DNA of 54,094 nucleotides from Candidatus Rifleibacteriota bacterium (GTDB lineage: Bacteria > Muiribacteriota > Ozemobacteria > Ozemobacterales > Ozemobacteraceae), in contig JAAYVD010000089.1 of the NCBI GenBank assembly GCA_012517355.1, positions 1 to 54,094 of the forward strand, in the 5' to 3' direction. Every line of letters starts with the position of its first letter. Position 1 is the first letter of the stretch. The notes beneath the pieces are model-generated. The model made no database searches and was not told the origin of the DNA. It was given only the letters and a program-made list of their open reading frames with translations. A program made the position numbers and the translations under genes. This document shows positions 1-54,094 of the stretch, piece after piece.

Positions 1-202
1 TCAAGATTGCAGGGGAAGCGGAGAACGGGAGGGCAAGGGCGAAGGGTGCGGGAGCTCCGGGGTGGTCAAGGAGGCTGGCGGGGCGAGGATGTGGGGATCT
101 GGCGTGGTGACAGGCACCTCAAGATTGCAGGGGAAGCGGAGAACGGGAGGGCAAGGGCGAAGGGTGCGGGAGCTCCGGGGTGGTCAAGGAGGCTGGCGGG
201 GC
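1..202. repeat. Tandem repeat, period 118 bp, cut by window edge
   Basis: Bases 1-84 recur exactly at 119-202, and weaker similarity continues a few bases past each copy. The unit is purine-rich on the plus strand. The first copy begins at the window edge, so the array probably extends to the left. I see no convincing gene in it. It differs in sequence from the tandem repeats near 25.8 kb and 34.8 kb. Confidence 0.9.
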
Positions 203-220
203 CAGAATGTTTTGATTTAC

Positions 221-234
221 ATAATATATATTAT
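221..234. other. AT-only perfect palindrome
   Basis: ATAATATATATTAT is a perfect 14-bp inverted repeat without a single G or C, inside very GC-rich DNA. It lies about 50 bp upstream of the -35 box of the creatininase-family gene. It could be an operator, an upstream activating element or a melting site; nothing in the sequence decides between these. Confidence 0.6.
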
Positions 235-282
235 CAGACGTTTTGTTGGCAGGAAACGGGGGTGGGATGGCGGATCGGGGGT

Positions 283-311
283 TTGACAGGTCGGGAACGA
301 ACGGGTAGCAT
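283..311 (+). promoter_or_regulatory. Sigma70-type promoter for the creatininase-family gene
   Basis: TTGACA at 283-288 and TAGCAT at 306-311 are separated by exactly 17 bp. The identical pair with the same spacing recurs at 42954-42982. The expected transcription start is at about 318, only 2-4 bases before the ATG at 321, so the transcript should be essentially leaderless. No Shine-Dalgarno sequence is present. Confidence 0.75.
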
Positions 312-320
312 TCCCCTACG

Positions 321-1154
321 ATGAACCTCGCCACCCTCACCGCACAGGAGATCGCCTCCCACGACCGGGAGACCACTCCCATCCTCCTCCCCCTTGGTTC
401 CATCGAGCAACACGGCAGCCACCTGCCCGTCGGCACCAAGGGCTTCCTGGCCGAGGCCGTCGCCTCCGAAGCTACCCCCCTCCTGAAGGCCGCCGGCCTC
501 ACCCCCCTCGTGGCGCCGACCTTCCCGTTTACCCCTTGCCAGGTCAGTGCCGGGTTTCCCGCCAACATCCCCGTCGGGGCCCGCACCTTTTCCGACCTCG
601 TCTACGAAATCGGCCAGGCCTTCCAGCGTGAAGGATTCCAGTGGTTCTACACCGTCACCATGACCATCAGCCCCGAGGCCCTCAAAGCCATCGAGGTGGC
701 CATGGAAGACCTCAACAAGCTTCCCGCCTTTCATGCCTTCGACCCCATGCCCCTGTGGGCCTTCTCACCGAACGAGAAGCTCGCCGACCACCTGCGCGGC
801 CTCGGCCTCCTGCCCGAACAGGAGATCCACGCCGACATCAAGGAGACCGCCGCCCTGCTCGCCCTCGACGAGAGCCTGGTCCGCCAGGACCGCCTCGCCG
901 GCCTGCCCCCCGTGCGCGCCACCCCCGCCTGGGAGATCCTGAAAGGCAACTTCTCCTTCCAGGAGATGGGTGCGGCCGACGGGTATCTCGGCTCCCCCAG
1001 CCAGGCCACCCCCGACCTGGGGAAACTGTTCCTCAGCGAAGCGGGAATCGCCTTGGCCGAGGCCGTGAAGTTCACCCTGGCCGGCAACCCCCTTCCCCCC
1101 CTCCCCGTCCACCTCCGCATGCTCATGAAGATGATCGACCTGGACGACATGTAA
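321..1154 (+). CDS. Creatininase-family protein, probably inactive
   Basis: This 277-residue protein has the creatininase/mycofactocin MftE-type amidohydrolase fold. The family signature GSIEQHG (residues 26-32) is intact and supplies E29 and H31, and the downstream HAxxxET segment (H170, E175) is also kept. Two metal-site elements are lost. The Asp of the usual LPLGTD is K40, and the NGHGGN loop, aligned to about residues 112-117, reads VTMTIS. Active family members bind two metals through Glu, His, Asp and that loop, so I infer a non-catalytic protein or one with changed chemistry. The start is fixed by the promoter ending 9 bases upstream. The gene is monocistronic and precedes the ribosomal operon. 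The fold assignment is firm; the substrate is unknown. Confidence 0.8.
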   Translation: MNLATLTAQEIASHDRETTPILLPLGSIEQHGSHLPVGTKGFLAEAVASEATPLLKAAGLTPLVAPTFPFTPCQVSAGFPANIPVGARTFSDLVYEIGQAFQREGFQWFYTVTMTISPEALKAIEVAMEDLNKLPAFHAFDPMPLWAFSPNEKLADHLRGLGLLPEQEIHADIKETAALLALDESLVRQDRLAGLPPVRATPAWEILKGNFSFQEMGAADGYLGSPSQATPDLGKLFLSEAGIALAEAVKFTLAGNPLPPLPVHLRMLMKMIDLDDM

Positions 1155-1189
1155 AGTCCCGATCGCGCATCCTGGAGCGAACGACAGCC

Positions 1190-1218
1190 TTGACTCGGGC
1201 TGCATTCTGTGGTAAGGT
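1190..1218 (+). promoter_or_regulatory. Promoter of the rplU-prp-rpmA operon
   Basis: TTGACT at 1190-1195 is followed after 17 bp by TAAGGT at 1213-1218, a strong -35 with a weak -10. A leader of about 27 bases follows, with an AGGGGGT ribosome-binding site just before rplU. An alternative -10, TATATT, lies at 1231-1236 but has no good -35. Confidence 0.55.
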
Positions 1219-1251
1219 GAACCTCTCTTCTATATTTTCAGGGGGTAAACC

Positions 1252-1563
1252 ATGTTTGCAGTCATCGAATTGGGTGGAAGACAGTTCCCGGTCGAAAAGG
1301 GAACCCGGGTCCAGTGCGAAAAGCTCGAACTGGCTCCCAACGCCACCTTCACCGTGGAAAAGGTCCTGATGGTGAAGACCGGCGAGAAGATCCAGGTCGG
1401 CCAGCCGTATTTGAAAGGCGTCGAGGTCAAGGCCAAAGTCCTCTCCCATGCCCGCGGCAAGAAGGTCATCGGCCTCAAATACAAGAACAAGACCAACTAC
1501 CGCCGCAAATACGGGCATCGGCAGGCCTACACCACCGTCCAGATCGATTCCATCATCGGCTGA
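1252..1563 (+). CDS. rplU: 50S ribosomal protein L21
   Basis: The 103-residue product is a full-length L21, opening with the typical MFAVIELGGRQFPVEKG and closing with the conserved basic region (YKNKTNYRRKYGHRQ) that contacts 23S rRNA. It is the first gene of the operon, with an AGGGGGT ribosome-binding site 5 bases upstream of the ATG and a promoter at 1190. Only 3 bases separate its stop codon from the next start, so prp is probably translated by coupling. L21 lies next to L20 in the large subunit. Confidence 0.98.
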   Translation: MFAVIELGGRQFPVEKGTRVQCEKLELAPNATFTVEKVLMVKTGEKIQVGQPYLKGVEVKAKVLSHARGKKVIGLKYKNKTNYRRKYGHRQAYTTVQIDSIIG

Positions 1564-1566
1564 CCG

Positions 1567-1881
1567 ATGGTGGAGGTCTTCTTCCCTCCTCCAGAACGGT
1601 CGCGCCTCCGGCTCCGGGTCACCGGGCATTGCGGGGCGGCCGGCAAGGGAAAAGACCTGGTGTGCGCCGCGGTGTCCTCACTGGTGCAGACCATGGTCGG
1701 CGGGATGGAGAAAGAGGTGCAGGCCTCCGTGGAAGGCACCTTCGAGGAAGGCATCTGTGATGTCCAGGTCGTCGTGAACGAGAGCCGGGAGCCCGAACTG
1801 GCAGCCATCGCCAGGGTCTTCCGCTTCGGATTCGAAAAACTGGCCAGGGAACATCCAACGCATATCCGCATCGTGAACTGA
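1567..1881 (+). CDS. prp: Prp-family (YsxB-like) cysteine protease
   Basis: This is a 104-residue member of the ribosomal-processing cysteine protease family. The catalytic pair sits in the usual context: H21 in TGHCG and C33 in [10 protein letters not shown]. In Staphylococcus aureus, Prp removes an N-terminal extension from L27, and the gene lies between rplU and rpmA exactly as here. The oddity is its neighbour: the L27 encoded 22 bases downstream has no such extension, so the known substrate is missing. Either Prp has another target or it is kept for another role. The catalytic residues appear intact, so decay is unlikely. The start lies 3 bases after the rplU stop. Confidence 0.9.
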
Positions 1882-1903
1882 CGAGCGAAAGGGGTTTTGA
1901 GAC

Positions 1904-2170
1904 ATGGCACACAAAAAAGGACAGGGTTCATCCACCAACGGTCGGGACAGCAATCCGCAGCACCTCGGTGCCAAGCGGTTCGACGGCCAGGTCGTGAAGG
2001 CCGGCAACATCCTGGTCCGGCAGCGGGGCACCCCGATCAACGCCGGCAAGAACGTCGGCATCGGCAAAGACGACACGCTCTTCGCTCTCGCCGACGGCAA
2101 GGTGAAATACGCCCACCGCAAGAACCGGCACTGGGTCGACATCCTGCCCGTCTCCGACGAGCAGCACTGA
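1904..2170 (+). CDS. rpmA: 50S ribosomal protein L27, non-extended form
   Basis: The 88-residue L27 begins [16 protein letters not shown], the mature-type N-terminus that reaches the peptidyl-transferase centre. An in-frame TGA at 1898-1900, one codon before GAC-ATG, rules out an upstream start, so no Prp-cleavable leader can be encoded. An AAAGGGG ribosome-binding site lies 9 bases upstream. It is the last gene of the operon and is followed by a strong terminator at 2195. Confidence 0.98.
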
Positions 2171-2194
2171 GCCCTTCGGGCCGGTCGGCCCTCC

Positions 2195-2227
2195 AAGAAC
2201 CCCGCCAAAAGCGGGGTTCTTCGTTTC
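2195..2227 (+). terminator. Rho-independent terminator of rplU-prp-rpmA
   Basis: A perfect 11-bp stem (AAGAACCCCGC, 2195-2205, pairing with 2211-2221) closes a CAAAA loop and is followed by CGTTTC. It begins 25 bases after the rpmA stop. Confidence 0.9.
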
Positions 2228-2403
2228 TGGAGGGCGTTTGTCGTGGCCGGGGCCACCCCGCGCCCGCGCCAGCGACCCGTCCACAGGTATTATGTAAACA
2301 ACTGAACATTGACGGGGGCATTGACAGGGGAAAACCTCTAAGGCAACGCCGGGGTTTTGCCGATGAACTGTTTAGGAAAGGATTCCCCACAAGGAGGTCT
2401 CCC

Positions 2404-2550
2404 ATGTCTGCGCAAGAGTTGATGGCCCTCTACCGGATCAAGGCTCCCCGCTGCCCCTGCTGCCAACGCATCGTCACCCGCTACGAGAAGACCCTGCGCC
2501 TGTCGACAGACGACCTCCGCCACCTGGAAGGCTGCCTGATGCAGGAATAG
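2404..2550 (+). CDS. Small zinc-knuckle-like protein (48 aa)
   Basis: A 48-residue ORF has a perfect AAGGAGGT Shine-Dalgarno at 2391-2398, 5 bases before the ATG. The product has C17-x-C19-C20 and, after a charged helix-like stretch, H40-x3-C44. Four possible zinc ligands in C-x2-C / H-x3-C order suggest a minimal zinc finger. I do not recognise a family. It has its own transcriptional space: the rpmA terminator lies upstream and two strong hairpins follow directly. The SD, the clean stop and the flanking hairpins argue that it is real. The function is unknown; nucleic-acid or protein binding would be a guess. Confidence 0.65.
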   Translation: MSAQELMALYRIKAPRCPCCQRIVTRYEKTLRLSTDDLRHLEGCLMQE

Positions 2551-2561
2551 GATTCCTTCAC

Positions 2562-2620
2562 TCGGGTGCCCGGCCGGGCACCCGACCGCAGAGGCGGGCC
2601 CCGCGGTAGGGCCCGCCTCT
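2562..2620 (+). terminator. Two consecutive GC-rich hairpins
   Basis: The first is a perfect 24-bp palindrome at 2562-2585 (TCGGGTGCCCGG and its complement). The second is a 12-bp stem, 2590-2601 with 2609-2620 and a 7-base loop. Neither has a T-run, but they begin 11 bases after the stop of the small zinc-knuckle gene and probably terminate or stabilise its mRNA. Bases 2621-2990 after them hold no gene that I can support. Confidence 0.6.
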
Positions 2621-2991
2621 TGGCGTCGGCACGGTCGCAGTCTGATTCCCTCCCCCCCTCCTTCCCTGGATTCTGGAGCCGCAAACATCTCCGTCTTCGC
2701 GCCCCAGATCCCGGCGGCCCTGTGGAACCCGATCAGCGCTGCACCCCGGCGGGGCGGACCCAGAGGGCCGCCCTCCCCCAGGCGGTGTTTCCGGCCCCCA
2801 TTCCGAGGCACGCCAGACTTCCTTCACCGCCCATTCCCTCAGCGATCCAAAGCCTTTCTGATGAACAAGGATCGCCGCAGGCCCTGTCCCCATCGACAAG
2901 AACGACGGAAGCAACCCGGAGCACCCCCTCCAGCGGCCATGGTGCCAATGGCTGATCCCCATTTCTGGGCATTCCCCCCTGGATCGGTGTG

Positions 2992-3000
2992 TGGTACACT
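2992..3000 (+). promoter_or_regulatory. Extended -10 promoter (TGG-TACACT)
   Basis: TG at 2992-2993 plus one base precedes TACACT at 2995-3000. No good -35 is visible. The predicted start at about 3007 leaves a 24-base leader carrying a GAGGAG ribosome-binding site for the BI-1 family gene. The TGG-extended form recurs at 23938, 31827, 45194 and 52600. Confidence 0.55.
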
Positions 3001-3030
3001 GAATGACCAGAGATCATCGAGGAGCGACCC

Positions 3031-3738
3031 ATGAGCTACATCGACCGCTACGAAAACGAGACCCCAACGCCTGCCGGCCCCGACACCGTAGGCACGGGGG
3101 TGACCTGGACGGGCATGAGCCAGACGAGGTTCGCCACCGCGGTCCTCCCCTACTTCGGCATCGCGGTCTTCCTGACCGCCTGCGGCACCAGCGTCGGCAA
3201 GGGCCTGGGCCCCGGGTTCGTGCTGCCCGCGATCATCCTCAACCTCGCGCTGTATTTCGTCCTGATGTGGAAGCGGCACGTCCCCGGCATCAACGTCGCC
3301 CTCCTGTACGGGTACGCGTTCATGAACGGCCTGATGATCGGGCCGGGCGTGGCCATGGCGGGGGCCGCCTTTCCCGGCATCGTGGCCCAGGCCTTCGTCC
3401 TGGCCGCCCTGAGCTTCTTTGCGGTGGCCGGGTTCGTGCTGATCACCGGCAAGGATTTCTCCGGTCTGCAGGCATTCCTGGTCGCCGGCCTGTTTGTCAT
3501 CATCCTCGGCGGCATCGTCAATGTGTTCGTCGGCGGGGCCGGCCTCGGCCTCGGGCTGGCCATCCTGTCGGTGATCACCTTCCTCGGGTTCACCGCCTAC
3601 GACATGTCGAACATCATGCACAAGTTCCGGGATGACGAGTACATCCTCGCCACCGTCGAGCTGTATCTCGATTTCCTCAACCTCTTTCTGGCCTTCCTTC
3701 GCATCCTCATCCACATCGCGGCCTCGCAACGCCGCTGA
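3031..3738 (+). CDS. Bax inhibitor-1/YccA family membrane protein
   Basis: The 235-residue product has about seven hydrophobic helices from residue 38 onward and a C-terminal segment (LYLDFLNLFLAFLRIL) that is the hallmark of bacterial BI-1/YccA/YbhL proteins. Members are inner-membrane proteins; some leak Ca2+ or H+ and YccA modulates the FtsH protease. The first 30 residues are a hydrophilic cytoplasmic tail. A GAGGAG ribosome-binding site lies 9 bases before the ATG. It is followed at 76 bases by a one-helix peptide gene. Family assignment is secure; physiological role is not shown. Confidence 0.92.
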   Translation: MSYIDRYENETPTPAGPDTVGTGVTWTGMSQTRFATAVLPYFGIAVFLTACGTSVGKGLGPGFVLPAIILNLALYFVLMWKRHVPGINVALLYGYAFMNGLMIGPGVAMAGAAFPGIVAQAFVLAALSFFAVAGFVLITGKDFSGLQAFLVAGLFVIILGGIVNVFVGGAGLGLGLAILSVITFLGFTAYDMSNIMHKFRDDEYILATVELYLDFLNLFLAFLRILIHIAASQRR

Positions 3739-3814
3739 ACCCGGCCGGTTAACGAAACTCCGCCTCCTGCCGACACCTGTTGTCACAGATCATGTCGGAG
3801 GGGAATGAGCAACC

Positions 3815-4003
3815 ATGCATACCGCGCACTCGCTGGCCGGTTTCGTGACCGGCTTCGTGTCGGCCGCCCTGGTCCTGATCGGGACCTGGTTCTGGCTGGG
3901 CCGCCAGGAGCGGACTCCCGCCCCGCAGCGGGACCACCTGCACGACCTGTCCCACTACGGCCGGCAGTTCCGCCGGAACCGGGGCCGCCGGCACCACTCC
4001 TGA
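3815..4003 (+). CDS. Small single-helix membrane peptide (62 aa)
   Basis: This 62-residue protein has one strong hydrophobic helix (about residues 8-28, ending in FWLGRQ) and then a basic, His/Arg-rich tail, giving an expected N-out/C-in topology. GGAGGGG at 3797-3803 is a plausible ribosome-binding site, 11 bases from the ATG. A strong hairpin begins 3 bases after the stop. I do not recognise a family. It could be a partner of the BI-1 protein upstream, but only adjacency supports that. The hydrophobic helix and flanking signals favour a real gene. Confidence 0.6.
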   Translation: MHTAHSLAGFVTGFVSAALVLIGTWFWLGRQERTPAPQRDHLHDLSHYGRQFRRNRGRRHHS

Positions 4004-4005
4004 TC

Positions 4006-4052
4006 GGACGCCCTTCCCGCGGGGTGCGGGAAAGCACCGTGGGAAGGCGTCC
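4006..4052 (+). terminator. Long-stem hairpin after the small membrane peptide gene
   Basis: GGACGCC and TTCCC (4006-4018, with one bulged C) pair with GGGAAGGCGTCC at 4041-4052, giving 12 base pairs around a 22-base loop. It starts 3 bases after the stop codon at 4003. No T-run follows, so it may be a processing or stability hairpin rather than a true terminator. Confidence 0.55.
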
Positions 4053-4072
4053 CCGGCTGCCACAGGCTTGGC

Positions 4073-4149
4073 GGGTCCGACCGACAGGACGTCGGAAGGG
4101 CCCCCTGGATGCCATCCATCGACGGAGGCACGAACGCCCCTTGCGCGCC
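4073..4149 (+). repeat. Four-hairpin repeat, copy 1 (degenerate, forward)
   Basis: This intergenic copy shares the left end (GGGTCCGACCGACA, then GTCGG) and the right end (GAACGCCCCTTGCGCGCC) with the better copies at 17251-17326 and 49508-49589. The TCCGAC/GTCGGA dyad (4076-4081, 4091-4096) survives and the central hairpins are eroded. It lies between the long-stem hairpin and the promoter of the zinc-ribbon gene. Confidence 0.55.
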
Positions 4150-4268
4150 CTGCCAGGGCCGTCCCCCGGTTCCTCGATGATTCCGGGGATCGGGCCGCCG
4201 GGGTGACGGAAGGCTTCCCGGGGCACATCCGCCGGCCTTCCGCGTGGATCCTGGGCCACCGTCCCCGA

Positions 4269-4297
4269 TTGCTTTTGTCCGGGGGCTCCGGTAGAGT
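4269..4297 (+). promoter_or_regulatory. Promoter of the zinc-ribbon gene, leaderless layout
   Basis: TTGCTT at 4269-4274 and TAGAGT at 4292-4297 have a 17-bp spacer. The ATG at 4304 is 7 bases past the -10, exactly where transcription should begin, so the mRNA would have no leader. No ribosome-binding site is present. Confidence 0.6.
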
Positions 4298-4303
4298 AGG
4301 GCC

Positions 4304-4675
4304 ATGCCACCGGACATCCACCCGGCCTACCTCGAACCGTTCCTGTTCTGCGGTCTCTGTTTCGGCAAGATGACCCTGCAGAACGGCCTGTTTTCCTGCC
4401 CCACCGGCTGCACCAGCGGCATCCCCGCCCAGGCTCTCGAGGAGGTCCTGTGGCGCGAGATGGGCCGCCTGCTGGCCCGCCCGAAAGGCCGGCAGCTGGC
4501 CAGGAAGCTGCTGGGCGAGGCCCTGACCGCCTCCCGCGTGAAGCACCTGTTCCAGGACCTGAAGAACTTCGTCGAGTTCCTTCCCCCCGAGGAGAAGCAG
4601 CATTTCGCCACCGCCCTCGTCGAGAAGATCGAGATCGTCTCCGGAAACGCGGTAAAGATCCACTTCCGAAGCTGA
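4304..4675 (+). CDS. Orphan serine-recombinase-type zinc ribbon protein
   Basis: The 123-residue protein resembles only the C-terminal part of large serine recombinases. It has a zinc beta-ribbon (C16-x2-C19 ... C32-x3-C36), then a helical segment beginning IPAQALEEVLW, then the terminal module with LVEKIEIVSGNAVKIHFRS. The N-terminal resolvase catalytic domain and the recombinase DNA-binding domain are absent, and I find no remnants in the 300 bases upstream. It has its own leaderless-type promoter, so it looks like a stand-alone or domesticated DNA-binding module rather than a fresh truncation. The next gene starts 5 bases after its stop, implying an operon with the CFI-box protein. Confidence 0.65.
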   Translation: MPPDIHPAYLEPFLFCGLCFGKMTLQNGLFSCPTGCTSGIPAQALEEVLWREMGRLLARPKGRQLARKLLGEALTASRVKHLFQDLKNFVEFLPPEEKQHFATALVEKIEIVSGNAVKIHFRS

Positions 4676-4680
4676 GTTCC

Positions 4681-6126
4681 ATGGAAGTCACCTTTTCCCC
4701 GATCGAGAACAAGATCCTCCAGCTCGTCGTCCGGAACTCCTTCCCGGCCGGAATGGAGCTGCTGAAGGACTCGTTCGGCCCCACCAAGCCGCCCGCCTTC
4801 GACTTCATCCAGCGGATCTTCACCGAGCTCAACCGCCAGGGCCGGAACCGGGAAGCCTGGGACTTCATGGCCCAGGTGGCGGCGTGGGTGCAGCGGCACC
4901 CCGAGGTCCAGCGGATGCTCGAGACCGCCCGCCGGATCTATTACGATTCCCTGCTGGTGGAAGGGAACAGCGTGATGGAGGCGGCCCGCCAGAAGCTGCA
5001 GGTGTTCGCCGAGTCCCTGGAAGGGATGGACGCCCTCCACCGCGACCGCGTCGAGAAGGAGAACCGCCAGACCCTCGAGGACCTCTACCGCGAGGCCCTG
5101 GACATCTACCGGCTGGCTCACGAGGTGTCGCCCCGGGCCCTGGGGGCCCTGACCGGCATGTTCCGGTGCCACAAGGAACTGCGCAACCAGGCGGAGGCGG
5201 CCCAACTTTCCCAGCTCATCGAAGAGGTCTACGCCGAGGAGCCGGGCGACGACAAGGGCCGGAAAGGCGGCGAGGGCGAGGAGGAGGAAACCCCCTCCCC
5301 CACCCCGGAACTGCTCGAGATCCGGTCGGTGCCCGCCGACCTCGAGATCGAAATGCGGCGCATCCAGGAGATGTTCGACCGGGGCGACAAGGACGAGACC
5401 ATCGCCGCCCTCGACCTGCTCCTGCTGGGCAACCCCCAGTTCATTCCCGGCCTGCTGCTGAAGGCCAGGGTCCTGGCCAGCCGCCGGGAGTTCAGACCCG
5501 CCCAGCGCCTGATCGACGAGGCCACCCGGATCGACTCGCGCGACAAGCGGGTCCAGGAGGCCCGGATCGAGTTCCTGGAGCACAAGTTCAAGCTGCTGGT
5601 GGCCGGGGCCTCGGACTTCCTGGACCAGGGGCTGCGCCTGGGCACGCTGCTGGGGCGATCGTTCTTCGAGCGGGCCCTGGTCTGCATCAACCAGGGTCTG
5701 GAGATCTGCCCCGACGACCTGACGCTGCTCGACCAGCGGTACACCTGCCTGGTCTACCTCGACCGCATGGAGGAGGCCCGGGAGGCCCGGAAAGACCTGT
5801 ACATCGCCTCCCCCCAGTATGTCGCCTCCTTCGAGCGGGAAAACCGGTCGGCGCTCTGCTTCCTGGCGGGCTTCGCCTACGAGGGCCGCCCCGGGCCCCT
5901 CGAGGCCTTCCGCACACTGCGCCGGGAATGGCTGGTGCCTTTCCGGCCGGGTCGCGCCTTCGTTTCGTGGTACTGCCGGAACGCGCCCGGCTGGGTGGCT
6001 CTCGCCCGGGCGTGCCGCTGGCCCCCTTCCCTGTTCCGCGCCCTCCTGGCCCCCCTGTACCTGCTCGGCTCATGCCTGAACCGTCACCGACGCTCCCGCC
6101 ATTCCCGCCCGACGCGCTGGGCATAA
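4681..6126 (+). CDS. TPR-like helical-repeat protein with C-terminal CFI-box
   Basis: A 481-residue soluble protein. Residues 1-190 and 225-390 are helix-rich with TPR-like periodicity, joined by an acidic, low-complexity linker at about residues 200-225 (a run of Glu, Lys, Gly, then Pro/Ser). From C393 the sequence CFLAGFAYEG ... FRTLRREWLVPFRPGRAFV ... LLAPLYLL matches the CFI-box C-terminal module, a short, hydrophobic, Cys-initiated tail of unknown role found in many bacterial proteins. The start is the ATG 5 bases after the previous stop. Its end overlaps the next gene by 55 bases in another frame. Probably a scaffold; no enzymatic motif is visible. Confidence 0.7.
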   Translation: MEVTFSPIENKILQLVVRNSFPAGMELLKDSFGPTKPPAFDFIQRIFTELNRQGRNREAWDFMAQVAAWVQRHPEVQRMLETARRIYYDSLLVEGNSVMEAARQKLQVFAESLEGMDALHRDRVEKENRQTLEDLYREALDIYRLAHEVSPRALGALTGMFRCHKELRNQAEAAQLSQLIEEVYAEEPGDDKGRKGGEGEEEETPSPTPELLEIRSVPADLEIEMRRIQEMFDRGDKDETIAALDLLLLGNPQFIPGLLLKARVLASRREFRPAQRLIDEATRIDSRDKRVQEARIEFLEHKFKLLVAGASDFLDQGLRLGTLLGRSFFERALVCINQGLEICPDDLTLLDQRYTCLVYLDRMEEAREARKDLYIASPQYVASFERENRSALCFLAGFAYEGRPGPLEAFRTLRREWLVPFRPGRAFVSWYCRNAPGWVALARACRWPPSLFRALLAPLYLLGSCLNRHRRSRHSRPTRWA

Positions 6127-7094
6127 CCTCCACCATCCCGCTGGAGGTGCCTCTGGCCGCCGGCCGGCGGGTCATCGACCTGAACAACCTGTTCGTCCGG
6201 TCGGGCGACCCCGCCTGGTTCGTCCGGCTGGCCGAGGCGGAGGGGTTCCCCCGCACCTGCTGTTCATGGATCCGCGGCCTGTACGGGCTGCTGCGCACCG
6301 CGGGCATCCGGGGCGGGATCTTCGTCACCGGTGGTGACTGCTCGAATACCCACGCGATGATGGAGACCCTGCTGCCGGGCCTCGCCGAAGTGCATACCTT
6401 CTCCTTCCCCTGCCCCCCGTCCCGGGAGGCGCTGCGGCAGGAGATCGACCGTTTCTGCGCCGCCCTGGGGACCACCCCCGCGGCCGCCGAAGGGATGGGC
6501 CGGACCCTGGCCCCGCTGCGCCGCTCCCTGGCCGAACTCGACCGTCTGACCTGGGAGGAGGACCGGGTCACGGGCGCCGAGAACCACCAATGGCTGGTCT
6601 CGTCGTCCGATTTCGGGGGCGACCCCGCCCGCTTCGCCGCCGATCTCGACCGGTTCCTGGACGAGGTGCGGGCCCGCCCCCCTCGCCACGACCAGCTGCG
6701 GATCGGCCTGCTGGGGGTTCCTCCGATCATGACCGATCTGCACGAATTTCTCGAAAGCCTGGGCGCCCGCGTGGTGTATAATGAGATCCCACGCCAGTTT
6801 GCCATGCCTGACAACACCTCCGACCTGGTCGACCGCTACCTGGGCTACACCTACCCCTACGGGGTCTGGCCCCGGGTGGCAGACATCCGCCGCGCCGCCC
6901 TCCCCCGACGGATCGACGGGTTCGTCCACTACACCCAGGCGTTCTGCCACCGGCAGATCCACGACATCGTGTTCCGGCGCGAACTCGCCGCGCCCATCCT
7001 GACCGTCGAGGGGGAGACCCCCGGACCCTGCGACCCCCGGACCCGCCTCCGGCTCGAGAGTTTCATCGAAATCCTGAAGGAAAACCGAGGCTGA
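6072..7094 (+). CDS. 2-hydroxyacyl-CoA dehydratase (HgdB/FldB-like) family protein
   Basis: This 340-residue protein has the layout of the D-component/benzoyl-CoA-reductase subunit family: C63-C64, the GGDCSNT loop (C90), C114, C292 in QAFCHRQIHD, and the closing segment with C320-DPRTRLRLESFIE. Those Cys residues would hold a [4Fe-4S] cluster used in radical dehydration or reduction. Classical systems need a second such subunit and an ASKHA-type ATPase activator; neither is in this window, so it may belong to the single-subunit group linked to other redox roles. ATG 6072 is the only reasonable start, inside the end of the CFI-box gene. The SpoIID-like gene begins 3 bases after its stop. Confidence 0.8.
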   Translation: MPEPSPTLPPFPPDALGITSTIPLEVPLAAGRRVIDLNNLFVRSGDPAWFVRLAEAEGFPRTCCSWIRGLYGLLRTAGIRGGIFVTGGDCSNTHAMMETLLPGLAEVHTFSFPCPPSREALRQEIDRFCAALGTTPAAAEGMGRTLAPLRRSLAELDRLTWEEDRVTGAENHQWLVSSSDFGGDPARFAADLDRFLDEVRARPPRHDQLRIGLLGVPPIMTDLHEFLESLGARVVYNEIPRQFAMPDNTSDLVDRYLGYTYPYGVWPRVADIRRAALPRRIDGFVHYTQAFCHRQIHDIVFRRELAAPILTVEGETPGPCDPRTRLRLESFIEILKENRG

Positions 7095-7097
7095 ACC

Positions 7098-8708
7098 ATG
7101 GCCCCTGCCGCCCTCCCCCACCCCACCCCGGCGCCCAGCCCGGTCCCGCACCCGGAGGCCGCCGCGACACCCCACCCCGCCCGCGGAGGCACCCAGGTCG
7201 CCCACGGCGGCTCCGCCCGCCATCAGGCGGACCCCGGGCGGCTCCCTGACCGTGCGAGAAACGGGGGTTTCGCGACTTCATCAGGAGCGGCCAAGGAGCG
7301 TGGCCACCCCGCGGCCGGCCGACCGGCCCGCCACTCCGGCCCCCGACTGGCCGCCTGGCTGTGGCTGGCCCTGGCGTGCCTGCTGCCGCCTTGGGCCGGC
7401 GCCGAGCCTGCCGGGGACATCGATGCCCGGCTGGTCACCGTCGGGCTGCAGCCCCGCAAGCCGATCACCACCGCCCGCATCCAGGCGATGCGGGGGGCCT
7501 GCCGGGTCACCCTTTCCCCGCTTCCCGCCGCGAGCGGCACCGAACCGGTCCTTTCCGAGGAGAAAACCTGCAAGCTCGCCGAGGATGAGGATCTCTCCCT
7601 GCAGGTCACCCACCGGGGCATCATGGTCCGGACCTCGGAGGGGATCGAATTCAAGGAAGGGTTCGGCAAACTCGTCGTCGTCGGGGACGGCCTGTTCAAC
7701 CTGGAAATGTTCAACCTGCCCCCCTCCCTCCTGTCGGGACGGCTCGAGGTCACCCTCCAGGACGACAACACGGTCTCCTTCGTCAACCAGCTGTCGATCG
7801 GCGAACTGGTCAAGGCCGCCGTTTCGGAGTTCAGCCCTTCGCCGGAGATCGAGGCCACCAAGGCCTTCATCGTCCTGGCCCGCACCCGGATCCTGGCCGC
7901 CTGCGAGCAGCGGCGGCACGCCAGCGACACCTTCGACCTGTGCGCCGGGCCCCATTGCCTGACCTTCACCGGCTACGGGAACAACCGGGAACTGGTGGAG
8001 GTCCTGTTCGACCAGGTCCCCAACCTGGTCATGGCGGCCGGGGGCCGGGTGGTCTTCCCGTATTTCCAGGAATGCTGCGGCGGGAAGATCTCCAGCGCCA
8101 AGGACATCTTCGGGAAGGACGACCCCGTCCACCAGGCCCGCGAGGACCGGATCCCCGGCAAGGGCTCGGAGAACTGTTTCCACAGCCCTTCCTTCTACTG
8201 GACCCGCGAATTCAGCCAGGAGGAGATGGCCGACTTCCTGTCCATCACCTTCGCCGGCGGCTCGAGCCGAGTCTTCCTCCGCTGGGATCCGGTCAAGACC
8301 GACGCGGCGGGCCGGATCACCGAGGTCCGCCTGTACGGGAGGCGCGACCAGAAGATGCTCGGAACCGATTTTCTCGAAGCGGCCTGGGACTATTTCGGAG
8401 CCAATTCCCTCAAGAGCATGCGTTTCACCCTCGAGCCGATGCGGCGGGCCACGATTTTCCGGGGCATGGGGCGCGGCCAGGGCGTCGGGCTGTGCCTGTA
8501 CGGCGCCGACGGCCTGGCCAAGAAGGGGATGAAATTCGAGGAGATTCTGCGGTTCTATTACACCGGGATCACCCTGACCACGAACCCGGGCGGGGTCGCC
8601 GCCGAACGGGCGCCGCCCGCCCCGACGGATGGCCGGCCGAAGAGCGACCCGGGCCGGAACGGTGGCAAGGCGGGAAAACCGGCGAAACCAGGAAAAGTCT
8701 CCCGCTAG
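7098..8708 (+). CDS. SpoIID/LytB-domain envelope protein
   Basis: The 536-residue product has a SpoIID/LytB core at about residues 180-360: EIEATKAFIVLARTRILAA, then HASDTFDLCAGPHCLTFTGYG, then a conserved segment ending in FQECCGGK. SpoIID is a lytic transglycosylase acting on denuded glycan, so a role in peptidoglycan remodelling is likely. A hydrophobic signal or anchor lies near residues 86-104, after an unusual 85-residue Pro/Ala/Gly-rich leader that contains a copy of the dispersed hairpin repeat (residues 51-70). No ATG or GTG closer to the signal is in frame, so 7098 is retained, 3 bases after the previous stop. The tail is Pro/Lys-rich. True start uncertain. Confidence 0.72.
   Translation: MAPAALPHPTPAPSPVPHPEAAATPHPARGGTQVAHGGSARHQADPGRLPDRARNGGFATSSGAAKERGHPAAGRPARHSGPRLAAWLWLALACLLPPWAGAEPAGDIDARLVTVGLQPRKPITTARIQAMRGACRVTLSPLPAASGTEPVLSEEKTCKLAEDEDLSLQVTHRGIMVRTSEGIEFKEGFGKLVVVGDGLFNLEMFNLPPSLLSGRLEVTLQDDNTVSFVNQLSIGELVKAAVSEFSPSPEIEATKAFIVLARTRILAACEQRRHASDTFDLCAGPHCLTFTGYGNNRELVEVLFDQVPNLVMAAGGRVVFPYFQECCGGKISSAKDIFGKDDPVHQAREDRIPGKGSENCFHSPSFYWTREFSQEEMADFLSITFAGGSSRVFLRWDPVKTDAAGRITEVRLYGRRDQKMLGTDFLEAAWDYFGANSLKSMRFTLEPMRRATIFRGMGRGQGVGLCLYGADGLAKKGMKFEEILRFYYTGITLTTNPGGVAAERAPPAPTDGRPKSDPGRNGGKAGKPAKPGKVSR
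7249..7306 (-). repeat. Four-hairpin repeat, copy 2 (reverse), inside a coding region
   Basis: The GAAAC/GTTTC hairpin (7254-7262 with 7267-7273) and the GGCCA/TGGCC hairpin (7289-7293 with 7301-7305) are both preserved, and the shared motif GGCCAAGGAG matches the copy at 17289. The copy lies within the 5' part of the SpoIID-like gene and is translated as residues 51-70 in a reading frame different from that used in the epimerase copy. Confidence 0.8.
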
Positions 8709-8796
8709 CAGCGGATCCTGGCCGGGAAAGTCGCACCCTGTCGGGCAGGGAGGCTAGCCCAGCCCGGGCGCCTGCGCAGGATCAAAACCCCCACCG

Positions 8797-8866
8797 GCGC
8801 GATGTCGGATGGGGACCGCGGCGACCAGGGATGGCGGCGTGAAACCGCGTTTTCGCGCATCGCGGG
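8797..8866 (+). repeat. Four-hairpin repeat, copy 3 (forward)
   Basis: GATGTCGG at 8801-8808, then GGATGGCGGCGTGAAAC and TTTTCGCGCATCGC match the copy at 49508-49589 in order and spacing. The last hairpin (GCGTGAAAC with TTTTCGCGC) is intact apart from one bulge. It is intergenic, between the SpoIID-like gene and the small membrane peptide. Confidence 0.8.
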
Positions 8867-8984
8867 GGGGACGCGGCAGAGCCAGGACCTGTCGGGTCCA
8901 GACGGGGCCCGGTGGCGTTCCTGGCAGGCAGGGCGCACGAGCGCGGCCGGGCGGCAGCCCGGTGGCGCAGGGCGGGCGGCGGGG

Positions 8985-9059
8985 TTACAGGTCGGCCGAC
9001 AACTCGAAGGTCAAGAGCATCGTCAGGACGGTGGCGAAAAACAAGGGGGCGGTGGCCAT
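8985..9059 (-). CDS. Candidate 24-residue hydrophobic membrane peptide
   Basis: On the minus strand, ATG (9057-9059) opens a 24-codon frame ending in TAA (8985-8987). The peptide MATAPLFFATVLTMLLTFEL plus four residues is one transmembrane helix. AAGGAG lies about 10 bases upstream and a TATAAT box lies 58 bases upstream (9117-9122). A CCGGGC/GCCCGG hairpin (8946-8961) follows the stop. Size and layout recall KdpF/CydX-type helper peptides or type I toxins, but I recognise no family. It is divergent from cutA. The conjunction of -10, SD, helix and hairpin is the evidence; each alone would be weak. Confidence 0.45.
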   Translation of the reverse strand: MATAPLFFATVLTMLLTFELSADL

Positions 9060-9116
9060 ATCCTGTCATCTCCTTGCAGGGATTTTCCCTGGTCATCGAC
9101 CGGATGGACAGTTTCC

Positions 9117-9145
9117 ATTATACGGATTCCTGCCGGAATTTCCAG
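9117..9145 (-). promoter_or_regulatory. Minus-strand promoter for the 24-residue peptide
   Basis: A perfect TATAAT (minus strand, 9122 to 9117) has only a weak -35 match, CTGGAA at 9145-9140, 17 bp away. Predicted leader about 50 bases. Confidence 0.45.
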
Positions 9146-9189
9146 AGGCGGGAAAGCCGCACCGGCGGCCGGTTTCCGTTCACCCCGGT

Positions 9190-9218
9190 TTGACACCGCC
9201 CCCGCCGCCGGGTAGAAT
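9190..9218 (+). promoter_or_regulatory. Promoter of cutA-helicase operon
   Basis: TTGACA at 9190-9195 and TAGAAT at 9213-9218 are 17 bp apart, one of the best promoters in the window. The leader to the cutA ATG is about 85 bases and C-rich. The promoter lies back to back with the minus-strand promoter at 9117-9145. Confidence 0.8.
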
Positions 9219-9309
9219 GCCCCTGCCCCGGTGCCCGCCGGCCCGCCCCATTTCCCTCTCCCGCGGCGGAGGCGGCCCCGTGGCCATCCCACCGACAGGC
9301 AGGTTCCCC

Positions 9310-9648
9310 ATGACCGACAAGATCGTCGTCCTGGTCACGGTGCCCGATCAGAAGACCGCCGAGACCATCGCCAACAAGCTGCTGAAAGCCAGGCTGATCG
9401 CCTGCGCCCAGATCCTTCCCGGCCTGCAGTCGATCTACGAATGGGAAGGGAAGGTGGAACGGTCCCAGGAATGGCTGGTGATCCTGAAGTCCCGCAGCGA
9501 CGCCTTCGAGACGTTGTCGGCGAAGATCCAGGCCCTGCACCCCTACAAGGTGCCGCAGATCGTCGCCCTTCCCATCGAACGCGGGCACCTTCCCTACCTC
9601 CAGTGGATGGACGAGGTCATGGGAATCCCCGCCAACCGCGCGGAATGA
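9310..9648 (+). CDS. cutA: Divalent-cation tolerance protein CutA
   Basis: The 112-residue protein has the normal CutA1 length and motifs: ARLIACAQILPG, IYEWEGKVERSQEWLVILKS and the terminal HPYKVPQIVALP. CutA forms a very stable PII-like trimer in the cytoplasm and was linked to copper tolerance in E. coli, though its real function remains debated. The ATG at 9310 was chosen because the family starts right at the TDKIVVLVTV strand; translation upstream is low-complexity. No strong SD is visible. A helicase gene follows after 22 bases under the same promoter. Confidence 0.95.
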   Translation: MTDKIVVLVTVPDQKTAETIANKLLKARLIACAQILPGLQSIYEWEGKVERSQEWLVILKSRSDAFETLSAKIQALHPYKVPQIVALPIERGHLPYLQWMDEVMGIPANRAE

Positions 9649-9670
9649 CCGGTCACCGGCAGGTACCCCG

Positions 9671-11674
9671 GTGAGCGGAGGGGGGGGCCGGTCCTACGTC
9701 CTGAAGCCTCCCGCCGGGGGGGCGGCGGCATCCCGCATCGACTACGGGCGGGAGCTGAACCCCGCCCAGCTCGACGCGGTGATGACCCTCGAGGGCCCCC
9801 TGCTGTGCATCGCCGGGGCGGGGTCGGGCAAGACCAAGACCCTGGTGTTCCGGGTGGCCCGCCTGGTCGAAACCGGGGTTCCCCCCGAGGCCATCCTGCT
9901 GCTGACCTTCACGCGCAAGGCCGCCCTGCACATGCTCGATCGCGCCGCCGGCCTCGTCGGGGCTTCGACGCGCGCGGTGGCGGGGGGCACCTACCACGCG
10001 TTCGCCAACCTGATGCTGCGCCAGCACGGCGCGGCCATCGGCCTGCGGCCGGACTTCTCGATCATCGACGACGGGGACGCCGCCGACATCCTGAACCACA
10101 TCCGGCTGGAGACGGCGGCCCACACCAAGGCCACCCGCTTCCCGCAGAAAAAGACCTTGCAGGAGATGCTCTCCAAGAGCATCAACCGGGGGGTCGCGCT
10201 GGGAGACCTGGTGAAGCTCGAATACGAGCATTTCCTGGAACACCTGCCGGCCATCGAGGAGATTGTCAGGAAATTCCAGGAGTACAAGATCGCCCACGCG
10301 CTGCTCGACTACGACGACCTGCTCACCGACCTGCGGGTGCTGCTCGAGGACCAGCCGGTCATCCGGCAGGCCCTGGCGCGCCGGTTCCGGTTCGTGATGG
10401 CCGACGAGTACCAGGACACCAACCCCGTCCAGGCGCGCATCACCCAGCTGCTGGGGCAGGAACACGGCAACGTCATGGTGGTGGGCGACGACGCGCAGAG
10501 CATCTACTCGTTCCGTGGCGCCAACGTCCGCAACATCCTCGAGTTCCCCACGCAGTTCCCCGCCTGCCGGATGGTGAAGCTCGAGCAGAACTACCGCAGC
10601 ACCGGCGCCATCCTGGCGGCCACCAACCACCTGATGACCCACGCCCGCGAGGGGTTCCAAAAGAACCTGTTCTCGACCCGGCCGGCCGGGGAGAAGCCCG
10701 CCCTGCTGGTTTGCGCCGACGAGGCGGAGCAGTCGCTGTTCGTCGCCCAGCGCATCCTCGAACTGCGCGAGGAAGGGATTCCCCTGTCGCGCATCGCGGT
10801 GCTGTTCCGATCGGGGTTCCATTCCTACCACCTCGAACTCGAGCTGAAGAAGCGGAACATCCCCTTCACCAAGTGGGGGGGGTTCAAGTTCCTCGAAGCG
10901 GCCCACATCAAGGACCTGCTGTCCCATCTGCGGGTGGTGCAGAACCCCGGCGACCGGGTGGCCTGGCAACGGATCCTGCTGCTGGTGGAGGGGCTGGGCA
11001 CCAAGAGCCTGCCCGGGGTGTTCGCCGCCCTGGCGGCCGGCCAGAACCCCTACGACCTGTCGGCGGTCAAGGTCTCGAAACGGGCCCGGGAGGGGCTCGA
11101 CCGGCTCGGAGCGGCTTTGCTGGAGGCGGATCGCCGGCGCGCGGGGCCACCCGAGCGCGTGCTCGAGGTGTTCACCGACTACTACCTGCCCATCCTGAAG
11201 AACCTGTATTTCGACGACTACCCCAAGCGGGTGCGCGACCTCGACCAGGTGGCCATCATGAGCGGCCGGTATTCCTCGCTGACCTCGTTCCTGAGCGAGT
11301 TGGCGCTGGAGCCGCCGCGCGACAGCCGCGACGACCAGCTGGCCGTGCAGGATGACGACGAGGAGCGGCTGGTGCTGTCGACCATCCATTCGGCCAAGGG
11401 CCTGGAATGGCACTCGGTCTTCGTCATCTGGGCCCTCGAGGGGCGGTTCCCCTCGTTCGGGGCGCTGCGCGACGCCGAGGGGCTCGAGGAGGAACGCCGA
11501 CTGATGTACGTGGCCATGACGCGGGCCCAGGAGAACCTGTACATCACCTATCCCCTGTATGCCTACGACCAGGCCTCGGGCGGCATCCTGGCCAGGCCGT
11601 CGCGGTTCCTCGACGAAATCGGCCCCGATCATCTGGAACGCTGGGACCTGCAACGGTCGACGACCCCCGGGTGA
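9671..11674 (+). CDS. UvrD/PcrA-type superfamily 1 DNA helicase
   Basis: A 667-residue SF1A helicase. It shows the Q motif (LNPAQLDAV, 29-37), Walker A GAGSGKT (49-55), TFTRKAA, DEYQDTNP (Walker B with DExQ), GDDAQSIYSFRGA, EQNYRS, the STIHSAKGLEW motif and VAMTRAQENL. Enzymes of this family unwind 3'-to-5' during repair or replication restart. It ends soon after motif VI and lacks the RNA-polymerase-binding C-terminal extension of PcrA/UvrD, so it is closer to shorter Rep/UvrD-like forms. The start is GTG 9671, read in an eight-G context close to cutA. Co-transcription with cutA is likely from the 22-base gap. Confidence 0.93.
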   Translation: MSGGGGRSYVLKPPAGGAAASRIDYGRELNPAQLDAVMTLEGPLLCIAGAGSGKTKTLVFRVARLVETGVPPEAILLLTFTRKAALHMLDRAAGLVGASTRAVAGGTYHAFANLMLRQHGAAIGLRPDFSIIDDGDAADILNHIRLETAAHTKATRFPQKKTLQEMLSKSINRGVALGDLVKLEYEHFLEHLPAIEEIVRKFQEYKIAHALLDYDDLLTDLRVLLEDQPVIRQALARRFRFVMADEYQDTNPVQARITQLLGQEHGNVMVVGDDAQSIYSFRGANVRNILEFPTQFPACRMVKLEQNYRSTGAILAATNHLMTHAREGFQKNLFSTRPAGEKPALLVCADEAEQSLFVAQRILELREEGIPLSRIAVLFRSGFHSYHLELELKKRNIPFTKWGGFKFLEAAHIKDLLSHLRVVQNPGDRVAWQRILLLVEGLGTKSLPGVFAALAAGQNPYDLSAVKVSKRAREGLDRLGAALLEADRRRAGPPERVLEVFTDYYLPILKNLYFDDYPKRVRDLDQVAIMSGRYSSLTSFLSELALEPPRDSRDDQLAVQDDDEERLVLSTIHSAKGLEWHSVFVIWALEGRFPSFGALRDAEGLEEERRLMYVAMTRAQENLYITYPLYAYDQASGGILARPSRFLDEIGPDHLERWDLQRSTTPG

Positions 11675-11821
11675 TTCCCGGCCCGGTCCGCGGAACCGCG
11701 GCGGGGGGACCCACCCGGCGTGGAAGCAAGGCGGTCGCGGCAGGCCCCTCGGTCCCCTCCCCCACCCTGCCGGCGGACCGTCCCGACCCTTGGTTCCATG
11801 CGGGAGGGGAGGGTCGTTTCC

Positions 11822-11850
11822 TTGACACTCCCGGGGGCATCTGTTACCCT
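11822..11850 (+). promoter_or_regulatory. Promoter of the nucleotidase-like/GGDEF operon
   Basis: TTGACA at 11822-11827, 17-bp spacer, TACCCT at 11845-11850. The leader of about 170 bases contains a copy of the four-hairpin repeat, so transcripts would fold strongly before the coding start. Apart from this and the repeat, bases 11675-12026 show no gene. Confidence 0.65.
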
Positions 11851-11910
11851 CACCCTCCAGCCATGAATGGATTTGATCCCTTCTGTTCTCTGCCCCTGGG
11901 GGGCCTCCCG

Positions 11911-11970
11911 GGTGACACCCGAAACGGGCGTTTCGCCAAGCCATCCGCGACGCCGCGGGGATCTGGCCGA
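11911..11970 (-). repeat. Four-hairpin repeat, copy 4 (reverse), in a 5' leader
   Basis: The GAAAC/GTTTC hairpin (around 11921-11935) followed by CCATCCGCG matches the reverse complement of the copy at 49508-49589. It lies between the promoter at 11822 and the start codon at 12027, so it is transcribed. Confidence 0.75.
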
Positions 11971-12026
11971 CCACCCGTCGCCCGGCCCCACCCCCCATCC
12001 CGGCCATCGATGAAGGCGAGGCGGAC

Positions 12027-14123
12027 ATGACCGACCTTCTCCGGAAACTGACCCTCCTGGCCTTCCTCCTCGTCGCGCTGCTGGTGGGGCTGATCGTCCG
12101 TGACCATTTCAGCATCCCCTCCCGGCATCTGACCATCTTCTACACCTCGAACCTGCGCGGGCAGATCAACCCCTTCCCCGCCCAGCTCCAGGACCGGCAA
12201 CTGGAAAAGGCCGGCGGCATGGCATTCATCCGCGGCCTGATCGACGACACCATCCGCCGCTTCCAGCTCGACCCCGAGTATGTGCTGCTGCTCGACACGG
12301 GCGACGCCCTGTTCGGCTCGGCCGAAGCCTCCCTGACCCTCGGCGAGGTCCCCCTCGACCTGATGACCAAGATGGGCTACGCCGCCATGGCCGTCGGCAA
12401 CATGGAGTTCGAACTGGGCTTCGACACCCTGCGGAGCCTCGCGCAGAACCAGCGGGTGCCCATGCTCGCCTGCAACTACCGCGACCTGAAGGCCCCCCTG
12501 GGCAACACCTTCCTGCCCAGCCTGATGATCCGCAAGGGGTCGCACCAGATCGGCCTGATCGGGCTGGGGCACGCCGAGCTGGCCCGCAACACCCGCCAGG
12601 AGAACATCCTGCAGGTCGAGGTCACCGACCTGCGCACCTCGGTCCAGCGGGCCGCGGCGCAACTGAAGCTGCAGGGGGCGGAACTGGTCATCCTGCTCAG
12701 CCACCACCCCGCGCTCGACACCCGCACCGACCTGGCCGAGTCCTTCCCCGACGTCGACATCGTCATCGGCGACATGATCGGCCCCCACTACCCCACGCCG
12801 CCCACCCGGCCGGTCCTCTGCCAGACGGCGCCGGCGCGCGGAGCAGGCATCGGGATGGTCAAGATCCCCTACATCGGGAACGCCTGGCAGCCGGTGCGCG
12901 CCTTCCATTCCATCCTGACCGTGGATGCCACCCAGGTCCCCCCCTCGCCCGCCCTGATCGAGGAGATCGCGCGGGTCGAGACCAAGGTCGAGTCGCTGCT
13001 CGAGGAGGTGGTCGCCCGCTCGGTCGGCGATTTCCGGCGCACCTACGAGGGGGAGTCGACGATGGGCAACCTGGTGGCGGATGCCATGCGGGTGGCCGCC
13101 CAGTCCGAGATCGCCTTCCAGAACTCGGGTGGCATCAAGAGTTCGTTCGCTTCGGGGTCGATCTCGCTGCGCGACCTCTACGACGCCCTGCCGTTCGAGA
13201 ACTCCATCGTCAAGATGAAGCTCCAGGGCTGGCAGATCGAGAACCTCGTCGAGGAGAGCCTGAGCGAACGCGGCACCTTCCTGCAGACCTCCGGCCTGCG
13301 CTGCACCTATTCCGGCAAGAACCCCCCGGGTTTCCGGCTCGTCCAGATCAGCGTGGGTGACGACCCGCTCGAGTTCGACCGCTGGTATTGGGTGGCCGTC
13401 AACGACTTCATGCTGTCGACCCCGGTCTCCTGGCCCGAGCTGGCCCAGGGCAAGGAACGGGTGGTGGTGGGCCTGCTGCGGGAAAGCCTGAAGAATCATC
13501 TCGAGGAGCAGCAGACCGTCCGCCCCTCCCCCGAGCCCCGGTTCATCGACATCGGCGACCGCGACGAGACCCTGCGGTTCCAGGCCCTCTCCTTCGAGAT
13601 GGCCAGCCTGAGCACCCCTCTCGTGAACGACGGAACCCCCGGTTCCCCCCTCGGCCGCCTGATCGCCGACGTCCTGCGCACCGAAACCGACTCCGACTTC
13701 AGCCTGCTGCCGCTGTCCCTCCTGAAGGTGGTCGGCGACCCGCTCGAGGTGCTAACCCCCGGCCGCCTGATCGCCGACCTGCCTGACTACCTGCCGGTGG
13801 AGACGGTCGATCTGCCCGGCGCCACCGTCCAACGGCTGCTCGAAGCCTCCCTGGCCTCGGGCGGTCAACCCCTGTGTTTTTCCGGGTTCAGCGCGGAACT
13901 CCATGACGGCCGGCTGGGCAAGATCTTCCCCTGGGAAGGGGATTTCGACCCGGCCAGGGTGTACAAGGTCGCCGTCCCCGGCTCGTTTGGCGAGCGGGTG
14001 GCCGCCCCGGCCGGGGTGACCCTGCCCAAGGGCGTGCCGTGGTTCACCGACCTGCGTCGGGTCCTGATCAACGGGATCCGGCGGCGGGGCGGCAAGGTCG
14101 AGCTGAAGCAGGCCCTGTTCTGA
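12027..14123 (+). CDS. Membrane-anchored 5'-nucleotidase-like protein, degenerate catalytic site
   Basis: 698 residues: an N-terminal anchor helix (8-24), a metallophosphoesterase-like domain (about 35-265), then two 5'-nucleotidase C-terminal-type domains. The first (about 330-510) has STMGNLVADAMR, NSGGIKSSF and PFENS; a divergent second copy (about 530-690) starts SPLGRLIADVLR. In UshA-type enzymes the metal site needs TNDxHG and GNHEFD; here these read TSNLRG (N42, R44) and GNMEFE (M126), although DTGD (90-93) and SHH remain. I infer that hydrolysis is impaired and the protein may bind nucleotides or act structurally outside the cytoplasm. The GGDEF gene starts 2 bases after its stop. Confidence 0.78.
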   Translation: MTDLLRKLTLLAFLLVALLVGLIVRDHFSIPSRHLTIFYTSNLRGQINPFPAQLQDRQLEKAGGMAFIRGLIDDTIRRFQLDPEYVLLLDTGDALFGSAEASLTLGEVPLDLMTKMGYAAMAVGNMEFELGFDTLRSLAQNQRVPMLACNYRDLKAPLGNTFLPSLMIRKGSHQIGLIGLGHAELARNTRQENILQVEVTDLRTSVQRAAAQLKLQGAELVILLSHHPALDTRTDLAESFPDVDIVIGDMIGPHYPTPPTRPVLCQTAPARGAGIGMVKIPYIGNAWQPVRAFHSILTVDATQVPPSPALIEEIARVETKVESLLEEVVARSVGDFRRTYEGESTMGNLVADAMRVAAQSEIAFQNSGGIKSSFASGSISLRDLYDALPFENSIVKMKLQGWQIENLVEESLSERGTFLQTSGLRCTYSGKNPPGFRLVQISVGDDPLEFDRWYWVAVNDFMLSTPVSWPELAQGKERVVVGLLRESLKNHLEEQQTVRPSPEPRFIDIGDRDETLRFQALSFEMASLSTPLVNDGTPGSPLGRLIADVLRTETDSDFSLLPLSLLKVVGDPLEVLTPGRLIADLPDYLPVETVDLPGATVQRLLEASLASGGQPLCFSGFSAELHDGRLGKIFPWEGDFDPARVYKVAVPGSFGERVAAPAGVTLPKGVPWFTDLRRVLINGIRRRGGKVELKQALF

Positions 14124-14125
14124 CC

Positions 14126-16207
14126 ATGGTGCGAGCGGGCCTGAAAGGGAAGTTCCTGCTCTTCTTCCTGCTGATCCTGATCGTTCCCTTCTCGCTGTTC
14201 ATGGCGATCTCCCTGCGACGGGCGGACGACGCCGCGCGCCAGGACTTCCGGCGCCGTCTCGACTATGCGGGCAGCCTGTTCCGGGCCACCCTGTCGGAGG
14301 TCATGAACGGCCTGCGGTCGAAGGTGAAGACCCTGGCCGATTTCGATTTCTACCTGGCGGCCAAGGACGGGTTCAGCGCCTCGACCACCCTGCCGCTGAT
14401 GCAGGACCGGCTGCCGCGGCTCGGGGTCGATTACCTGGCCCTCGTCAGCAACGGGTCCACCGTCCTGCTCGAGGAGGGCACCCCCCCCACCGACGTCCTC
14501 GAGAAGATCATCCCGGCCGTCTGCCACGCCCCGCTGACCAAGAACCTGTTCATTCTCGACAACCAGCCGTGGGTGTTCGCCGCCGCTGAGATCACCAAGC
14601 TGCGCCAGGCCGACAAGGTACACGTGGTCGTCGCCCTCCAGCTCCCCCGGGATTTCGCCGACCCGCTCAAATCGCTGACCGGCGCGGAGTTCAGCCTGCT
14701 GTACGCCAACCACCGGGTGCTGACCAGCCTGATGGACATCTACATGAAGCGGATGGTGGCCACCCCGGCCGACCACCCCGACGTGCGCCAGGGAACCATC
14801 CAGGTGCTGGGCCGCACCCATTCCTTCGTGCGTGAGGAAGCCCTGCCCGGGCAGATCTCGGAAGCCATCCAGCTCGAGATCACCCTTCCCGAATCGGAAT
14901 TTCTGGAACTGGGACGGCGGCTGCAGCGCGACCTGATCTGGTTCGGCGGACTGGGGATCATCCTCGCCCTGGTCACCGGCTCCCTGCTCTACCTGCACAT
15001 CGGCACCCCCATCAGCCAGCTGGCCGAGATCACCACCCGGGTGGCGGCCGGCGATTTCGCCATCGACCTCGCCTCCGACCGGGGGGACGAGATCGGCCTG
15101 CTGCACCGGAACTTCACCGCCATGGTGAAGAGCATCCGCGAGGAGCAGGAACAGAAGTTGCACCGCATGCACGAACTGCACACCCTGTTCGAGATCAGCA
15201 ACGCGGTCAACTTCATCACCGATTCCGAGGAACTGCTCAAGTTCGTGCTCACCCACGCCGTCGAGATCCTCGGCGCCGAGCGCGGGTCGATCATGCTGCT
15301 CGACGACCAGACCGACGAACTGGTCGTCCGCACCGGGTTCGGCGGTCGGTACCACCTCCTGTCCTCGACCCCGGTCAAGCTCGGACACGGCATCTGCGGC
15401 CTGGTCGCCAAGGAGGGGAAGGGCCGGATCTGCAACGCCGGGTTCCGTGACGCCGAGTTCCGCAACTTCGGCAGCATCCTGCCGGTCGAGGACATCCGAA
15501 CCCTCCTGTGTTCCCCATTGAAATTCAAGAATGGAACCACCGGGGTGATCAACATCGTCAACAAGCGCGACGGGGCCGAATTCGGCGAGAACGACCTGTC
15601 GCTGCTCAACCTGATTGCCTCGCAGGCGGCCGTCACCATCGAGAACAACAAGCTGTACGAGCTGTCGATCACCGATGGGCTCACCCGGCTTTACGTGCAC
15701 CGCTACTTCCTGGCCAGACTGTCCGAGGAACTGCTGCGCGCCCGCCGTTACGGGCTGAAGCTGTCGATGATCATGATCGACATCGACAACTTCAAGCACT
15801 TCAACGACACCTACGGCCACCAGGTTGGCGACCAGGTCCTGCAGCGGGTCGCCCTCACCATCCGCGACACGATCCGGATCGGCATCGACATCCCCTGCCG
15901 GTACGGGGGGGAGGAGATGGCGATCATCCTGCCCGAAACCCGCCTGGAGGAAGCGTTCCACACGGCCGAGCGTATCCGTGAATCGATCGCCGCTCTCTCG
16001 ATCAGCCACCCGCTCGGCGACCTGCGCATCACCTGCAGCCTGGGGGTAGCCTCCTATCCCGGCGATGCGCACGACCGCGATTCCCTGGTGATGATGGCCG
16101 ACCGGGCGATGTACGCCAGCAAGCACCACGGGAAGAACCGGACGACCCCGGCCAACCGGCTGGACGCGGGCGATCCCGTTCCGCCCCGCCCCCCAAGCGC
16201 GGACTAG
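14126..16207 (+). CDS. Membrane diguanylate cyclase with HAMP, GAF and GGDEF domains
   Basis: 693 residues. TM helix 1 (about 9-29), an extracytoplasmic sensor region (30-270), TM helix 2 (about 271-292), HAMP (to about 340), GAF (about 355-510) and GGDEF (about 530-670). The active loop is GGEEM (594-598): the GG(D/E)E residues are kept and only the final Phe is Met, so cyclase activity is plausible. The inhibitory-site RxxD, expected 5 residues upstream, reads IGID, so product feedback is probably lost. The start is the ATG 2 bases after the nucleotidase-like stop. The paralogue at 26102 shares the linker LYELSITDGLTRL. Confidence 0.9.
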   Translation: MVRAGLKGKFLLFFLLILIVPFSLFMAISLRRADDAARQDFRRRLDYAGSLFRATLSEVMNGLRSKVKTLADFDFYLAAKDGFSASTTLPLMQDRLPRLGVDYLALVSNGSTVLLEEGTPPTDVLEKIIPAVCHAPLTKNLFILDNQPWVFAAAEITKLRQADKVHVVVALQLPRDFADPLKSLTGAEFSLLYANHRVLTSLMDIYMKRMVATPADHPDVRQGTIQVLGRTHSFVREEALPGQISEAIQLEITLPESEFLELGRRLQRDLIWFGGLGIILALVTGSLLYLHIGTPISQLAEITTRVAAGDFAIDLASDRGDEIGLLHRNFTAMVKSIREEQEQKLHRMHELHTLFEISNAVNFITDSEELLKFVLTHAVEILGAERGSIMLLDDQTDELVVRTGFGGRYHLLSSTPVKLGHGICGLVAKEGKGRICNAGFRDAEFRNFGSILPVEDIRTLLCSPLKFKNGTTGVINIVNKRDGAEFGENDLSLLNLIASQAAVTIENNKLYELSITDGLTRLYVHRYFLARLSEELLRARRYGLKLSMIMIDIDNFKHFNDTYGHQVGDQVLQRVALTIRDTIRIGIDIPCRYGGEEMAIILPETRLEEAFHTAERIRESIAALSISHPLGDLRITCSLGVASYPGDAHDRDSLVMMADRAMYASKHHGKNRTTPANRLDAGDPVPPRPPSAD

Positions 16208-16231
16208 CCCTCCCCACCGACCACGACGACC

Positions 16232-17164
16232 ATGCATCTCTGGTGGGGCCCCCTGTTGATGGCGTTCTGCCACCTGTTGCGCAGCACCGACCTGTTCTTC
16301 CGGGTCGGGGCGATCACCGCCCTTCCCGTGACGATCCTGATCATGTGGGAGCACGTGATCAACACCGTCGTGCTGCTGCCGGTGATCTGGCGCCTGCGCG
16401 GAAGGTACCGCCAGGTGGCATGGCAGGACTGGGGCCTGTTCGTCCTTATCGGCTGGGGGGCCTCCGCCGGCGGCATCCTCTGTTTCACCCAGGCATTCAA
16501 ATACATGAATCCCGCCCTGGTGATCCTGCTGCAGAAACTGCAGCCCCTGGTGACGATCACCCTCGGCATGGTCCTGCTGCGGGAGCGGTTTCGGCCCTCG
16601 TTCTACGGGTGGTCGGCCCTGGCCGTGGCGTCTTCATATTTCGTCAGCTTCTCGCTGACCAACCCCTTTTCCGGGGACTGGACCCGGATCGGAACCGGCA
16701 CGGTGTTCGCCCTGCTCGCCGTCTTCTTCTGGGGCTCCGGGACGGTGTGGGGAAAACTCCTGCTCCGGCGCCATGACCAGGTGTTCATCCTGGTCAACAG
16801 GTTCCTGCTGGGTTCGGTCTTCACCGTCGGGCTGGCCTGGTCCGTCAACCCCTCGCTGATGGCGGCCGAGGTCTTCTCACCCGCCGGCGGCATTCTCGGG
16901 AAGGTGCTGTACATGGCCCTGCTGCCCGGACTTCTGGCGACCGGCCTGTTCTACTTCGGCCTGGCCCACGTCAATGCCGCGGTGGCTTCGATCCTGGAAC
17001 TGCTGTTTCCCCTGTCGTCGGTCCTGATCATGTGGGGGTATTTCAACCAGCCCCTCGACGGGGTACAGATCGGGGCGGCCATCGTCCTCTTCGTCTGCAT
17101 GGGCCGGATCACCTCACCCTCGATGCGCAGCGGGCCCCAGGAACCACGAACGTCGGGGGCCTGA
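16232..17164 (+). CDS. EamA/DMT-family transporter
   Basis: The 310-residue protein has ten predicted transmembrane helices in two homologous halves, typical of drug/metabolite transporters (RhaT/EamA type). Recognisable features include FTQAFKYMNPALVILLQKLQP at the end of half one and LAHVNAAVASILELLFPL in the matching position of half two. Substrate is unknown. The start codon follows the GGDEF gene by 24 bases, without a strong ribosome-binding site, suggesting read-through from the same operon. A reverse copy of the hairpin repeat lies 86 bases downstream and may act as a transcript end. Confidence 0.88.
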   Translation: MHLWWGPLLMAFCHLLRSTDLFFRVGAITALPVTILIMWEHVINTVVLLPVIWRLRGRYRQVAWQDWGLFVLIGWGASAGGILCFTQAFKYMNPALVILLQKLQPLVTITLGMVLLRERFRPSFYGWSALAVASSYFVSFSLTNPFSGDWTRIGTGTVFALLAVFFWGSGTVWGKLLLRRHDQVFILVNRFLLGSVFTVGLAWSVNPSLMAAEVFSPAGGILGKVLYMALLPGLLATGLFYFGLAHVNAAVASILELLFPLSSVLIMWGYFNQPLDGVQIGAAIVLFVCMGRITSPSMRSGPQEPRTSGA

Positions 17165-17250
17165 AACGGGGTGAGCCCCCCGGAAAGGGACGGACGGGGG
17201 CCCCTGACGAAGGCATCCCCTCGTTCACCGGCGAGGGGCCACGGGCAAGG

Positions 17251-17326
17251 CGAGAGCCCCGCCTTTCGCGCCGCCATCCGCGGCGAGCGGCCAAGGAGGA
17301 TGGCCGACATCGTGTCGGTCGGATCC
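17251..17326 (-). repeat. Four-hairpin repeat, copy 5 (reverse)
   Basis: This is one of the two most complete copies. It has CCGACA/TGTCGG (17304-17309, 17313-17318), GGCCA/TGGCC (17289-17293, 17301-17305), the GCCGCC/GGCGAG region and the TTTCGCG end, and it finishes at GGATCC (17321-17326). The GAAAC arm of the last hairpin is damaged. It lies between the EamA gene and the convergent lipoprotein gene. Confidence 0.85.
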
Positions 17327-17364
17327 AGGAGGGGGGGCGCGGCGGCGGCGAGGGGGAAAAACGA

Positions 17365-17748
17365 TCAGCGCGAGGAGGTAGCCAGCCCGGGAATGTCGCG
17401 TTCCGCCCCGACCAGCATCTGGTAGATCTGGTATTTCTTCTGGTAGTCGGCGAGGGCGTTGAGCGTTTCCATGGTCTGGGGGCCGCTCTCCCGCAGCAGG
17501 CGGACGTACTGCTCGTAGGCCTTCTGGTAGGCCTGGTGGGCCTGCTCGAGGGCATTGGCGGCGGAACCGGAGGCTGGTGCCGCCGGCTGGACCGTTGGGG
17601 CCGGTTGGGCCGGGATCGCCTCACTGGAACGGATCGGCGGAGGCGGGATGGACGCGGCAGGAGGGGGTGACGGGGCACGCTCCGTGCACCCGCCGAGGGT
17701 TACGGACATGAGGATCGCCAGGGCCATGGCAAGCCCGAACCGACGCAT
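17365..17748 (-). CDS. Small secreted lipoprotein, helical
   Basis: 127 residues with a type II signal peptide: basic start MRRFG, hydrophobic core, lipobox LGGC with Cys21. A Pro/Ala-rich linker (about 25-63) leads to a helical region rich in Ala, Tyr and Gln, with AYQKAYEQYVRLL followed by DYQKKYQIYQML. The helix pattern resembles the AYVQAYSTYINLV region of the secreted repeat protein at 44164, so the two may share an ancestor. The promoter (TTGACG-N17-TATAAT) and an AGGAGGGG ribosome-binding site 8 bases upstream fix the start. I do not recognise a named family. Confidence 0.8.
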   Translation of the reverse strand: MRRFGLAMALAILMSVTLGGCTERAPSPPPAASIPPPPIRSSEAIPAQPAPTVQPAAPASGSAANALEQAHQAYQKAYEQYVRLLRESGPQTMETLNALADYQKKYQIYQMLVGAERDIPGLATSSR

Positions 17749-17774
17749 CGCGTGTCCCCTCCTGTACCGTTCTC

Positions 17775-17803
17775 ATTATAGGAACCGCGGCGCCGCCCGT
17801 CAA
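17775..17803 (-). promoter_or_regulatory. Minus-strand promoter of the small lipoprotein
   Basis: On the minus strand TTGACG (17803-17798) and a perfect TATAAT (17780-17775) are separated by 17 bp. The leader is about 20 bases long with an excellent ribosome-binding site. Confidence 0.85.
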
Positions 17804-17887
17804 GCGCTTTCCCCTTGGGCTCTCCAGGGGGGACCGGCGATCGGCCGGGAATCGCGGGAGGGTATGCCTTCCGGCGGAAATTGGTAC

Positions 17888-17917
17888 TTGAATTCCCCCC
17901 CCGGAACAGAGTAAAAT
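17888..17917 (+). promoter_or_regulatory. Promoter of the tandem amidohydrolase genes
   Basis: TTGAAT at 17888-17893 and TAAAAT at 17912-17917 with an 18-bp spacer. The roughly 145-base leader before ATG 18067 contains GGGA and TTCCC arms around a CCAC/GTGG hairpin near 18003-18032; I recognise no known riboswitch. Confidence 0.65.
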
Positions 17918-18066
17918 GGCGCGTCAAAATCACCCTCCCCGGAGGAGATTTTCGGATTGAACGGGCAGAAGCACCATCGTGTCTGCCGCCGTTTCACCAT
18001 AAGGGAGCCCCGCCACGTCGCGGTGGTTCCCTACCCAGAGGTAATTACAGGAAAGGGGATAGCCAC

Positions 18067-19239
18067 ATGAAGGTCATCATCAACAAGGGAACGATTTTCT
18101 TCCAAGGCAAATTCCAGCAACTTGGCAGGATGGTCCTCGACAAGGGCAAGATCCTCGAGATCACCCTGGCCTCGGCCAAGGTGAAGAAGGCCAAGAGCGA
18201 CCACAAGGACAAGAGCGAAGCCAACGCCCAGGTCATCGATGCCGACGGAAAATTCGTTCTCCCCGGGATGATCGACGCCCACACCCACCTCGGCCTCGAA
18301 GAGGAAGGGGTGGGCTGGACCGACGCCGACCTCAACGAGTCGTTCGGCCTGGTGACTCCCCACGTGCGCGCGTTCGACGCCGTCAAGATGCGGGACCGGG
18401 CCTTCCAGGACGCCCTGGCCGGTGGCATCACCACCGCCATGGTGACCCCCGGGTCGGCCAACCCGATCGGCGGCCAGTGCTGCATCCTGAAGATGACCGG
18501 CAACGTCGTCGAGGAAGCGGTGGTCAAGGAAAGCTCCGGCATGAAGTTCGCCTTCGGCGAGAACCCCAAGAAGGTGTACGGCGACCAGAAGCAGTTCCCC
18601 TGCACCCGCATGGGCACCGCCGCCGTCATCCGCGAGTGGCTGATGAAGGCCCAGGACTACTCGAAAAAGAAGAAGTCCAAGGATTTCAAGGAGCGGGAGA
18701 TCAAGCTGGAAGCGCTTCTTCCCCTGCTCGAAGGCAAGATCCAGGCCCGGGCCCACGCCCACATGGCCGACGACATCATCACCGCCTACCGCATCGCCCA
18801 GGAGTTCAACCTCGACCTGGTCATCGACCACTGCACCGAGGGACACCTGATCGCCAAGGAGCTGGGCCGCTGGAAGGCCAAGGCCGTGGTCGGCCCCACC
18901 TTCTCGAGCCGCTGCAAGCCGGAACTCCGCCACAAGACCTTCGACACCGTCCGCCTGCTGCTCGACGAGGGCTGCCAGGTGGCCATCACCACCGACCACC
19001 CCGTCATCCCCATCGAGGGCCTGTCGCTGTGCGCCGCCCTCTGCGTGCGCCACGGCCTCGAAGAGGAGCGGGCGATCAAGGCGGTCACCGAGTACCCCGC
19101 CGCCATCCTCGGCCTCGACAAGAAGCTGGGCAAGCTGGAAGTCGGCTTCGATGCCGACGTGGTCGTCTGGAACGGCCATCCCCTCGACGTGCGGTCCACG
19201 GTTGACGTCGCCCTCATCGACGGCAAGAAAGTCCTCTGA
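18067..19239 (+). CDS. Metal-dependent amidohydrolase (imidazolonepropionase-like), copy 1
   Basis: A 390-residue TIM-barrel amidohydrolase. After an N-terminal beta-sandwich segment comes PGMIDAHTHLGL with the HxH metal pair. Later ligands are in RAHAH, VIDHCTEGH and TTDHPVIP (catalytic Asp), and the C-terminal sandwich closes with GFDADVVVWNGHPLD. This is the imidazolonepropionase/prolidase-like branch. Substrate unknown; such enzymes hydrolyse cyclic amides or dipeptides. All ligands appear present. ATG 18067 has an AAAGGGGA ribosome-binding site. A diverged paralogue follows after 35 bases. Confidence 0.9.
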   Translation: MKVIINKGTIFFQGKFQQLGRMVLDKGKILEITLASAKVKKAKSDHKDKSEANAQVIDADGKFVLPGMIDAHTHLGLEEEGVGWTDADLNESFGLVTPHVRAFDAVKMRDRAFQDALAGGITTAMVTPGSANPIGGQCCILKMTGNVVEEAVVKESSGMKFAFGENPKKVYGDQKQFPCTRMGTAAVIREWLMKAQDYSKKKKSKDFKEREIKLEALLPLLEGKIQARAHAHMADDIITAYRIAQEFNLDLVIDHCTEGHLIAKELGRWKAKAVVGPTFSSRCKPELRHKTFDTVRLLLDEGCQVAITTDHPVIPIEGLSLCAALCVRHGLEEERAIKAVTEYPAAILGLDKKLGKLEVGFDADVVVWNGHPLDVRSTVDVALIDGKKVL

Positions 19240-19274
19240 CCCTTTTGGCGCCGACGCGCAGAGGGGAGGAATGA

Positions 19275-20414
19275 ATGTCGATTCTGTTCGATAGTGTACG
19301 ACTGTTCACCGCCGGGGCCTTCTTCCCGGGACAAAAAGTCCTGATCGAGAAGGGGAAGGTCGCGGCGGTCGGCTCGAAGGTCCTCAAGACCGCCGATGTC
19401 AACATCGACGGCAAGGGGAAATTCCTGATGCCGGCCCTGATCGACGCCCACACCCACCTGGGCCTGTTCGAGACGGGCCAGCTGACTCCCGGCTCGGACA
19501 TGGCCGAGATGTTCCAGCCGATCACCCCTCACCTGCGGCCGCTCGACGGCATCAAGATGCGCGACCAGGCCCTCGACGACGCACGACGTGCAGGGGTGGC
19601 GGTCTGCATGGTCTGCCCCGCCCCGACCAACCCGATCGCCGGCCAATGCTCCATCCTGAAGACCAACGGCAACTCGGCCGACGTCGGGCTGATCGTCGAG
19701 CAGGCGGGCATCCTCGTCTGCTTCGGCGAGGAGCCCAAGCATACCTACCACCGGCAGAAAAAGGCCCCCTCGACCCGCATGGGCATCGCCGCCCTCATCC
19801 GCGAAACCCTGATGAAGGCCCAGGACTACGCGGAGGCCAAGGCCTCGAAAAAGGGCATCCGCGACCGGAACATCCAGTTCGAGGCGCTGATCCCCATGCT
19901 CGAGGGGCGCGTGCCGATGCGCGCCCACGCCCATCGGCTCGAAGACATCATGTCCGCCATCCGCATCGCCGAGGAGTTCAAGCTGAAGCTGATCCTCGAG
20001 CACGCCACCGAGGCCCACCTGATCGCCCCGATGCTGGCCCAGAAGGGCATTCCCGTGGTGCTGGGGCCCGCCCTGGTGCCGCACCTGCGGTTCGAACTGC
20101 GCGCCAAGACCTTCGAGAGCGCCGTGATCCTGATGAACGCCGGGGTCGAGGTGGCCCTCACCTGCGACTTCCCCGGCCTGCCCATCGAATCGCTGCGCAT
20201 CGTCGCCGCCATGGCCTGCCAGTACGGCCTCGACGAAAAGCGGGCGGTCAACGCCATCACCGAAAACCCCGCCAAGATCCTGGGCGTCCACAACCGCTGC
20301 GGGCAGATCAAGAAAGGCTACGACGCCGACCTGGCGCTGTTCTCGGGCCATCCACTCGACATGCGCTCGAAGCTCGAGATGATCGTGGTCGACGGAGAAC
20401 TGTTCCAGTTCTGA
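19275..20414 (+). CDS. Metal-dependent amidohydrolase (imidazolonepropionase-like), copy 2
   Basis: The 379-residue paralogue of the preceding gene is collinear over its whole length (ALIDAHTHLGL, TNPIAGQCSILK, MRAHAHRLEDI, ILEHATEAHLIAP, GYDADLALFSGHPLD). One active-site neighbour differs: TTDHP is TCDFP, keeping the Asp but replacing the His next to it with Phe, so specificity or activity may have shifted. A GGGGAGGA ribosome-binding site precedes the ATG at 19275. The two products might form a heteromer or act in sequence. Terminator at 20446. Confidence 0.88.
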   Translation: MSILFDSVRLFTAGAFFPGQKVLIEKGKVAAVGSKVLKTADVNIDGKGKFLMPALIDAHTHLGLFETGQLTPGSDMAEMFQPITPHLRPLDGIKMRDQALDDARRAGVAVCMVCPAPTNPIAGQCSILKTNGNSADVGLIVEQAGILVCFGEEPKHTYHRQKKAPSTRMGIAALIRETLMKAQDYAEAKASKKGIRDRNIQFEALIPMLEGRVPMRAHAHRLEDIMSAIRIAEEFKLKLILEHATEAHLIAPMLAQKGIPVVLGPALVPHLRFELRAKTFESAVILMNAGVEVALTCDFPGLPIESLRIVAAMACQYGLDEKRAVNAITENPAKILGVHNRCGQIKKGYDADLALFSGHPLDMRSKLEMIVVDGELFQF

Positions 20415-20445
20415 CCCCCTCCGGCCCTCCGCGGACGACCTCCAG

Positions 20446-20486
20446 ACCCCCGGTCCCTGCCCCCCAGGCGACCGGGGGTTTCCTTT
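20446..20486 (+). terminator. Terminator of the amidohydrolase operon
   Basis: ACCCCCGGT (20446-20454) pairs perfectly with ACCGGGGGT (20471-20479) around a 16-base loop, followed by TTTCCTTT. Between it and queC (20487-20650) I see no gene, only an 11-C run at 20501-20511. Confidence 0.75.
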
Positions 20487-20650
20487 GGCAGGCCAGGTCG
20501 CCCCCCCCCCCGCAACGCCCGGACACCGGTGGGGGGCGCCACCGCTCCCGACCAGGGAAGGCGGCCAGGCGGGCTTTCGGACGCGCGCCGGGAAGGTTCC
20601 GCCCGTCCAGGGGGCCTGGCTCTGTCGCCGGGCAGGGCCCGGCGGCGACT

Positions 20651-21388
20651 TCAGGAGGGGTGGTAGGGAATGGGGTCGGTCAGGCGGGCCTGCCGGAAGC
20701 CCTTCAACCGCAGACGGCAGGAGTCGCAGGTGCCGCAGGCCACCTTCTCTCCCTGGTAGCAGCTCCAGGTCAGTTCGAAGGGGGTCTGCAGCGAGGCCCC
20801 GAGCCTCACGATCTCCTTCTTGCTGAGGTGCAGCAGCGGCGCTTCGATGGCGAGGGCGCGCCCGGCGGCGGTCCCGGTCTGGACCGCCCGGTTGAAGGCC
20901 TTGAGGAACGATTCGCGGCAGTCGGGGTAGCCCGAGGAGTCCTCCTCGACCGCCCCGATGAAGACGCGCCTGGCCCCGATCACCTCGGCCCAGGACACGG
21001 CCATGGCCAGGATGTTGGCATTGCGGAAGGGGACGTAGGTGATGGGAATGCCCCTCCCCACCTCGTCGGCATCGGGGACGGCCAGGCGGGGGTCGGTCAG
21101 GGCGCTGCCGCCGATCTGGGCGAAATGGCCGGCGTCGACAATGAGGGTGTGCTTCACCCGGAAGTGGCGGGCCAGGTCCCGGAAGGCTTTCAGTTCGCGG
21201 CGTTCGGTGCGCTGGCCGTAATTCAGGTGGAAGAGGGCGGGTTCGTAGGTTTGCGCCGCGATCGAGATGCAGACCGAGGAATCCATGCCGCCCGAAGCGA
21301 CGACGACGGCGAGCGGCCGGGCTGACGCGCGGGGACTGGCAGACACGCTTGGCCTGGACGCTGGGAGGGACTTGGCTGGCTTGGCCAT
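20651..21388 (-). CDS. queC: 7-cyano-7-deazaguanine synthase
   Basis: The 245-residue protein is QueC, which makes preQ0 from 7-carboxy-7-deazaguanine with ATP and ammonia, in queuosine biosynthesis. The PP-loop SGGMDSS starts at about residue 33, PFRNANIL and GAVEEDSSGYPDC are typical, and the C-terminal zinc site is C-x7-C-x2-C-x2-C in the segment ending CGTCDSC. The first 25 residues are a Ser/Ala-rich extension. The start is ATG 21386-21388, 4 bases after queD stops, so the two are co-translated in pathway order. queE and the folE-type first enzyme are not in the window. Confidence 0.95.
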   Translation of the reverse strand: MAKPAKSLPASRPSVSASPRASARPLAVVVASGGMDSSVCISIAAQTYEPALFHLNYGQRTERRELKAFRDLARHFRVKHTLIVDAGHFAQIGGSALTDPRLAVPDADEVGRGIPITYVPFRNANILAMAVSWAEVIGARRVFIGAVEEDSSGYPDCRESFLKAFNRAVQTGTAAGRALAIEAPLLHLSKKEIVRLGASLQTPFELTWSCYQGEKVACGTCDSCRLRLKGFRQARLTDPIPYHPS

Positions 21389-21392
21389 GGCC

Positions 21393-21776
21393 CTACTTTC
21401 CCTCCTCGTCGGGGGTGAATTCGGCGCAGTTGTCGGGTGTTTCCCAGATCTGCACCCGGGCCACCGAGACCCTGGCATCGGCCACCCGCCGGGACAGCTC
21501 GCCATGGATGAGCCGGCAGAGGTTTTCGGCGGTGGGAACGGTGTCTTGCAGGAGAGGTGCCTCGTTCAGCATCCGGTGGTCGAGCTGCTCGCAGATCTCG
21601 GCCAGGGCCTTCTTCAGCACGGAGAAGTCGAGGACCATGCCCTGCCCGTCGAGGCGGGCGGCGGCGACGGTCGCCCGCACCCGCCAGTTGTGGCCGTGCA
21701 GGTTCCGGCATTTGCCGGGGTGGGCGGGGAGGGTGTGGGCGGCGCTGAACGACTTCTCGACGGTGATTTTGTACAT
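21393..21776 (-). CDS. queD: 6-carboxy-5,6,7,8-tetrahydropterin synthase
   Basis: A 127-residue 6-pyruvoyl-tetrahydropterin-synthase-fold protein. Zinc ligands are the His of FSAAHTL and the two His of the CRNLHGHNW motif, where the Cys is the usual catalytic residue. QueD converts dihydroneopterin triphosphate to 6-carboxy-tetrahydropterin, the first committed step to queuosine. The start MYKITVEKS fits the family; upstream codons are low-complexity. An AGGAAA ribosome-binding site lies 7 bases upstream. It sits between a membrane-protein gene and queC on the same strand, probably one transcript. Confidence 0.95.
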   Translation of the reverse strand: MYKITVEKSFSAAHTLPAHPGKCRNLHGHNWRVRATVAAARLDGQGMVLDFSVLKKALAEICEQLDHRMLNEAPLLQDTVPTAENLCRLIHGELSRRVADARVSVARVQIWETPDNCAEFTPDEEGK

Positions 21777-21822
21777 GCGGTGATTTCCTGTCAGAGGGAA
21801 AGTGGGTGGCATGGGGTGCCTG

Positions 21823-22929
21823 TCATTTGGCGGGAGGGTTGCCCGGGCGGGACGGAGGCGTCCCGGCAGGGCGGGCGGGGCCCGGGACCGGCGGGCGGCC
21901 GGCGGACATGGAGGGCAGGTTGAGCCTGGGCGTGGGGCCCGCCGGGGGACGGCCGGACTCACCACCGGTTTCCGCGGCGCCGGCGGGGCGACGCATGGTC
22001 AGGATCAGTTGGGGCGGGCAGACGAGGTTTTCGAAGACCGCGGCCGAATCGAGGCCTTTGCCGTCGGCCCGCGGAGTCAGGGCGAACCCCGACAGGAACC
22101 CTTCCTTGCACCCCTCGCAGAGACGCAGCTCGACCCGGCCGTGCTCGCCGCTTTCGTCGGCCGGGGGCAGGGCGGCCAGCAGCCCGGCCGGGGGTTCGGA
22201 CGCCGGGGTCAGTTTGGTGACCGTCTCGGCCACCCCGCCCAGGGTCTTCAGGTTGGTGACGCCCCGCCAGGCCAGATCGGCCCAGCGGTAGCACTTCTCG
22301 CAGTAGGGTTGCTTCATCTGGTCGAGGCCGGCCGAGTAGGCCATGAACCCGACCAGGATGGCCTCGACCAGCAGCAGGATGAGGCTGCCGACCCAGCCGA
22401 GGTTGAGGCCGCCGCTGCTGCCGCCCCCGTGCGAGAGCGAGATGCCGCTCTGCAGCAGCATCTTGAACCATCCCATGAACCCGGAACTGCCGGTCTTCTG
22501 GACCAGGACCTCGCGGTAGACCTCGTCGGCGATGCGGTCCACGTCGGCGGGCGAGGGTTCCTTGAACGACGCGTCGCTCTTCTTCTCCTCGGCGATGCGC
22601 TTGTGGATGTCGGCTTTGATCAGTTCCATGACCGAGGACCGGCTGCCGCGATAGTTGACGTAGAGTTTGACCCCGTAACAAAGAAGGCCCATGGCGAAGG
22701 CGACGACGGTGACGGCGGCCAGATTGCGACAATGGCCGAGGCGGGCCCCCTGCTTGATGGCGATCCCCACGCCCATACCCATGGCGAGCGGGAAGACGAT
22801 GACCAGATCGATGAACTGGGTGATGATCCCGGCCAGGAGCCCGACACTCAGCGCCCCGCCCAGGCCGAACCCGACCAGGGCCGGCCACGATCGCGAATCC
22901 AGGTTCCCACTGGCTTGATAGACCTGCAT
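21823..22929 (-). CDS. Hypothetical membrane protein with Cys-pair motifs
   Basis: 368 residues: two or three hydrophobic helices in residues 17-75, a charged helical segment (about 95-145), another hydrophobic helix (about 180-200), then a soluble part with CEKC followed about 70 residues later by CEGC, which could form a zinc ribbon, and a Pro-rich tail. I do not recognise a family. GGAGG lies 4 bases before the ATG, and a good promoter is at 22971-22999. queD starts 46 bases after its end, so the queuosine genes are probably transcribed from this promoter; no functional link is evident. Confidence 0.72.
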   Translation of the reverse strand: MQVYQASGNLDSRSWPALVGFGLGGALSVGLLAGIITQFIDLVIVFPLAMGMGVGIAIKQGARLGHCRNLAAVTVVAFAMGLLCYGVKLYVNYRGSRSSVMELIKADIHKRIAEEKKSDASFKEPSPADVDRIADEVYREVLVQKTGSSGFMGWFKMLLQSGISLSHGGGSSGGLNLGWVGSLILLLVEAILVGFMAYSAGLDQMKQPYCEKCYRWADLAWRGVTNLKTLGGVAETVTKLTPASEPPAGLLAALPPADESGEHGRVELRLCEGCKEGFLSGFALTPRADGKGLDSAAVFENLVCPPQLILTMRRPAGAAETGGESGRPPAGPTPRLNLPSMSAGRPPVPGPARPAGTPPSRPGNPPAK

Positions 22930-22970
22930 GCATCCTCCCTCGGGGGCGAATGAGCCACCTGCCCCGCCGC

Positions 22971-22999
22971 ATTATACCCCAAGCGAGCCCGCCAACCAA
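22971..22999 (-). promoter_or_regulatory. Minus-strand promoter of the membrane protein-queD-queC operon
   Basis: TTGGTT (22999-22994) and perfect TATAAT (22976-22971) on the minus strand, spacer 17 bp. The rest of the gap to 23255 shows no gene I can support. Confidence 0.75.
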
Positions 23000-23255
23000 T
23001 GTCTCGTCAGCCCCAACGGACATGGAATCAGGGAATCACCCGCACGCCATTCCCTTCTTCATCCCTTCTTCGCCAGCCTGTGGCGCCTCCCTTCGACCAG
23101 ACCTTCCGACGGTCGTCCTTCCTGGTGGTTTCGCCAGGCGAGGCCTTGCCGCTGGTGAACGCGGATATCCGCCGATTCCAGGCCGCGTTCATCCATTTCC
23201 AGCCGTGGCCACCCTTTTCCAGTCCGATGTCTCCGCAGTCTCAGCGGACAAAGGA

Positions 23256-23906
23256 CTAGCGCCGGCAGGGAGAGGACGGCTGGGGGGTAGCGAGCAGGGC
23301 CGCTTCCACCGCGGGCATCAGCACGGCCGGGTCGGTGACCTGGATCGCCTGCAAGCCGAGACGGCGTCCTGCCTCGACGTAGGCGGCGATGTCGTCGAGG
23401 TAGAGCACCTCTTCCGGGCGGCCGTTGAACTTGGCGAGGGCATCGCGGAAGATGCGGGGGTCGGGCTTCATTGCGCCGACTTCGAAGGAGACGGTGATCT
23501 GGTCGAAGCAGGGAAAGACCTCGGCGTCGCGGATCACCCGGGCGAAGTGCGTGGCGTTGGTGTTCGACAGCAGGCCGATCCGGTACCGGCCGCGCAGGTT
23601 CTTCAGGAGCGCCCGGGTCGGCCGGATCGGCTCGAACTGGTCGCAGAAGGCTCCGATCAGGGTTTCCGGTTCCGGGGCGGGGACGGGGAAGAAGCGGCCG
23701 ATGTGATCGAAAAACGCCTCCGGGGCGACCTGGCCGCACTCGAACCGGAGCAGGACCGGCTCGGGGCCCTCGACCAGCGACCGCCACAGCTCGTCGCGCC
23801 GCCGCAGGCCAAGGGATTCGAGGTTCCCCAAAAAACGGCCGTGGTCGAAGGTCGAGATCACGTTCCCGTAATCGAACAGCACCATCCGGACCGGGTGGGT
23901 CAGCAT
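23256..23906 (-). CDS. HAD-superfamily hydrolase (YihX-like)
   Basis: A 216-residue haloacid-dehalogenase-fold phosphatase of subfamily IA. Motif I reads FDYGNVI, with Gly where many phosphatases have the second Asp, as in YihX/FMN-hydrolase-type members. Motif II is LLSNTNATH, the motif III Lys is in GAMKPDPRIF, and motif IV is YLDDIAAYVEAG. Small-molecule phosphate ester hydrolysis is expected; the substrate is unknown. The ATG has AGGAG 9 bases upstream. It is divergent from another HAD gene, 78 bases between starts. Confidence 0.88.
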   Translation of the reverse strand: MLTHPVRMVLFDYGNVISTFDHGRFLGNLESLGLRRRDELWRSLVEGPEPVLLRFECGQVAPEAFFDHIGRFFPVPAPEPETLIGAFCDQFEPIRPTRALLKNLRGRYRIGLLSNTNATHFARVIRDAEVFPCFDQITVSFEVGAMKPDPRIFRDALAKFNGRPEEVLYLDDIAAYVEAGRRLGLQAIQVTDPAVLMPAVEAALLATPQPSSPCRR

Positions 23907-23937
23907 GCACGGGGCTCCTGCGGCAGGGTTTCAGGTG

Positions 23938-23946
23938 TGGTATCCT
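23938..23946 (+). promoter_or_regulatory. Extended -10 promoter (TGG-TATCCT) of the HAD-IG gene
   Basis: TG at 23938-23939, one base, then TATCCT at 23941-23946. A TAGGAT hexamer on the opposite strand (23949-23944) overlaps it and could serve the divergent HAD gene, so polymerases might compete at this site. The minus-strand -35 is poor. Confidence 0.5.
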
Positions 23947-23984
23947 ACCTGATCACGAAACAGACTGCCAGGAGAAACGAAAGA

Positions 23985-25685
23985 ATGGCACACCAACCCA
24001 TGGTGGGCGCGGAGAACCGGGTGTTCGTCAACCGCACCCTCAATTTCAACAACATCAAGATGATCGGGTTCGACATGGACTACACGGTCGCCACCTACAA
24101 CGTCCCGAACCTGGAAGGCAAGGCCTTCGAGATCGTCCGCGAGCGGCTGATCAGCGAGAAGGGCTACCCACCCGAGATCCGGGCCCTGCAATTCGACCCG
24201 AACTTCATCATCCGCGGTCTGATCATCGACCACGAGCGCGGCAACTTTCTGAAGGTGAACCGGTACGGCTACGTGAAGAAGGCGACGCACGGCACGCGCC
24301 CCCTGACCATCGACGAGCAGAAGCGCATCTACGACACGCGGGGCATCGACCTCACCGACCCGCGGTTCTACATCATCCATACCCTGTTCTCGCTGGCGGA
24401 GGGCTGCCTGTTCGCCCGCCTGGTCGACTGGTTCGAGCAGGAGCGCCGCCCCGTCAGCTTCCCCGCGCTGTTCAAGGACATCCGCGGCATGATCGACGAC
24501 ACGCACCAGGACGGCAGCCTGAAGGGGTTCGTCGTGCGCGAGCCGCAGAAGTATTTGATCCAGGACCGCAAGGCGGTCGAGGCTCTGAAGAAGTTCCGGC
24601 ACTACGGCAAGAAGCTGGCGCTCATCACCAATTCCGACTTCGAGTACAGCCAGGCGGTCATGCACTACTGCTTCGACCCCTTCCTGCCGAAGTCGAACTG
24701 GCACAACCTGTTCCACATCGTCATCGTGACCAGCAATAAGCCGAACTTCTTCCTGCACTCCCAGAAGTTCCTGCGGGTGGATCCCAAGACCGGCCTGCTG
24801 TCGAACTTCCACGGCCCCCTGGAACTGGGCGGCATCTACCAGGGCGGCAACGCCCGCACCTTCGAGCGCGACCTGGGCCTGCAGCCGTCCGAGATCCTCT
24901 ACCTGGGCGACCACATCCTGGGCGACGTGATCACCCTGAAGAAGACCACCGGCTGGCGCACCGGCCTGGTGGTCCAGGAACTGGCCACCGAGGTGCCGGC
25001 CCTCGAACTCAACCGCGACCTGCAACGGCAGATCAACGAGCTGATGGTCGAAAAGGACAGCCTCGAGAACGAGGTCTACGAGATCAAGGAAGAGCTCTGG
25101 GACAAGCGGGAGAACCGTCCGCCCGCCCTCGAGAAGAAGCGCGATCAGCTGCGCGAACGGATCGCCGTGATCGACGAGAAACTCACCGCCCTGATCGGCG
25201 AGGAACAGCGCCGCTACAATCCCTTCTGGGGAGAGGTCATGCGGTCGGGCAACGAGGAGTCACGCTTCGCCACCATCGTCGAGCGGTATGCCTGCATCTA
25301 CATGGCCAGCATCGGCAACCTGTCGTATTACTCGCCGTTCAAGTATTTCCGGCCCCCGCGCCGCTACCTGGCCCACGATCCGCTGCCCCTGGCCCTGTCG
25401 GAAACCCTTTTCCAACCGGCACCCGGTGAAGGGAAAGGGAAGAGAAAGGGGAAGGATTCGCCCCGGTCCCCGCTGAGCCAACCCCTGGGCCTCGGCCCGA
25501 TCTCGCAGGGCACTCCCCTCCCACGCTCCGGCCAGGTTCGGAAACCTGACCCGGCCCGCCAACCCTCCCTGCCCCGCCAACCCGAACCGACCCCGAAGCC
25601 CGGCCCGGAACGCAAACCAAGTCGCCCGGCGGGCCGCCCCACGAACCGCCCGCCCCGGGGGCAACGCCGCCAGCGCCAGGCCTGA
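23985..25685 (+). CDS. HAD-IG family 5'-nucleotidase
   Basis: 566 residues. The catalytic start FDMDYTVATYN (D30, D32) and GDHILGDVI near residue 307 mark the HAD superfamily 5'-nucleotidase IG group, related to eukaryotic cytosolic purine 5'-nucleotidase II. The cap region is large, and a long charged coiled-coil (about 343-405, rich in Glu/Lys/Arg) precedes a final alpha/beta segment. The last 85 residues are a Pro/Arg/Lys-rich disordered tail not expected in the family and may bind nucleic acid or membranes. Start at ATG 23985 with AGGAG 10 bases upstream. It should dephosphorylate purine nucleoside monophosphates. Confidence 0.9.
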   Translation: MAHQPMVGAENRVFVNRTLNFNNIKMIGFDMDYTVATYNVPNLEGKAFEIVRERLISEKGYPPEIRALQFDPNFIIRGLIIDHERGNFLKVNRYGYVKKATHGTRPLTIDEQKRIYDTRGIDLTDPRFYIIHTLFSLAEGCLFARLVDWFEQERRPVSFPALFKDIRGMIDDTHQDGSLKGFVVREPQKYLIQDRKAVEALKKFRHYGKKLALITNSDFEYSQAVMHYCFDPFLPKSNWHNLFHIVIVTSNKPNFFLHSQKFLRVDPKTGLLSNFHGPLELGGIYQGGNARTFERDLGLQPSEILYLGDHILGDVITLKKTTGWRTGLVVQELATEVPALELNRDLQRQINELMVEKDSLENEVYEIKEELWDKRENRPPALEKKRDQLRERIAVIDEKLTALIGEEQRRYNPFWGEVMRSGNEESRFATIVERYACIYMASIGNLSYYSPFKYFRPPRRYLAHDPLPLALSETLFQPAPGEGKGKRKGKDSPRSPLSQPLGLGPISQGTPLPRSGQVRKPDPARQPSLPRQPEPTPKPGPERKPSRPAGRPTNRPPRGQRRQRQA

Positions 25686-25706
25686 CCCCACACGCCCCGC
25701 TTCCCG

Positions 25707-25728
25707 CTCTGACCGGCAAGGGTCAGAG
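25707..25728 (+). terminator. Hairpin after the HAD-IG gene
   Basis: CTCTGACC (25707-25714) pairs with GGTCAGAG (25721-25728) around a 6-base loop, 21 bases after the stop. No T-run, so a modest terminator or stability hairpin. Confidence 0.5.
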
Positions 25729-25786
25729 GGACCTTCCTGCCCCTCCTGCCCTTCCTCGCTTCCTCTTCCTTAGAGGACTCTCCTGT

Positions 25787-26055
25787 TCCTCATCCCGGTC
25801 CCGCACCAATTCCACCGCCCTCTTCCCCTTGTCATCGGTGATCTGGCTGGCTTCAGCAGCGGCTCGCCCATTCTCCCTCTTCCCCTCTTCCCCCCTTCCC
25901 CTTGCGGCCTTCCCGTCCTCTTCCTTTGCCTCATTTCTCCTTCCCCGGGCCCGGCATCAATCCTCCCGCCTTCTCCTCTTGCGGTAGTGGCGATCTGGCT
26001 GGCTTCAGCAGCGGCTCGCCCATTTTCCCTCATTCCCCCCTTCCCCTTGCGGTTC
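25787..26055. repeat. Tandem repeat, period 152 bp, pyrimidine-rich
   Basis: The 33-base core starting GATCTGGCTGGCTTCAGCAG is exact at 25840-25872 and 25992-26024. Flanks align with divergence: CACCAATTCCACCGCC against ATCAATCCTCCCGCC, and CTTCCCCTTGCGG three times. The array fills the gap between two convergent genes (HAD-IG and the second cyclase) and is strongly pyrimidine-rich on the plus strand. There is no credible gene in 25729-26101. Confidence 0.85.
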
Positions 26056-26101
26056 CAGAAGGAACGGAGCCTTGCGCCAGTCGCCAACGGGGCCCCCCGG
26101 G

Positions 26102-27931
26102 TCAGCCGGGCGGGGCTGACTCCTTGGGGGCCGGCGGCGAGTAGACCGTCACGCAGTTGCGGCCGGCCTCCTTCGAGCCATACAGGGCCTCGTCGGCGTG
26201 CTTGATGAGATCGAGCTTCTCCAGGGCGTGCGTGGGGCAGGTGGCCACGCCCAGGCTGATCGTCACCTTGAGGACGGTGCCCTCGGGCCCCGGGTAATCG
26301 TGCGTCTCGATCGCCTTGCGGAGCCGCTCGGCGACCAGGGTGGCGGCCGGCGTGTCGGTCTCGGGCAGGATCACCGCGAACTCCTCGCCGCCGTAGCGGG
26401 CCGGAATGTCGAAGGTGCGCAGCGACTGCTTGAGGATCTGGGCGGAAGCCGACAGGACGATGTCGCCCATCTGGTGGCCGTAGGTGTCGTTGAACTTCTT
26501 GAAATGGTCGATGTCGAACAGGATCAGCGAGACCGGTTTCTGGTACCGCCGCGCCCGCTTCATCTCGTTGGCCAGCGCGACCTGGAAATACCGGTGCACG
26601 AAGAGCCGGGTCAGACCGTCGGTGATCGACAGTTCGTAGAGGCGCGACTTTTCCATGGTCAGGGCGATCTGGCTGGCCATGGTGGTGCCCAACGAAAGGT
26701 CGCTGTCGGTGAATGAGCCCTCGGTGCGGTTGACCACGTTCATGACGCCGACGCCCTTCTTGTCGACCAGCAGGGGCAGGCACATGATGGTGGCCACCTT
26801 CCAGGGGATGCCCGGCTCGTACGGCTTGAACCGTTCCTCGATACCGGAGTTGAGGACGACCGGTTCGAGGTTTTCGAAGACCTTTCCCGCCACCCCCTCG
26901 CCCGGTTCGATCTCGATGCGCTGGGCACCATCCTCGAACTCACCGTAGACCACACTCAGCGACAACCGGCCGGTTTCCTCGTTGAACAGCAGGATGCTGC
27001 CGCGCTGAGCCTTGAGGCCCTGGCAGGCCTTCTCCAGGATGATGCGCAGGACGTCCTGCGTGCTGCCCGCGAAGTTGATCTTCTGGCTGATCTCGTAGAG
27101 GGTGCTCAGCTCGTGGATCTTGCTCTCGAGGGCGCCTTTCGAGCGGACGAGCTCGTCGGTCATGGCATTGAAGGTGCCCACCAGGGCGCCGATCTCGTCG
27201 CGCGAGGAGATGCCGGTGATCCGCTCCTGCAGGTTGCCGCCGGCGATCCGGCGGGCCCCTTCGATCAGCATGGAAAGGGGAAGGGTGAGGTAGCCGGCGA
27301 ACAGGAAGCAGACCAGCAGCGTCAGCACGGTCAGCCCCACGGCCACTTTGACCGCCCGCCGGATGGTGAGGGCCTTGAACCGCGCGAGCCGGTCGTTGCT
27401 CTTGCTGACGTCGATGAGGGCGATCGTCTTCCCCGCGGCATCCCGCACCGGGTGGTAGGCGGTCGCCCAGCTCCCGAAGGCGTCCTGGTTCGCCGCCGAG
27501 TAGGTGGGAATGCCCTTTTCCCAGGCATCGAGCATCTCCTGGTTGACGTCGAAGATCGGGTATTCGGGGATGAACTCCTCGCCCAGCGGGGAACCGTCGG
27601 CGATGTGGGTGAAGGTCTTGCCGTCGTACCGGTAGAGAGCGGCCCACGGCAGGTTGAAGTTCTCCTGGATGGACCGCATGAACGCCTTCAGTTCCTTGTA
27701 ATAGGGGTCGCGGACGGAGGTCACCCCCACGACCCGGCCCCGGTCGACGAACTTGTCGATGAGGGTGGCCAGGGCGTTCAACTTGTCGGCCATCTCCTTG
27801 TTGAAGTCGTCGAACGCCTGGATGTAGGTGACGTAGGTGGCGGCCGTGATCATGAGGACCCCGAGCAGGCCGAAGACCAGCGACAGCTTCCACTGCAACT
27901 TGACGGTCACGCGGGGAAACTCCTGGGTCAT
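26102..27931 (-). CDS. Membrane diguanylate cyclase with HAMP, GAF and GGDEF domains, second copy
   Basis: 609 residues: TM helix (about 16-36), a periplasmic single-Cache-like sensor (about 40-185), TM helix (about 195-220), HAMP (to about 270), GAF (about 285-430) and GGDEF (about 445-590). The catalytic loop is a standard GGEEF (514-518), and the inhibitory site RTFD (505-508) sits exactly 5 residues upstream, so it should make c-di-GMP and be feedback-inhibited, unlike the paralogue at 14126. The stop of an NHL-repeat lipoprotein lies 14 bases upstream and an AAAGGGG ribosome-binding site fills that gap, so the lipoprotein could supply a periplasmic signal. Confidence 0.93.
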   Translation of the reverse strand: MTQEFPRVTVKLQWKLSLVFGLLGVLMITAATYVTYIQAFDDFNKEMADKLNALATLIDKFVDRGRVVGVTSVRDPYYKELKAFMRSIQENFNLPWAALYRYDGKTFTHIADGSPLGEEFIPEYPIFDVNQEMLDAWEKGIPTYSAANQDAFGSWATAYHPVRDAAGKTIALIDVSKSNDRLARFKALTIRRAVKVAVGLTVLTLLVCFLFAGYLTLPLSMLIEGARRIAGGNLQERITGISSRDEIGALVGTFNAMTDELVRSKGALESKIHELSTLYEISQKINFAGSTQDVLRIILEKACQGLKAQRGSILLFNEETGRLSLSVVYGEFEDGAQRIEIEPGEGVAGKVFENLEPVVLNSGIEERFKPYEPGIPWKVATIMCLPLLVDKKGVGVMNVVNRTEGSFTDSDLSLGTTMASQIALTMEKSRLYELSITDGLTRLFVHRYFQVALANEMKRARRYQKPVSLILFDIDHFKKFNDTYGHQMGDIVLSASAQILKQSLRTFDIPARYGGEEFAVILPETDTPAATLVAERLRKAIETHDYPGPEGTVLKVTISLGVATCPTHALEKLDLIKHADEALYGSKEAGRNCVTVYSPPAPKESAPPG

Positions 27932-27945
27932 CGTCCCGGCCCCTT

Positions 27946-28905
27946 TCAGTCCAGTCCCGACAGCGACCGAACCAGGCGGCCGTCGGAAGCGATGACGTAG
28001 ACCTGCCCGTTGAGCGAGTCGGCCACGAACATCTCGCCGGTATCGGAGGCGACGGCCAGGCCGAACATCTGCAGATACTCCGCCTCCATACCCTGCTTCA
28101 GGGGGTAGGTGGCCCGCAGGAACCGGCCGTCGGGGGCGAAGGTGGAGATGCGCATGGTCGACATCTCCGTGACGTGCATGTTGCCCTGGCTGTCATACAC
28201 GACGTTCTGGGGAAACATGAGTTTCCCCTCGTCCCAGCCTTTTTCCCCGAAGGTGCGCAGGAAGGTTCCATCGGGCGCGAACAGCGACAGCCGGAAATTG
28301 TAGGACTCCGAGACCAGGATCCGGCCGTCGGAGGCGATCGTGAAATCGTTCGGATAGTAGATCTGCCCTGGATCGTAGCCGAAGGTGCCGAACGTCGAGA
28401 GCACGTTGCCGGCGCGGTCGAAATGGACCAGCTTGTTCAACTGGAAATCAGACACCCAGAACGTGCCGTCCGGAAGACAGCGGATGGCGGCCGGAGTATT
28501 GATCGGCCCGTCGCCGCCCTTCCATTGCAGGTGGTTGGTGACGGCCCCCGACATCGAGTAGAACAGGACCTCGGCCACCGAGCTCGCCTGCCGCTCCTCC
28601 TCGGTGAAGGCCTGGACCTCTTCACGCCGGTTGGTGATCGCGATCTCGTTGTCCGGGGTGATGTCCAGGCCCCAGATCTTGTTCCCCTCGGGGACCGCGA
28701 TCTCGCCCTGGTACCGGAACTGCCGGTCGGCCAGGAGGATCCGGTTGGCGGCGGAGTCGAGGATGATGAGCCGGCTCTGCTCGGGGGTCAGGACGACGAG
28801 GTTCGGCCGGTGGAAGGTCTTGTCGACCTGGCCGCAACCGGTCAGCCCGAACGCTCCCAGACAGAGGACCAGGCCTGCGAGCAACCAGCGCCGGAAGGAA
28901 TGCAT
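27946..28905 (-). CDS. NHL-repeat beta-propeller lipoprotein
   Basis: 319 residues. Signal peptide with lipobox LTGC (Cys24), then about six NHL/SMP-type blades, each with a hydrophobic strand and an xPDGxFLV-like turn (LPDGTFWVSD, ASDGRILVSES, APDGTFLRTFGEKG, DSQGNMHVTE, APDGRFLRATY, SDTGEMFVAD). Such propellers bind ligands or partner proteins at the outer surface or in the periplasm. GGGGGAG precedes the ATG at 28905. An earlier start would add low-complexity residues before the signal peptide. It is followed directly by the GGDEF gene, so a ligand-binding role in that signalling path is a reasonable inference. Confidence 0.88.
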   Translation of the reverse strand: MHSFRRWLLAGLVLCLGAFGLTGCGQVDKTFHRPNLVVLTPEQSRLIILDSAANRILLADRQFRYQGEIAVPEGNKIWGLDITPDNEIAITNRREEVQAFTEEERQASSVAEVLFYSMSGAVTNHLQWKGGDGPINTPAAIRCLPDGTFWVSDFQLNKLVHFDRAGNVLSTFGTFGYDPGQIYYPNDFTIASDGRILVSESYNFRLSLFAPDGTFLRTFGEKGWDEGKLMFPQNVVYDSQGNMHVTEMSTMRISTFAPDGRFLRATYPLKQGMEAEYLQMFGLAVASDTGEMFVADSLNGQVYVIASDGRLVRSLSGLD

Positions 28906-28993
28906 CGGCTCCCCCGAGGAAGAAAATGTGACTGACGGAATACTGGCCGGGCGGCCGAAACCGCCAGGGCAACCGGGTGTCGTCCAAGAAGAG

Positions 28994-29022
28994 AGTGTAT
29001 GCCTCCCGCGGCTCCCTGTCCA
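28994..29022 (-). promoter_or_regulatory. Minus-strand promoter of the NHL lipoprotein-cyclase operon
   Basis: TGGACA (29022-29017) and TACACT (28999-28994) on the minus strand with 17 bp between. Leader about 85 bases. On the other side of the gap, up to 29297, no clear plus-strand promoter is visible; TACCAT at 29236-29241 has no -35. Confidence 0.65.
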
Positions 29023-29297
29023 GTGATTTGCCCTGGCCTGGATCCGGGACGGAGACTGACGGATGTTCCCCGGAACGGCCTCCACCCAATCCTGCGTCCA
29101 CCAGCGGGGCGGACGCCCGGATCCGGCCCGACGGGATGTGCTGACCGGCTTTCCCGGAACCATCGCGGATCCCGGGCTCGGGGGCGGGCCGGCAACAGGG
29201 CGGGCCCCGACGTGGCGTTTTTCCCGGGAACGGTGTACCATGCACCGGAGCAGTTTTCCCGACCGTCGCTCCATTCCGTTTTCCAGAAAGGTGCGCC

Positions 29298-30494
29298 TTG
29301 GCCCAGGAGGAGATCCCCCGCCCGCCGGTTCCCCAGGACGACGAAAAGCCCCCTACCCCGCCCTGGGAACAAGCCCCCGCCGCCCGTCCCCGCGCGGCCC
29401 GCCCCGCCGCCCCGCCCGTCGGCGCGCCCAAGATCGTGTCGGCACGGCCGGTGCGGGTGCAAGCCCCGCTGACGGTGGGCAAGCGCCCCTGCTTCGACTG
29501 CAACTACATCCTGTCGCCCTACCAGGAGTTCTGCCCCCACTGCGGGGCCTTCCAGCCCGCCGACCGCCTGCCGCTGCTGGGCCTCGACCAGCGGACCATC
29601 GCGGCGTTTCTCCTCCAGGAGGGGCAGCGTCCCGCCGCGGCGACCACGCTGGCGGCCGCCGGGTGGTCGCTGCTCGCCCTGGTCGCCGTGGTGACCTTCC
29701 TGGTGATGCCGGGTCTGGCCGCCTTCACCAAGCTGGTCCTGAGTCCGTTGGTCGGCGCCCTGCTCTGGTGGATCGGCCGCCAGATCGCCCTCTACTACCT
29801 TTTCTACAAATGGATCCCCTACATCCAGACCAACCGGTACAAGACCACGTTTCTCGGCATCGAACTGCAGCTGAAGAAGCGACTGGGGGAGATCGAGAAG
29901 AAGCTCCAGGAGCTGGACGGTCTGCGGGAGCGGACCCTCGGGTTCAACCCGTCGGAAGGGCAGAGTTCCGTGCAGGCCACTCTCGGCGCGGCGGAAAACG
30001 CCCTGCGCGAGAAGCAGCAGGAGTTCGGGGCGCAGATCTGGCACCTCCAGCTGTGCCAGTGGTTCAACCGGATCTCCGGCATCGGCGTGCGCGGGAACCA
30101 GGACGGCCTGACGAACGACGTGGAGCGGGTCGAGGAGCTGACCTACATCGGGCACCACTACCTCAACCAGTTGAAAAAGGAAACACAGCTCGCCCCCGCC
30201 GCCCTCGAGGCCCTGAAAAACCGCGTCAAAGAGGGAATGGACCTGCTCAAGAAGATCCAGGAGGTGGTGGTCACCCAGGAGGCGGAGAAGCTGGTGCAGC
30301 AGGTCCGCCCCCTCGACGGCGGCATGCCAGAGGAACTGTCGGTGGAAGGGCGGATCTCGGCCCTCAGCGTCCATGCCGCCCAGGTCTCGCTGGAAAGCTT
30401 CACCGACGTGGTCGAGCGCCTCGACCGCGAGTATTTTCGCATCGGCGTCGAACGCAAGATCTCCCAGGACACGAAGAACCTCCTCCGCGAGTGA
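29298..30494 (+). CDS. Hypothetical membrane protein with N-terminal zinc ribbon and coiled coil
   Basis: 398 residues. A Pro/Ala-rich N-terminal tail (1-60) leads to a zinc ribbon, CFDCNYILSPYQEFCPHCG (two CxxC pairs), then a hydrophobic pair of helices (about 120-170) and a long charged helical region (about 185-395) with heptad-like Leu/Lys/Glu spacing. The domain order resembles other zinc-ribbon membrane proteins, but I do not recognise a family. Translation appears to start at TTG 29298 behind AGAAAGGTG; no ATG is near. It faces the NHL lipoprotein across a 392-base divergent gap. Topology suggests cytoplasmic ribbon and coiled coil. Confidence 0.7.
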   Translation: MAQEEIPRPPVPQDDEKPPTPPWEQAPAARPRAARPAAPPVGAPKIVSARPVRVQAPLTVGKRPCFDCNYILSPYQEFCPHCGAFQPADRLPLLGLDQRTIAAFLLQEGQRPAAATTLAAAGWSLLALVAVVTFLVMPGLAAFTKLVLSPLVGALLWWIGRQIALYYLFYKWIPYIQTNRYKTTFLGIELQLKKRLGEIEKKLQELDGLRERTLGFNPSEGQSSVQATLGAAENALREKQQEFGAQIWHLQLCQWFNRISGIGVRGNQDGLTNDVERVEELTYIGHHYLNQLKKETQLAPAALEALKNRVKEGMDLLKKIQEVVVTQEAEKLVQQVRPLDGGMPEELSVEGRISALSVHAAQVSLESFTDVVERLDREYFRIGVERKISQDTKNLLRE

Positions 30495-30501
30495 CGGGCG
30501 G

Positions 30502-30576
30502 CACCGATCGCGACAAGGCCGGCCATCCTTCCTCGCCGCCGCGGGTGGCGGAACGAAGCGCCCGTTTACCCGGCGC
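30502..30576 (+). repeat. Four-hairpin repeat, copy 6 (forward, diverged)
   Basis: GGCCGGCCATCCTTCCTCGCC then GGGTGGCGGAACGAAGCGCCCGTTT follows the order and spacing of the consensus, with substitutions (GAACGAAG for GCGAAAC). It starts 7 bases after a stop codon. The rest of the gap to 30873 has no gene that I can support, only the promoter at 30802. Confidence 0.65.
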
Positions 30577-30801
30577 CAGGCGCCCCACAGGGTTCACCAT
30601 CACGACGGGGGTCGGCGGTGGACCTCCGTCAGGAAGCCGGCCGGACGGTCTTCCCCTTGCCTCCGGTCGGGTGAAAGGCCGGGGGGCCGCCTCCGTCGAG
30701 GGGAGCGGTCCCCCCTCCCTGGAGAGAACCGCCCCCGGGCGCATAAAACGTGCAACAGATTCCCCGCACGCCACCTGTTCATCCAGGTTTCCACCTCAAT
30801 C

Positions 30802-30831
30802 TTGCCTGAATTCCCGGGCGGGTGCGATAGT
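30802..30831 (+). promoter_or_regulatory. Promoter of a secreted protein gene
   Basis: TTGCCT at 30802-30807 and GATAGT at 30826-30831 are separated by 18 bp. The leader is about 36 bases and ends in a full AGGAGGT ribosome-binding site. Confidence 0.5.
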
Positions 30832-30873
30832 GGAGGGGAGAAGCCCGCGCACGCGGCACAAGGAGGTATTTCC

Positions 30874-31752
30874 ATGAGGATGCCCCGCCCGTTCTTTTTG
30901 GCCCTGGTGCTGGTTTTGGCCGGCCTGACCGCCGCCCACGCCAACCTGACCCTGTATTCCGGACAGGAGACCTTCAACGTCCGGGTGACCAACAGCCAGT
31001 TCAAGCCGATCTACGACGCCCGCGGGTCGGTCTGGATCAGCGGCACCTCCGCCCGCATCGAGGTGGAGGCGCCCGGCTACCGGCGCGGCTACACCACCGT
31101 GTATCTGAGCGGGAACACCCACTACCACTCCTGCGACGTCCGGCTCGACGACCCCACCGTGAACGGCAACGTCCGCAACACCCAGGGCCAGTTCGTCCAG
31201 GGCGGCTACGTCAGCCCCGGCTACCAGGGGATGTACTGGGCCGACGAGTACGGCATCCGGGCCCAGTTCCCCAAGAAGGGTTTCGAGAAGCTCACCGAGC
31301 GCTTGATCGAGGTGCGGGTCAACTCCCTGTATGCCTTCGCCCCCCGCCTCTACCTGAGCGACGCGGGCTCACAGTGGAACCTCGAAGTGGTGATCAAGCG
31401 GCGCGACCTGCGCGACATGTTCAACACCATCGACATCTTCGTCACCCCCGACCCGGTCGAAACCCCGGCTCCCGCTCCGGCCCCGGCGCCGACCCCCGTG
31501 CCCGAGGCCCACGAACCCATCGTCCTGGCGAACGACTACCGCCTCAACCAGCAGGCCCTGCAGAACACCGACCTCGACGAGGTCCGTGAGGTGCTGACCC
31601 GCCGCCTCGAGTCCCTGGCCCGCCGCCTGCGCGCCGCCGCCCCGGCCCTCGACGAGGGCGAGGCCGCCCGCCTGCTGCAGGCCGTGGGTGCCGAGTCCCC
31701 GGTCGGTCGCGAGATCCGCGCGATCCGCACGTTCGACGCCATCCAGCGCTAG
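30874..31752 (+). CDS. Secreted protein of unknown function (292 aa)
   Basis: A Sec signal peptide is clear (hydrophobic core, likely cut after AHA, residue 23). The mature part has a beta-rich, carboxypeptidase-regulatory-like look (GSVWISGTSARIEVEAPGY, YTTVYLSGN), then a Pro/Ala linker (about 193-212) and a helical C-terminal segment with repeated Arg/Leu/Ala turns. I recognise no named family. AGGAGGT lies 6 bases before the ATG, a promoter at 30802, and a strong terminator follows, so it is monocistronic. Periplasmic or surface location expected. Confidence 0.78.
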   Translation: MRMPRPFFLALVLVLAGLTAAHANLTLYSGQETFNVRVTNSQFKPIYDARGSVWISGTSARIEVEAPGYRRGYTTVYLSGNTHYHSCDVRLDDPTVNGNVRNTQGQFVQGGYVSPGYQGMYWADEYGIRAQFPKKGFEKLTERLIEVRVNSLYAFAPRLYLSDAGSQWNLEVVIKRRDLRDMFNTIDIFVTPDPVETPAPAPAPAPTPVPEAHEPIVLANDYRLNQQALQNTDLDEVREVLTRRLESLARRLRAAAPALDEGEAARLLQAVGAESPVGREIRAIRTFDAIQR

Positions 31753-31765
31753 CGTCCGGTTCCCC

Positions 31766-31811
31766 AACCGCCTCCCTTCCGACCCCTAAGGAAGGGAGGC
31801 GGTTCCTTTTT
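31766..31811 (+). terminator. Strong Rho-independent terminator
   Basis: A perfect 15-bp stem (31766-31780 with 31790-31804), 9-base loop and a CCTTTTTCC tail, beginning 14 bases after the stop of the secreted protein gene. Confidence 0.95.
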
Positions 31812-31826
31812 CCATTCCCTGGGGCA

Positions 31827-31835
31827 TGGTATAAT
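31827..31835 (+). promoter_or_regulatory. Extended -10 promoter (TGG-TATAAT) of the hybrid kinase
   Basis: TG at 31827-31828, one base, then the perfect -10 TATAAT at 31830-31835; -35 is only TTTTTC. The leader to ATG 31979 would be about 135 bases with no recognised element. Confidence 0.65.
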
Positions 31836-31978
31836 TCCCCACCAGGAACCCCACCGTTCCGGCAGTCATCCGGGTTCGGGACGGCAAGGGGCTCCGGGAA
31901 AAGCGACGGGGCCGGAACAGGCCGGGGATCCCGTTTCCCCGCCCAGCCAGTCCTCTCGCGGTTGAGAGGTGCCAGGCC

Positions 31979-34828
31979 ATGGCGGAGGGGCGTCGCCCCC
32001 CCTGGTTCGAAAAAATCTTCGATACGGTCGGTGATCCGCTGTTCGTCAAGGATCGCCGCCAGCGCCTGGTGTTCGTCAACGACGCCTACTGCGCGTTCGT
32101 CGGCCACCGGCGGGAAGACCTGATCGGCAAGACCGATTACGACTACTTCCCGAAGGAACAGGCCGACGAGTTCTGGGCCCGCAACGAAGCCTTCTTCTCC
32201 AGCCAACCCGCGGAACAGGTCGCGGAAGACGAGGATCGCGTCATCGACGGAACAGGACATTCCCACGCGGTCATCACCCGGAAGGTCCTGATCCGCGACG
32301 AGCAGGGGAACGTCTTCCTGGTGGGCATCGCCACCGACATCACCACCTGGAGGGAGCGGGAGGCGGCGGCCGCCCGCCGGGCGAACGAAGAACGGTTCCG
32401 GGCACTGTTCGACTCCACCTTCCAGTTCATCGGCTTGCTCGAGCCCGACGGGACCGTCCTCGAAGCCAACCGGACCGCCCTGGAGTTCGCCGGCATCACC
32501 CTGGACCAGATCGTCGGACGCCCCTTCTGGGAAACCAGGTGGTGGGCCGGCAATCCCGAACGGGTGAGCCGGTTGCAGGCCGCCATCGGCCAGGCCGCGA
32601 CCGGCCGGTTCGTCCGCTACGAGGTCGAGTTGCAGGGGGCCGGCGCCACCACCGCGCTCATCGACTTCTCGCTCAAACCCGTGCGCGACCGGACAGGCAA
32701 GGTCACCCTGCTGGTACCCGAGGGACGCGACCTCACCGATCACCGCCGGATCGAGCGGGCGTTGCGGGAGAGCGAACAGAGCCTGCGCTCCTTCGTCGAC
32801 CAGGCCAACGGGTTCGCCGTCTTCCGCATCGGGATCGACCCGCAAGCCCCCTACCAGGGACGCATCCTCTTCTCCAGCCCCTCCATCAGGGATGTGGCCG
32901 GAATCACCGACATCTTCCATTACCCAGGCTGGTTCACCGGGTTCCACCCCGACGATCTGCCGCGGATCCTGGAAGCCTACCAGCGGACGCTCGACCACGG
33001 CGAACCCTACGACCAGACCGCCCGCTGGTTCCACGGCCTCCGCAAGGAATGGATCTGGGTGCGGACTCTCGTGAACCTGGTCCGGGACGCCGAGGGCCGG
33101 CCGGCCTATCTCAACGGGTTCTGCCTCGACCTGACCGCGGTCAAACAGGCGGAAGAGGCCCTGGCGACGGTCGCCCGCCGGGACCGGGAGGCCGCCGCCC
33201 GTTACGAAGCCCTGGTCCGGGCCTCGAACACCGGAGCGTGGGAATTCCACTCCGATACAGGGTTTCTGTGGTGCAGCCCCCAGTATTTCCACATGCTCGG
33301 CCGGGACATCGCCTCCTACGACCTGTCGGGTTCCCCCAACCTCGGTTCCACCTGGCTCGACCTGCTGCATCCCGAAGACCGCGAACGGGCCTTATCCGCT
33401 TTTCAGGCCTATCTGAAAACCCCCCAGGGCATATATCAGCAATCGTTCCGCATGCTGCACGCCGATGGTCATTGGATCTGGATCCTCTCGCGGGGGCAGG
33501 TTTTGCGAGACGCGGCGGGGCAACCCACTCCGCTGACCGTGGGCACCCACATCGACATCACCGACCGCGTGCACCTCGAGGAAAGGCTCCGCCAGGCCGA
33601 GAAGATGCAGGCCATCGGCCAGCTGGCAGGCGGGGTCGCCCACGACTTCAACAACCAGCTGGCGGGCATCCTCGGCAACGCCGAACTGTTCCTCAAGAGG
33701 CTCACCGATCCGGCCCTGCGGGCCATGGCCGAGAACATCCGGAAGGCCTCCCTGCGGGCGGCCGAACTGACCAGCCAGCTGCTGGCCTTCGCCCGCAAGG
33801 GGAAGTTCGCCAACACGATGGTCGACGTCCACGCCCTGATCGGCGAGGTGGCGGGGATTTTGCAGCACAGCATCGACCGGCGGATCACGGTCAGACAGCG
33901 GCTGGAAGCCGACCCACCCCTGACCACCGGCGATCCCACACAACTGCAGAGCGCCCTGCTCAACCTGGCGCTCAACGCCCGGGACGCCATGCCGGAGGGC
34001 GGGGAACTGACGTTTGCCACCAGCCACGTCGTGGTGGCGGCCAGGACCCCCACCCTCGACGTCTCTCCCGGCCCCTACCTGGACATCCGCGTGACCGACA
34101 CCGGCATCGGCATGACGCCCGAAGTGCGCCAGCACCTGTTCGAACCCTTCTTCACCACCAAGGAACCGGGCAAGGGGACCGGCCTGGGCCTGGCCGCCAT
34201 CTATGGCACCGTCCAGCATCACCGGGGGGCCATCACCTGCGACACCGAGGTCGGTCGGGGCACCACCTTCCGGATCCTCCTGCCGGCGGCGGCCGCGGCA
34301 CCAGCCCCGGCGCGGCCGTCCCCGCCGAAGATCCCGGCGACCTTCTTTTCCGCCTCCCCACCGGCCACCCCGCGGGCTGCCCCCACCCCTTCCGCCCCGG
34401 GGGGAAACGGTGCGCTGCCGGACAGGAAGCGCGTCCTCCTGGCCGATGACGAGGAGGTGGTGCGGGAAGCCGCCGCCACCATGCTCGAATCGTTGGGTTT
34501 CGAAGTCGCCACCTGCCTGGACGGGGACGAGGCCGTCGGTTTCTACCGGGAGCACTGGCAGCGGATCGACCTGGTGATCCTCGACATCAACATGCCCCGG
34601 ATGAACGGCCGCGAGGCGTTTCTGGCGATGCGGGCCATCAACCCCGGCATCAGGGCCGTGCTGGCCTCGGGCTTCAGCCTGGATGGCGTGGCCAGCCAGG
34701 CCAGGGAGGAAGGAGTCCGGGGGTTCCTCCCGAAGCCCTTCCAGCTGGAAGACCTGGCACGGATGGTTGGCGAAGTGCTCGCAAACCCGGAAGGCGACCG
34801 GGGGGTGGGGCGAAGCCCAGGGGAGTAG
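31979..34828 (+). CDS. Multi-PAS hybrid histidine kinase with C-terminal receiver
   Basis: 949 residues and no transmembrane helix, so cytoplasmic. Four PAS/PAC modules (about 10-120, 140-255, 265-375, 395-525) are followed by a HisKA dimerisation helix with phospho-acceptor His555 ([20 protein letters not shown]), an HATPase_c domain ([25 protein letters not shown]), a Pro/Ala linker, and a receiver domain with acceptor Asp869 in VILDINMP and the LPKP Lys loop. VAHDFNN places the kinase in the group often lacking a separate regulator. No output partner is adjacent. Monocistronic, with its own promoter and terminator. The signal is unknown. Confidence 0.93.
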
Positions 34829-34834
34829 GACCTC

Positions 34835-35000
34835 GGGGAAAGGACGGCCGGGTGAGGACGGCGGGAAGACGATGCCCAGCCCGGTGCCCGGGAAAGGCTT
34901 CCCGAGGGAAGGCCGGCCGGGCGACCACGGCGGGAAGACGATGAGCGCACCCGTTGTCGGAGACAGGCTTCCCAGGGGAAGGCCGGCCGGGCGACGGTCC
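34835..35000. repeat. Tandem repeat, period 69-70 bp, about 2.4 copies
   Basis: GGCGGGAAGACGATG occurs at 34860 and 34929, and AAGGCCGGCCGGGCGAC at 34909 and 34979, with a CAGGCTTCCC-like junction between units. The array begins just after the hybrid-kinase stop codon. Its minus strand reads open as a Pro/Ser-rich repeat, but nothing else supports a gene. Confidence 0.85.
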
Positions 35001-35068
35001 GGGTCGTTCGGGGAAACCCGCCAGCGGAAAACGCCCGGCCCCGTTCCGGTCACCGGCGTGTGGCGGGC

Positions 35069-35093
35069 AACCCGCTCGGGAGGCGGGTTTTCC
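35069..35093 (+). terminator. Hairpin with T-rich tail, abutting the next promoter
   Basis: AACCCGC (35069-35075) pairs with GCGGGTT (35083-35089), followed by TTTCCTT. The tail runs into the -35 box of the radical SAM operon promoter, so it insulates that operon from the hybrid-kinase transcript. Confidence 0.65.
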
Positions 35094-35122
35094 TTGACTT
35101 GCCGGGAGGCGGGGGGTACAAT
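35094..35122 (+). promoter_or_regulatory. Promoter of the radical SAM-aminotransferase operon
   Basis: TTGACT at 35094-35099, 17-bp spacer, TACAAT at 35117-35122. The leader is about 27 bases. This is the only promoter seen for the three coupled genes to 42059. Confidence 0.8.
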
Positions 35123-35155
35123 TCCCTTCCCAACCTCTTACCAACGGGGAATGCC

Positions 35156-36481
35156 GTGCACGTCGCCCTCGTCGATCCCACGTTCCGCCACCAGGGCAGG
35201 TTGCTGAAGCTCCGGCGGGTGGGCTATTTCCCCCTCACCCTGCCGCGCCTGGCCGCCTGCTTCCCCGCGGGAACGAAGATCACCCTGGTCTACGAGAAAT
35301 GCCAGGAGATCGATACCCAGGCCCCTTACGACCTGGTGCTCTTCACCACGATGGGGTCGAACCTGGTGCGGGCCGAGGAGTTGTCGGCCGTCTTCCGGCA
35401 ACGCGGCATCCCGACCGTGGTCGGGGGATACTCGGTGGCCCCCTTCCTCGACCGGTGCCGCCGGAACTTCGACGCCGTCGCGCTGGGAGACGGGGAGGAA
35501 ATCATCCCCCGCCTGCTCGCCGACCTGGCCGGGGGGCGGCTGGCCTCCGTCTACCAGGGGGTCACCGCCGACCTCACCCGGTTGCCGCCGCCCCGGTTCG
35601 ACCTGGTGCCCCCCGGCGTGATGGGCGATATCGCCCCCGTCGAGACCTCGCGCGGGTGTCCGAACGCCTGCGATTTCTGCGCGGTGACCGCCTTCTACGG
35701 CGGCCGGCAGCACCGGGCGGACGTGCCGACGGTGCTGCGCGACGTGCGGGCGGTGCGCGAAACCCTGGGACGCCGTCTGGTGTATTTCACCGACCCCAAT
35801 TTCGCCGCCGACATGGAGCACGCCAAGGCCGTCCTGCGGGGATTGCAGGCCCTGGACGCGGGGGTGGGCTGGCTGGCCAGCGTCGACATCCGGGCGCTGC
35901 AGGACGAGGAGTTCCTGCGCCTGGCCCGGGCTTCGGGCTGTTTCAGCCTGCAGGTCGGGTTCGAGACGCTGCACCCGGAACAGCTGCGCGCCGTCAACAA
36001 GGGGTTCGCCGCCCGCGCCGACTACGGGGAGGCCATCGGCCGCGCCCGGGCCCACGGCGTGCCGGTGGTGGCGCTGATGATGCTCGGCTTCGACACCGAC
36101 ACCCCGGCCACGTTCGGGCAGGTGCTGCGGTTCCTGGAAACCTCGCGCCTGCCGCTCGCCGTGCTCCATCCGGTCATTCCCATCCCTGGAACCCCTCTGT
36201 ATGACCGGCTTGCGCGGGAAGGCCGTCTGACCGGCCTCGACCCCGCCGAGACCGACGGGCTGCACCTGCATTTCGTCCCCCGCCATTTCGCCCCCGACGC
36301 GTTTCTCGAGGGCTTCTGGCGGCTGAACCGCCGCTTGTTCGGCCTGCGTTCGGTGGTGCGGCGGTTTCTGCACCCCGACACGTTCAGAAACCCGCTCGCC
36401 TACGCCCTCCTGCTGTTCACCAACCTGTTCCTGGCCGGGCCGCTGGTGCGGCGCCGCCTGCCGCTGGGGATGTACGAATGA
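35156..36481 (+). CDS. B12-binding-like domain radical SAM protein
   Basis: 441 residues. Residues 1-145 have a Rossmann-like B12-binding fold (VALVDPTFR, YDLVLFTTM, IPTVVGGYSVAP, GDGEEIIPRLL) without the DxHxxG cobalamin-ligand motif. The radical SAM core follows with C168-x3-C172-x2-C175 (CPNACDFC) and typical ETSRGC, FTDPNFAAD and VGFETLHPEQLRAVNKG segments. The C-terminal part carries a hydrophobic region. BchE-like members do methylations, cyclisations or ring openings; the exact reaction is unknown. The GTG at 35156 gives the best fit to the family start, with CGGGGA upstream. The stop overlaps the next start by ATGA. Confidence 0.88.
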   Translation: MHVALVDPTFRHQGRLLKLRRVGYFPLTLPRLAACFPAGTKITLVYEKCQEIDTQAPYDLVLFTTMGSNLVRAEELSAVFRQRGIPTVVGGYSVAPFLDRCRRNFDAVALGDGEEIIPRLLADLAGGRLASVYQGVTADLTRLPPPRFDLVPPGVMGDIAPVETSRGCPNACDFCAVTAFYGGRQHRADVPTVLRDVRAVRETLGRRLVYFTDPNFAADMEHAKAVLRGLQALDAGVGWLASVDIRALQDEEFLRLARASGCFSLQVGFETLHPEQLRAVNKGFAARADYGEAIGRARAHGVPVVALMMLGFDTDTPATFGQVLRFLETSRLPLAVLHPVIPIPGTPLYDRLAREGRLTGLDPAETDGLHLHFVPRHFAPDAFLEGFWRLNRRLFGLRSVVRRFLHPDTFRNPLAYALLLFTNLFLAGPLVRRRLPLGMYE

Positions 36482-39027
36482 CCGCCGCCTTCCGCGACCC
36501 GCGCACGCTGCCCTCGCCGGTCCTCGCCGACCTCGGAGCGGTGGGGGGGAAGGCCGCCAACCTGCTGGCGCTGCGCGAACTGGGCCTTCCCGTCCCCCCC
36601 TTCGTGGTCTGGCCCGTGACCGTCTGGCGCACGTTCGTCGCCCACTGCGGGTGGCCCGCCAACGGCGGGCCCGCCGACCTCGACGACGACGAGGCGGAAC
36701 GGCGGCGCAACGCCCTGCTGACCCGCCCCTTCCCCGACGGCCTGCGCTCCGATCTGCGCGAAGTGCTGGCGCGGTTCGGCAACCGGCCGTTCTGCGTGCG
36801 GTCCTCGGGCACCTTCGAGGATCTGCCGCACCTGTCATTCGCCGGCCTCTACGACTCCATCCTCGACATCGGCACCGAAGAAGCGCTGGAGCAGGCGGTT
36901 CGCGCCTGCTGGGCCTCGGTCTACGGCCCGCGGGTGCGGCAATACTGCCGACATCACGGCATCCCCCTGGCCAAGGCGGGGCTGGCGGTCATCTTCCAGG
37001 AGTTCGTGCCCGGCGACCATTCCGGGGTCGCGTTCACCGTCCATCCGGTGACCGGCCGGCAGAACCACCTGTTGCTCGAGTACTGCGAGGGCACTGGCGA
37101 CAAGCTGGTGTCCGGCCAGGTCACCCCGCAGCAGGCGGTCTGGGACCACAAAGCGGACCGGCTGGTCGAGGGTCGGCTGCCGCCCGGCTTCCCGGCCGGG
37201 GCGATGCGCGGGTTCCGGCGGATCCATCGCGAGTTCGGGCAACCGCAGGATATCGAGTGGGTGTTGGCGGGGGGGCGGCTCTGGATTCTGCAGACGCGCG
37301 CCATCACCAGGATTGCGGTCGAACCGTCGTTCGGGTGCTGGACCACCGCGGACTTCCGCGACGGCGGGGTGGCGAGCGGGGTGGTGACGCCGATGATGTG
37401 GTCGCTCTACCAGTATATCTGGCAGTTCGCCATGCCACGGTATTTCGAGATCATCAAGATCCTCGACCCCGAGCGCAAGACCGGCGTGACCTGGGGCGAC
37501 GTCTTCTTCGGCCGCCCCTTCTGGAACCTCGGCGAGGTCGTGCGGCCGCTGCTGAAGATCCCCGGGTTTGACGAGCGGAACTTCTTTTCCGACCTGGGCA
37601 TCCAGACCGTCCCCGACTACCGTTTCCGCCGGGTGCCGACCACGCCCGACAACGCCGTCCGCATCGTGCCCACCGTGCTCGCGCTGGAGAGATACTACGA
37701 CTACCGCATCCGCGCCAACCGCGCGTTCCGGCAGGCCTTTCCCGAACTGGTCAGGCCCTTCACCGAAGCCGCCCCCGACACCCTGGATCCCGACGCCTTC
37801 GCCGCGAGGTTCCGCGACCTGATCACCGGGCTGTATTTCCGCACCGAGACCACCTACTTCCTGACCATCTACAACAGCAGCAACGCCAAGCTCGACTTCA
37901 AGATCTGGCTCGACACCCTCAACGCGCGCGGGCACGACATCTCCTACATCAAGCTGATTTCCGGGCTGCTGCGCATGAAACACCTCGCCCCGATGAAGGC
38001 CCTGGCCGACCTGGCCCGCCGCTACCGCGCCATTCCCGGGCTGGCCGACCTGCTGCTGCGCACCCCGTCCACCGAGGTCGACCGGGTCCTGGCGGGCCAC
38101 CCGCAGGGCGGGGCCATCCGGGCCGCGATGGACGACTTCCTGGCCCGTCACGGCTACCACAGCCCCCGCGAGCTCGACATCTCCGTCCCCCGTTGGGAGG
38201 AGGACCGGGAGCCGGTCTGGCGCCTGCTCAAGACCTGGCTGCGCGACACCGACCCCGAGAGTGCGGTGGCCCATGAGAAACGGCAGCACGAGCTGTACCG
38301 GGAAGAGGTCGACCGGGTCCGGGCCCTCTACGACACCCCCGGGCACCGGCTGTTCCCCATCGAACGGCTGTTCTTCTTCCGCACCCTGCTGCGCACCCGC
38401 AAATACTGCTGGTGGCGCGAGGAGATCCGCGACTACTCGTCGCGGGTCTACGCCATCATCCGGCGGTTCCTGGTGGCGGCCGAGCGCCGCCTCGGCCTGC
38501 CCGCCGGCTCGGTCTGCTGGCTGACCTGGCAGCAGGTGCTCGCCGCCCTGGAGGGAACCCTGGCCCGGAAGGCGCTTCCCGGGCTGATCGAGGCGGCCGC
38601 CGAGGAGGCGGCCATGTACCGGTTCTTCACCAACCCCGACGAACTGGGCACCGGCTTCCTCAGCCCCGCCGACAAGCAGGCCCCGGCGGCCGACGGGCAG
38701 CGGTGGCAGGGGCTGGGCTGCTCCCCCGGCGTGGTCGAGGGGCCGGTGCGGGTGTTGCGGTCGATCGACGAGGTCGACACCCTGCAACGGGGCGAGATCC
38801 TGGTGACGCCCTTCACTGACCCCGGCTGGACCCCCGCTTTCCACCTGCTCGGGGGGGTCGTCACCGAGACCGGCGGCATCCTGTCCCATGCCGCCGTCAT
38901 CTCGCGGGAATACGGCATCCCGGCCGTGCTCAACCTGAACGGCGCCACCACCCGCTTCACCACCGGGCAACGCGTCCGCCTCGACGGCACCCGCGGCACC
39001 GTCGAGTTGATCGGGAAGGCCCGATGA
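36478..39027 (+). CDS. PEP synthase/rifampin-phosphotransferase-like enzyme
   Basis: 849 residues with the three-part layout of rifampin phosphotransferases and PEP synthases. It has an N-terminal ATP-grasp (GGKAANL, RSSGTFEDLPHLSFAG, FTVHPVTG, DIEWVLAGG), a large central domain (about 300-730) that differs from PEP synthase and would hold the acceptor, and a C-terminal swivelling domain with phospho-His H804 in GGILSHAAV. Length is close to known RPH proteins. Chemistry expected: ATP gives a phospho-His and transfers the phosphate to an acceptor. In this operon an acceptor made by the radical SAM or aminotransferase partner is more likely than rifampin, but this is inference. Coupled to both neighbours by ATGA overlaps. 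Confidence 0.88.
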   Translation: MTAAFRDPRTLPSPVLADLGAVGGKAANLLALRELGLPVPPFVVWPVTVWRTFVAHCGWPANGGPADLDDDEAERRRNALLTRPFPDGLRSDLREVLARFGNRPFCVRSSGTFEDLPHLSFAGLYDSILDIGTEEALEQAVRACWASVYGPRVRQYCRHHGIPLAKAGLAVIFQEFVPGDHSGVAFTVHPVTGRQNHLLLEYCEGTGDKLVSGQVTPQQAVWDHKADRLVEGRLPPGFPAGAMRGFRRIHREFGQPQDIEWVLAGGRLWILQTRAITRIAVEPSFGCWTTADFRDGGVASGVVTPMMWSLYQYIWQFAMPRYFEIIKILDPERKTGVTWGDVFFGRPFWNLGEVVRPLLKIPGFDERNFFSDLGIQTVPDYRFRRVPTTPDNAVRIVPTVLALERYYDYRIRANRAFRQAFPELVRPFTEAAPDTLDPDAFAARFRDLITGLYFRTETTYFLTIYNSSNAKLDFKIWLDTLNARGHDISYIKLISGLLRMKHLAPMKALADLARRYRAIPGLADLLLRTPSTEVDRVLAGHPQGGAIRAAMDDFLARHGYHSPRELDISVPRWEEDREPVWRLLKTWLRDTDPESAVAHEKRQHELYREEVDRVRALYDTPGHRLFPIERLFFFRTLLRTRKYCWWREEIRDYSSRVYAIIRRFLVAAERRLGLPAGSVCWLTWQQVLAALEGTLARKALPGLIEAAAEEAAMYRFFTNPDELGTGFLSPADKQAPAADGQRWQGLGCSPGVVEGPVRVLRSIDEVDTLQRGEILVTPFTDPGWTPAFHLLGGVVTETGGILSHAAVISREYGIPAVLNLNGATTRFTTGQRVRLDGTRGTVELIGKAR

Positions 39028-42000
39028 GCCCCACCCCTCCCCGCAAGCGCCTGCCCTCCCCCCAGGAAGAACCCGCCCCTCCCGCGGGCTCCCCCACCCC
39101 ACCGGGCACTCCTTCCCCAAGCGCCCACGGTCGGACGACCAGAGCCGGAAAGGGGGCCTCCCCCCCCCCCGCTACTGACCAGGGGCTGGCCCCCGCGGCA
39201 CTCTACGAGCGTTTCTGCAAGCCCGGGCTGGGGGCCATGCTGACCGCGTTCGGCCTCGACGTCCCCTACGACAAGGCCCTGGGCGATGTCCTGTCCTGGC
39301 GCGACCCGGCGGGGAAGACCCGCAAGGTCCTCGACCTGGTCGGCTCCTTCGGGGCCACCCTGCTTGGCCACAACCACCCCCGGTTCCGCGCCGTCCTCCA
39401 GGGTGCCCTGCGGGCCTGCCCGCCGGTCCTCGTCCAGGCCAGCGTCCGGACCGGCGCCGCCCGCCTCGCCGCCCGCCTGAACGCGGTCGCCCGCGACCGG
39501 TTGGGGGGCGATTACCTCGTCCACCTGTTCAACAGCGGGTCCGAAGCGGTGGAGGCCGCCCTCAAGCATCTGCTGCTGATCAAGCGGGCGCGGCTCACCA
39601 CCCTCCGCGAGGAGATCCTGACCGCCGCCGCCAACCTCCTCCGGCAGCACACCGCGGCGGCCGGCCCGGCGGTCTTTCGCTCGCTGTCCGAGTTCCTCGG
39701 GGAGAAGGTCCGCGACCCGGCCGGCGTGCTCGATGCCCTCGACCGGTACAACTCGCGGCTTCTTGACATCGCCTGCCCCGTGCTGGCCCTGGAGGGGGCC
39801 TATCACGGCAAGACCTTCGGCGCCCTCGGGCTGACCCACAACGCGCGCTACCGCGACCCCTTCCCCCGGCAGGTGTTCCCCGTCACCTTCCTGCCCCCCG
39901 ACCCCGAGGCCCTCCGCCGGGCCATCGCCCAGGCCCGCCTCGAACCCCTGCGGCTGGCCCGGGGCCCCCGCGGCGGCCTGACCTTCGAGCCGGTGCCGGT
40001 CCCCGCCCACCTCGGCCTGTTCGTCGAGCCGGTCCTCGGCGAGGGCGGGGCCCGGCCGCTGCCCGAGGGGTTCCTCGCCGCCGCGACCGGCATCTGCCGC
40101 GCGGAGGGGCTTCCCGTCGTGGCCGACGAGATCCAGACCGGCCTCGGCCGCACCGGCACCGTCTTCGCCTGGGAGTCTTCCGGCGCCCCCGCCCCCGACT
40201 TCGTCCTGCTCTCCAAGTTCCTCGGGGCCGGGCTGGTCAAGGTGTCGGCGGTGCTCTCCCAGCGCGCCGTCTCGGAGGACGAGTTCGGGATCATCCACAC
40301 GTCCACCTACGCCGAGGACGAGCTGTCCAGCCGGGTCGCCCTCGCCGTGCTCGACGCCCTCTCGGAGAACGACGGCGCCCTTCTGGCCGCCGTCCGCCAG
40401 GCAGGGGAGGCGTGGCTGACCCGACTGCGGGCGCTGCAGGCCGAGTTTCCCGACGTGATCCGCGAGGTGCGCGGCCGGGGGCTGCTGCTCGGCGTCGAGT
40501 TCCACGACCTGCGCGAGAGCGGCAGCAACCTCCTGCGCTTCCTCGCCGGGCAGGGCGATCTCGGCTACCTGTTCGCCTCCTACCTCCTGCACGCGCACGG
40601 GCTGCGGGTGGCCCCCACCCTCAACGCCCTGCGCACCATCCGCATCGAGCCGTCGGTCCTGGTCCCCGCGCGCGAGATGGACCGCACCGTGCGCGGGTTC
40701 GCCGCCCTGTGCCGCATCCTGCGCCAGCGCGACACCTTCCACCTGGTCAAGTTCATCCTGCCGGAATTCCGCTCCGGCCGGCCCGGCCGCGAGACGGTCC
40801 TGGACTGCCGGCGCGAGCCGGACGTGGTCATGCAGCCGGAACCGCGGGCCCCCGAAAAGGTGGCCTTCCTCGGCCATTTCATCGACCCCGGGTTCCTCGC
40901 CCGCCATGAGCCCGCCCTGGCGCGGTTCACGCCCGCCCAGCTCGAAAGCCTCGTCGAGCGCACCTGGAAGTACATCGACCCCTGCGCCTTCGCCTCCCGC
41001 GACATCGCCTCGCCCCTCGGCCCGGTGGTCAACTTCACCTTCGTCGGCCTGTCCGTCTCCTCCGCCATCCTGCTGCGGCACCTCCGCGATCGCGACCTGG
41101 GGCCGGTCCGCGGCCTGATCCGGCAGGCGGTCGAAGCCGCCCGGGCCGCCGGGGCCCGCCTGGTCGGGTTCGGCCAGTTCACCTCGATCCTCACCCGCAA
41201 CTGCCAGGAGCTCTGCGTGCCCGGGGTCGCCTTCACCTCGGGCAACACCCTCACCGCCGGCATGGCCCTGCGGGCCCTCGAACAGGAGGTGCAGCGCCGC
41301 GGCCTCGCCTGGCCCACCCTGCGACTGGCCGTCGTCGGGGCCGGCGGAAACATCGGGTCGACCTTCGCCCGCCTGCTCGCCGACCGGGCCGGCCGACTCG
41401 TCCTGATCGGGGGCACCGCGTCCGACTCCCGCCGCCGCCTCGAGGAGACCCGCGACACCATCCTGGCCGAGCAGGCAGCCCGCGTCCAGGCCGGGTCGGC
41501 CGACACCCCCATCGCGGCCTTCCTGCACCGGACGATCGGCCCCAGGGAAATCGACCGGATCCGGGCCCAGGCCAAGGAGGCCGATGAAAGCACCTTCGGC
41601 GCCCGCCTGCAAGAGGCCCTGGCCGGCCGGCGGGACGCCGACCCGCCCATCGAAATCGCCGACCTCGGGGCCCTGCCGACCTGCCCGGTCGTCATGGCGG
41701 CCACCAACGCCACCCGGCCCTTCATCGGACCGGCCGACCTCGCCCCCGAGACCGTCGTCTGCGATGTCAGCCTGCCGGCCGCCCTCACCCCCGAAGCCGT
41801 CCGGCGGCCGGGGGTCGAGGTGTTCAAGGGCGGCATCGTCGCCCTGCCCAACCACGAGGTGCTGAACATCGGGGCCCTTCCCCTCGACCCGGGCCTGGTC
41901 TACGCCTGCATGGCCGAGACGATCCTGCTGGGCCTCGAGCGCCGCTGGGAGGATTTCTCGATCGGACCGCTCGACAAGCAGCGGGTGCTCGAGATCCTGG

Positions 42001-42059
42001 CCCTGGCAGACAAGCACAACTTCCGCCTGGCACGCCTGAAGGTCGACGTGTCCCTCTAG
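39024..42059 (+). CDS. Class III aminotransferase fused to acyl-ACP reductase-like domain
   Basis: 1011 residues in two enzymes. Residues 1-55 are a Pro-rich tail interrupted by an 11-C tract. About 60-590: class III PLP aminotransferase with FNSGSEAVEAA, GAYHGKTFGALG, DEIQTGLGRTG and the PLP Lys398 in LLSKFLGAG. About 615-1005: a domain collinear with cyanobacterial long-chain acyl-ACP reductase, with GFGQFTSIL, TSGNTLTAGMAL, nucleotide motif VVGAGGNIG (about 770) and YACMAETILLGLE, whose C962 aligns with catalytic Cys294 of that enzyme. A reductase making an aldehyde joined to an aminotransferase suggests acyl-thioester to aldehyde to amine in one protein. The start overlaps the upstream stop by ATGA. 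Substrate unproven. Confidence 0.85.
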   Translation: MSPTPPRKRLPSPQEEPAPPAGSPTPPGTPSPSAHGRTTRAGKGASPPPATDQGLAPAALYERFCKPGLGAMLTAFGLDVPYDKALGDVLSWRDPAGKTRKVLDLVGSFGATLLGHNHPRFRAVLQGALRACPPVLVQASVRTGAARLAARLNAVARDRLGGDYLVHLFNSGSEAVEAALKHLLLIKRARLTTLREEILTAAANLLRQHTAAAGPAVFRSLSEFLGEKVRDPAGVLDALDRYNSRLLDIACPVLALEGAYHGKTFGALGLTHNARYRDPFPRQVFPVTFLPPDPEALRRAIAQARLEPLRLARGPRGGLTFEPVPVPAHLGLFVEPVLGEGGARPLPEGFLAAATGICRAEGLPVVADEIQTGLGRTGTVFAWESSGAPAPDFVLLSKFLGAGLVKVSAVLSQRAVSEDEFGIIHTSTYAEDELSSRVALAVLDALSENDGALLAAVRQAGEAWLTRLRALQAEFPDVIREVRGRGLLLGVEFHDLRESGSNLLRFLAGQGDLGYLFASYLLHAHGLRVAPTLNALRTIRIEPSVLVPAREMDRTVRGFAALCRILRQRDTFHLVKFILPEFRSGRPGRETVLDCRREPDVVMQPEPRAPEKVAFLGHFIDPGFLARHEPALARFTPAQLESLVERTWKYIDPCAFASRDIASPLGPVVNFTFVGLSVSSAILLRHLRDRDLGPVRGLIRQAVEAARAAGARLVGFGQFTSILTRNCQELCVPGVAFTSGNTLTAGMALRALEQEVQRRGLAWPTLRLAVVGAGGNIGSTFARLLADRAGRLVLIGGTASDSRRRLEETRDTILAEQAARVQAGSADTPIAAFLHRTIGPREIDRIRAQAKEADESTFGARLQEALAGRRDADPPIEIADLGALPTCPVVMAATNATRPFIGPADLAPETVVCDVSLPAALTPEAVRRPGVEVFKGGIVALPNHEVLNIGALPLDPGLVYACMAETILLGLERRWEDFSIGPLDKQRVLEILALADKHNFRLARLKVDVSL
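39160..39170 (+). repeat. Run of 11 C within the fusion gene
   Basis: An uninterrupted 11-C tract lies at codons 46-49 of the aminotransferase-reductase gene. Single-base slippage would shift the frame before the folded part begins. The tract is one of the two longest C-runs seen in the window (the other, 20501-20511, is intergenic). Confidence 0.85.
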
Positions 42060-42066
42060 CCCGGGA

Positions 42067-42819
42067 CTACCCTTCCTCTCCCCCCTCTTGGGGTTTCCTG
42101 GTACATTTCAGGGTCGGGTACAGGTGCCGGGCGCAGTCGGGACACAGCCCGTGGGTGAAATCGGCTTCGCTGTGCTCCCGGATGAAGGCCTCGAGGATCT
42201 GCCAGTATCCCTGGTCGGTGCGGACCTTCTTGCACTTGGCGCAAATGGGGATCACGCCGCGCAACGCCTTGATCTGGGCATGGGCGGTCTGCAGGTCGGC
42301 CCGGCCCTGGTCCCGTTGTTGCTCGGCCTGCTTCTGGGCGGTGACATCCTCGACCACGGCCACAAAATGCGTGATCTTCCCCGTGGCATCGCTCAGAGGG
42401 AAATACGAGGCCCGCACCCCCCTGACCTTGCCGTCGGCCCCAAACGCGATGTTCTCGAACGAACAGGCCTGACCCTCGAGGGCGGAACGCATGAACCGTT
42501 CGGCGGCATCGAAAGAGGCGGGGGCGATGATGTCCTGCACCCGCCGGCCAATGATGTTCTTCCTGGGAAGCCGGTACCAATCGGCGTAGGCCTGGTTCAC
42601 CCAGATGAATCGCAAGCGGGAATCCATGAGGGTGATCAAGGTGGGAAGGCGGTCGAGAATGGATTCCCGTTCTTCCAGCAACGCTTGGGTTTCGCGAAGG
42701 CGCTGGGACAACCGGCGGATCTCGCCTTGGAGCTTCCGCACGATGGCGGGGGATTGGACTCCGGCCGACCGGGATGGCGACGCGCCGGATGGGCCGGAAC
42801 GTTTCTTCTTGCCGTCCAT
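42067..42819 (-). CDS. PAS-domain sensor with C-terminal four-Cys zinc module
   Basis: 250 residues. A basic N-terminus, a coiled coil (about 25-55: EIRRLSQRLRETQALLEE), one PAS/PAC domain (about 55-165), a short helix, and a C-terminal module starting PICAKCKK and ending with HGLCPDCARHLYP, giving two CxxC pairs. This PAS-linked Cys4 module is common in bacterial signalling proteins without an attached output, and may bind zinc. AAGGAGG lies 5 bases before ATG 42819. It ends 7 bases from the convergent fusion gene. It starts divergently from the secreted gene at 43024. Likely a soluble sensor or adaptor; partner unknown. Confidence 0.88.
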   Translation of the reverse strand: MDGKKKRSGPSGASPSRSAGVQSPAIVRKLQGEIRRLSQRLRETQALLEERESILDRLPTLITLMDSRLRFIWVNQAYADWYRLPRKNIIGRRVQDIIAPASFDAAERFMRSALEGQACSFENIAFGADGKVRGVRASYFPLSDATGKITHFVAVVEDVTAQKQAEQQRDQGRADLQTAHAQIKALRGVIPICAKCKKVRTDQGYWQILEAFIREHSEADFTHGLCPDCARHLYPTLKCTRKPQEGGEEG

Positions 42820-42932
42820 GGTCGCCTCCTTGCAGGGATTCCACGCCAGGATGCGGAATCCCGATCCGTTGCCGGACACCCTTTGCATGATGCCATACTT
42901 TTCGCCGTTCCCGCCAGACCGTTCCTTCACCG

Positions 42933-42953
42933 GAGCCGAAGCGGTTCCGGCTC
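42933..42953. promoter_or_regulatory. Inverted repeat abutting a -35 box (candidate operator)
   Basis: GAGCCG at 42933-42938 and CGGCTC at 42948-42953 form a dyad with 9 bases between, ending on the base before the -35 TTGACA. Position fits an activator or repressor site for the secreted protein gene, but no regulator is known here. Confidence 0.4.
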
Positions 42954-42982
42954 TTGACACCCCCGGGGCCGAGCAGTAGCAT
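42954..42982 (+). promoter_or_regulatory. Promoter of a secreted protein gene
   Basis: TTGACA at 42954-42959 and TAGCAT at 42977-42982, 17 bp apart, identical to the pair at 283-311. Here a 35-base leader with GGAGG precedes ATG 43024. Confidence 0.82.
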
Positions 42983-43023
42983 TTTCTCACCCTGGCAAAG
43001 GGAATACGTATCGGAGGACCCGC

Positions 43024-44061
43024 ATGAGGAAACTGGCTTTTGGATTGCTTCTGTGTCTGCTCGTCGCCCCGGCCGCCCTGGCCGTCACCGCCGACGAGAT
43101 CATCGCCCACTTTGAGGAATCGCAGAACTGGGTGAAATCCGGGATGGCCGCTTTCAAGGTCCTGAAGCAGACCTCCGACCCACGGATCGCCGACATGTAC
43201 GACTTCGTGACCGACAAATCCTACGATTACGAAGGGTTGATCATCGACGGTTCGGAATACCTGAACGCCGACCGGGGCCCTCTCGACCCTTTGCTGAACG
43301 TCCTGAAGGACGGCGTTCTCGCGGTCATCCACAAGCTGGCCACCGATGATCACAAGAAGCTGTTCAAACCCACCTGGGTGGGCTACCACACCCCGGACGA
43401 CAAGAAGGTCTCCAACTGGTTCTGCCTCATCATGGGCGACCACACCAAGACCTATCTCACCCGGGTCGATCCTCGCGCCAAGCTCGACGAGATCGGAACC
43501 GATCCTCTCCAGATGAACGTCTTCGACAAGCGCTGGTTCACCTTCTCGATCGCCAAGGACCTCGGCTCCAAGGTCGTGCTGAAGGTCTCCCCCAAGGCGG
43601 GCGCCCCCGCCAACTTCCGCGAGGCCCTGATCGAGATGGGCCGCCTCCAGATCGGGGAGGCGGTCACCTGGTACATCACCAAGATCAGCGGCGTCCTCAA
43701 CACCGGCGCCAACGGCGTCACCGAGTTCGGTGATTTCCGGGTCGCGGCCGCCGTCCCCGGCCGGCAGTACATCGGCTGGTCGAACGACGGCAAGCAACTG
43801 GGAACCGTCCCCGTCTGGGGAATCGGCACCGCGCTGCAGCAGAAGATCGCCCCCGGCCAGAAGCTGTTCGTGTTCGCCACCCAGCTCAAGACCACCACCT
43901 ACCAGAACTCCCGCGAGGTCAAGGACTACGAGGTCCGCCTGGTGACCGGCATCCAGCGGATCCACATCAACCCGCCCCTCGACGTGGTCGCCCAGTACAT
44001 CCAGCCCAAGCGGCTCGAAACCCTCACCAAGGTCGTGCGCAAGATCGTCGCCCAGCACTGA
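43024..44061 (+). CDS. Secreted protein of unknown function (345 aa)
   Basis: A Sec signal peptide (MRKLAFGLLLCLLVAPAALA, probable cut after residue 20) precedes a 325-residue mature protein. It is alpha/beta with no Cys in the mature part except one near residue 133, and the C-terminus ends in helical LETLTKVVRKIVAQH. I do not recognise a family. The strong promoter, GGAGG ribosome-binding site and immediate terminator suggest a well-expressed, monocistronic periplasmic or secreted protein. It faces the PAS/zinc sensor across a 204-base divergent region with a candidate operator, so control by that sensor is possible but untested. Confidence 0.8.
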   Translation: MRKLAFGLLLCLLVAPAALAVTADEIIAHFEESQNWVKSGMAAFKVLKQTSDPRIADMYDFVTDKSYDYEGLIIDGSEYLNADRGPLDPLLNVLKDGVLAVIHKLATDDHKKLFKPTWVGYHTPDDKKVSNWFCLIMGDHTKTYLTRVDPRAKLDEIGTDPLQMNVFDKRWFTFSIAKDLGSKVVLKVSPKAGAPANFREALIEMGRLQIGEAVTWYITKISGVLNTGANGVTEFGDFRVAAAVPGRQYIGWSNDGKQLGTVPVWGIGTALQQKIAPGQKLFVFATQLKTTTYQNSREVKDYEVRLVTGIQRIHINPPLDVVAQYIQPKRLETLTKVVRKIVAQH

Positions 44062-44093
44062 CCGGCGCTCCGGCGCTTCCGCGTTCCCCCCAG

Positions 44094-44126
44094 CCCCCGG
44101 CCCCACCGGCCGGGGGTTTTCCCTTT
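44094..44126 (+). terminator. Strong Rho-independent terminator between convergent genes
   Basis: CCCCCGGCC (44094-44102) pairs with GGCCGGGGG (44108-44116) around CCACC, followed by TTTTCCCTTT. It begins 33 bases after the stop at 44061 and may serve the convergent repeat-protein gene only weakly. Confidence 0.9.
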
Positions 44127-44163
44127 CCCCTCCGACGTCCTGTCGATCGGAATGCGGCGGCGG

Positions 44164-45144
44164 TCAGGGGGCGTGGATGGAGCACCGGATGGTGCCGGAG
44201 CCGGTCAGGCTGGTGCCGGAGTAGGTGCCGTTGAAGGGGCAGGCGAGGAACAACCCGAGCTTGGCGAGATCCAGCACGTCCATCATCTCGGCGTTGGTCT
44301 TGTTATACTCGATCACCCGCTCGGTGATCAGGGCCCGGTTCGCTGCGCACCTCTCCTTGGCCACCTCCGTGTCGTGACCGGTGCACAGGACGGTGCCGGA
44401 GCCGGTCAGGCAGGTTCCCACGTAGACCCAGTTGAGCGGGCAGACGAGGGACAGCCCGAGCTCCTTCATGTCGAGGGTGTCCATCATGACCGTGTGGGTG
44501 GCGTTGTAGGCTTCGACTTTGGCCGAGATGGCCATCTTGTACTCTTCGCAGATCTTGGTGGCATGATCGGCATCATGCAGCGTGCAGACGATGGTACCCG
44601 AGGCGGTCAGGTTGGTGCCCGAGTAGACGCCGCCGGCCGGGCAGGAGACGGAGACGCCGAGCTTGGACTGGTCGAGGACATCCATCATGGCGGCATGGGA
44701 CAGGTTGTACTCGATGACCTTGTTGGTGAGGAGGGTCTTGTTGTCGGAACAGGTCTGCCGCTCGTCGGCTTCCTGGTTGGCGGCGCCTTCCACCGCCGCG
44801 ACGTAGTCGCGGTACGCCTTCAGGTAGGCGGTGAGAGCCTGTTCGATCGCCGCGGAGGTTCCGGTCCCCTGGGTGACGAGATTGATATAGGTGGAGTAGG
44901 CCTGCACATACGCGGCCTGGGCAGCTGCCACCTTGGCAGCATCGACCTTCATCTGGAGGCCTTCATCGCCCGGGCCCGTCTGGGGGTAAGCCGGCGACCC
45001 CGACGCGGCGAGGCCTCCCTCTTCGGATCCCATGATGGTGTCGAGGAAATTGTCGGCCGACCGGGCGGCGGTCGCCACCAGGAGAACCAGCACGACAAGG
45101 GCCAAGCCGGCCACCCGGACGGTGTTCAGGGTTGGCTTTCTCAT
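44164..45144 (-). CDS. Secreted protein with three 67-residue Cys modules
   Basis: 326 residues with an N-terminal signal or anchor (about 10-28). A helical Ala/Tyr-rich segment (about 65-120) resembles that of the lipoprotein at 17365. Three tandem modules follow, with Cys at 132/168/187, 199/235/254 and 266/302/321: spacing 36 and 19 is identical in all and the period is exactly 67. Each reads roughly MMDVLDxxKLGL, CPxxGxYSGTxLTGSGTI and C. The CPxxGxY...GxIxC pattern resembles C-terminal modules of some type IV pilin-like proteins. Disulfide-bonded, extracytoplasmic and perhaps a filament or adhesin part; this is inference. GGAGGG lies 6 bases before the ATG. Confidence 0.82.
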   Translation of the reverse strand: MRKPTLNTVRVAGLALVVLVLLVATAARSADNFLDTIMGSEEGGLAASGSPAYPQTGPGDEGLQMKVDAAKVAAAQAAYVQAYSTYINLVTQGTGTSAAIEQALTAYLKAYRDYVAAVEGAANQEADERQTCSDNKTLLTNKVIEYNLSHAAMMDVLDQSKLGVSVSCPAGGVYSGTNLTASGTIVCTLHDADHATKICEEYKMAISAKVEAYNATHTVMMDTLDMKELGLSLVCPLNWVYVGTCLTGSGTVLCTGHDTEVAKERCAANRALITERVIEYNKTNAEMMDVLDLAKLGLFLACPFNGTYSGTSLTGSGTIRCSIHAP

Positions 45145-45185
45145 TCGGTTCCCTCCCGTGTGGGTGAATCCCTGCTCTTTTCTCC

Positions 45186-45194
45186 ATTATACCA
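45186..45194 (-). promoter_or_regulatory. Extended -10 promoter (TGG-TATAAT), minus strand
   Basis: On the minus strand TG (45194-45193), one base, then a perfect TATAAT (45191-45186), with a poor -35 (TCGGGA). Serves the three-module secreted protein; leader about 36 bases. Confidence 0.7.
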
Positions 45195-45352
45195 CCTCCC
45201 TTCCCGACTCCCGACCTCTGCCCGCCGACCTCTGCCGATCGGCAAAAGGCCCGGCGACTTCCTGGGAAAACTCCCGGCCATGGAAATCATTCAGGCCGGG
45301 CCACCTCAGGCAGCGGAGACCTCGCTGCCGACCCCTCGTCCCGCTCAAACTC

Positions 45353-45371
45353 GTGAAAGCCGCACTTTCAC
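45353..45371 (+). other. Small perfect hairpin in a 450-base gap
   Basis: GTGAAAG (45353-45359) and CTTTCAC (45365-45371) enclose a 5-base loop. The surrounding gap (45195-45573) contains no gene or promoter that I can support. Confidence 0.4.
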
Positions 45372-45573
45372 AGTTTGGACAGGCAACAGATGCCTCGAAC
45401 ATCCTTGTCAAGCCGGGATGTCCTGACCCCGTGTCGCCCGTTCCACCCCCTCTTCTTCCCGTTTTCCCCGGCCATCGCGAGGGATTTGCCAACATGCCGA
45501 TGTTCTGAAAGCCTGATGGATCCGGCCGTGGCGCCCCAAACCCGGGTCGCCTGAATGGCACCTGGAGAGTGAC

Positions 45574-45612
45574 GGCGGCTGCCGGCGCCCTGCGGAAAGG
45601 GCTTGCTCGCCG
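45574..45612 (+). repeat. Short dispersed repeat, copy 1
   Basis: GCTGCCGGCGCC and GGGCTTGCTCGCC, 10 bases apart, also occur in that order at 50071-50133 with a longer spacer. This copy lies just upstream of the MMPL transporter start. Confidence 0.5.
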
Positions 45613-45638
45613 ACGGGCGGCCGGATACCCTGGAACGC

Positions 45639-48056
45639 ATGGCGGAGCAGGGGCGGTTTTCCGTGATGGAGGCCTGGTTCGGGTGGGTCCTCCGGAACCG
45701 GACCACCGTGTTGGGCTGTGGGCTGCTGCTGCTCGTCGTCAGCGGGTTCGGGCTGCGCACGCTCGACATTGATTTCGCGATCGAAAGCTTCTTCTCCCAC
45801 GAGAACCAGCACCGCCAGGCATTCGCCGACTACACCCGGCGGTTCGGCCGTGACGACGACGCGATCCTGGTGCTCTGCCAGGCTCCCGAGGTCCTGACCT
45901 TCCCCTTCCTGGAGGCCTACGACCGCCTCGCCTCGGACCTGGCCCGGCTGCCGATGCTGCGCCGGGTCGATTCCCTGCTCGACGTACCGGTAGCGTATGC
46001 GCCGGACGACATGGAGATCCGCATCCGGCCGCTCCGGGAGCGCCTCTTCCCCGCCGGCCGGCCCGACCCCGCCGCCCTGGCCACCTTCGCGGCCGACCTC
46101 TCCCTCGACGGTCCCTTTCTCATGAATTATGTCAACCCAAAGGAGGGAACCGCCCTGCTCGTCCTCCGGCTGGCCGAAGACTGGTCGGACAACCGGGGCC
46201 GACAGGAGGCCGTGCAACGCCTGCGGGCCCACCTCGCCTCCCTCCCCCACCCCGACACCGCCCCCCTCACCCACCCCGACAGCACCTCCCCCACAAGCAT
46301 GCCCGTGGCGCCCGCCGGCTTCCCCACCATCACCCTCCCGGGCATCGCTACCCTCACCCTCGCCGGCATGCCCGTGGCCCGCGCCGACGGCATGGTCATG
46401 ATCCAGAACGACCAACGGCGGCTCCTCCCCCTCTCGCTGGCCGTGACCCTCACCGTGCTCTTCTTTGTCCTGAACGGCTTTCGGGACATCGTCCTCGTCG
46501 TCCTGACCACCGCCTTCACCCTGGCCTACACCTTTGGCCTGATGGGCTGGCTCGGCTGGAAGTTCTCCTTCCTCACCTCCGTCGCGCCCGTCATCCTCGT
46601 CACCACCGGCACCACCTATTGCAGCCATCCTCTCGTCCGCCTGGGGAAGGTCGGGCCCCACCCCGACCCTGCCCGCCAGGCCCAGGCCTTCGCCGAGGTG
46701 CTCCGGCCCCTCTCCCAATGCGCGATCACCACCATCGTCGGCTTCGGCTCCCTGCTGACCATCCCCGTGACCCTCGTCCACCAGTTCGCATTCGTCTCCG
46801 CCCTCGGCGTCGCCATCGCCTTCGCCGTGGCCATGACCCTCCTGCCCGCCCTGGTTTCCTGGATCCGCCCGCCGCGCCCGCCGGCGCCCCAGCCCCGTCA
46901 CGACCTCCTCCACCGGCTCCTGAACCGCCTCCACCCTTTCGTCCGCCGCCACCCAGGAGGAATCCTCGTGACCCTTTCCGCCGTCGTCCTCGTCGGGGGC
47001 CTCGCCGCCACCCGCCTGCAGATCCGGGCCTTCGTCTTCGACGATTTCCGGCCCGACTCGCCCCTGATGAAGACCATCCGGCAAGCGGAAAAGGCCTGTC
47101 ATGGCCTTCTTCCGCTGGCGGTCCTGGTCGAGGCCGCGCCCGGGGAAACCGTCCTGCGGCACCGGTATCTCTCGAAAGTGGCCTCCATCACCGCCTTTCT
47201 GCGCACCATGCCCGAGGTGGGAAAGGTCGACAGCCCAACCGATTTCCTCATGGGGGTCTGGCGGCTGCTCCAGCCGGAAGCGGGCCGGACCGCCCCTTTC
47301 CCACCCGACGACTCGGCTCTCGCCGCCCTCTTCCGGCTCGTCCTGTCGGCCGGCAACCTCGGCGCCGACCAGGACTTCATCGCCCGCGACCTGGGCGCCC
47401 TGCAGATCAAAATCCGGCTGTTCGACGTGGAATCGGGACGGGCCGCGGCATTCATCGACCGGGTCAGGGAACGGCTGGCGGTTTTCGCGGATGCCTCGAC
47501 CACCCTGCGGCTGACCGGCACCACCGTCATGATCCAGGAAACCTACCGCCAGACCATCACGAGTTTCTTGACCAGCCTGGGTTTCGTCATCGCCGCCACG
47601 TTCCTGGTGGTCGTCCTTTTCCACCGCGATCCCCGGCTGGTCTGGTGGGCCATGGCCGGCAACCTCGGCCCCCTGGTCTGCGTCTTCGGGTTCATGGCCA
47701 CCCTCGACGTGCCGATCAAGATCTCCACCATCACCATCTTCGGGATCGCCCTCGGCCTGGCCGTCGACGACACCATCCATTTCCTGACCGCCTTCCGCGC
47801 CCAGAAGGCCCGTGGCCGGTCCAACCGGGAGGCGGCGGGGCGGGCCATCATCCGGACCGGCCGCGGCATGGTCGTCTCCTCGCTGGCCCTGTTCGCCGGC
47901 TTTCTGGTCCTGCTCTTCTCGGAGTTCGAAGCCCAGTATCTGATCGGCCTGATGCTCTGTTTCAGCATCACCGCCGCCCTCGTCTTCGACCTGGCCTTCA
48001 CCCCCGCCGGCGTGGCCGTGTGGGGACCCCGCGACAACCGCCCCCCGTCACCCTGA
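45639..48056 (+). CDS. RND/MMPL-family exporter
   Basis: About 805 residues with 12 expected helices: one at the start, a large extracytoplasmic loop, five helices, a central cytoplasmic segment near 410-440, then a second set. The sterol-sensing/MMPL signatures are clear (FGLMGWLGWKFSFLTSVAP, GFGSLLTIPV, and FGIALGLAVDDTIHFLTAFR late). Members export lipids, hopanoids or peptides by proton drive. The loop before TM2 has a Pro/Thr/His-rich insertion with the repeated segment MPVA (about residues 205-240). Start ATG 45639 is chosen; 45666 (MEAWFGW) is also possible. It converges with the methyltransferase 3 bases away. Confidence 0.88.
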   Translation: MAEQGRFSVMEAWFGWVLRNRTTVLGCGLLLLVVSGFGLRTLDIDFAIESFFSHENQHRQAFADYTRRFGRDDDAILVLCQAPEVLTFPFLEAYDRLASDLARLPMLRRVDSLLDVPVAYAPDDMEIRIRPLRERLFPAGRPDPAALATFAADLSLDGPFLMNYVNPKEGTALLVLRLAEDWSDNRGRQEAVQRLRAHLASLPHPDTAPLTHPDSTSPTSMPVAPAGFPTITLPGIATLTLAGMPVARADGMVMIQNDQRRLLPLSLAVTLTVLFFVLNGFRDIVLVVLTTAFTLAYTFGLMGWLGWKFSFLTSVAPVILVTTGTTYCSHPLVRLGKVGPHPDPARQAQAFAEVLRPLSQCAITTIVGFGSLLTIPVTLVHQFAFVSALGVAIAFAVAMTLLPALVSWIRPPRPPAPQPRHDLLHRLLNRLHPFVRRHPGGILVTLSAVVLVGGLAATRLQIRAFVFDDFRPDSPLMKTIRQAEKACHGLLPLAVLVEAAPGETVLRHRYLSKVASITAFLRTMPEVGKVDSPTDFLMGVWRLLQPEAGRTAPFPPDDSALAALFRLVLSAGNLGADQDFIARDLGALQIKIRLFDVESGRAAAFIDRVRERLAVFADASTTLRLTGTTVMIQETYRQTITSFLTSLGFVIAATFLVVVLFHRDPRLVWWAMAGNLGPLVCVFGFMATLDVPIKISTITIFGIALGLAVDDTIHFLTAFRAQKARGRSNREAAGRAIIRTGRGMVVSSLALFAGFLVLLFSEFEAQYLIGLMLCFSITAALVFDLAFTPAGVAVWGPRDNRPPSP

Positions 48057-48059
48057 ACG

Positions 48060-48989
48060 TCAGCCCCTGACCGCCTCGAGCAACAACATCCGGCCGTTGT
48101 GGACCACCTCGAGCGGCTGGAGACCCGCCTGCCGGACGAGTTCGAGGATCTCTTCTTCGTCGAACGTCGAGGACAGGAAACCCAGCTCGACATACCGTCG
48201 GGCCAGGTGCGCCGGGAAGCGCCCGCCTGGCCGCAACAGGATCGAGGCGAAGAACCGCCCCCCCGGAGCCAGCACGGCGGCCATGGCGGCCAGTGCCTCC
48301 TCCGGGTGGGCCATGACGTGCAGGCCCCCGTAACAGCAGACCCGCCGGAACGTCCCGCCGGCGAAGGGAAGGCGCCGCGCGTCGGCCAGCACGCTGCGAA
48401 AGCGGGGATTGCCGCCCAGGGTGCGCCGGGCCCGACCCAGCATGTCCGCCGAGATGTCGAGCCCGACGATCTCGGGATCGATCCGCCCGACCCGCAGGGT
48501 GAGGGCGGTCAACGCGCCGTCGCCGATGGCCACGTCCAGAATGGGGCCCGTGTCTGAAACGGGGGCCGGGGTGCCAGCCAGGACTGGGCATGGGCAGCTC
48601 CCCCCGTGGTTTCCTTCCCCGCCCCCCAAAGCCCGCGCGTAGTGCCGAACCAGCGTCCCCAGGCCTGCCCGCCAGACGGTCAGCATGTTCAGCAGGGCGA
48701 GCGGTGCGTAGGCGAGGGCATAGAACCGGTAGGCGAGGCCCACCTTGCGGACCGCCGCGGTCTCACTGGCCGCCAGGAATGCCGAGAAATCGAGGTGCCG
48801 GCCGTCCGGGCCAATCCGCATCGCTTGCCGACATCCGGGGCAGATCACCGCCGGCCCTGCCGCGCCCGTGGCATCGCCGGACGCCGCCGGAACCTCGACG
48901 AGCGCCAGTCGGCAGGTCGGGCAGACGGGCGCCAGGGTGGCCGGCCAGTCCCGGACCCAGGAACGAAGACCACCGGCCGGGTGATTCAC
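48060..48989 (-). CDS. SAM-dependent class I methyltransferase with N-terminal zinc ribbon
   Basis: 309 residues. Residues 20-55 form a zinc ribbon (C23-x2-C26, C50-x2-C53). The helical middle (75-120) joins a Rossmann methyltransferase with motif I ILDVAIGDGA (150-159), acidic GLDISADML, then DARRLPFAGGTFRRV and LAPGGRFFASIL. A Gly/Pro/Cys-rich insert lies just before motif I (about 122-146). Ubiquinone/menaquinone-type or lipid methyltransferases look like this; substrate unknown. The start is GTG 48989: an AGGAGG lies 7 bases upstream and the GTGA overlaps the epimerase stop, so translation is coupled. The MMPL gene ends 3 bases from its stop. Confidence 0.85.
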   Translation of the reverse strand: MNHPAGGLRSWVRDWPATLAPVCPTCRLALVEVPAASGDATGAAGPAVICPGCRQAMRIGPDGRHLDFSAFLAASETAAVRKVGLAYRFYALAYAPLALLNMLTVWRAGLGTLVRHYARALGGGEGNHGGSCPCPVLAGTPAPVSDTGPILDVAIGDGALTALTLRVGRIDPEIVGLDISADMLGRARRTLGGNPRFRSVLADARRLPFAGGTFRRVCCYGGLHVMAHPEEALAAMAAVLAPGGRFFASILLRPGGRFPAHLARRYVELGFLSSTFDEEEILELVRQAGLQPLEVVHNGRMLLLEAVRG

Positions 48990-50071
48990 CACCACCCCTC
49001 CTGCCGGTACCAGGCCGCGGTGGCGGCAATGCCCTCGTCGAGGCCGGTCCAGGACATTCCTGGCAGCAGGGCCTCCTGGCGGGAAAAATCCTGCAACCAG
49101 CACGGGAAGCTCATCTCCCGCATCTTCCCGCTGCTCACCAGCGAGGCCGTCCCCGTCCCCGCCTCGACCAGATCATGCAGGCGGCCCACGATCGCGGCCG
49201 CCCCCGGCGGCACGAAGAAGGCCCGCAACGTCCGGCCCACGGCCCGGCCCAAGGCGGCGGCCAGGTCGTCGTCGGTCACGACGGCCGGGTTGCCCAGGTG
49301 CAGGACACCGCCCAGGCATGCCTCGGCAGCCCGCCACAGGGCACGGGCCAGGTCATCGACATGCACCAGTTGAACCCGCTTGGTGCGGGTCGCCAGCCGG
49401 GGAAAGAGTCCACGGCGGGCCCATCGGAACAGGTCGAGGAAGTTGCGGTCCCCCGGCCCGTAGACCGAACAGGGGCGGACCACCAGGGGAAGGCGGAGGC
49501 AGGCAGGTGATCCGACCGTCACGATGTCGGCCATACCCTTTTGCCGCCACGGATGGCGGCGCGAAACGCCAGTTTCGCCCATCGCAAAGGGGCCCTCCCC
49601 TTCCCGCCCTGTCGCCCACGCGGCGATCAGCCGCTCCCCCGCCAGCTTGCTGCGCCCGTACAGGCAGACCGGACGGGCGGGGGATCCCTCCCCGAGCGGT
49701 TTCCCTTCCAGGGCCGGCCCCAGGGCGGCCACCGACGAGACGTGGATCAGCCGTGGCGGGCTGGGCATCTGGCCGACCGCCTTCAGCAGTTCCGCCAACG
49801 CCGTCACGTTCGCCGCCCGGAACCGGGAAGGCCGGGCGCCGTGCATGTTGCCGGCCAGGTTGATGACCAGGTCGCAGCCCTGCAAAGCCTGCCGGAAAGC
49901 GGGGGAATCCGTCACCGGCCCTTCCAGGCATTCCCAACCGGCTGCCTCCACCCGCGGCGTCCCGGGCAGCACCATGGCGATACCCGGCCGGCCCTGGGCT
50001 GCCCCTTCCCCCACCACCCGGCGGCCGATGAAGCCGTTCGCCCCGATGACCAGCGTCCGGCGGATACTCAT
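48986..50071 (-). CDS. NAD-dependent epimerase/dehydratase, with in-frame repeat insertion
   Basis: 361 residues of the extended SDR family. The Rossmann motif is GANGFIGRR, the active-site Tyr/Lys are in YGRSKLAGE, and RPCSVYGPGDRNF plus LVHVDDLARAL are typical of sugar or sterol/isoprenoid epimerases. Residues about 161-188 (GPFAMGETGVSRRHPWRQKG and onward) are extra relative to the family and coincide exactly with a copy of the dispersed four-hairpin repeat, which is translated in frame between the active-site helix and the next strand. The start is ATG 50071; one at 50107 would add 12 residues. Downstream coupling to the methyltransferase is by GTGA overlap. Confidence 0.85.
   Translation of the reverse strand: MSIRRTLVIGANGFIGRRVVGEGAAQGRPGIAMVLPGTPRVEAAGWECLEGPVTDSPAFRQALQGCDLVINLAGNMHGARPSRFRAANVTALAELLKAVGQMPSPPRLIHVSSVAALGPALEGKPLGEGSPARPVCLYGRSKLAGERLIAAWATGREGEGPFAMGETGVSRRHPWRQKGMADIVTVGSPACLRLPLVVRPCSVYGPGDRNFLDLFRWARRGLFPRLATRTKRVQLVHVDDLARALWRAAEACLGGVLHLGNPAVVTDDDLAAALGRAVGRTLRAFFVPPGAAAIVGRLHDLVEAGTGTASLVSSGKMREMSFPCWLQDFSRQEALLPGMSWTGLDEGIAATAAWYRQEGWW
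49508..49589 (+). repeat. Four-hairpin repeat, copy 7 (forward), inside the epimerase gene
   Basis: GATCCGACCG, CACGATGTCGGCCAT, GCCGCCACGGATGGCGGC (stem 7 bp) and GCGAAACGCCAGTTTCGC are in consensus order. The copy keeps the epimerase frame open and adds about 28 codons. The right half is the best preserved of all copies. Confidence 0.9.
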
Positions 50072-50133
50072 GGCTGCTGCCGGCGCCCCTTCGGGCCCGC
50101 CATCCATGGCCTGCCTCGGGCTTGCTCGCCACC
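50071..50133. repeat. Short dispersed repeat, copy 2
   Basis: GCTGCCGGCGCC and GGGCTTGCTCGCC as at 45574-45612, with a 30-base spacer. It lies at the 5' end of the epimerase gene. The remaining bases to 50335 hold no gene. Confidence 0.45.
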
Positions 50134-50335
50134 AACCGGGTCATACCCCACGCGCCGGACAGCGGCAGAAACCCGCACACCTCCCGCCTTGGACCTGTTC
50201 TCGGAAAAGGGTTGGGTCACGGAACCCGCCGCCCCTCGGAAGCCCCCAGGAAATTGGCCGGCCGAGAGGTGAAGGGGCCAGAAATTGGCTGCCTCGCTGG
50301 AACCTTCATGCGATGCTCCTGCCCCCATCCGGCAT

Positions 50336-51505
50336 TCACCGGCCCGCGGACCCTGGCTCGGCGTTCCACTGGAACCGGTCACCGGCCTGGGGCTCGATCC
50401 GGACCTGGCCGCGCTGCCGGCTGGCCAGCCACCAATAGAGCCGGTTGGGCAGCAGCCCCAGCAACGCCATGCCCCAGGAGTGGTACCACGGGAACCGGAT
50501 GACCTGCTCCTCCCGCTCGAGCCGCCGCAGGATGTGGGTCACTCCCTTCCCCACCGGCCAGATTCCCGGCATGGGGAACCGGTTCTGGGCGGACATGGGG
50601 GTCTCCACATATCCTGGTACAATGGTGAAAATCTTGACACTGGTCTCGTACAGGTCGATCCGCAGGCTCTCCAGCAAACGGTCCAGGGCGGCCTTGGCGG
50701 CGCAATAGGAGTGACCCCGGGGGAACCCGCGGTCGGCGGCCATGCTGGTGAACCCGGCCAGGAACCCGCCACCCGCCTGTGCCCGCACCAACGGCAGCAC
50801 CTCGTAGAAAACCCGCAGCGCCCCCTCGAAGTTGACCCGCACGGTGTCGACCGCCCGCTCGACGTCGAGGGCTTCGACGAAGTCGGGACGCGACACCCCC
50901 ACGCAGTAGAAAACCCCCGACAGGTCGGCGGCCCGCTCCCTCAGAACCGCCCCCAGCCGCGACACGTCCCCGGCCTGGCAGACATCCCCCGCCACCGGCA
51001 GGACCCCGGTCCACGACCACGCCCCTGCACCCACCGGATTCGCCTGATTCGCCGGCCCCTCCGGGGAAGGCCCCGCGGGAGCCCCTTGCCCGCCAGGCCT
51101 GGTCATTCCCGCCCCTCCGGCCAGCCCGGAGGGACCCGGAAGGCCGGCTCCGAAAGGCCCGCCGGGCATTTCCCTGCCCCCCGAACCCCCGGGGGTTGGG
51201 TCCGCCCGCCCGTCAGCCGCCGGATGCCCGTGGGCAGCCTGCCCCACTCCGGTTTTCGAAGAACAGGGTCCCCCATCCTTGGCATCCCGCTTCCTGGCCC
51301 CGATCGCCGGGTCCGTTCCCCCGTCGGCCACCGGGTGCCCGGGCCCGGCCGGTCCCGCTCCGGTCGCCCGAGGCGGGAACTCCGCTTCCGCGCGGCGGGC
51401 GAAGGCGACCACCCGGCAGTCGCGCGTCAGCAGCTGCCGGACCAGTTCCCGGCCCATGCCGCTGGTGGCGCCCACCACCAGGATGGTACGACGGCGGAGA
51501 TTCAC
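50336..51505 (-). CDS. Short-chain dehydrogenase with a 120-residue low-complexity insertion
   Basis: 389 residues, much longer than a classical SDR. The fold is clear: GATSGMG (12-18) for NAD(P), FYCVGVS in place of NNAG, FTSMAADRG, and the catalytic YCAAK (Y267, K271), then PGYVETPM. Between strand 2 and the next strand, about residues 45-165, sits a Gly/Pro/Ala-rich insert with an internal repeat (HPVADGGTDP and HPAADGRADP). Without it the protein would be about 270 residues, normal size. The start is GTG 51505, overlapping the ThiL-like stop as GTGA. The C-terminal hydrophobic WGMALLGLLPNRLYWWL may touch the membrane. Confidence 0.85.
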   Translation of the reverse strand: MNLRRRTILVVGATSGMGRELVRQLLTRDCRVVAFARRAEAEFPPRATGAGPAGPGHPVADGGTDPAIGARKRDAKDGGPCSSKTGVGQAAHGHPAADGRADPTPGGSGGREMPGGPFGAGLPGPSGLAGGAGMTRPGGQGAPAGPSPEGPANQANPVGAGAWSWTGVLPVAGDVCQAGDVSRLGAVLRERAADLSGVFYCVGVSRPDFVEALDVERAVDTVRVNFEGALRVFYEVLPLVRAQAGGGFLAGFTSMAADRGFPRGHSYCAAKAALDRLLESLRIDLYETSVKIFTIVPGYVETPMSAQNRFPMPGIWPVGKGVTHILRRLEREEQVIRFPWYHSWGMALLGLLPNRLYWWLASRQRGQVRIEPQAGDRFQWNAEPGSAGR

Positions 51506-52548
51506 CGCGAGCCTCTCAGGCGGGCATCGTAAGCGACCAGTTCCTTCAGGTAGGCCTGGATGTCGCTGCAGGTGGCGAACAGGTTCAACAACCAGGGGAC
51601 GTCGAGCGGGAACCGCTGGCCGTCCATGACCAGGGTGATCCCCGGTTCGGAGGTGACCCGCCCGATCGGGAACACCGTGAACCCCTCCGCCTTGGACCGG
51701 GCCTGGAAGTCGGGCTCGCGCTCCTTCGGCACCCCCAATATCAGCTCGTATTCGCCCATTCCGAACACGTTGACCAGCCACAACGGGAACCGGATCTTCT
51801 CCGTGATCTGCACCAACGGCGGGAAATACAGGTCGGTCCGATGTTCGAACTCGATGCCCACGCCGTTGAGACCGGCGATGATGGCCAGCCCCTGCAGCAG
51901 CGCATCGCTGGTGTCGATGGCGCAGGAAACGAACGGAGCCAGGGCCTTCCCTTCCTTCAGCCGGGCGAGCGGCTTGTATTCCTGTTCGAACTTCGCCCAG
52001 AGGGCCTTGTCAGCCTGCGAGGTGATGCCCAAAAGGTTCCCGGTGCCCAGATGCCCGGTGATGTACAGCGCATCGCCCGGCTTGGCACCGGTCCGCATCG
52101 TCGGTTCGGGACGGTCGATGGTACCCAGGGCGGTGCAGGTGAAAGCCGGCTCCGGGGCGAAATTCGTGTCGCCCCCGAGGACATGCGTGCCGTGGGCCCG
52201 CACCGACGCCTCGACCCCGGCGAAGAACGCCCTCTGCCAGCTCTCCTCGGCGGTCCGCGGAAAGTTGAGGGCCAACAACACCCCCAGGGGGGTCGCCCCG
52301 ACCGCCGCCAGGTCGCTCAGGCTGTGCGAGACGACGCACCACCCGAGAATGAACGGATCGCGGATCAGGCCGAGGGAATACTCCTCGTGGATGCCGTCCA
52401 CCGTCGCCGCCAACAGCGTTCCGTCGGCCAGCCGCACGATCTCGGCATCGGCCTGGTGCGTCCGGTTCACCTGCCGGGGATGGCGCGCCAGCCCCCCCGT
52501 CAACCGGTTGATCAGGGAGAATTCCGTGAGGTGGTCCAAGGTTCCCAT
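51502..52548 (-). CDS. ThiL/AIR-synthase-fold kinase-like protein
   Basis: 348 residues with the PurM/ThiL/SelD/HypE architecture: AATVDGIHEEYSLG, SHSLSDLAAVGATPLGVLLAL (Ser where ThiL has Asn), HVLGGDTN, GDALYITGHLGTGN and SCAIDTSDALLQGL. ThiL phosphorylates thiamine monophosphate, but divergence in motifs and the lipid/sugar-type neighbours make another substrate possible, so no gene symbol is given. The start is ATG 52548 with AAAGGA upstream and an extended -10 promoter at 52592. The next gene (SDR) starts inside its stop codon. Loss-of-function signs are not seen. Confidence 0.82.
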   Translation of the reverse strand: MGTLDHLTEFSLINRLTGGLARHPRQVNRTHQADAEIVRLADGTLLAATVDGIHEEYSLGLIRDPFILGWCVVSHSLSDLAAVGATPLGVLLALNFPRTAEESWQRAFFAGVEASVRAHGTHVLGGDTNFAPEPAFTCTALGTIDRPEPTMRTGAKPGDALYITGHLGTGNLLGITSQADKALWAKFEQEYKPLARLKEGKALAPFVSCAIDTSDALLQGLAIIAGLNGVGIEFEHRTDLYFPPLVQITEKIRFPLWLVNVFGMGEYELILGVPKEREPDFQARSKAEGFTVFPIGRVTSEPGITLVMDGQRFPLDVPWLLNLFATCSDIQAYLKELVAYDARLRGSR

Positions 52549-52591
52549 TTCCAGATCCTTTCCGCCGGTGTCACCGGGCTCCGCTCCCCGC

Positions 52592-52600
52592 ATGATACCA
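52592..52600 (-). promoter_or_regulatory. Extended -10 promoter (TGG-TATCAT), minus strand
   Basis: TG (52600-52599), one base, then TATCAT (52597-52592) on the minus strand, with no convincing -35. It would drive the ThiL-like, SDR and possibly following genes. Confidence 0.55.
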
Positions 52601-53168
52601 CGCCTCACCCCACGGATTGGACGGCGCCCTGCCAGGGCCAGCAATCAGCCCAGCGTTTCTCACCCCAAGGGGTTCGTGCCAAAGGTTCGCTGGCCATCCA
52701 GATTGCCATTCATTCGTTGAGCAAAGCGTGGCGACGGCCAGCCTCCTGTCACCCCGACAGAACCCCTGATGCGGGAGCGGGGGCCTTACGGGGTTTGCCC
52801 AGTATGGACTCACCCGCCTCGATTTCCAGACCGTCCAGGGACAGGAAAAGGTCCTCTTCTTCCGCTCGCAGACGAAACACAACTCAGCCATTCGTTCGTT
52901 CCGGTCCTGGTTCCACTCTCCCTTTCCCGCAAGGATTTTCACGGGGCTTGGAACACCCGACTCCGCTTGATGGCCCCACAGGAAATCCGGGAACCATCGA
53001 AGCGTGAGGCCGGCCCCCCGGGTCCGTCCGGCCCTCCCGCCCCCAGAAAGCCCAAGGAAGCAATCCGGGGAGGCTGGCAATTCACGGTCGAGCGATCTTA
53101 CACATTCCGGTAGGGGAAACCGTCTCCCTTCTTGATCCAGGCGATCCCTCCCACCCTCTGTGCGAAAT
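52601..53168. other. Long gap with no supported gene
   Basis: About 570 bases between the ThiL-like promoter and the stop of the Bpt-like gene. Base composition is less extreme than in neighbouring genes. GCCATTC(A/G)TTCGTT occurs twice (about 52709 and 52893). An open minus-strand frame exists, but it has no start signals, recognisable domain or typical codon pattern. Confidence 0.5.
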
Positions 53169-53906
53169 TCAAGGGTGGGCCGGAATCCCCGGCGAAACAG
53201 CCTCCTTATGGTCCATCCACCGGCCATCTGGTTGCATGATCTGGCAGGGTTGGAAACGGGCTTTGTACTCCATGCTCCGGCTGCCGGTCACGTAGTAGCC
53301 GAGGTACACCCACTCCCGTTGCCTTTCGCGGGCGTATTCGATCGTCGCGAGGATAAGCAGGGTACCAAGACTCCGCCGCGGTTCGTCGAAATCGTAATAG
53401 TGATAAACGGCGGAAACAACGCGGGGGGTGATGTCCAGAAGGATGACCCCCCGCAACCTCGCCCCCTGCCATACCGACACTTCGAGTGAGGGAACCAGGT
53501 TCAGGACGAAACTGGTGAAGTAGCTTTCCTCGTCGGTCCGGTGAACGGGCCAATCCTTCCGGATTCCCTGGGTGCGGTGATACTGGTCGAAAAGGGCCAG
53601 GCGCTGGTCATCGACGACGGGGGTTCCCAACCGGAATTCCAGGTCCCGATTGGCGGCGAGAGTACGCATCTGGTTGCGGCGGGGGGTGAACCTGTTCACG
53701 GGAACCCTGATGGGACGGCATTCCTGGCAACTGGTACAAATGGGATGGAACATGGCGATCCCGAATTTCCGCCACCCTTTGTTCATCCTCGCCTCATACT
53801 CGAACGGGGAAAGCTTCCCCGCCAATTCATACTCCATGGTCGCTTCCCGCTCCATGAGGTAAGGACAGGAATACGGCCCCTGGATGAACTTTTCGAGAAT
53901 GATCAT
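53169..53906 (-). CDS. Ate1/Bpt-family aminoacyl-tRNA-protein transferase
   Basis: 245 residues with the N-end-rule transferase fold. The N-terminal motif GPYSCPYL, a Cys-rich loop in which CTSCQECRP follows the PIC segment, and PVNRFTPRRNQ match bacterial Bpt and eukaryotic Ate1. The C-terminal half is GNAT-like (LRGVILLDITP, YYDFDEPRRSLGTLLIL, YLGYYVTGS). Bpt leucylates proteins with N-terminal Asp/Glu; Ate1 arginylates them, both leading to ClpAP/S-type degradation. Which tRNA is used cannot be told here. The start is ATG 53906 with GGAAGG upstream. No clpS or aat in the window. Monocistronic. Confidence 0.9.
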   Translation of the reverse strand: MIILEKFIQGPYSCPYLMEREATMEYELAGKLSPFEYEARMNKGWRKFGIAMFHPICTSCQECRPIRVPVNRFTPRRNQMRTLAANRDLEFRLGTPVVDDQRLALFDQYHRTQGIRKDWPVHRTDEESYFTSFVLNLVPSLEVSVWQGARLRGVILLDITPRVVSAVYHYYDFDEPRRSLGTLLILATIEYARERQREWVYLGYYVTGSRSMEYKARFQPCQIMQPDGRWMDHKEAVSPGIPAHP

Positions 53907-53954
53907 AAAACCACAACCTTCCCTTCCTGCAACGCGTCCCTACCCATGATTCTG

Positions 53955-54037
53955 CCACAAAGAGGCACAAGAAGCACAAAGGGTTTGACGACAGCTTCGG
54001 AAACCTTCCTCCTTGTGCCTTTTGTGCCTCTTTGTGG
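53955..54037. repeat. Long inverted repeat, AT-richer island
   Basis: CCACAAAGAGGCACAA (from 53955) pairs perfectly with TTGTGCCTCTTTGTGG (to 54037), and the inner arms continue imperfectly (GAAGCACAAAGG with CCTTGTGCCTT). After it, 54038-54094 has the short motif TTGCGGTT twice. This cassette (CAAAG/CACAA type) is far lower in GC than its surroundings. It may be a terminator for a leftward neighbour or a mobile repeat. It lies upstream of the Bpt-like gene. Confidence 0.8.
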
Positions 54038-54094
54038 CTGCCCCTCCGGTTTCCCGCGTTTTTTGCGGTTCCTTGCGGTTTCCCGCGGCAGGAA

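Follow-up and report, generated by a model that had tools for sequence, protein, structure and literature searches.

A radical SAM, PPDK-like and aminotransferase-reductase gene trio in Candidatus Ozemobacter: candidate core of an exported aminolipid-type pathway

PtTamH, from the tambjamine YP1 pathway of Pseudoalteromonas tunicata, is a fusion of a transaminase and an AAR-type thioester reductase. It reduces C12-ACP with NADH and then transaminates the resulting aldehyde with glutamate (PMC9594044). The MAP aminotransferase/reductase PigE of prodigiosin biosynthesis (PDB 4ppm) harbors the same two activities. The prodiginine ligases PigC and RedH, as well as the rifampin phosphotransferase RPH, consist of ATP-grasp, central, and phospho-His domains without a PEP barrel. 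AprD4 is a radical SAM diol dehydratase that is not known to use cobalamin.

Relatives of all of these enzymes are encoded together in the window, i.e., the whole stretch of 54,094 nucleotides that was analyzed. The window corresponds to contig C169 in a genome of 7.1 Mb (completeness 96%) from Candidatus Ozemobacter, Riflebacteria. Its nearest named relative is the congeneric Candidatus Ozemobacter sibiricus BY5, with the three trio proteins being 72–78% identical. We propose that the trio encodes the central enzymes for making an aminolipid-type product that is exported, a reading to which we assign a probability of about 0.55. No paper describing a pathway with this trio, or a lipid made in this way, was found in the literature searched, in agreement with the original prediction, which had recognized no described pathway for it.

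Gene layout of the locus

The features of the locus are as follows.

35094..35122, + strand: sigma-70-type promoter, TTGACT-17-TACAAT (10/12 match)
35156..36481, + strand: radical SAM protein P0001 (gene 1), 441 aa (PF04055, E=9e-17)
36478..39027, + strand: PPDK-like/RPH-like protein P0002 (gene 2, "PPDKL1"), 849 aa (PF01326, PF00391)
39024..42059, + strand: aminotransferase-reductase fusion P0003 (gene 3, "TATR"), 1011 aa (Aminotran_3)
42067..42819, − strand: PAS-domain gene between the trio and the putative export genes (PF08448; start codon 42817-42819)
43024..44061, + strand: 345-aa protein with a hydrophobic signal-like N-terminus, no known family (orthologs of 55–77% in L059, L061, and L062)
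45603..48056, + strand: MMPL/RND-type transporter, up to 817 aa (PF03176, E=2e-18)

The original prediction of one good promoter, two ATGA overlaps, and three long genes holds in each part. The region contains two promoter-grade sites, where shuffled sequences would lead one to expect 0.2, and both hexamers of the trio promoter are nearly conserved in the sister species Ca. O. sibiricus (TTGACT/TAGAAT); the −10 element is also conserved in a third species. The ATGA overlaps lie at 36478 and 39024, and the codon-position GC of all three long reading frames is consistent with coding. Position 35094 is the −35 box rather than the start of a gene, and the start codon of P0001 is likely GTG.

The three enzymes

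The N-terminal half of P0003 (residues about 61–575) is a class III aminotransferase (Aminotran_3, E=4e-56) that matches CrmG and PigE. The C-terminal half (about 610–1011) is an acyl-ACP/thioester reductase that matches PigE and the cyanobacterial acyl-ACP reductases. The PLP lysine K398 (40215-40217) and D368 of the DE.Q motif align with CrmG and all homologs, a GAGGNIG motif (GxxGxxG) spans residues 772–778, and the catalytic C962 (41907-41909) aligns with the cysteine of PigE and cyanobacterial AAR. The lysine, the NAD motif, and the cysteine are invariant across the eight aligned homologs. P0003 thus has the features of the TamH type, namely, an N-terminal aminotransferase with the PLP lysine and a C-terminal AAR-like domain with GxxGxxG and cysteine, and it shares both these residues and the domain order with PtTamH.

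However, there are several differences from the known fusions. In contrast to PtTamH, P0003 is not accompanied by an adjacent TamA-like acyl-loading gene or bipyrrole genes, its partner belongs to a different clade than PigC, and radical SAM and MMPL genes are added. Both domains are homologous to those of PigE (E=5e-89 to NF053554), yet their order is opposite and the score of 300 bits falls short of the cut-off of 850. The identification of gene 3 as an aminotransferase-acyl reductase fusion is therefore correct, although such a fusion is not unprecedented, being known from TamH and PigE. The proposed conversion of an acyl thioester into an amine has an experimental precedent in PtTamH (PMC9594044), and by analogy P0003 would catalyze the same conversion of acyl-ACP. 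As candidates for a TamA-like ANL-ACP partner, the AMP-binding neighbors of the fusion in L108, L115, and L137 were rejected, as they have no evident carrier motif or domain.

P0002 comprises an ATP-grasp domain (PPDK_N, PF01326, E=4e-50), a central domain, and a phospho-His domain (PEP-utilizers, PF00391, E=3e-23). Its residues of interest are K25, R108, and H804 (38887-38889). H804 aligns with the catalytic histidine of RPH, which bears out the assignment of gene 2 to the enzymes that transfer phosphate through histidine. With these residues and those of P0003 retained, the loss of catalytic residues that had been considered as a way in which the prediction could fail is not observed. P0002 has no Pfam match to PEP-utilizers_C, the PEP/pyruvate-binding barrel, and stops after the His domain. 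A PEP synthase or PPDK was consequently rejected, and the domain architecture is that of PigC, RedH, and RPH.

In contrast to these enzymes, P0002 belongs to a clade with lipid-gene neighborhoods and scores far below every family cut-off: 302 bits for RedH, 263 for PigC, and 263 for RPH against NCBIfam cut-offs of 1350, 1300, and 999 bits, respectively, none of which is reached. In a quick maximum-likelihood tree, of which only the clade separation is used on account of its long branches, P0002 falls in its own 21-row clade, PPDKL1 (SH-aLRT 98). Outside this clade fall a second one (PPDKL2), a Chitinimonas PigC homolog (L152, long branch), and the PEP synthases. Judged from sequence, P0002 would be a phosphotransferase of the RPH/PigC architecture, with its reaction being either a phosphorylation or a ligation.

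It is conceivable, though doubtful, that P0002 is a PigC/TamQ-like ligase that uses ATP to activate a partner with a carbonyl or carboxyl group and then joins this partner to the amine from gene 3, yielding a tambjamine-like alkaloid or an amide. In the tambjamine pathway, the same type of fusion works alongside a step that condenses the amine with an aldehyde (PMC9594044), the scores of P0002 for RedH and PigC are as high as that for RPH, and in Chitinimonas (L116) such a fusion is joined to a 920-bit PigC homolog (NF052631) and PigJ-like genes. However, the clade of P0002 is distinct from the Chitinimonas PigC, the PigC and RedH cut-offs are far from being reached, and PPDKL1 genes are accompanied by lipid head-group genes rather than bipyrrole genes. 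PigJ, the MBC bipyrrole gene that was searched for, has a best match of 176 bits in the genome against a cut-off of 900. Membership in the prodigiosin/tambjamine pathways was rejected on the basis of the cut-offs, the clade, and the missing PigJ, while the working resemblance of the fusion remains.

P0001 is composed of an N-terminal Rossmann domain with a fold resembling the B12-binding type, a radical SAM domain with the CxxxCxxC motif C168/C172/C175 (35657-35680), and conserved C-terminal helices. Its orthologs in the four other trio loci are 51–72% identical and keep the motif. The solved fold nearest to its AF2 model (pLDDT 84) is that of AprD4 (6fd2; TM about 0.76, E=8e-23), followed by the cobalamin enzymes TsrM, CysS, and MgmA. 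In spite of the similar fold, AprD4 is only 22% identical and differs in substrate and genomic context. PF02310 (B12-binding) has no Pfam match in P0001 at E<0.1, although a relative from Flavobacteriaceae shows a weak match. Of the radical SAM enzyme with a B12-like domain that had been predicted, the radical SAM assignment and the B12-domain-type fold stand, but without a Pfam B12-binding match and with AprD4 as the nearest structure, so a role of cobalamin would be conjectural.

P0001 is a lineage-specific radical SAM enzyme. Outside the trio genomes, gene 1 is missing beside most pairs of genes 2 and 3. Relatives of P0001 are found near a fusion gene in another Riflebacteria family (f7; L048) and in a Flavobacteriaceae MAG (L120). 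At both of these loci the fusion is divergent and stands with a GNAT-like protein and two radical SAM genes, joined by a P450 in the MAG. The window genome itself (G000) encodes about seven P0001 paralogs of 28–36% identity on contigs C75, C45, C10, C168, and C72, some of them in tandem.

Conservation of the unit and lipid-gene context

The order of the trio is conserved in five genomes (G000, G001, G003, G007, and G014), so the concern that the three families might never co-occur elsewhere does not apply. In four of the five, the 345-aa protein and the MMPL transporter are encoded downstream; the MMPL orthologs in L059, L061, and L062 are 41–65% identical and occupy the corresponding position, and the orthologs of the 345-aa protein there likewise stand downstream of the trio. 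The conserved neighborhood therefore includes these two genes besides the trio, and the extent of the unit is larger than the three genes originally delimited. The PAS-domain gene is not seen between the trio and the 345-aa gene in L059, L061, or L062 and is probably outside the pathway. The AlphaFold model of the 345-aa protein is poor (pLDDT 43) and was discarded, so a role as lipid carrier would be speculative. G007 does not have the export pair directly downstream of the trio, where a HAD hydrolase, an SDR, an epimerase-like protein, a methyltransferase, and a KS-AT-KR polyketide synthase are encoded.

A third Ozemobacter species, G002, retains a remnant of the five-gene set at one place (L046, G002:C134, 1284-4340): residues 1–21 of the radical SAM protein, residues 55–236 of the fusion, a portion of the 345-aa gene, and pieces of MMPL. 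Gene 2 was not found at this site. All of the set appears to have degenerated together, an assembly fault being a less likely explanation.

Genes 2 and 3 are coupled far more widely. Among 79 loci retrieved with only the fusion as query, PPDKL1 is adjacent to or near the fusion in 20. By record titles, the pair occurs in about eight phyla (Riflebacteria, Myxococcota/Deltaproteobacteria, Desulfobacteraceae, Pseudomonadota, Spirochaetota, Planctomycetota, Cyanobacteria, and Actinomycetota); these loci are mostly MAGs with shared ancestry and do not count as independent observations. In Nocardia amikacinitolerans (L137:8315-14272), PPDKL1 and the aminotransferase-reductase form a single 1986-aa polypeptide. 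A FAAL-like gene and a PPDKL2 gene lie near this natural fusion. Strong matches to the fusion (>1100 bits) and to PPDKL1 (>1000 bits, with all other PPDKL1 matches <490) occur in the identical 8 of 40 Riflebacteria genomes (Fisher 1.3e-8, a value that ignores shared ancestry). In one of the eight, G028, the two genes are on different contigs. Thus, the predicted operon is real and conserved, but its widely conserved core is genes 2 and 3, with the radical SAM gene being a lineage-specific addition.

Head-group genes (CarS-like, UbiA, DUF3419, PSD, or CDP-alcohol transferase) are present at 11 of the 20 PPDKL1 loci, whereas of 63 other fusion loci a single one has any (uncorrected Fisher 1e-7). 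DUF3419 corresponds to the BtaA family. CarS-type CDP-archaeol synthase acts on a phosphorylated lipid, and since CarS-like enzymes require such a substrate, a kinase role would be favored for PPDKL1. In the window, no head-group genes adjoin the trio. The about 375-aa GNAT-like neighbor may resemble bacterial ceramide synthases, a likeness for which no family or PDB match was found.

The window genome encodes DUF3419 and a second PPDK-like gene on contig C118, in a cluster that is also present in fusion-free genomes. A tight link between the trio and this cluster is weakened because DUF3419 occurs in 24 of the 40 Riflebacteria genomes, in contrast to 12 with any fusion match. The cluster (L055, G000:C118, 422-9539) is a second conserved Riflebacteria arrangement of PPDKL2, MMPL, DUF3419, a LolA-like protein, and a protein of about 430 aa. 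UbiA borders this cluster in several genomes (L195, L198, L199), and the arrangement looks like another undescribed lipid route.

Proposed pathway and competing readings

In the proposed pathway, P0003 would use NAD(P)H to reduce acyl-ACP, via a thioester at C962, to the aldehyde, which it would then transaminate via K398-PLP to a long-chain amine, as has been shown for PtTamH. P0002 would act next, on the amine or a derivative, by an ATP- and His804-dependent phosphotransfer; an RPH-like phosphorylation of a hydroxyl appears favored over a PigC-like ligation. P0001 may alter the chain or head by radical chemistry, e.g., through a dehydration, oxidation, or methylation. The product would then cross the inner membrane via the MMPL/RND-type transporter, which is the probable exporter, perhaps aided by the secreted 345-aa protein. 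The amino-lipid-like product of the original prediction is supported.

It is rather unlikely that the product is instead a secreted signal or antibiotic-like amine and not a structural membrane lipid. The closest tested relatives are antibiotic producers, a polyketide synthase follows the trio in G007, and the sporadic occurrence of the set (8 of 40 Riflebacteria genomes), with its seeming loss in one congener, suits an accessory metabolite; the MMPL, CDP-alcohol, and PS-decarboxylase-like genes in relatives, however, suit a membrane or envelope lipid. That the trio genes share no more than their transcription and act in different pathways is very improbable: the absence of the radical SAM gene beside most gene 2 and 3 pairs elsewhere and its several similar paralogs in the genome would agree with this, but the five-genome synteny with overlapping genes, the natural fusion of genes 2 and 3, the decay as a unit, and the radical SAM relatives close to fusions in a second Riflebacteria family and in a Flavobacteriaceae MAG argue against it.

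Beyond the preferred reading of an exported aminolipid-type product, it is tentatively suggested that genes 2 and 3 mark an undescribed class of bacterial phospho-aminolipids over about eight phyla. A fatty amine formed directly from acyl-ACP would replace the serine-derived base of sphingolipids, a PEP-synthase-like lipid kinase would phosphorylate it, and CDP-activation and archaeal-type head groups would follow, with Ozemobacter adding a radical SAM modification and MMPL export. An amine-forming fusion known from one antibiotic pathway is now tied to an apparent membrane-lipid route across many phyla. Should gene 2 encode a PEP-synthase-type lipid kinase, this would be new lipid-activation chemistry, and the natural gene 2–3 fusion and clean co-occurrence make the hypothesis testable with few proteins.

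The contig of L099 (G009:C27) carries the public title Candidatus Methylomirabilis, yet it groups in the family of the window, and the title may be misassigned. In Pseudomonas and Xenorhabdus (L067-L082, L090, and L095), fusion genes without a PPDKL1 partner stand amid ketosynthase- and SDR-like genes, and the Pseudomonas clusters also contain MMPL.
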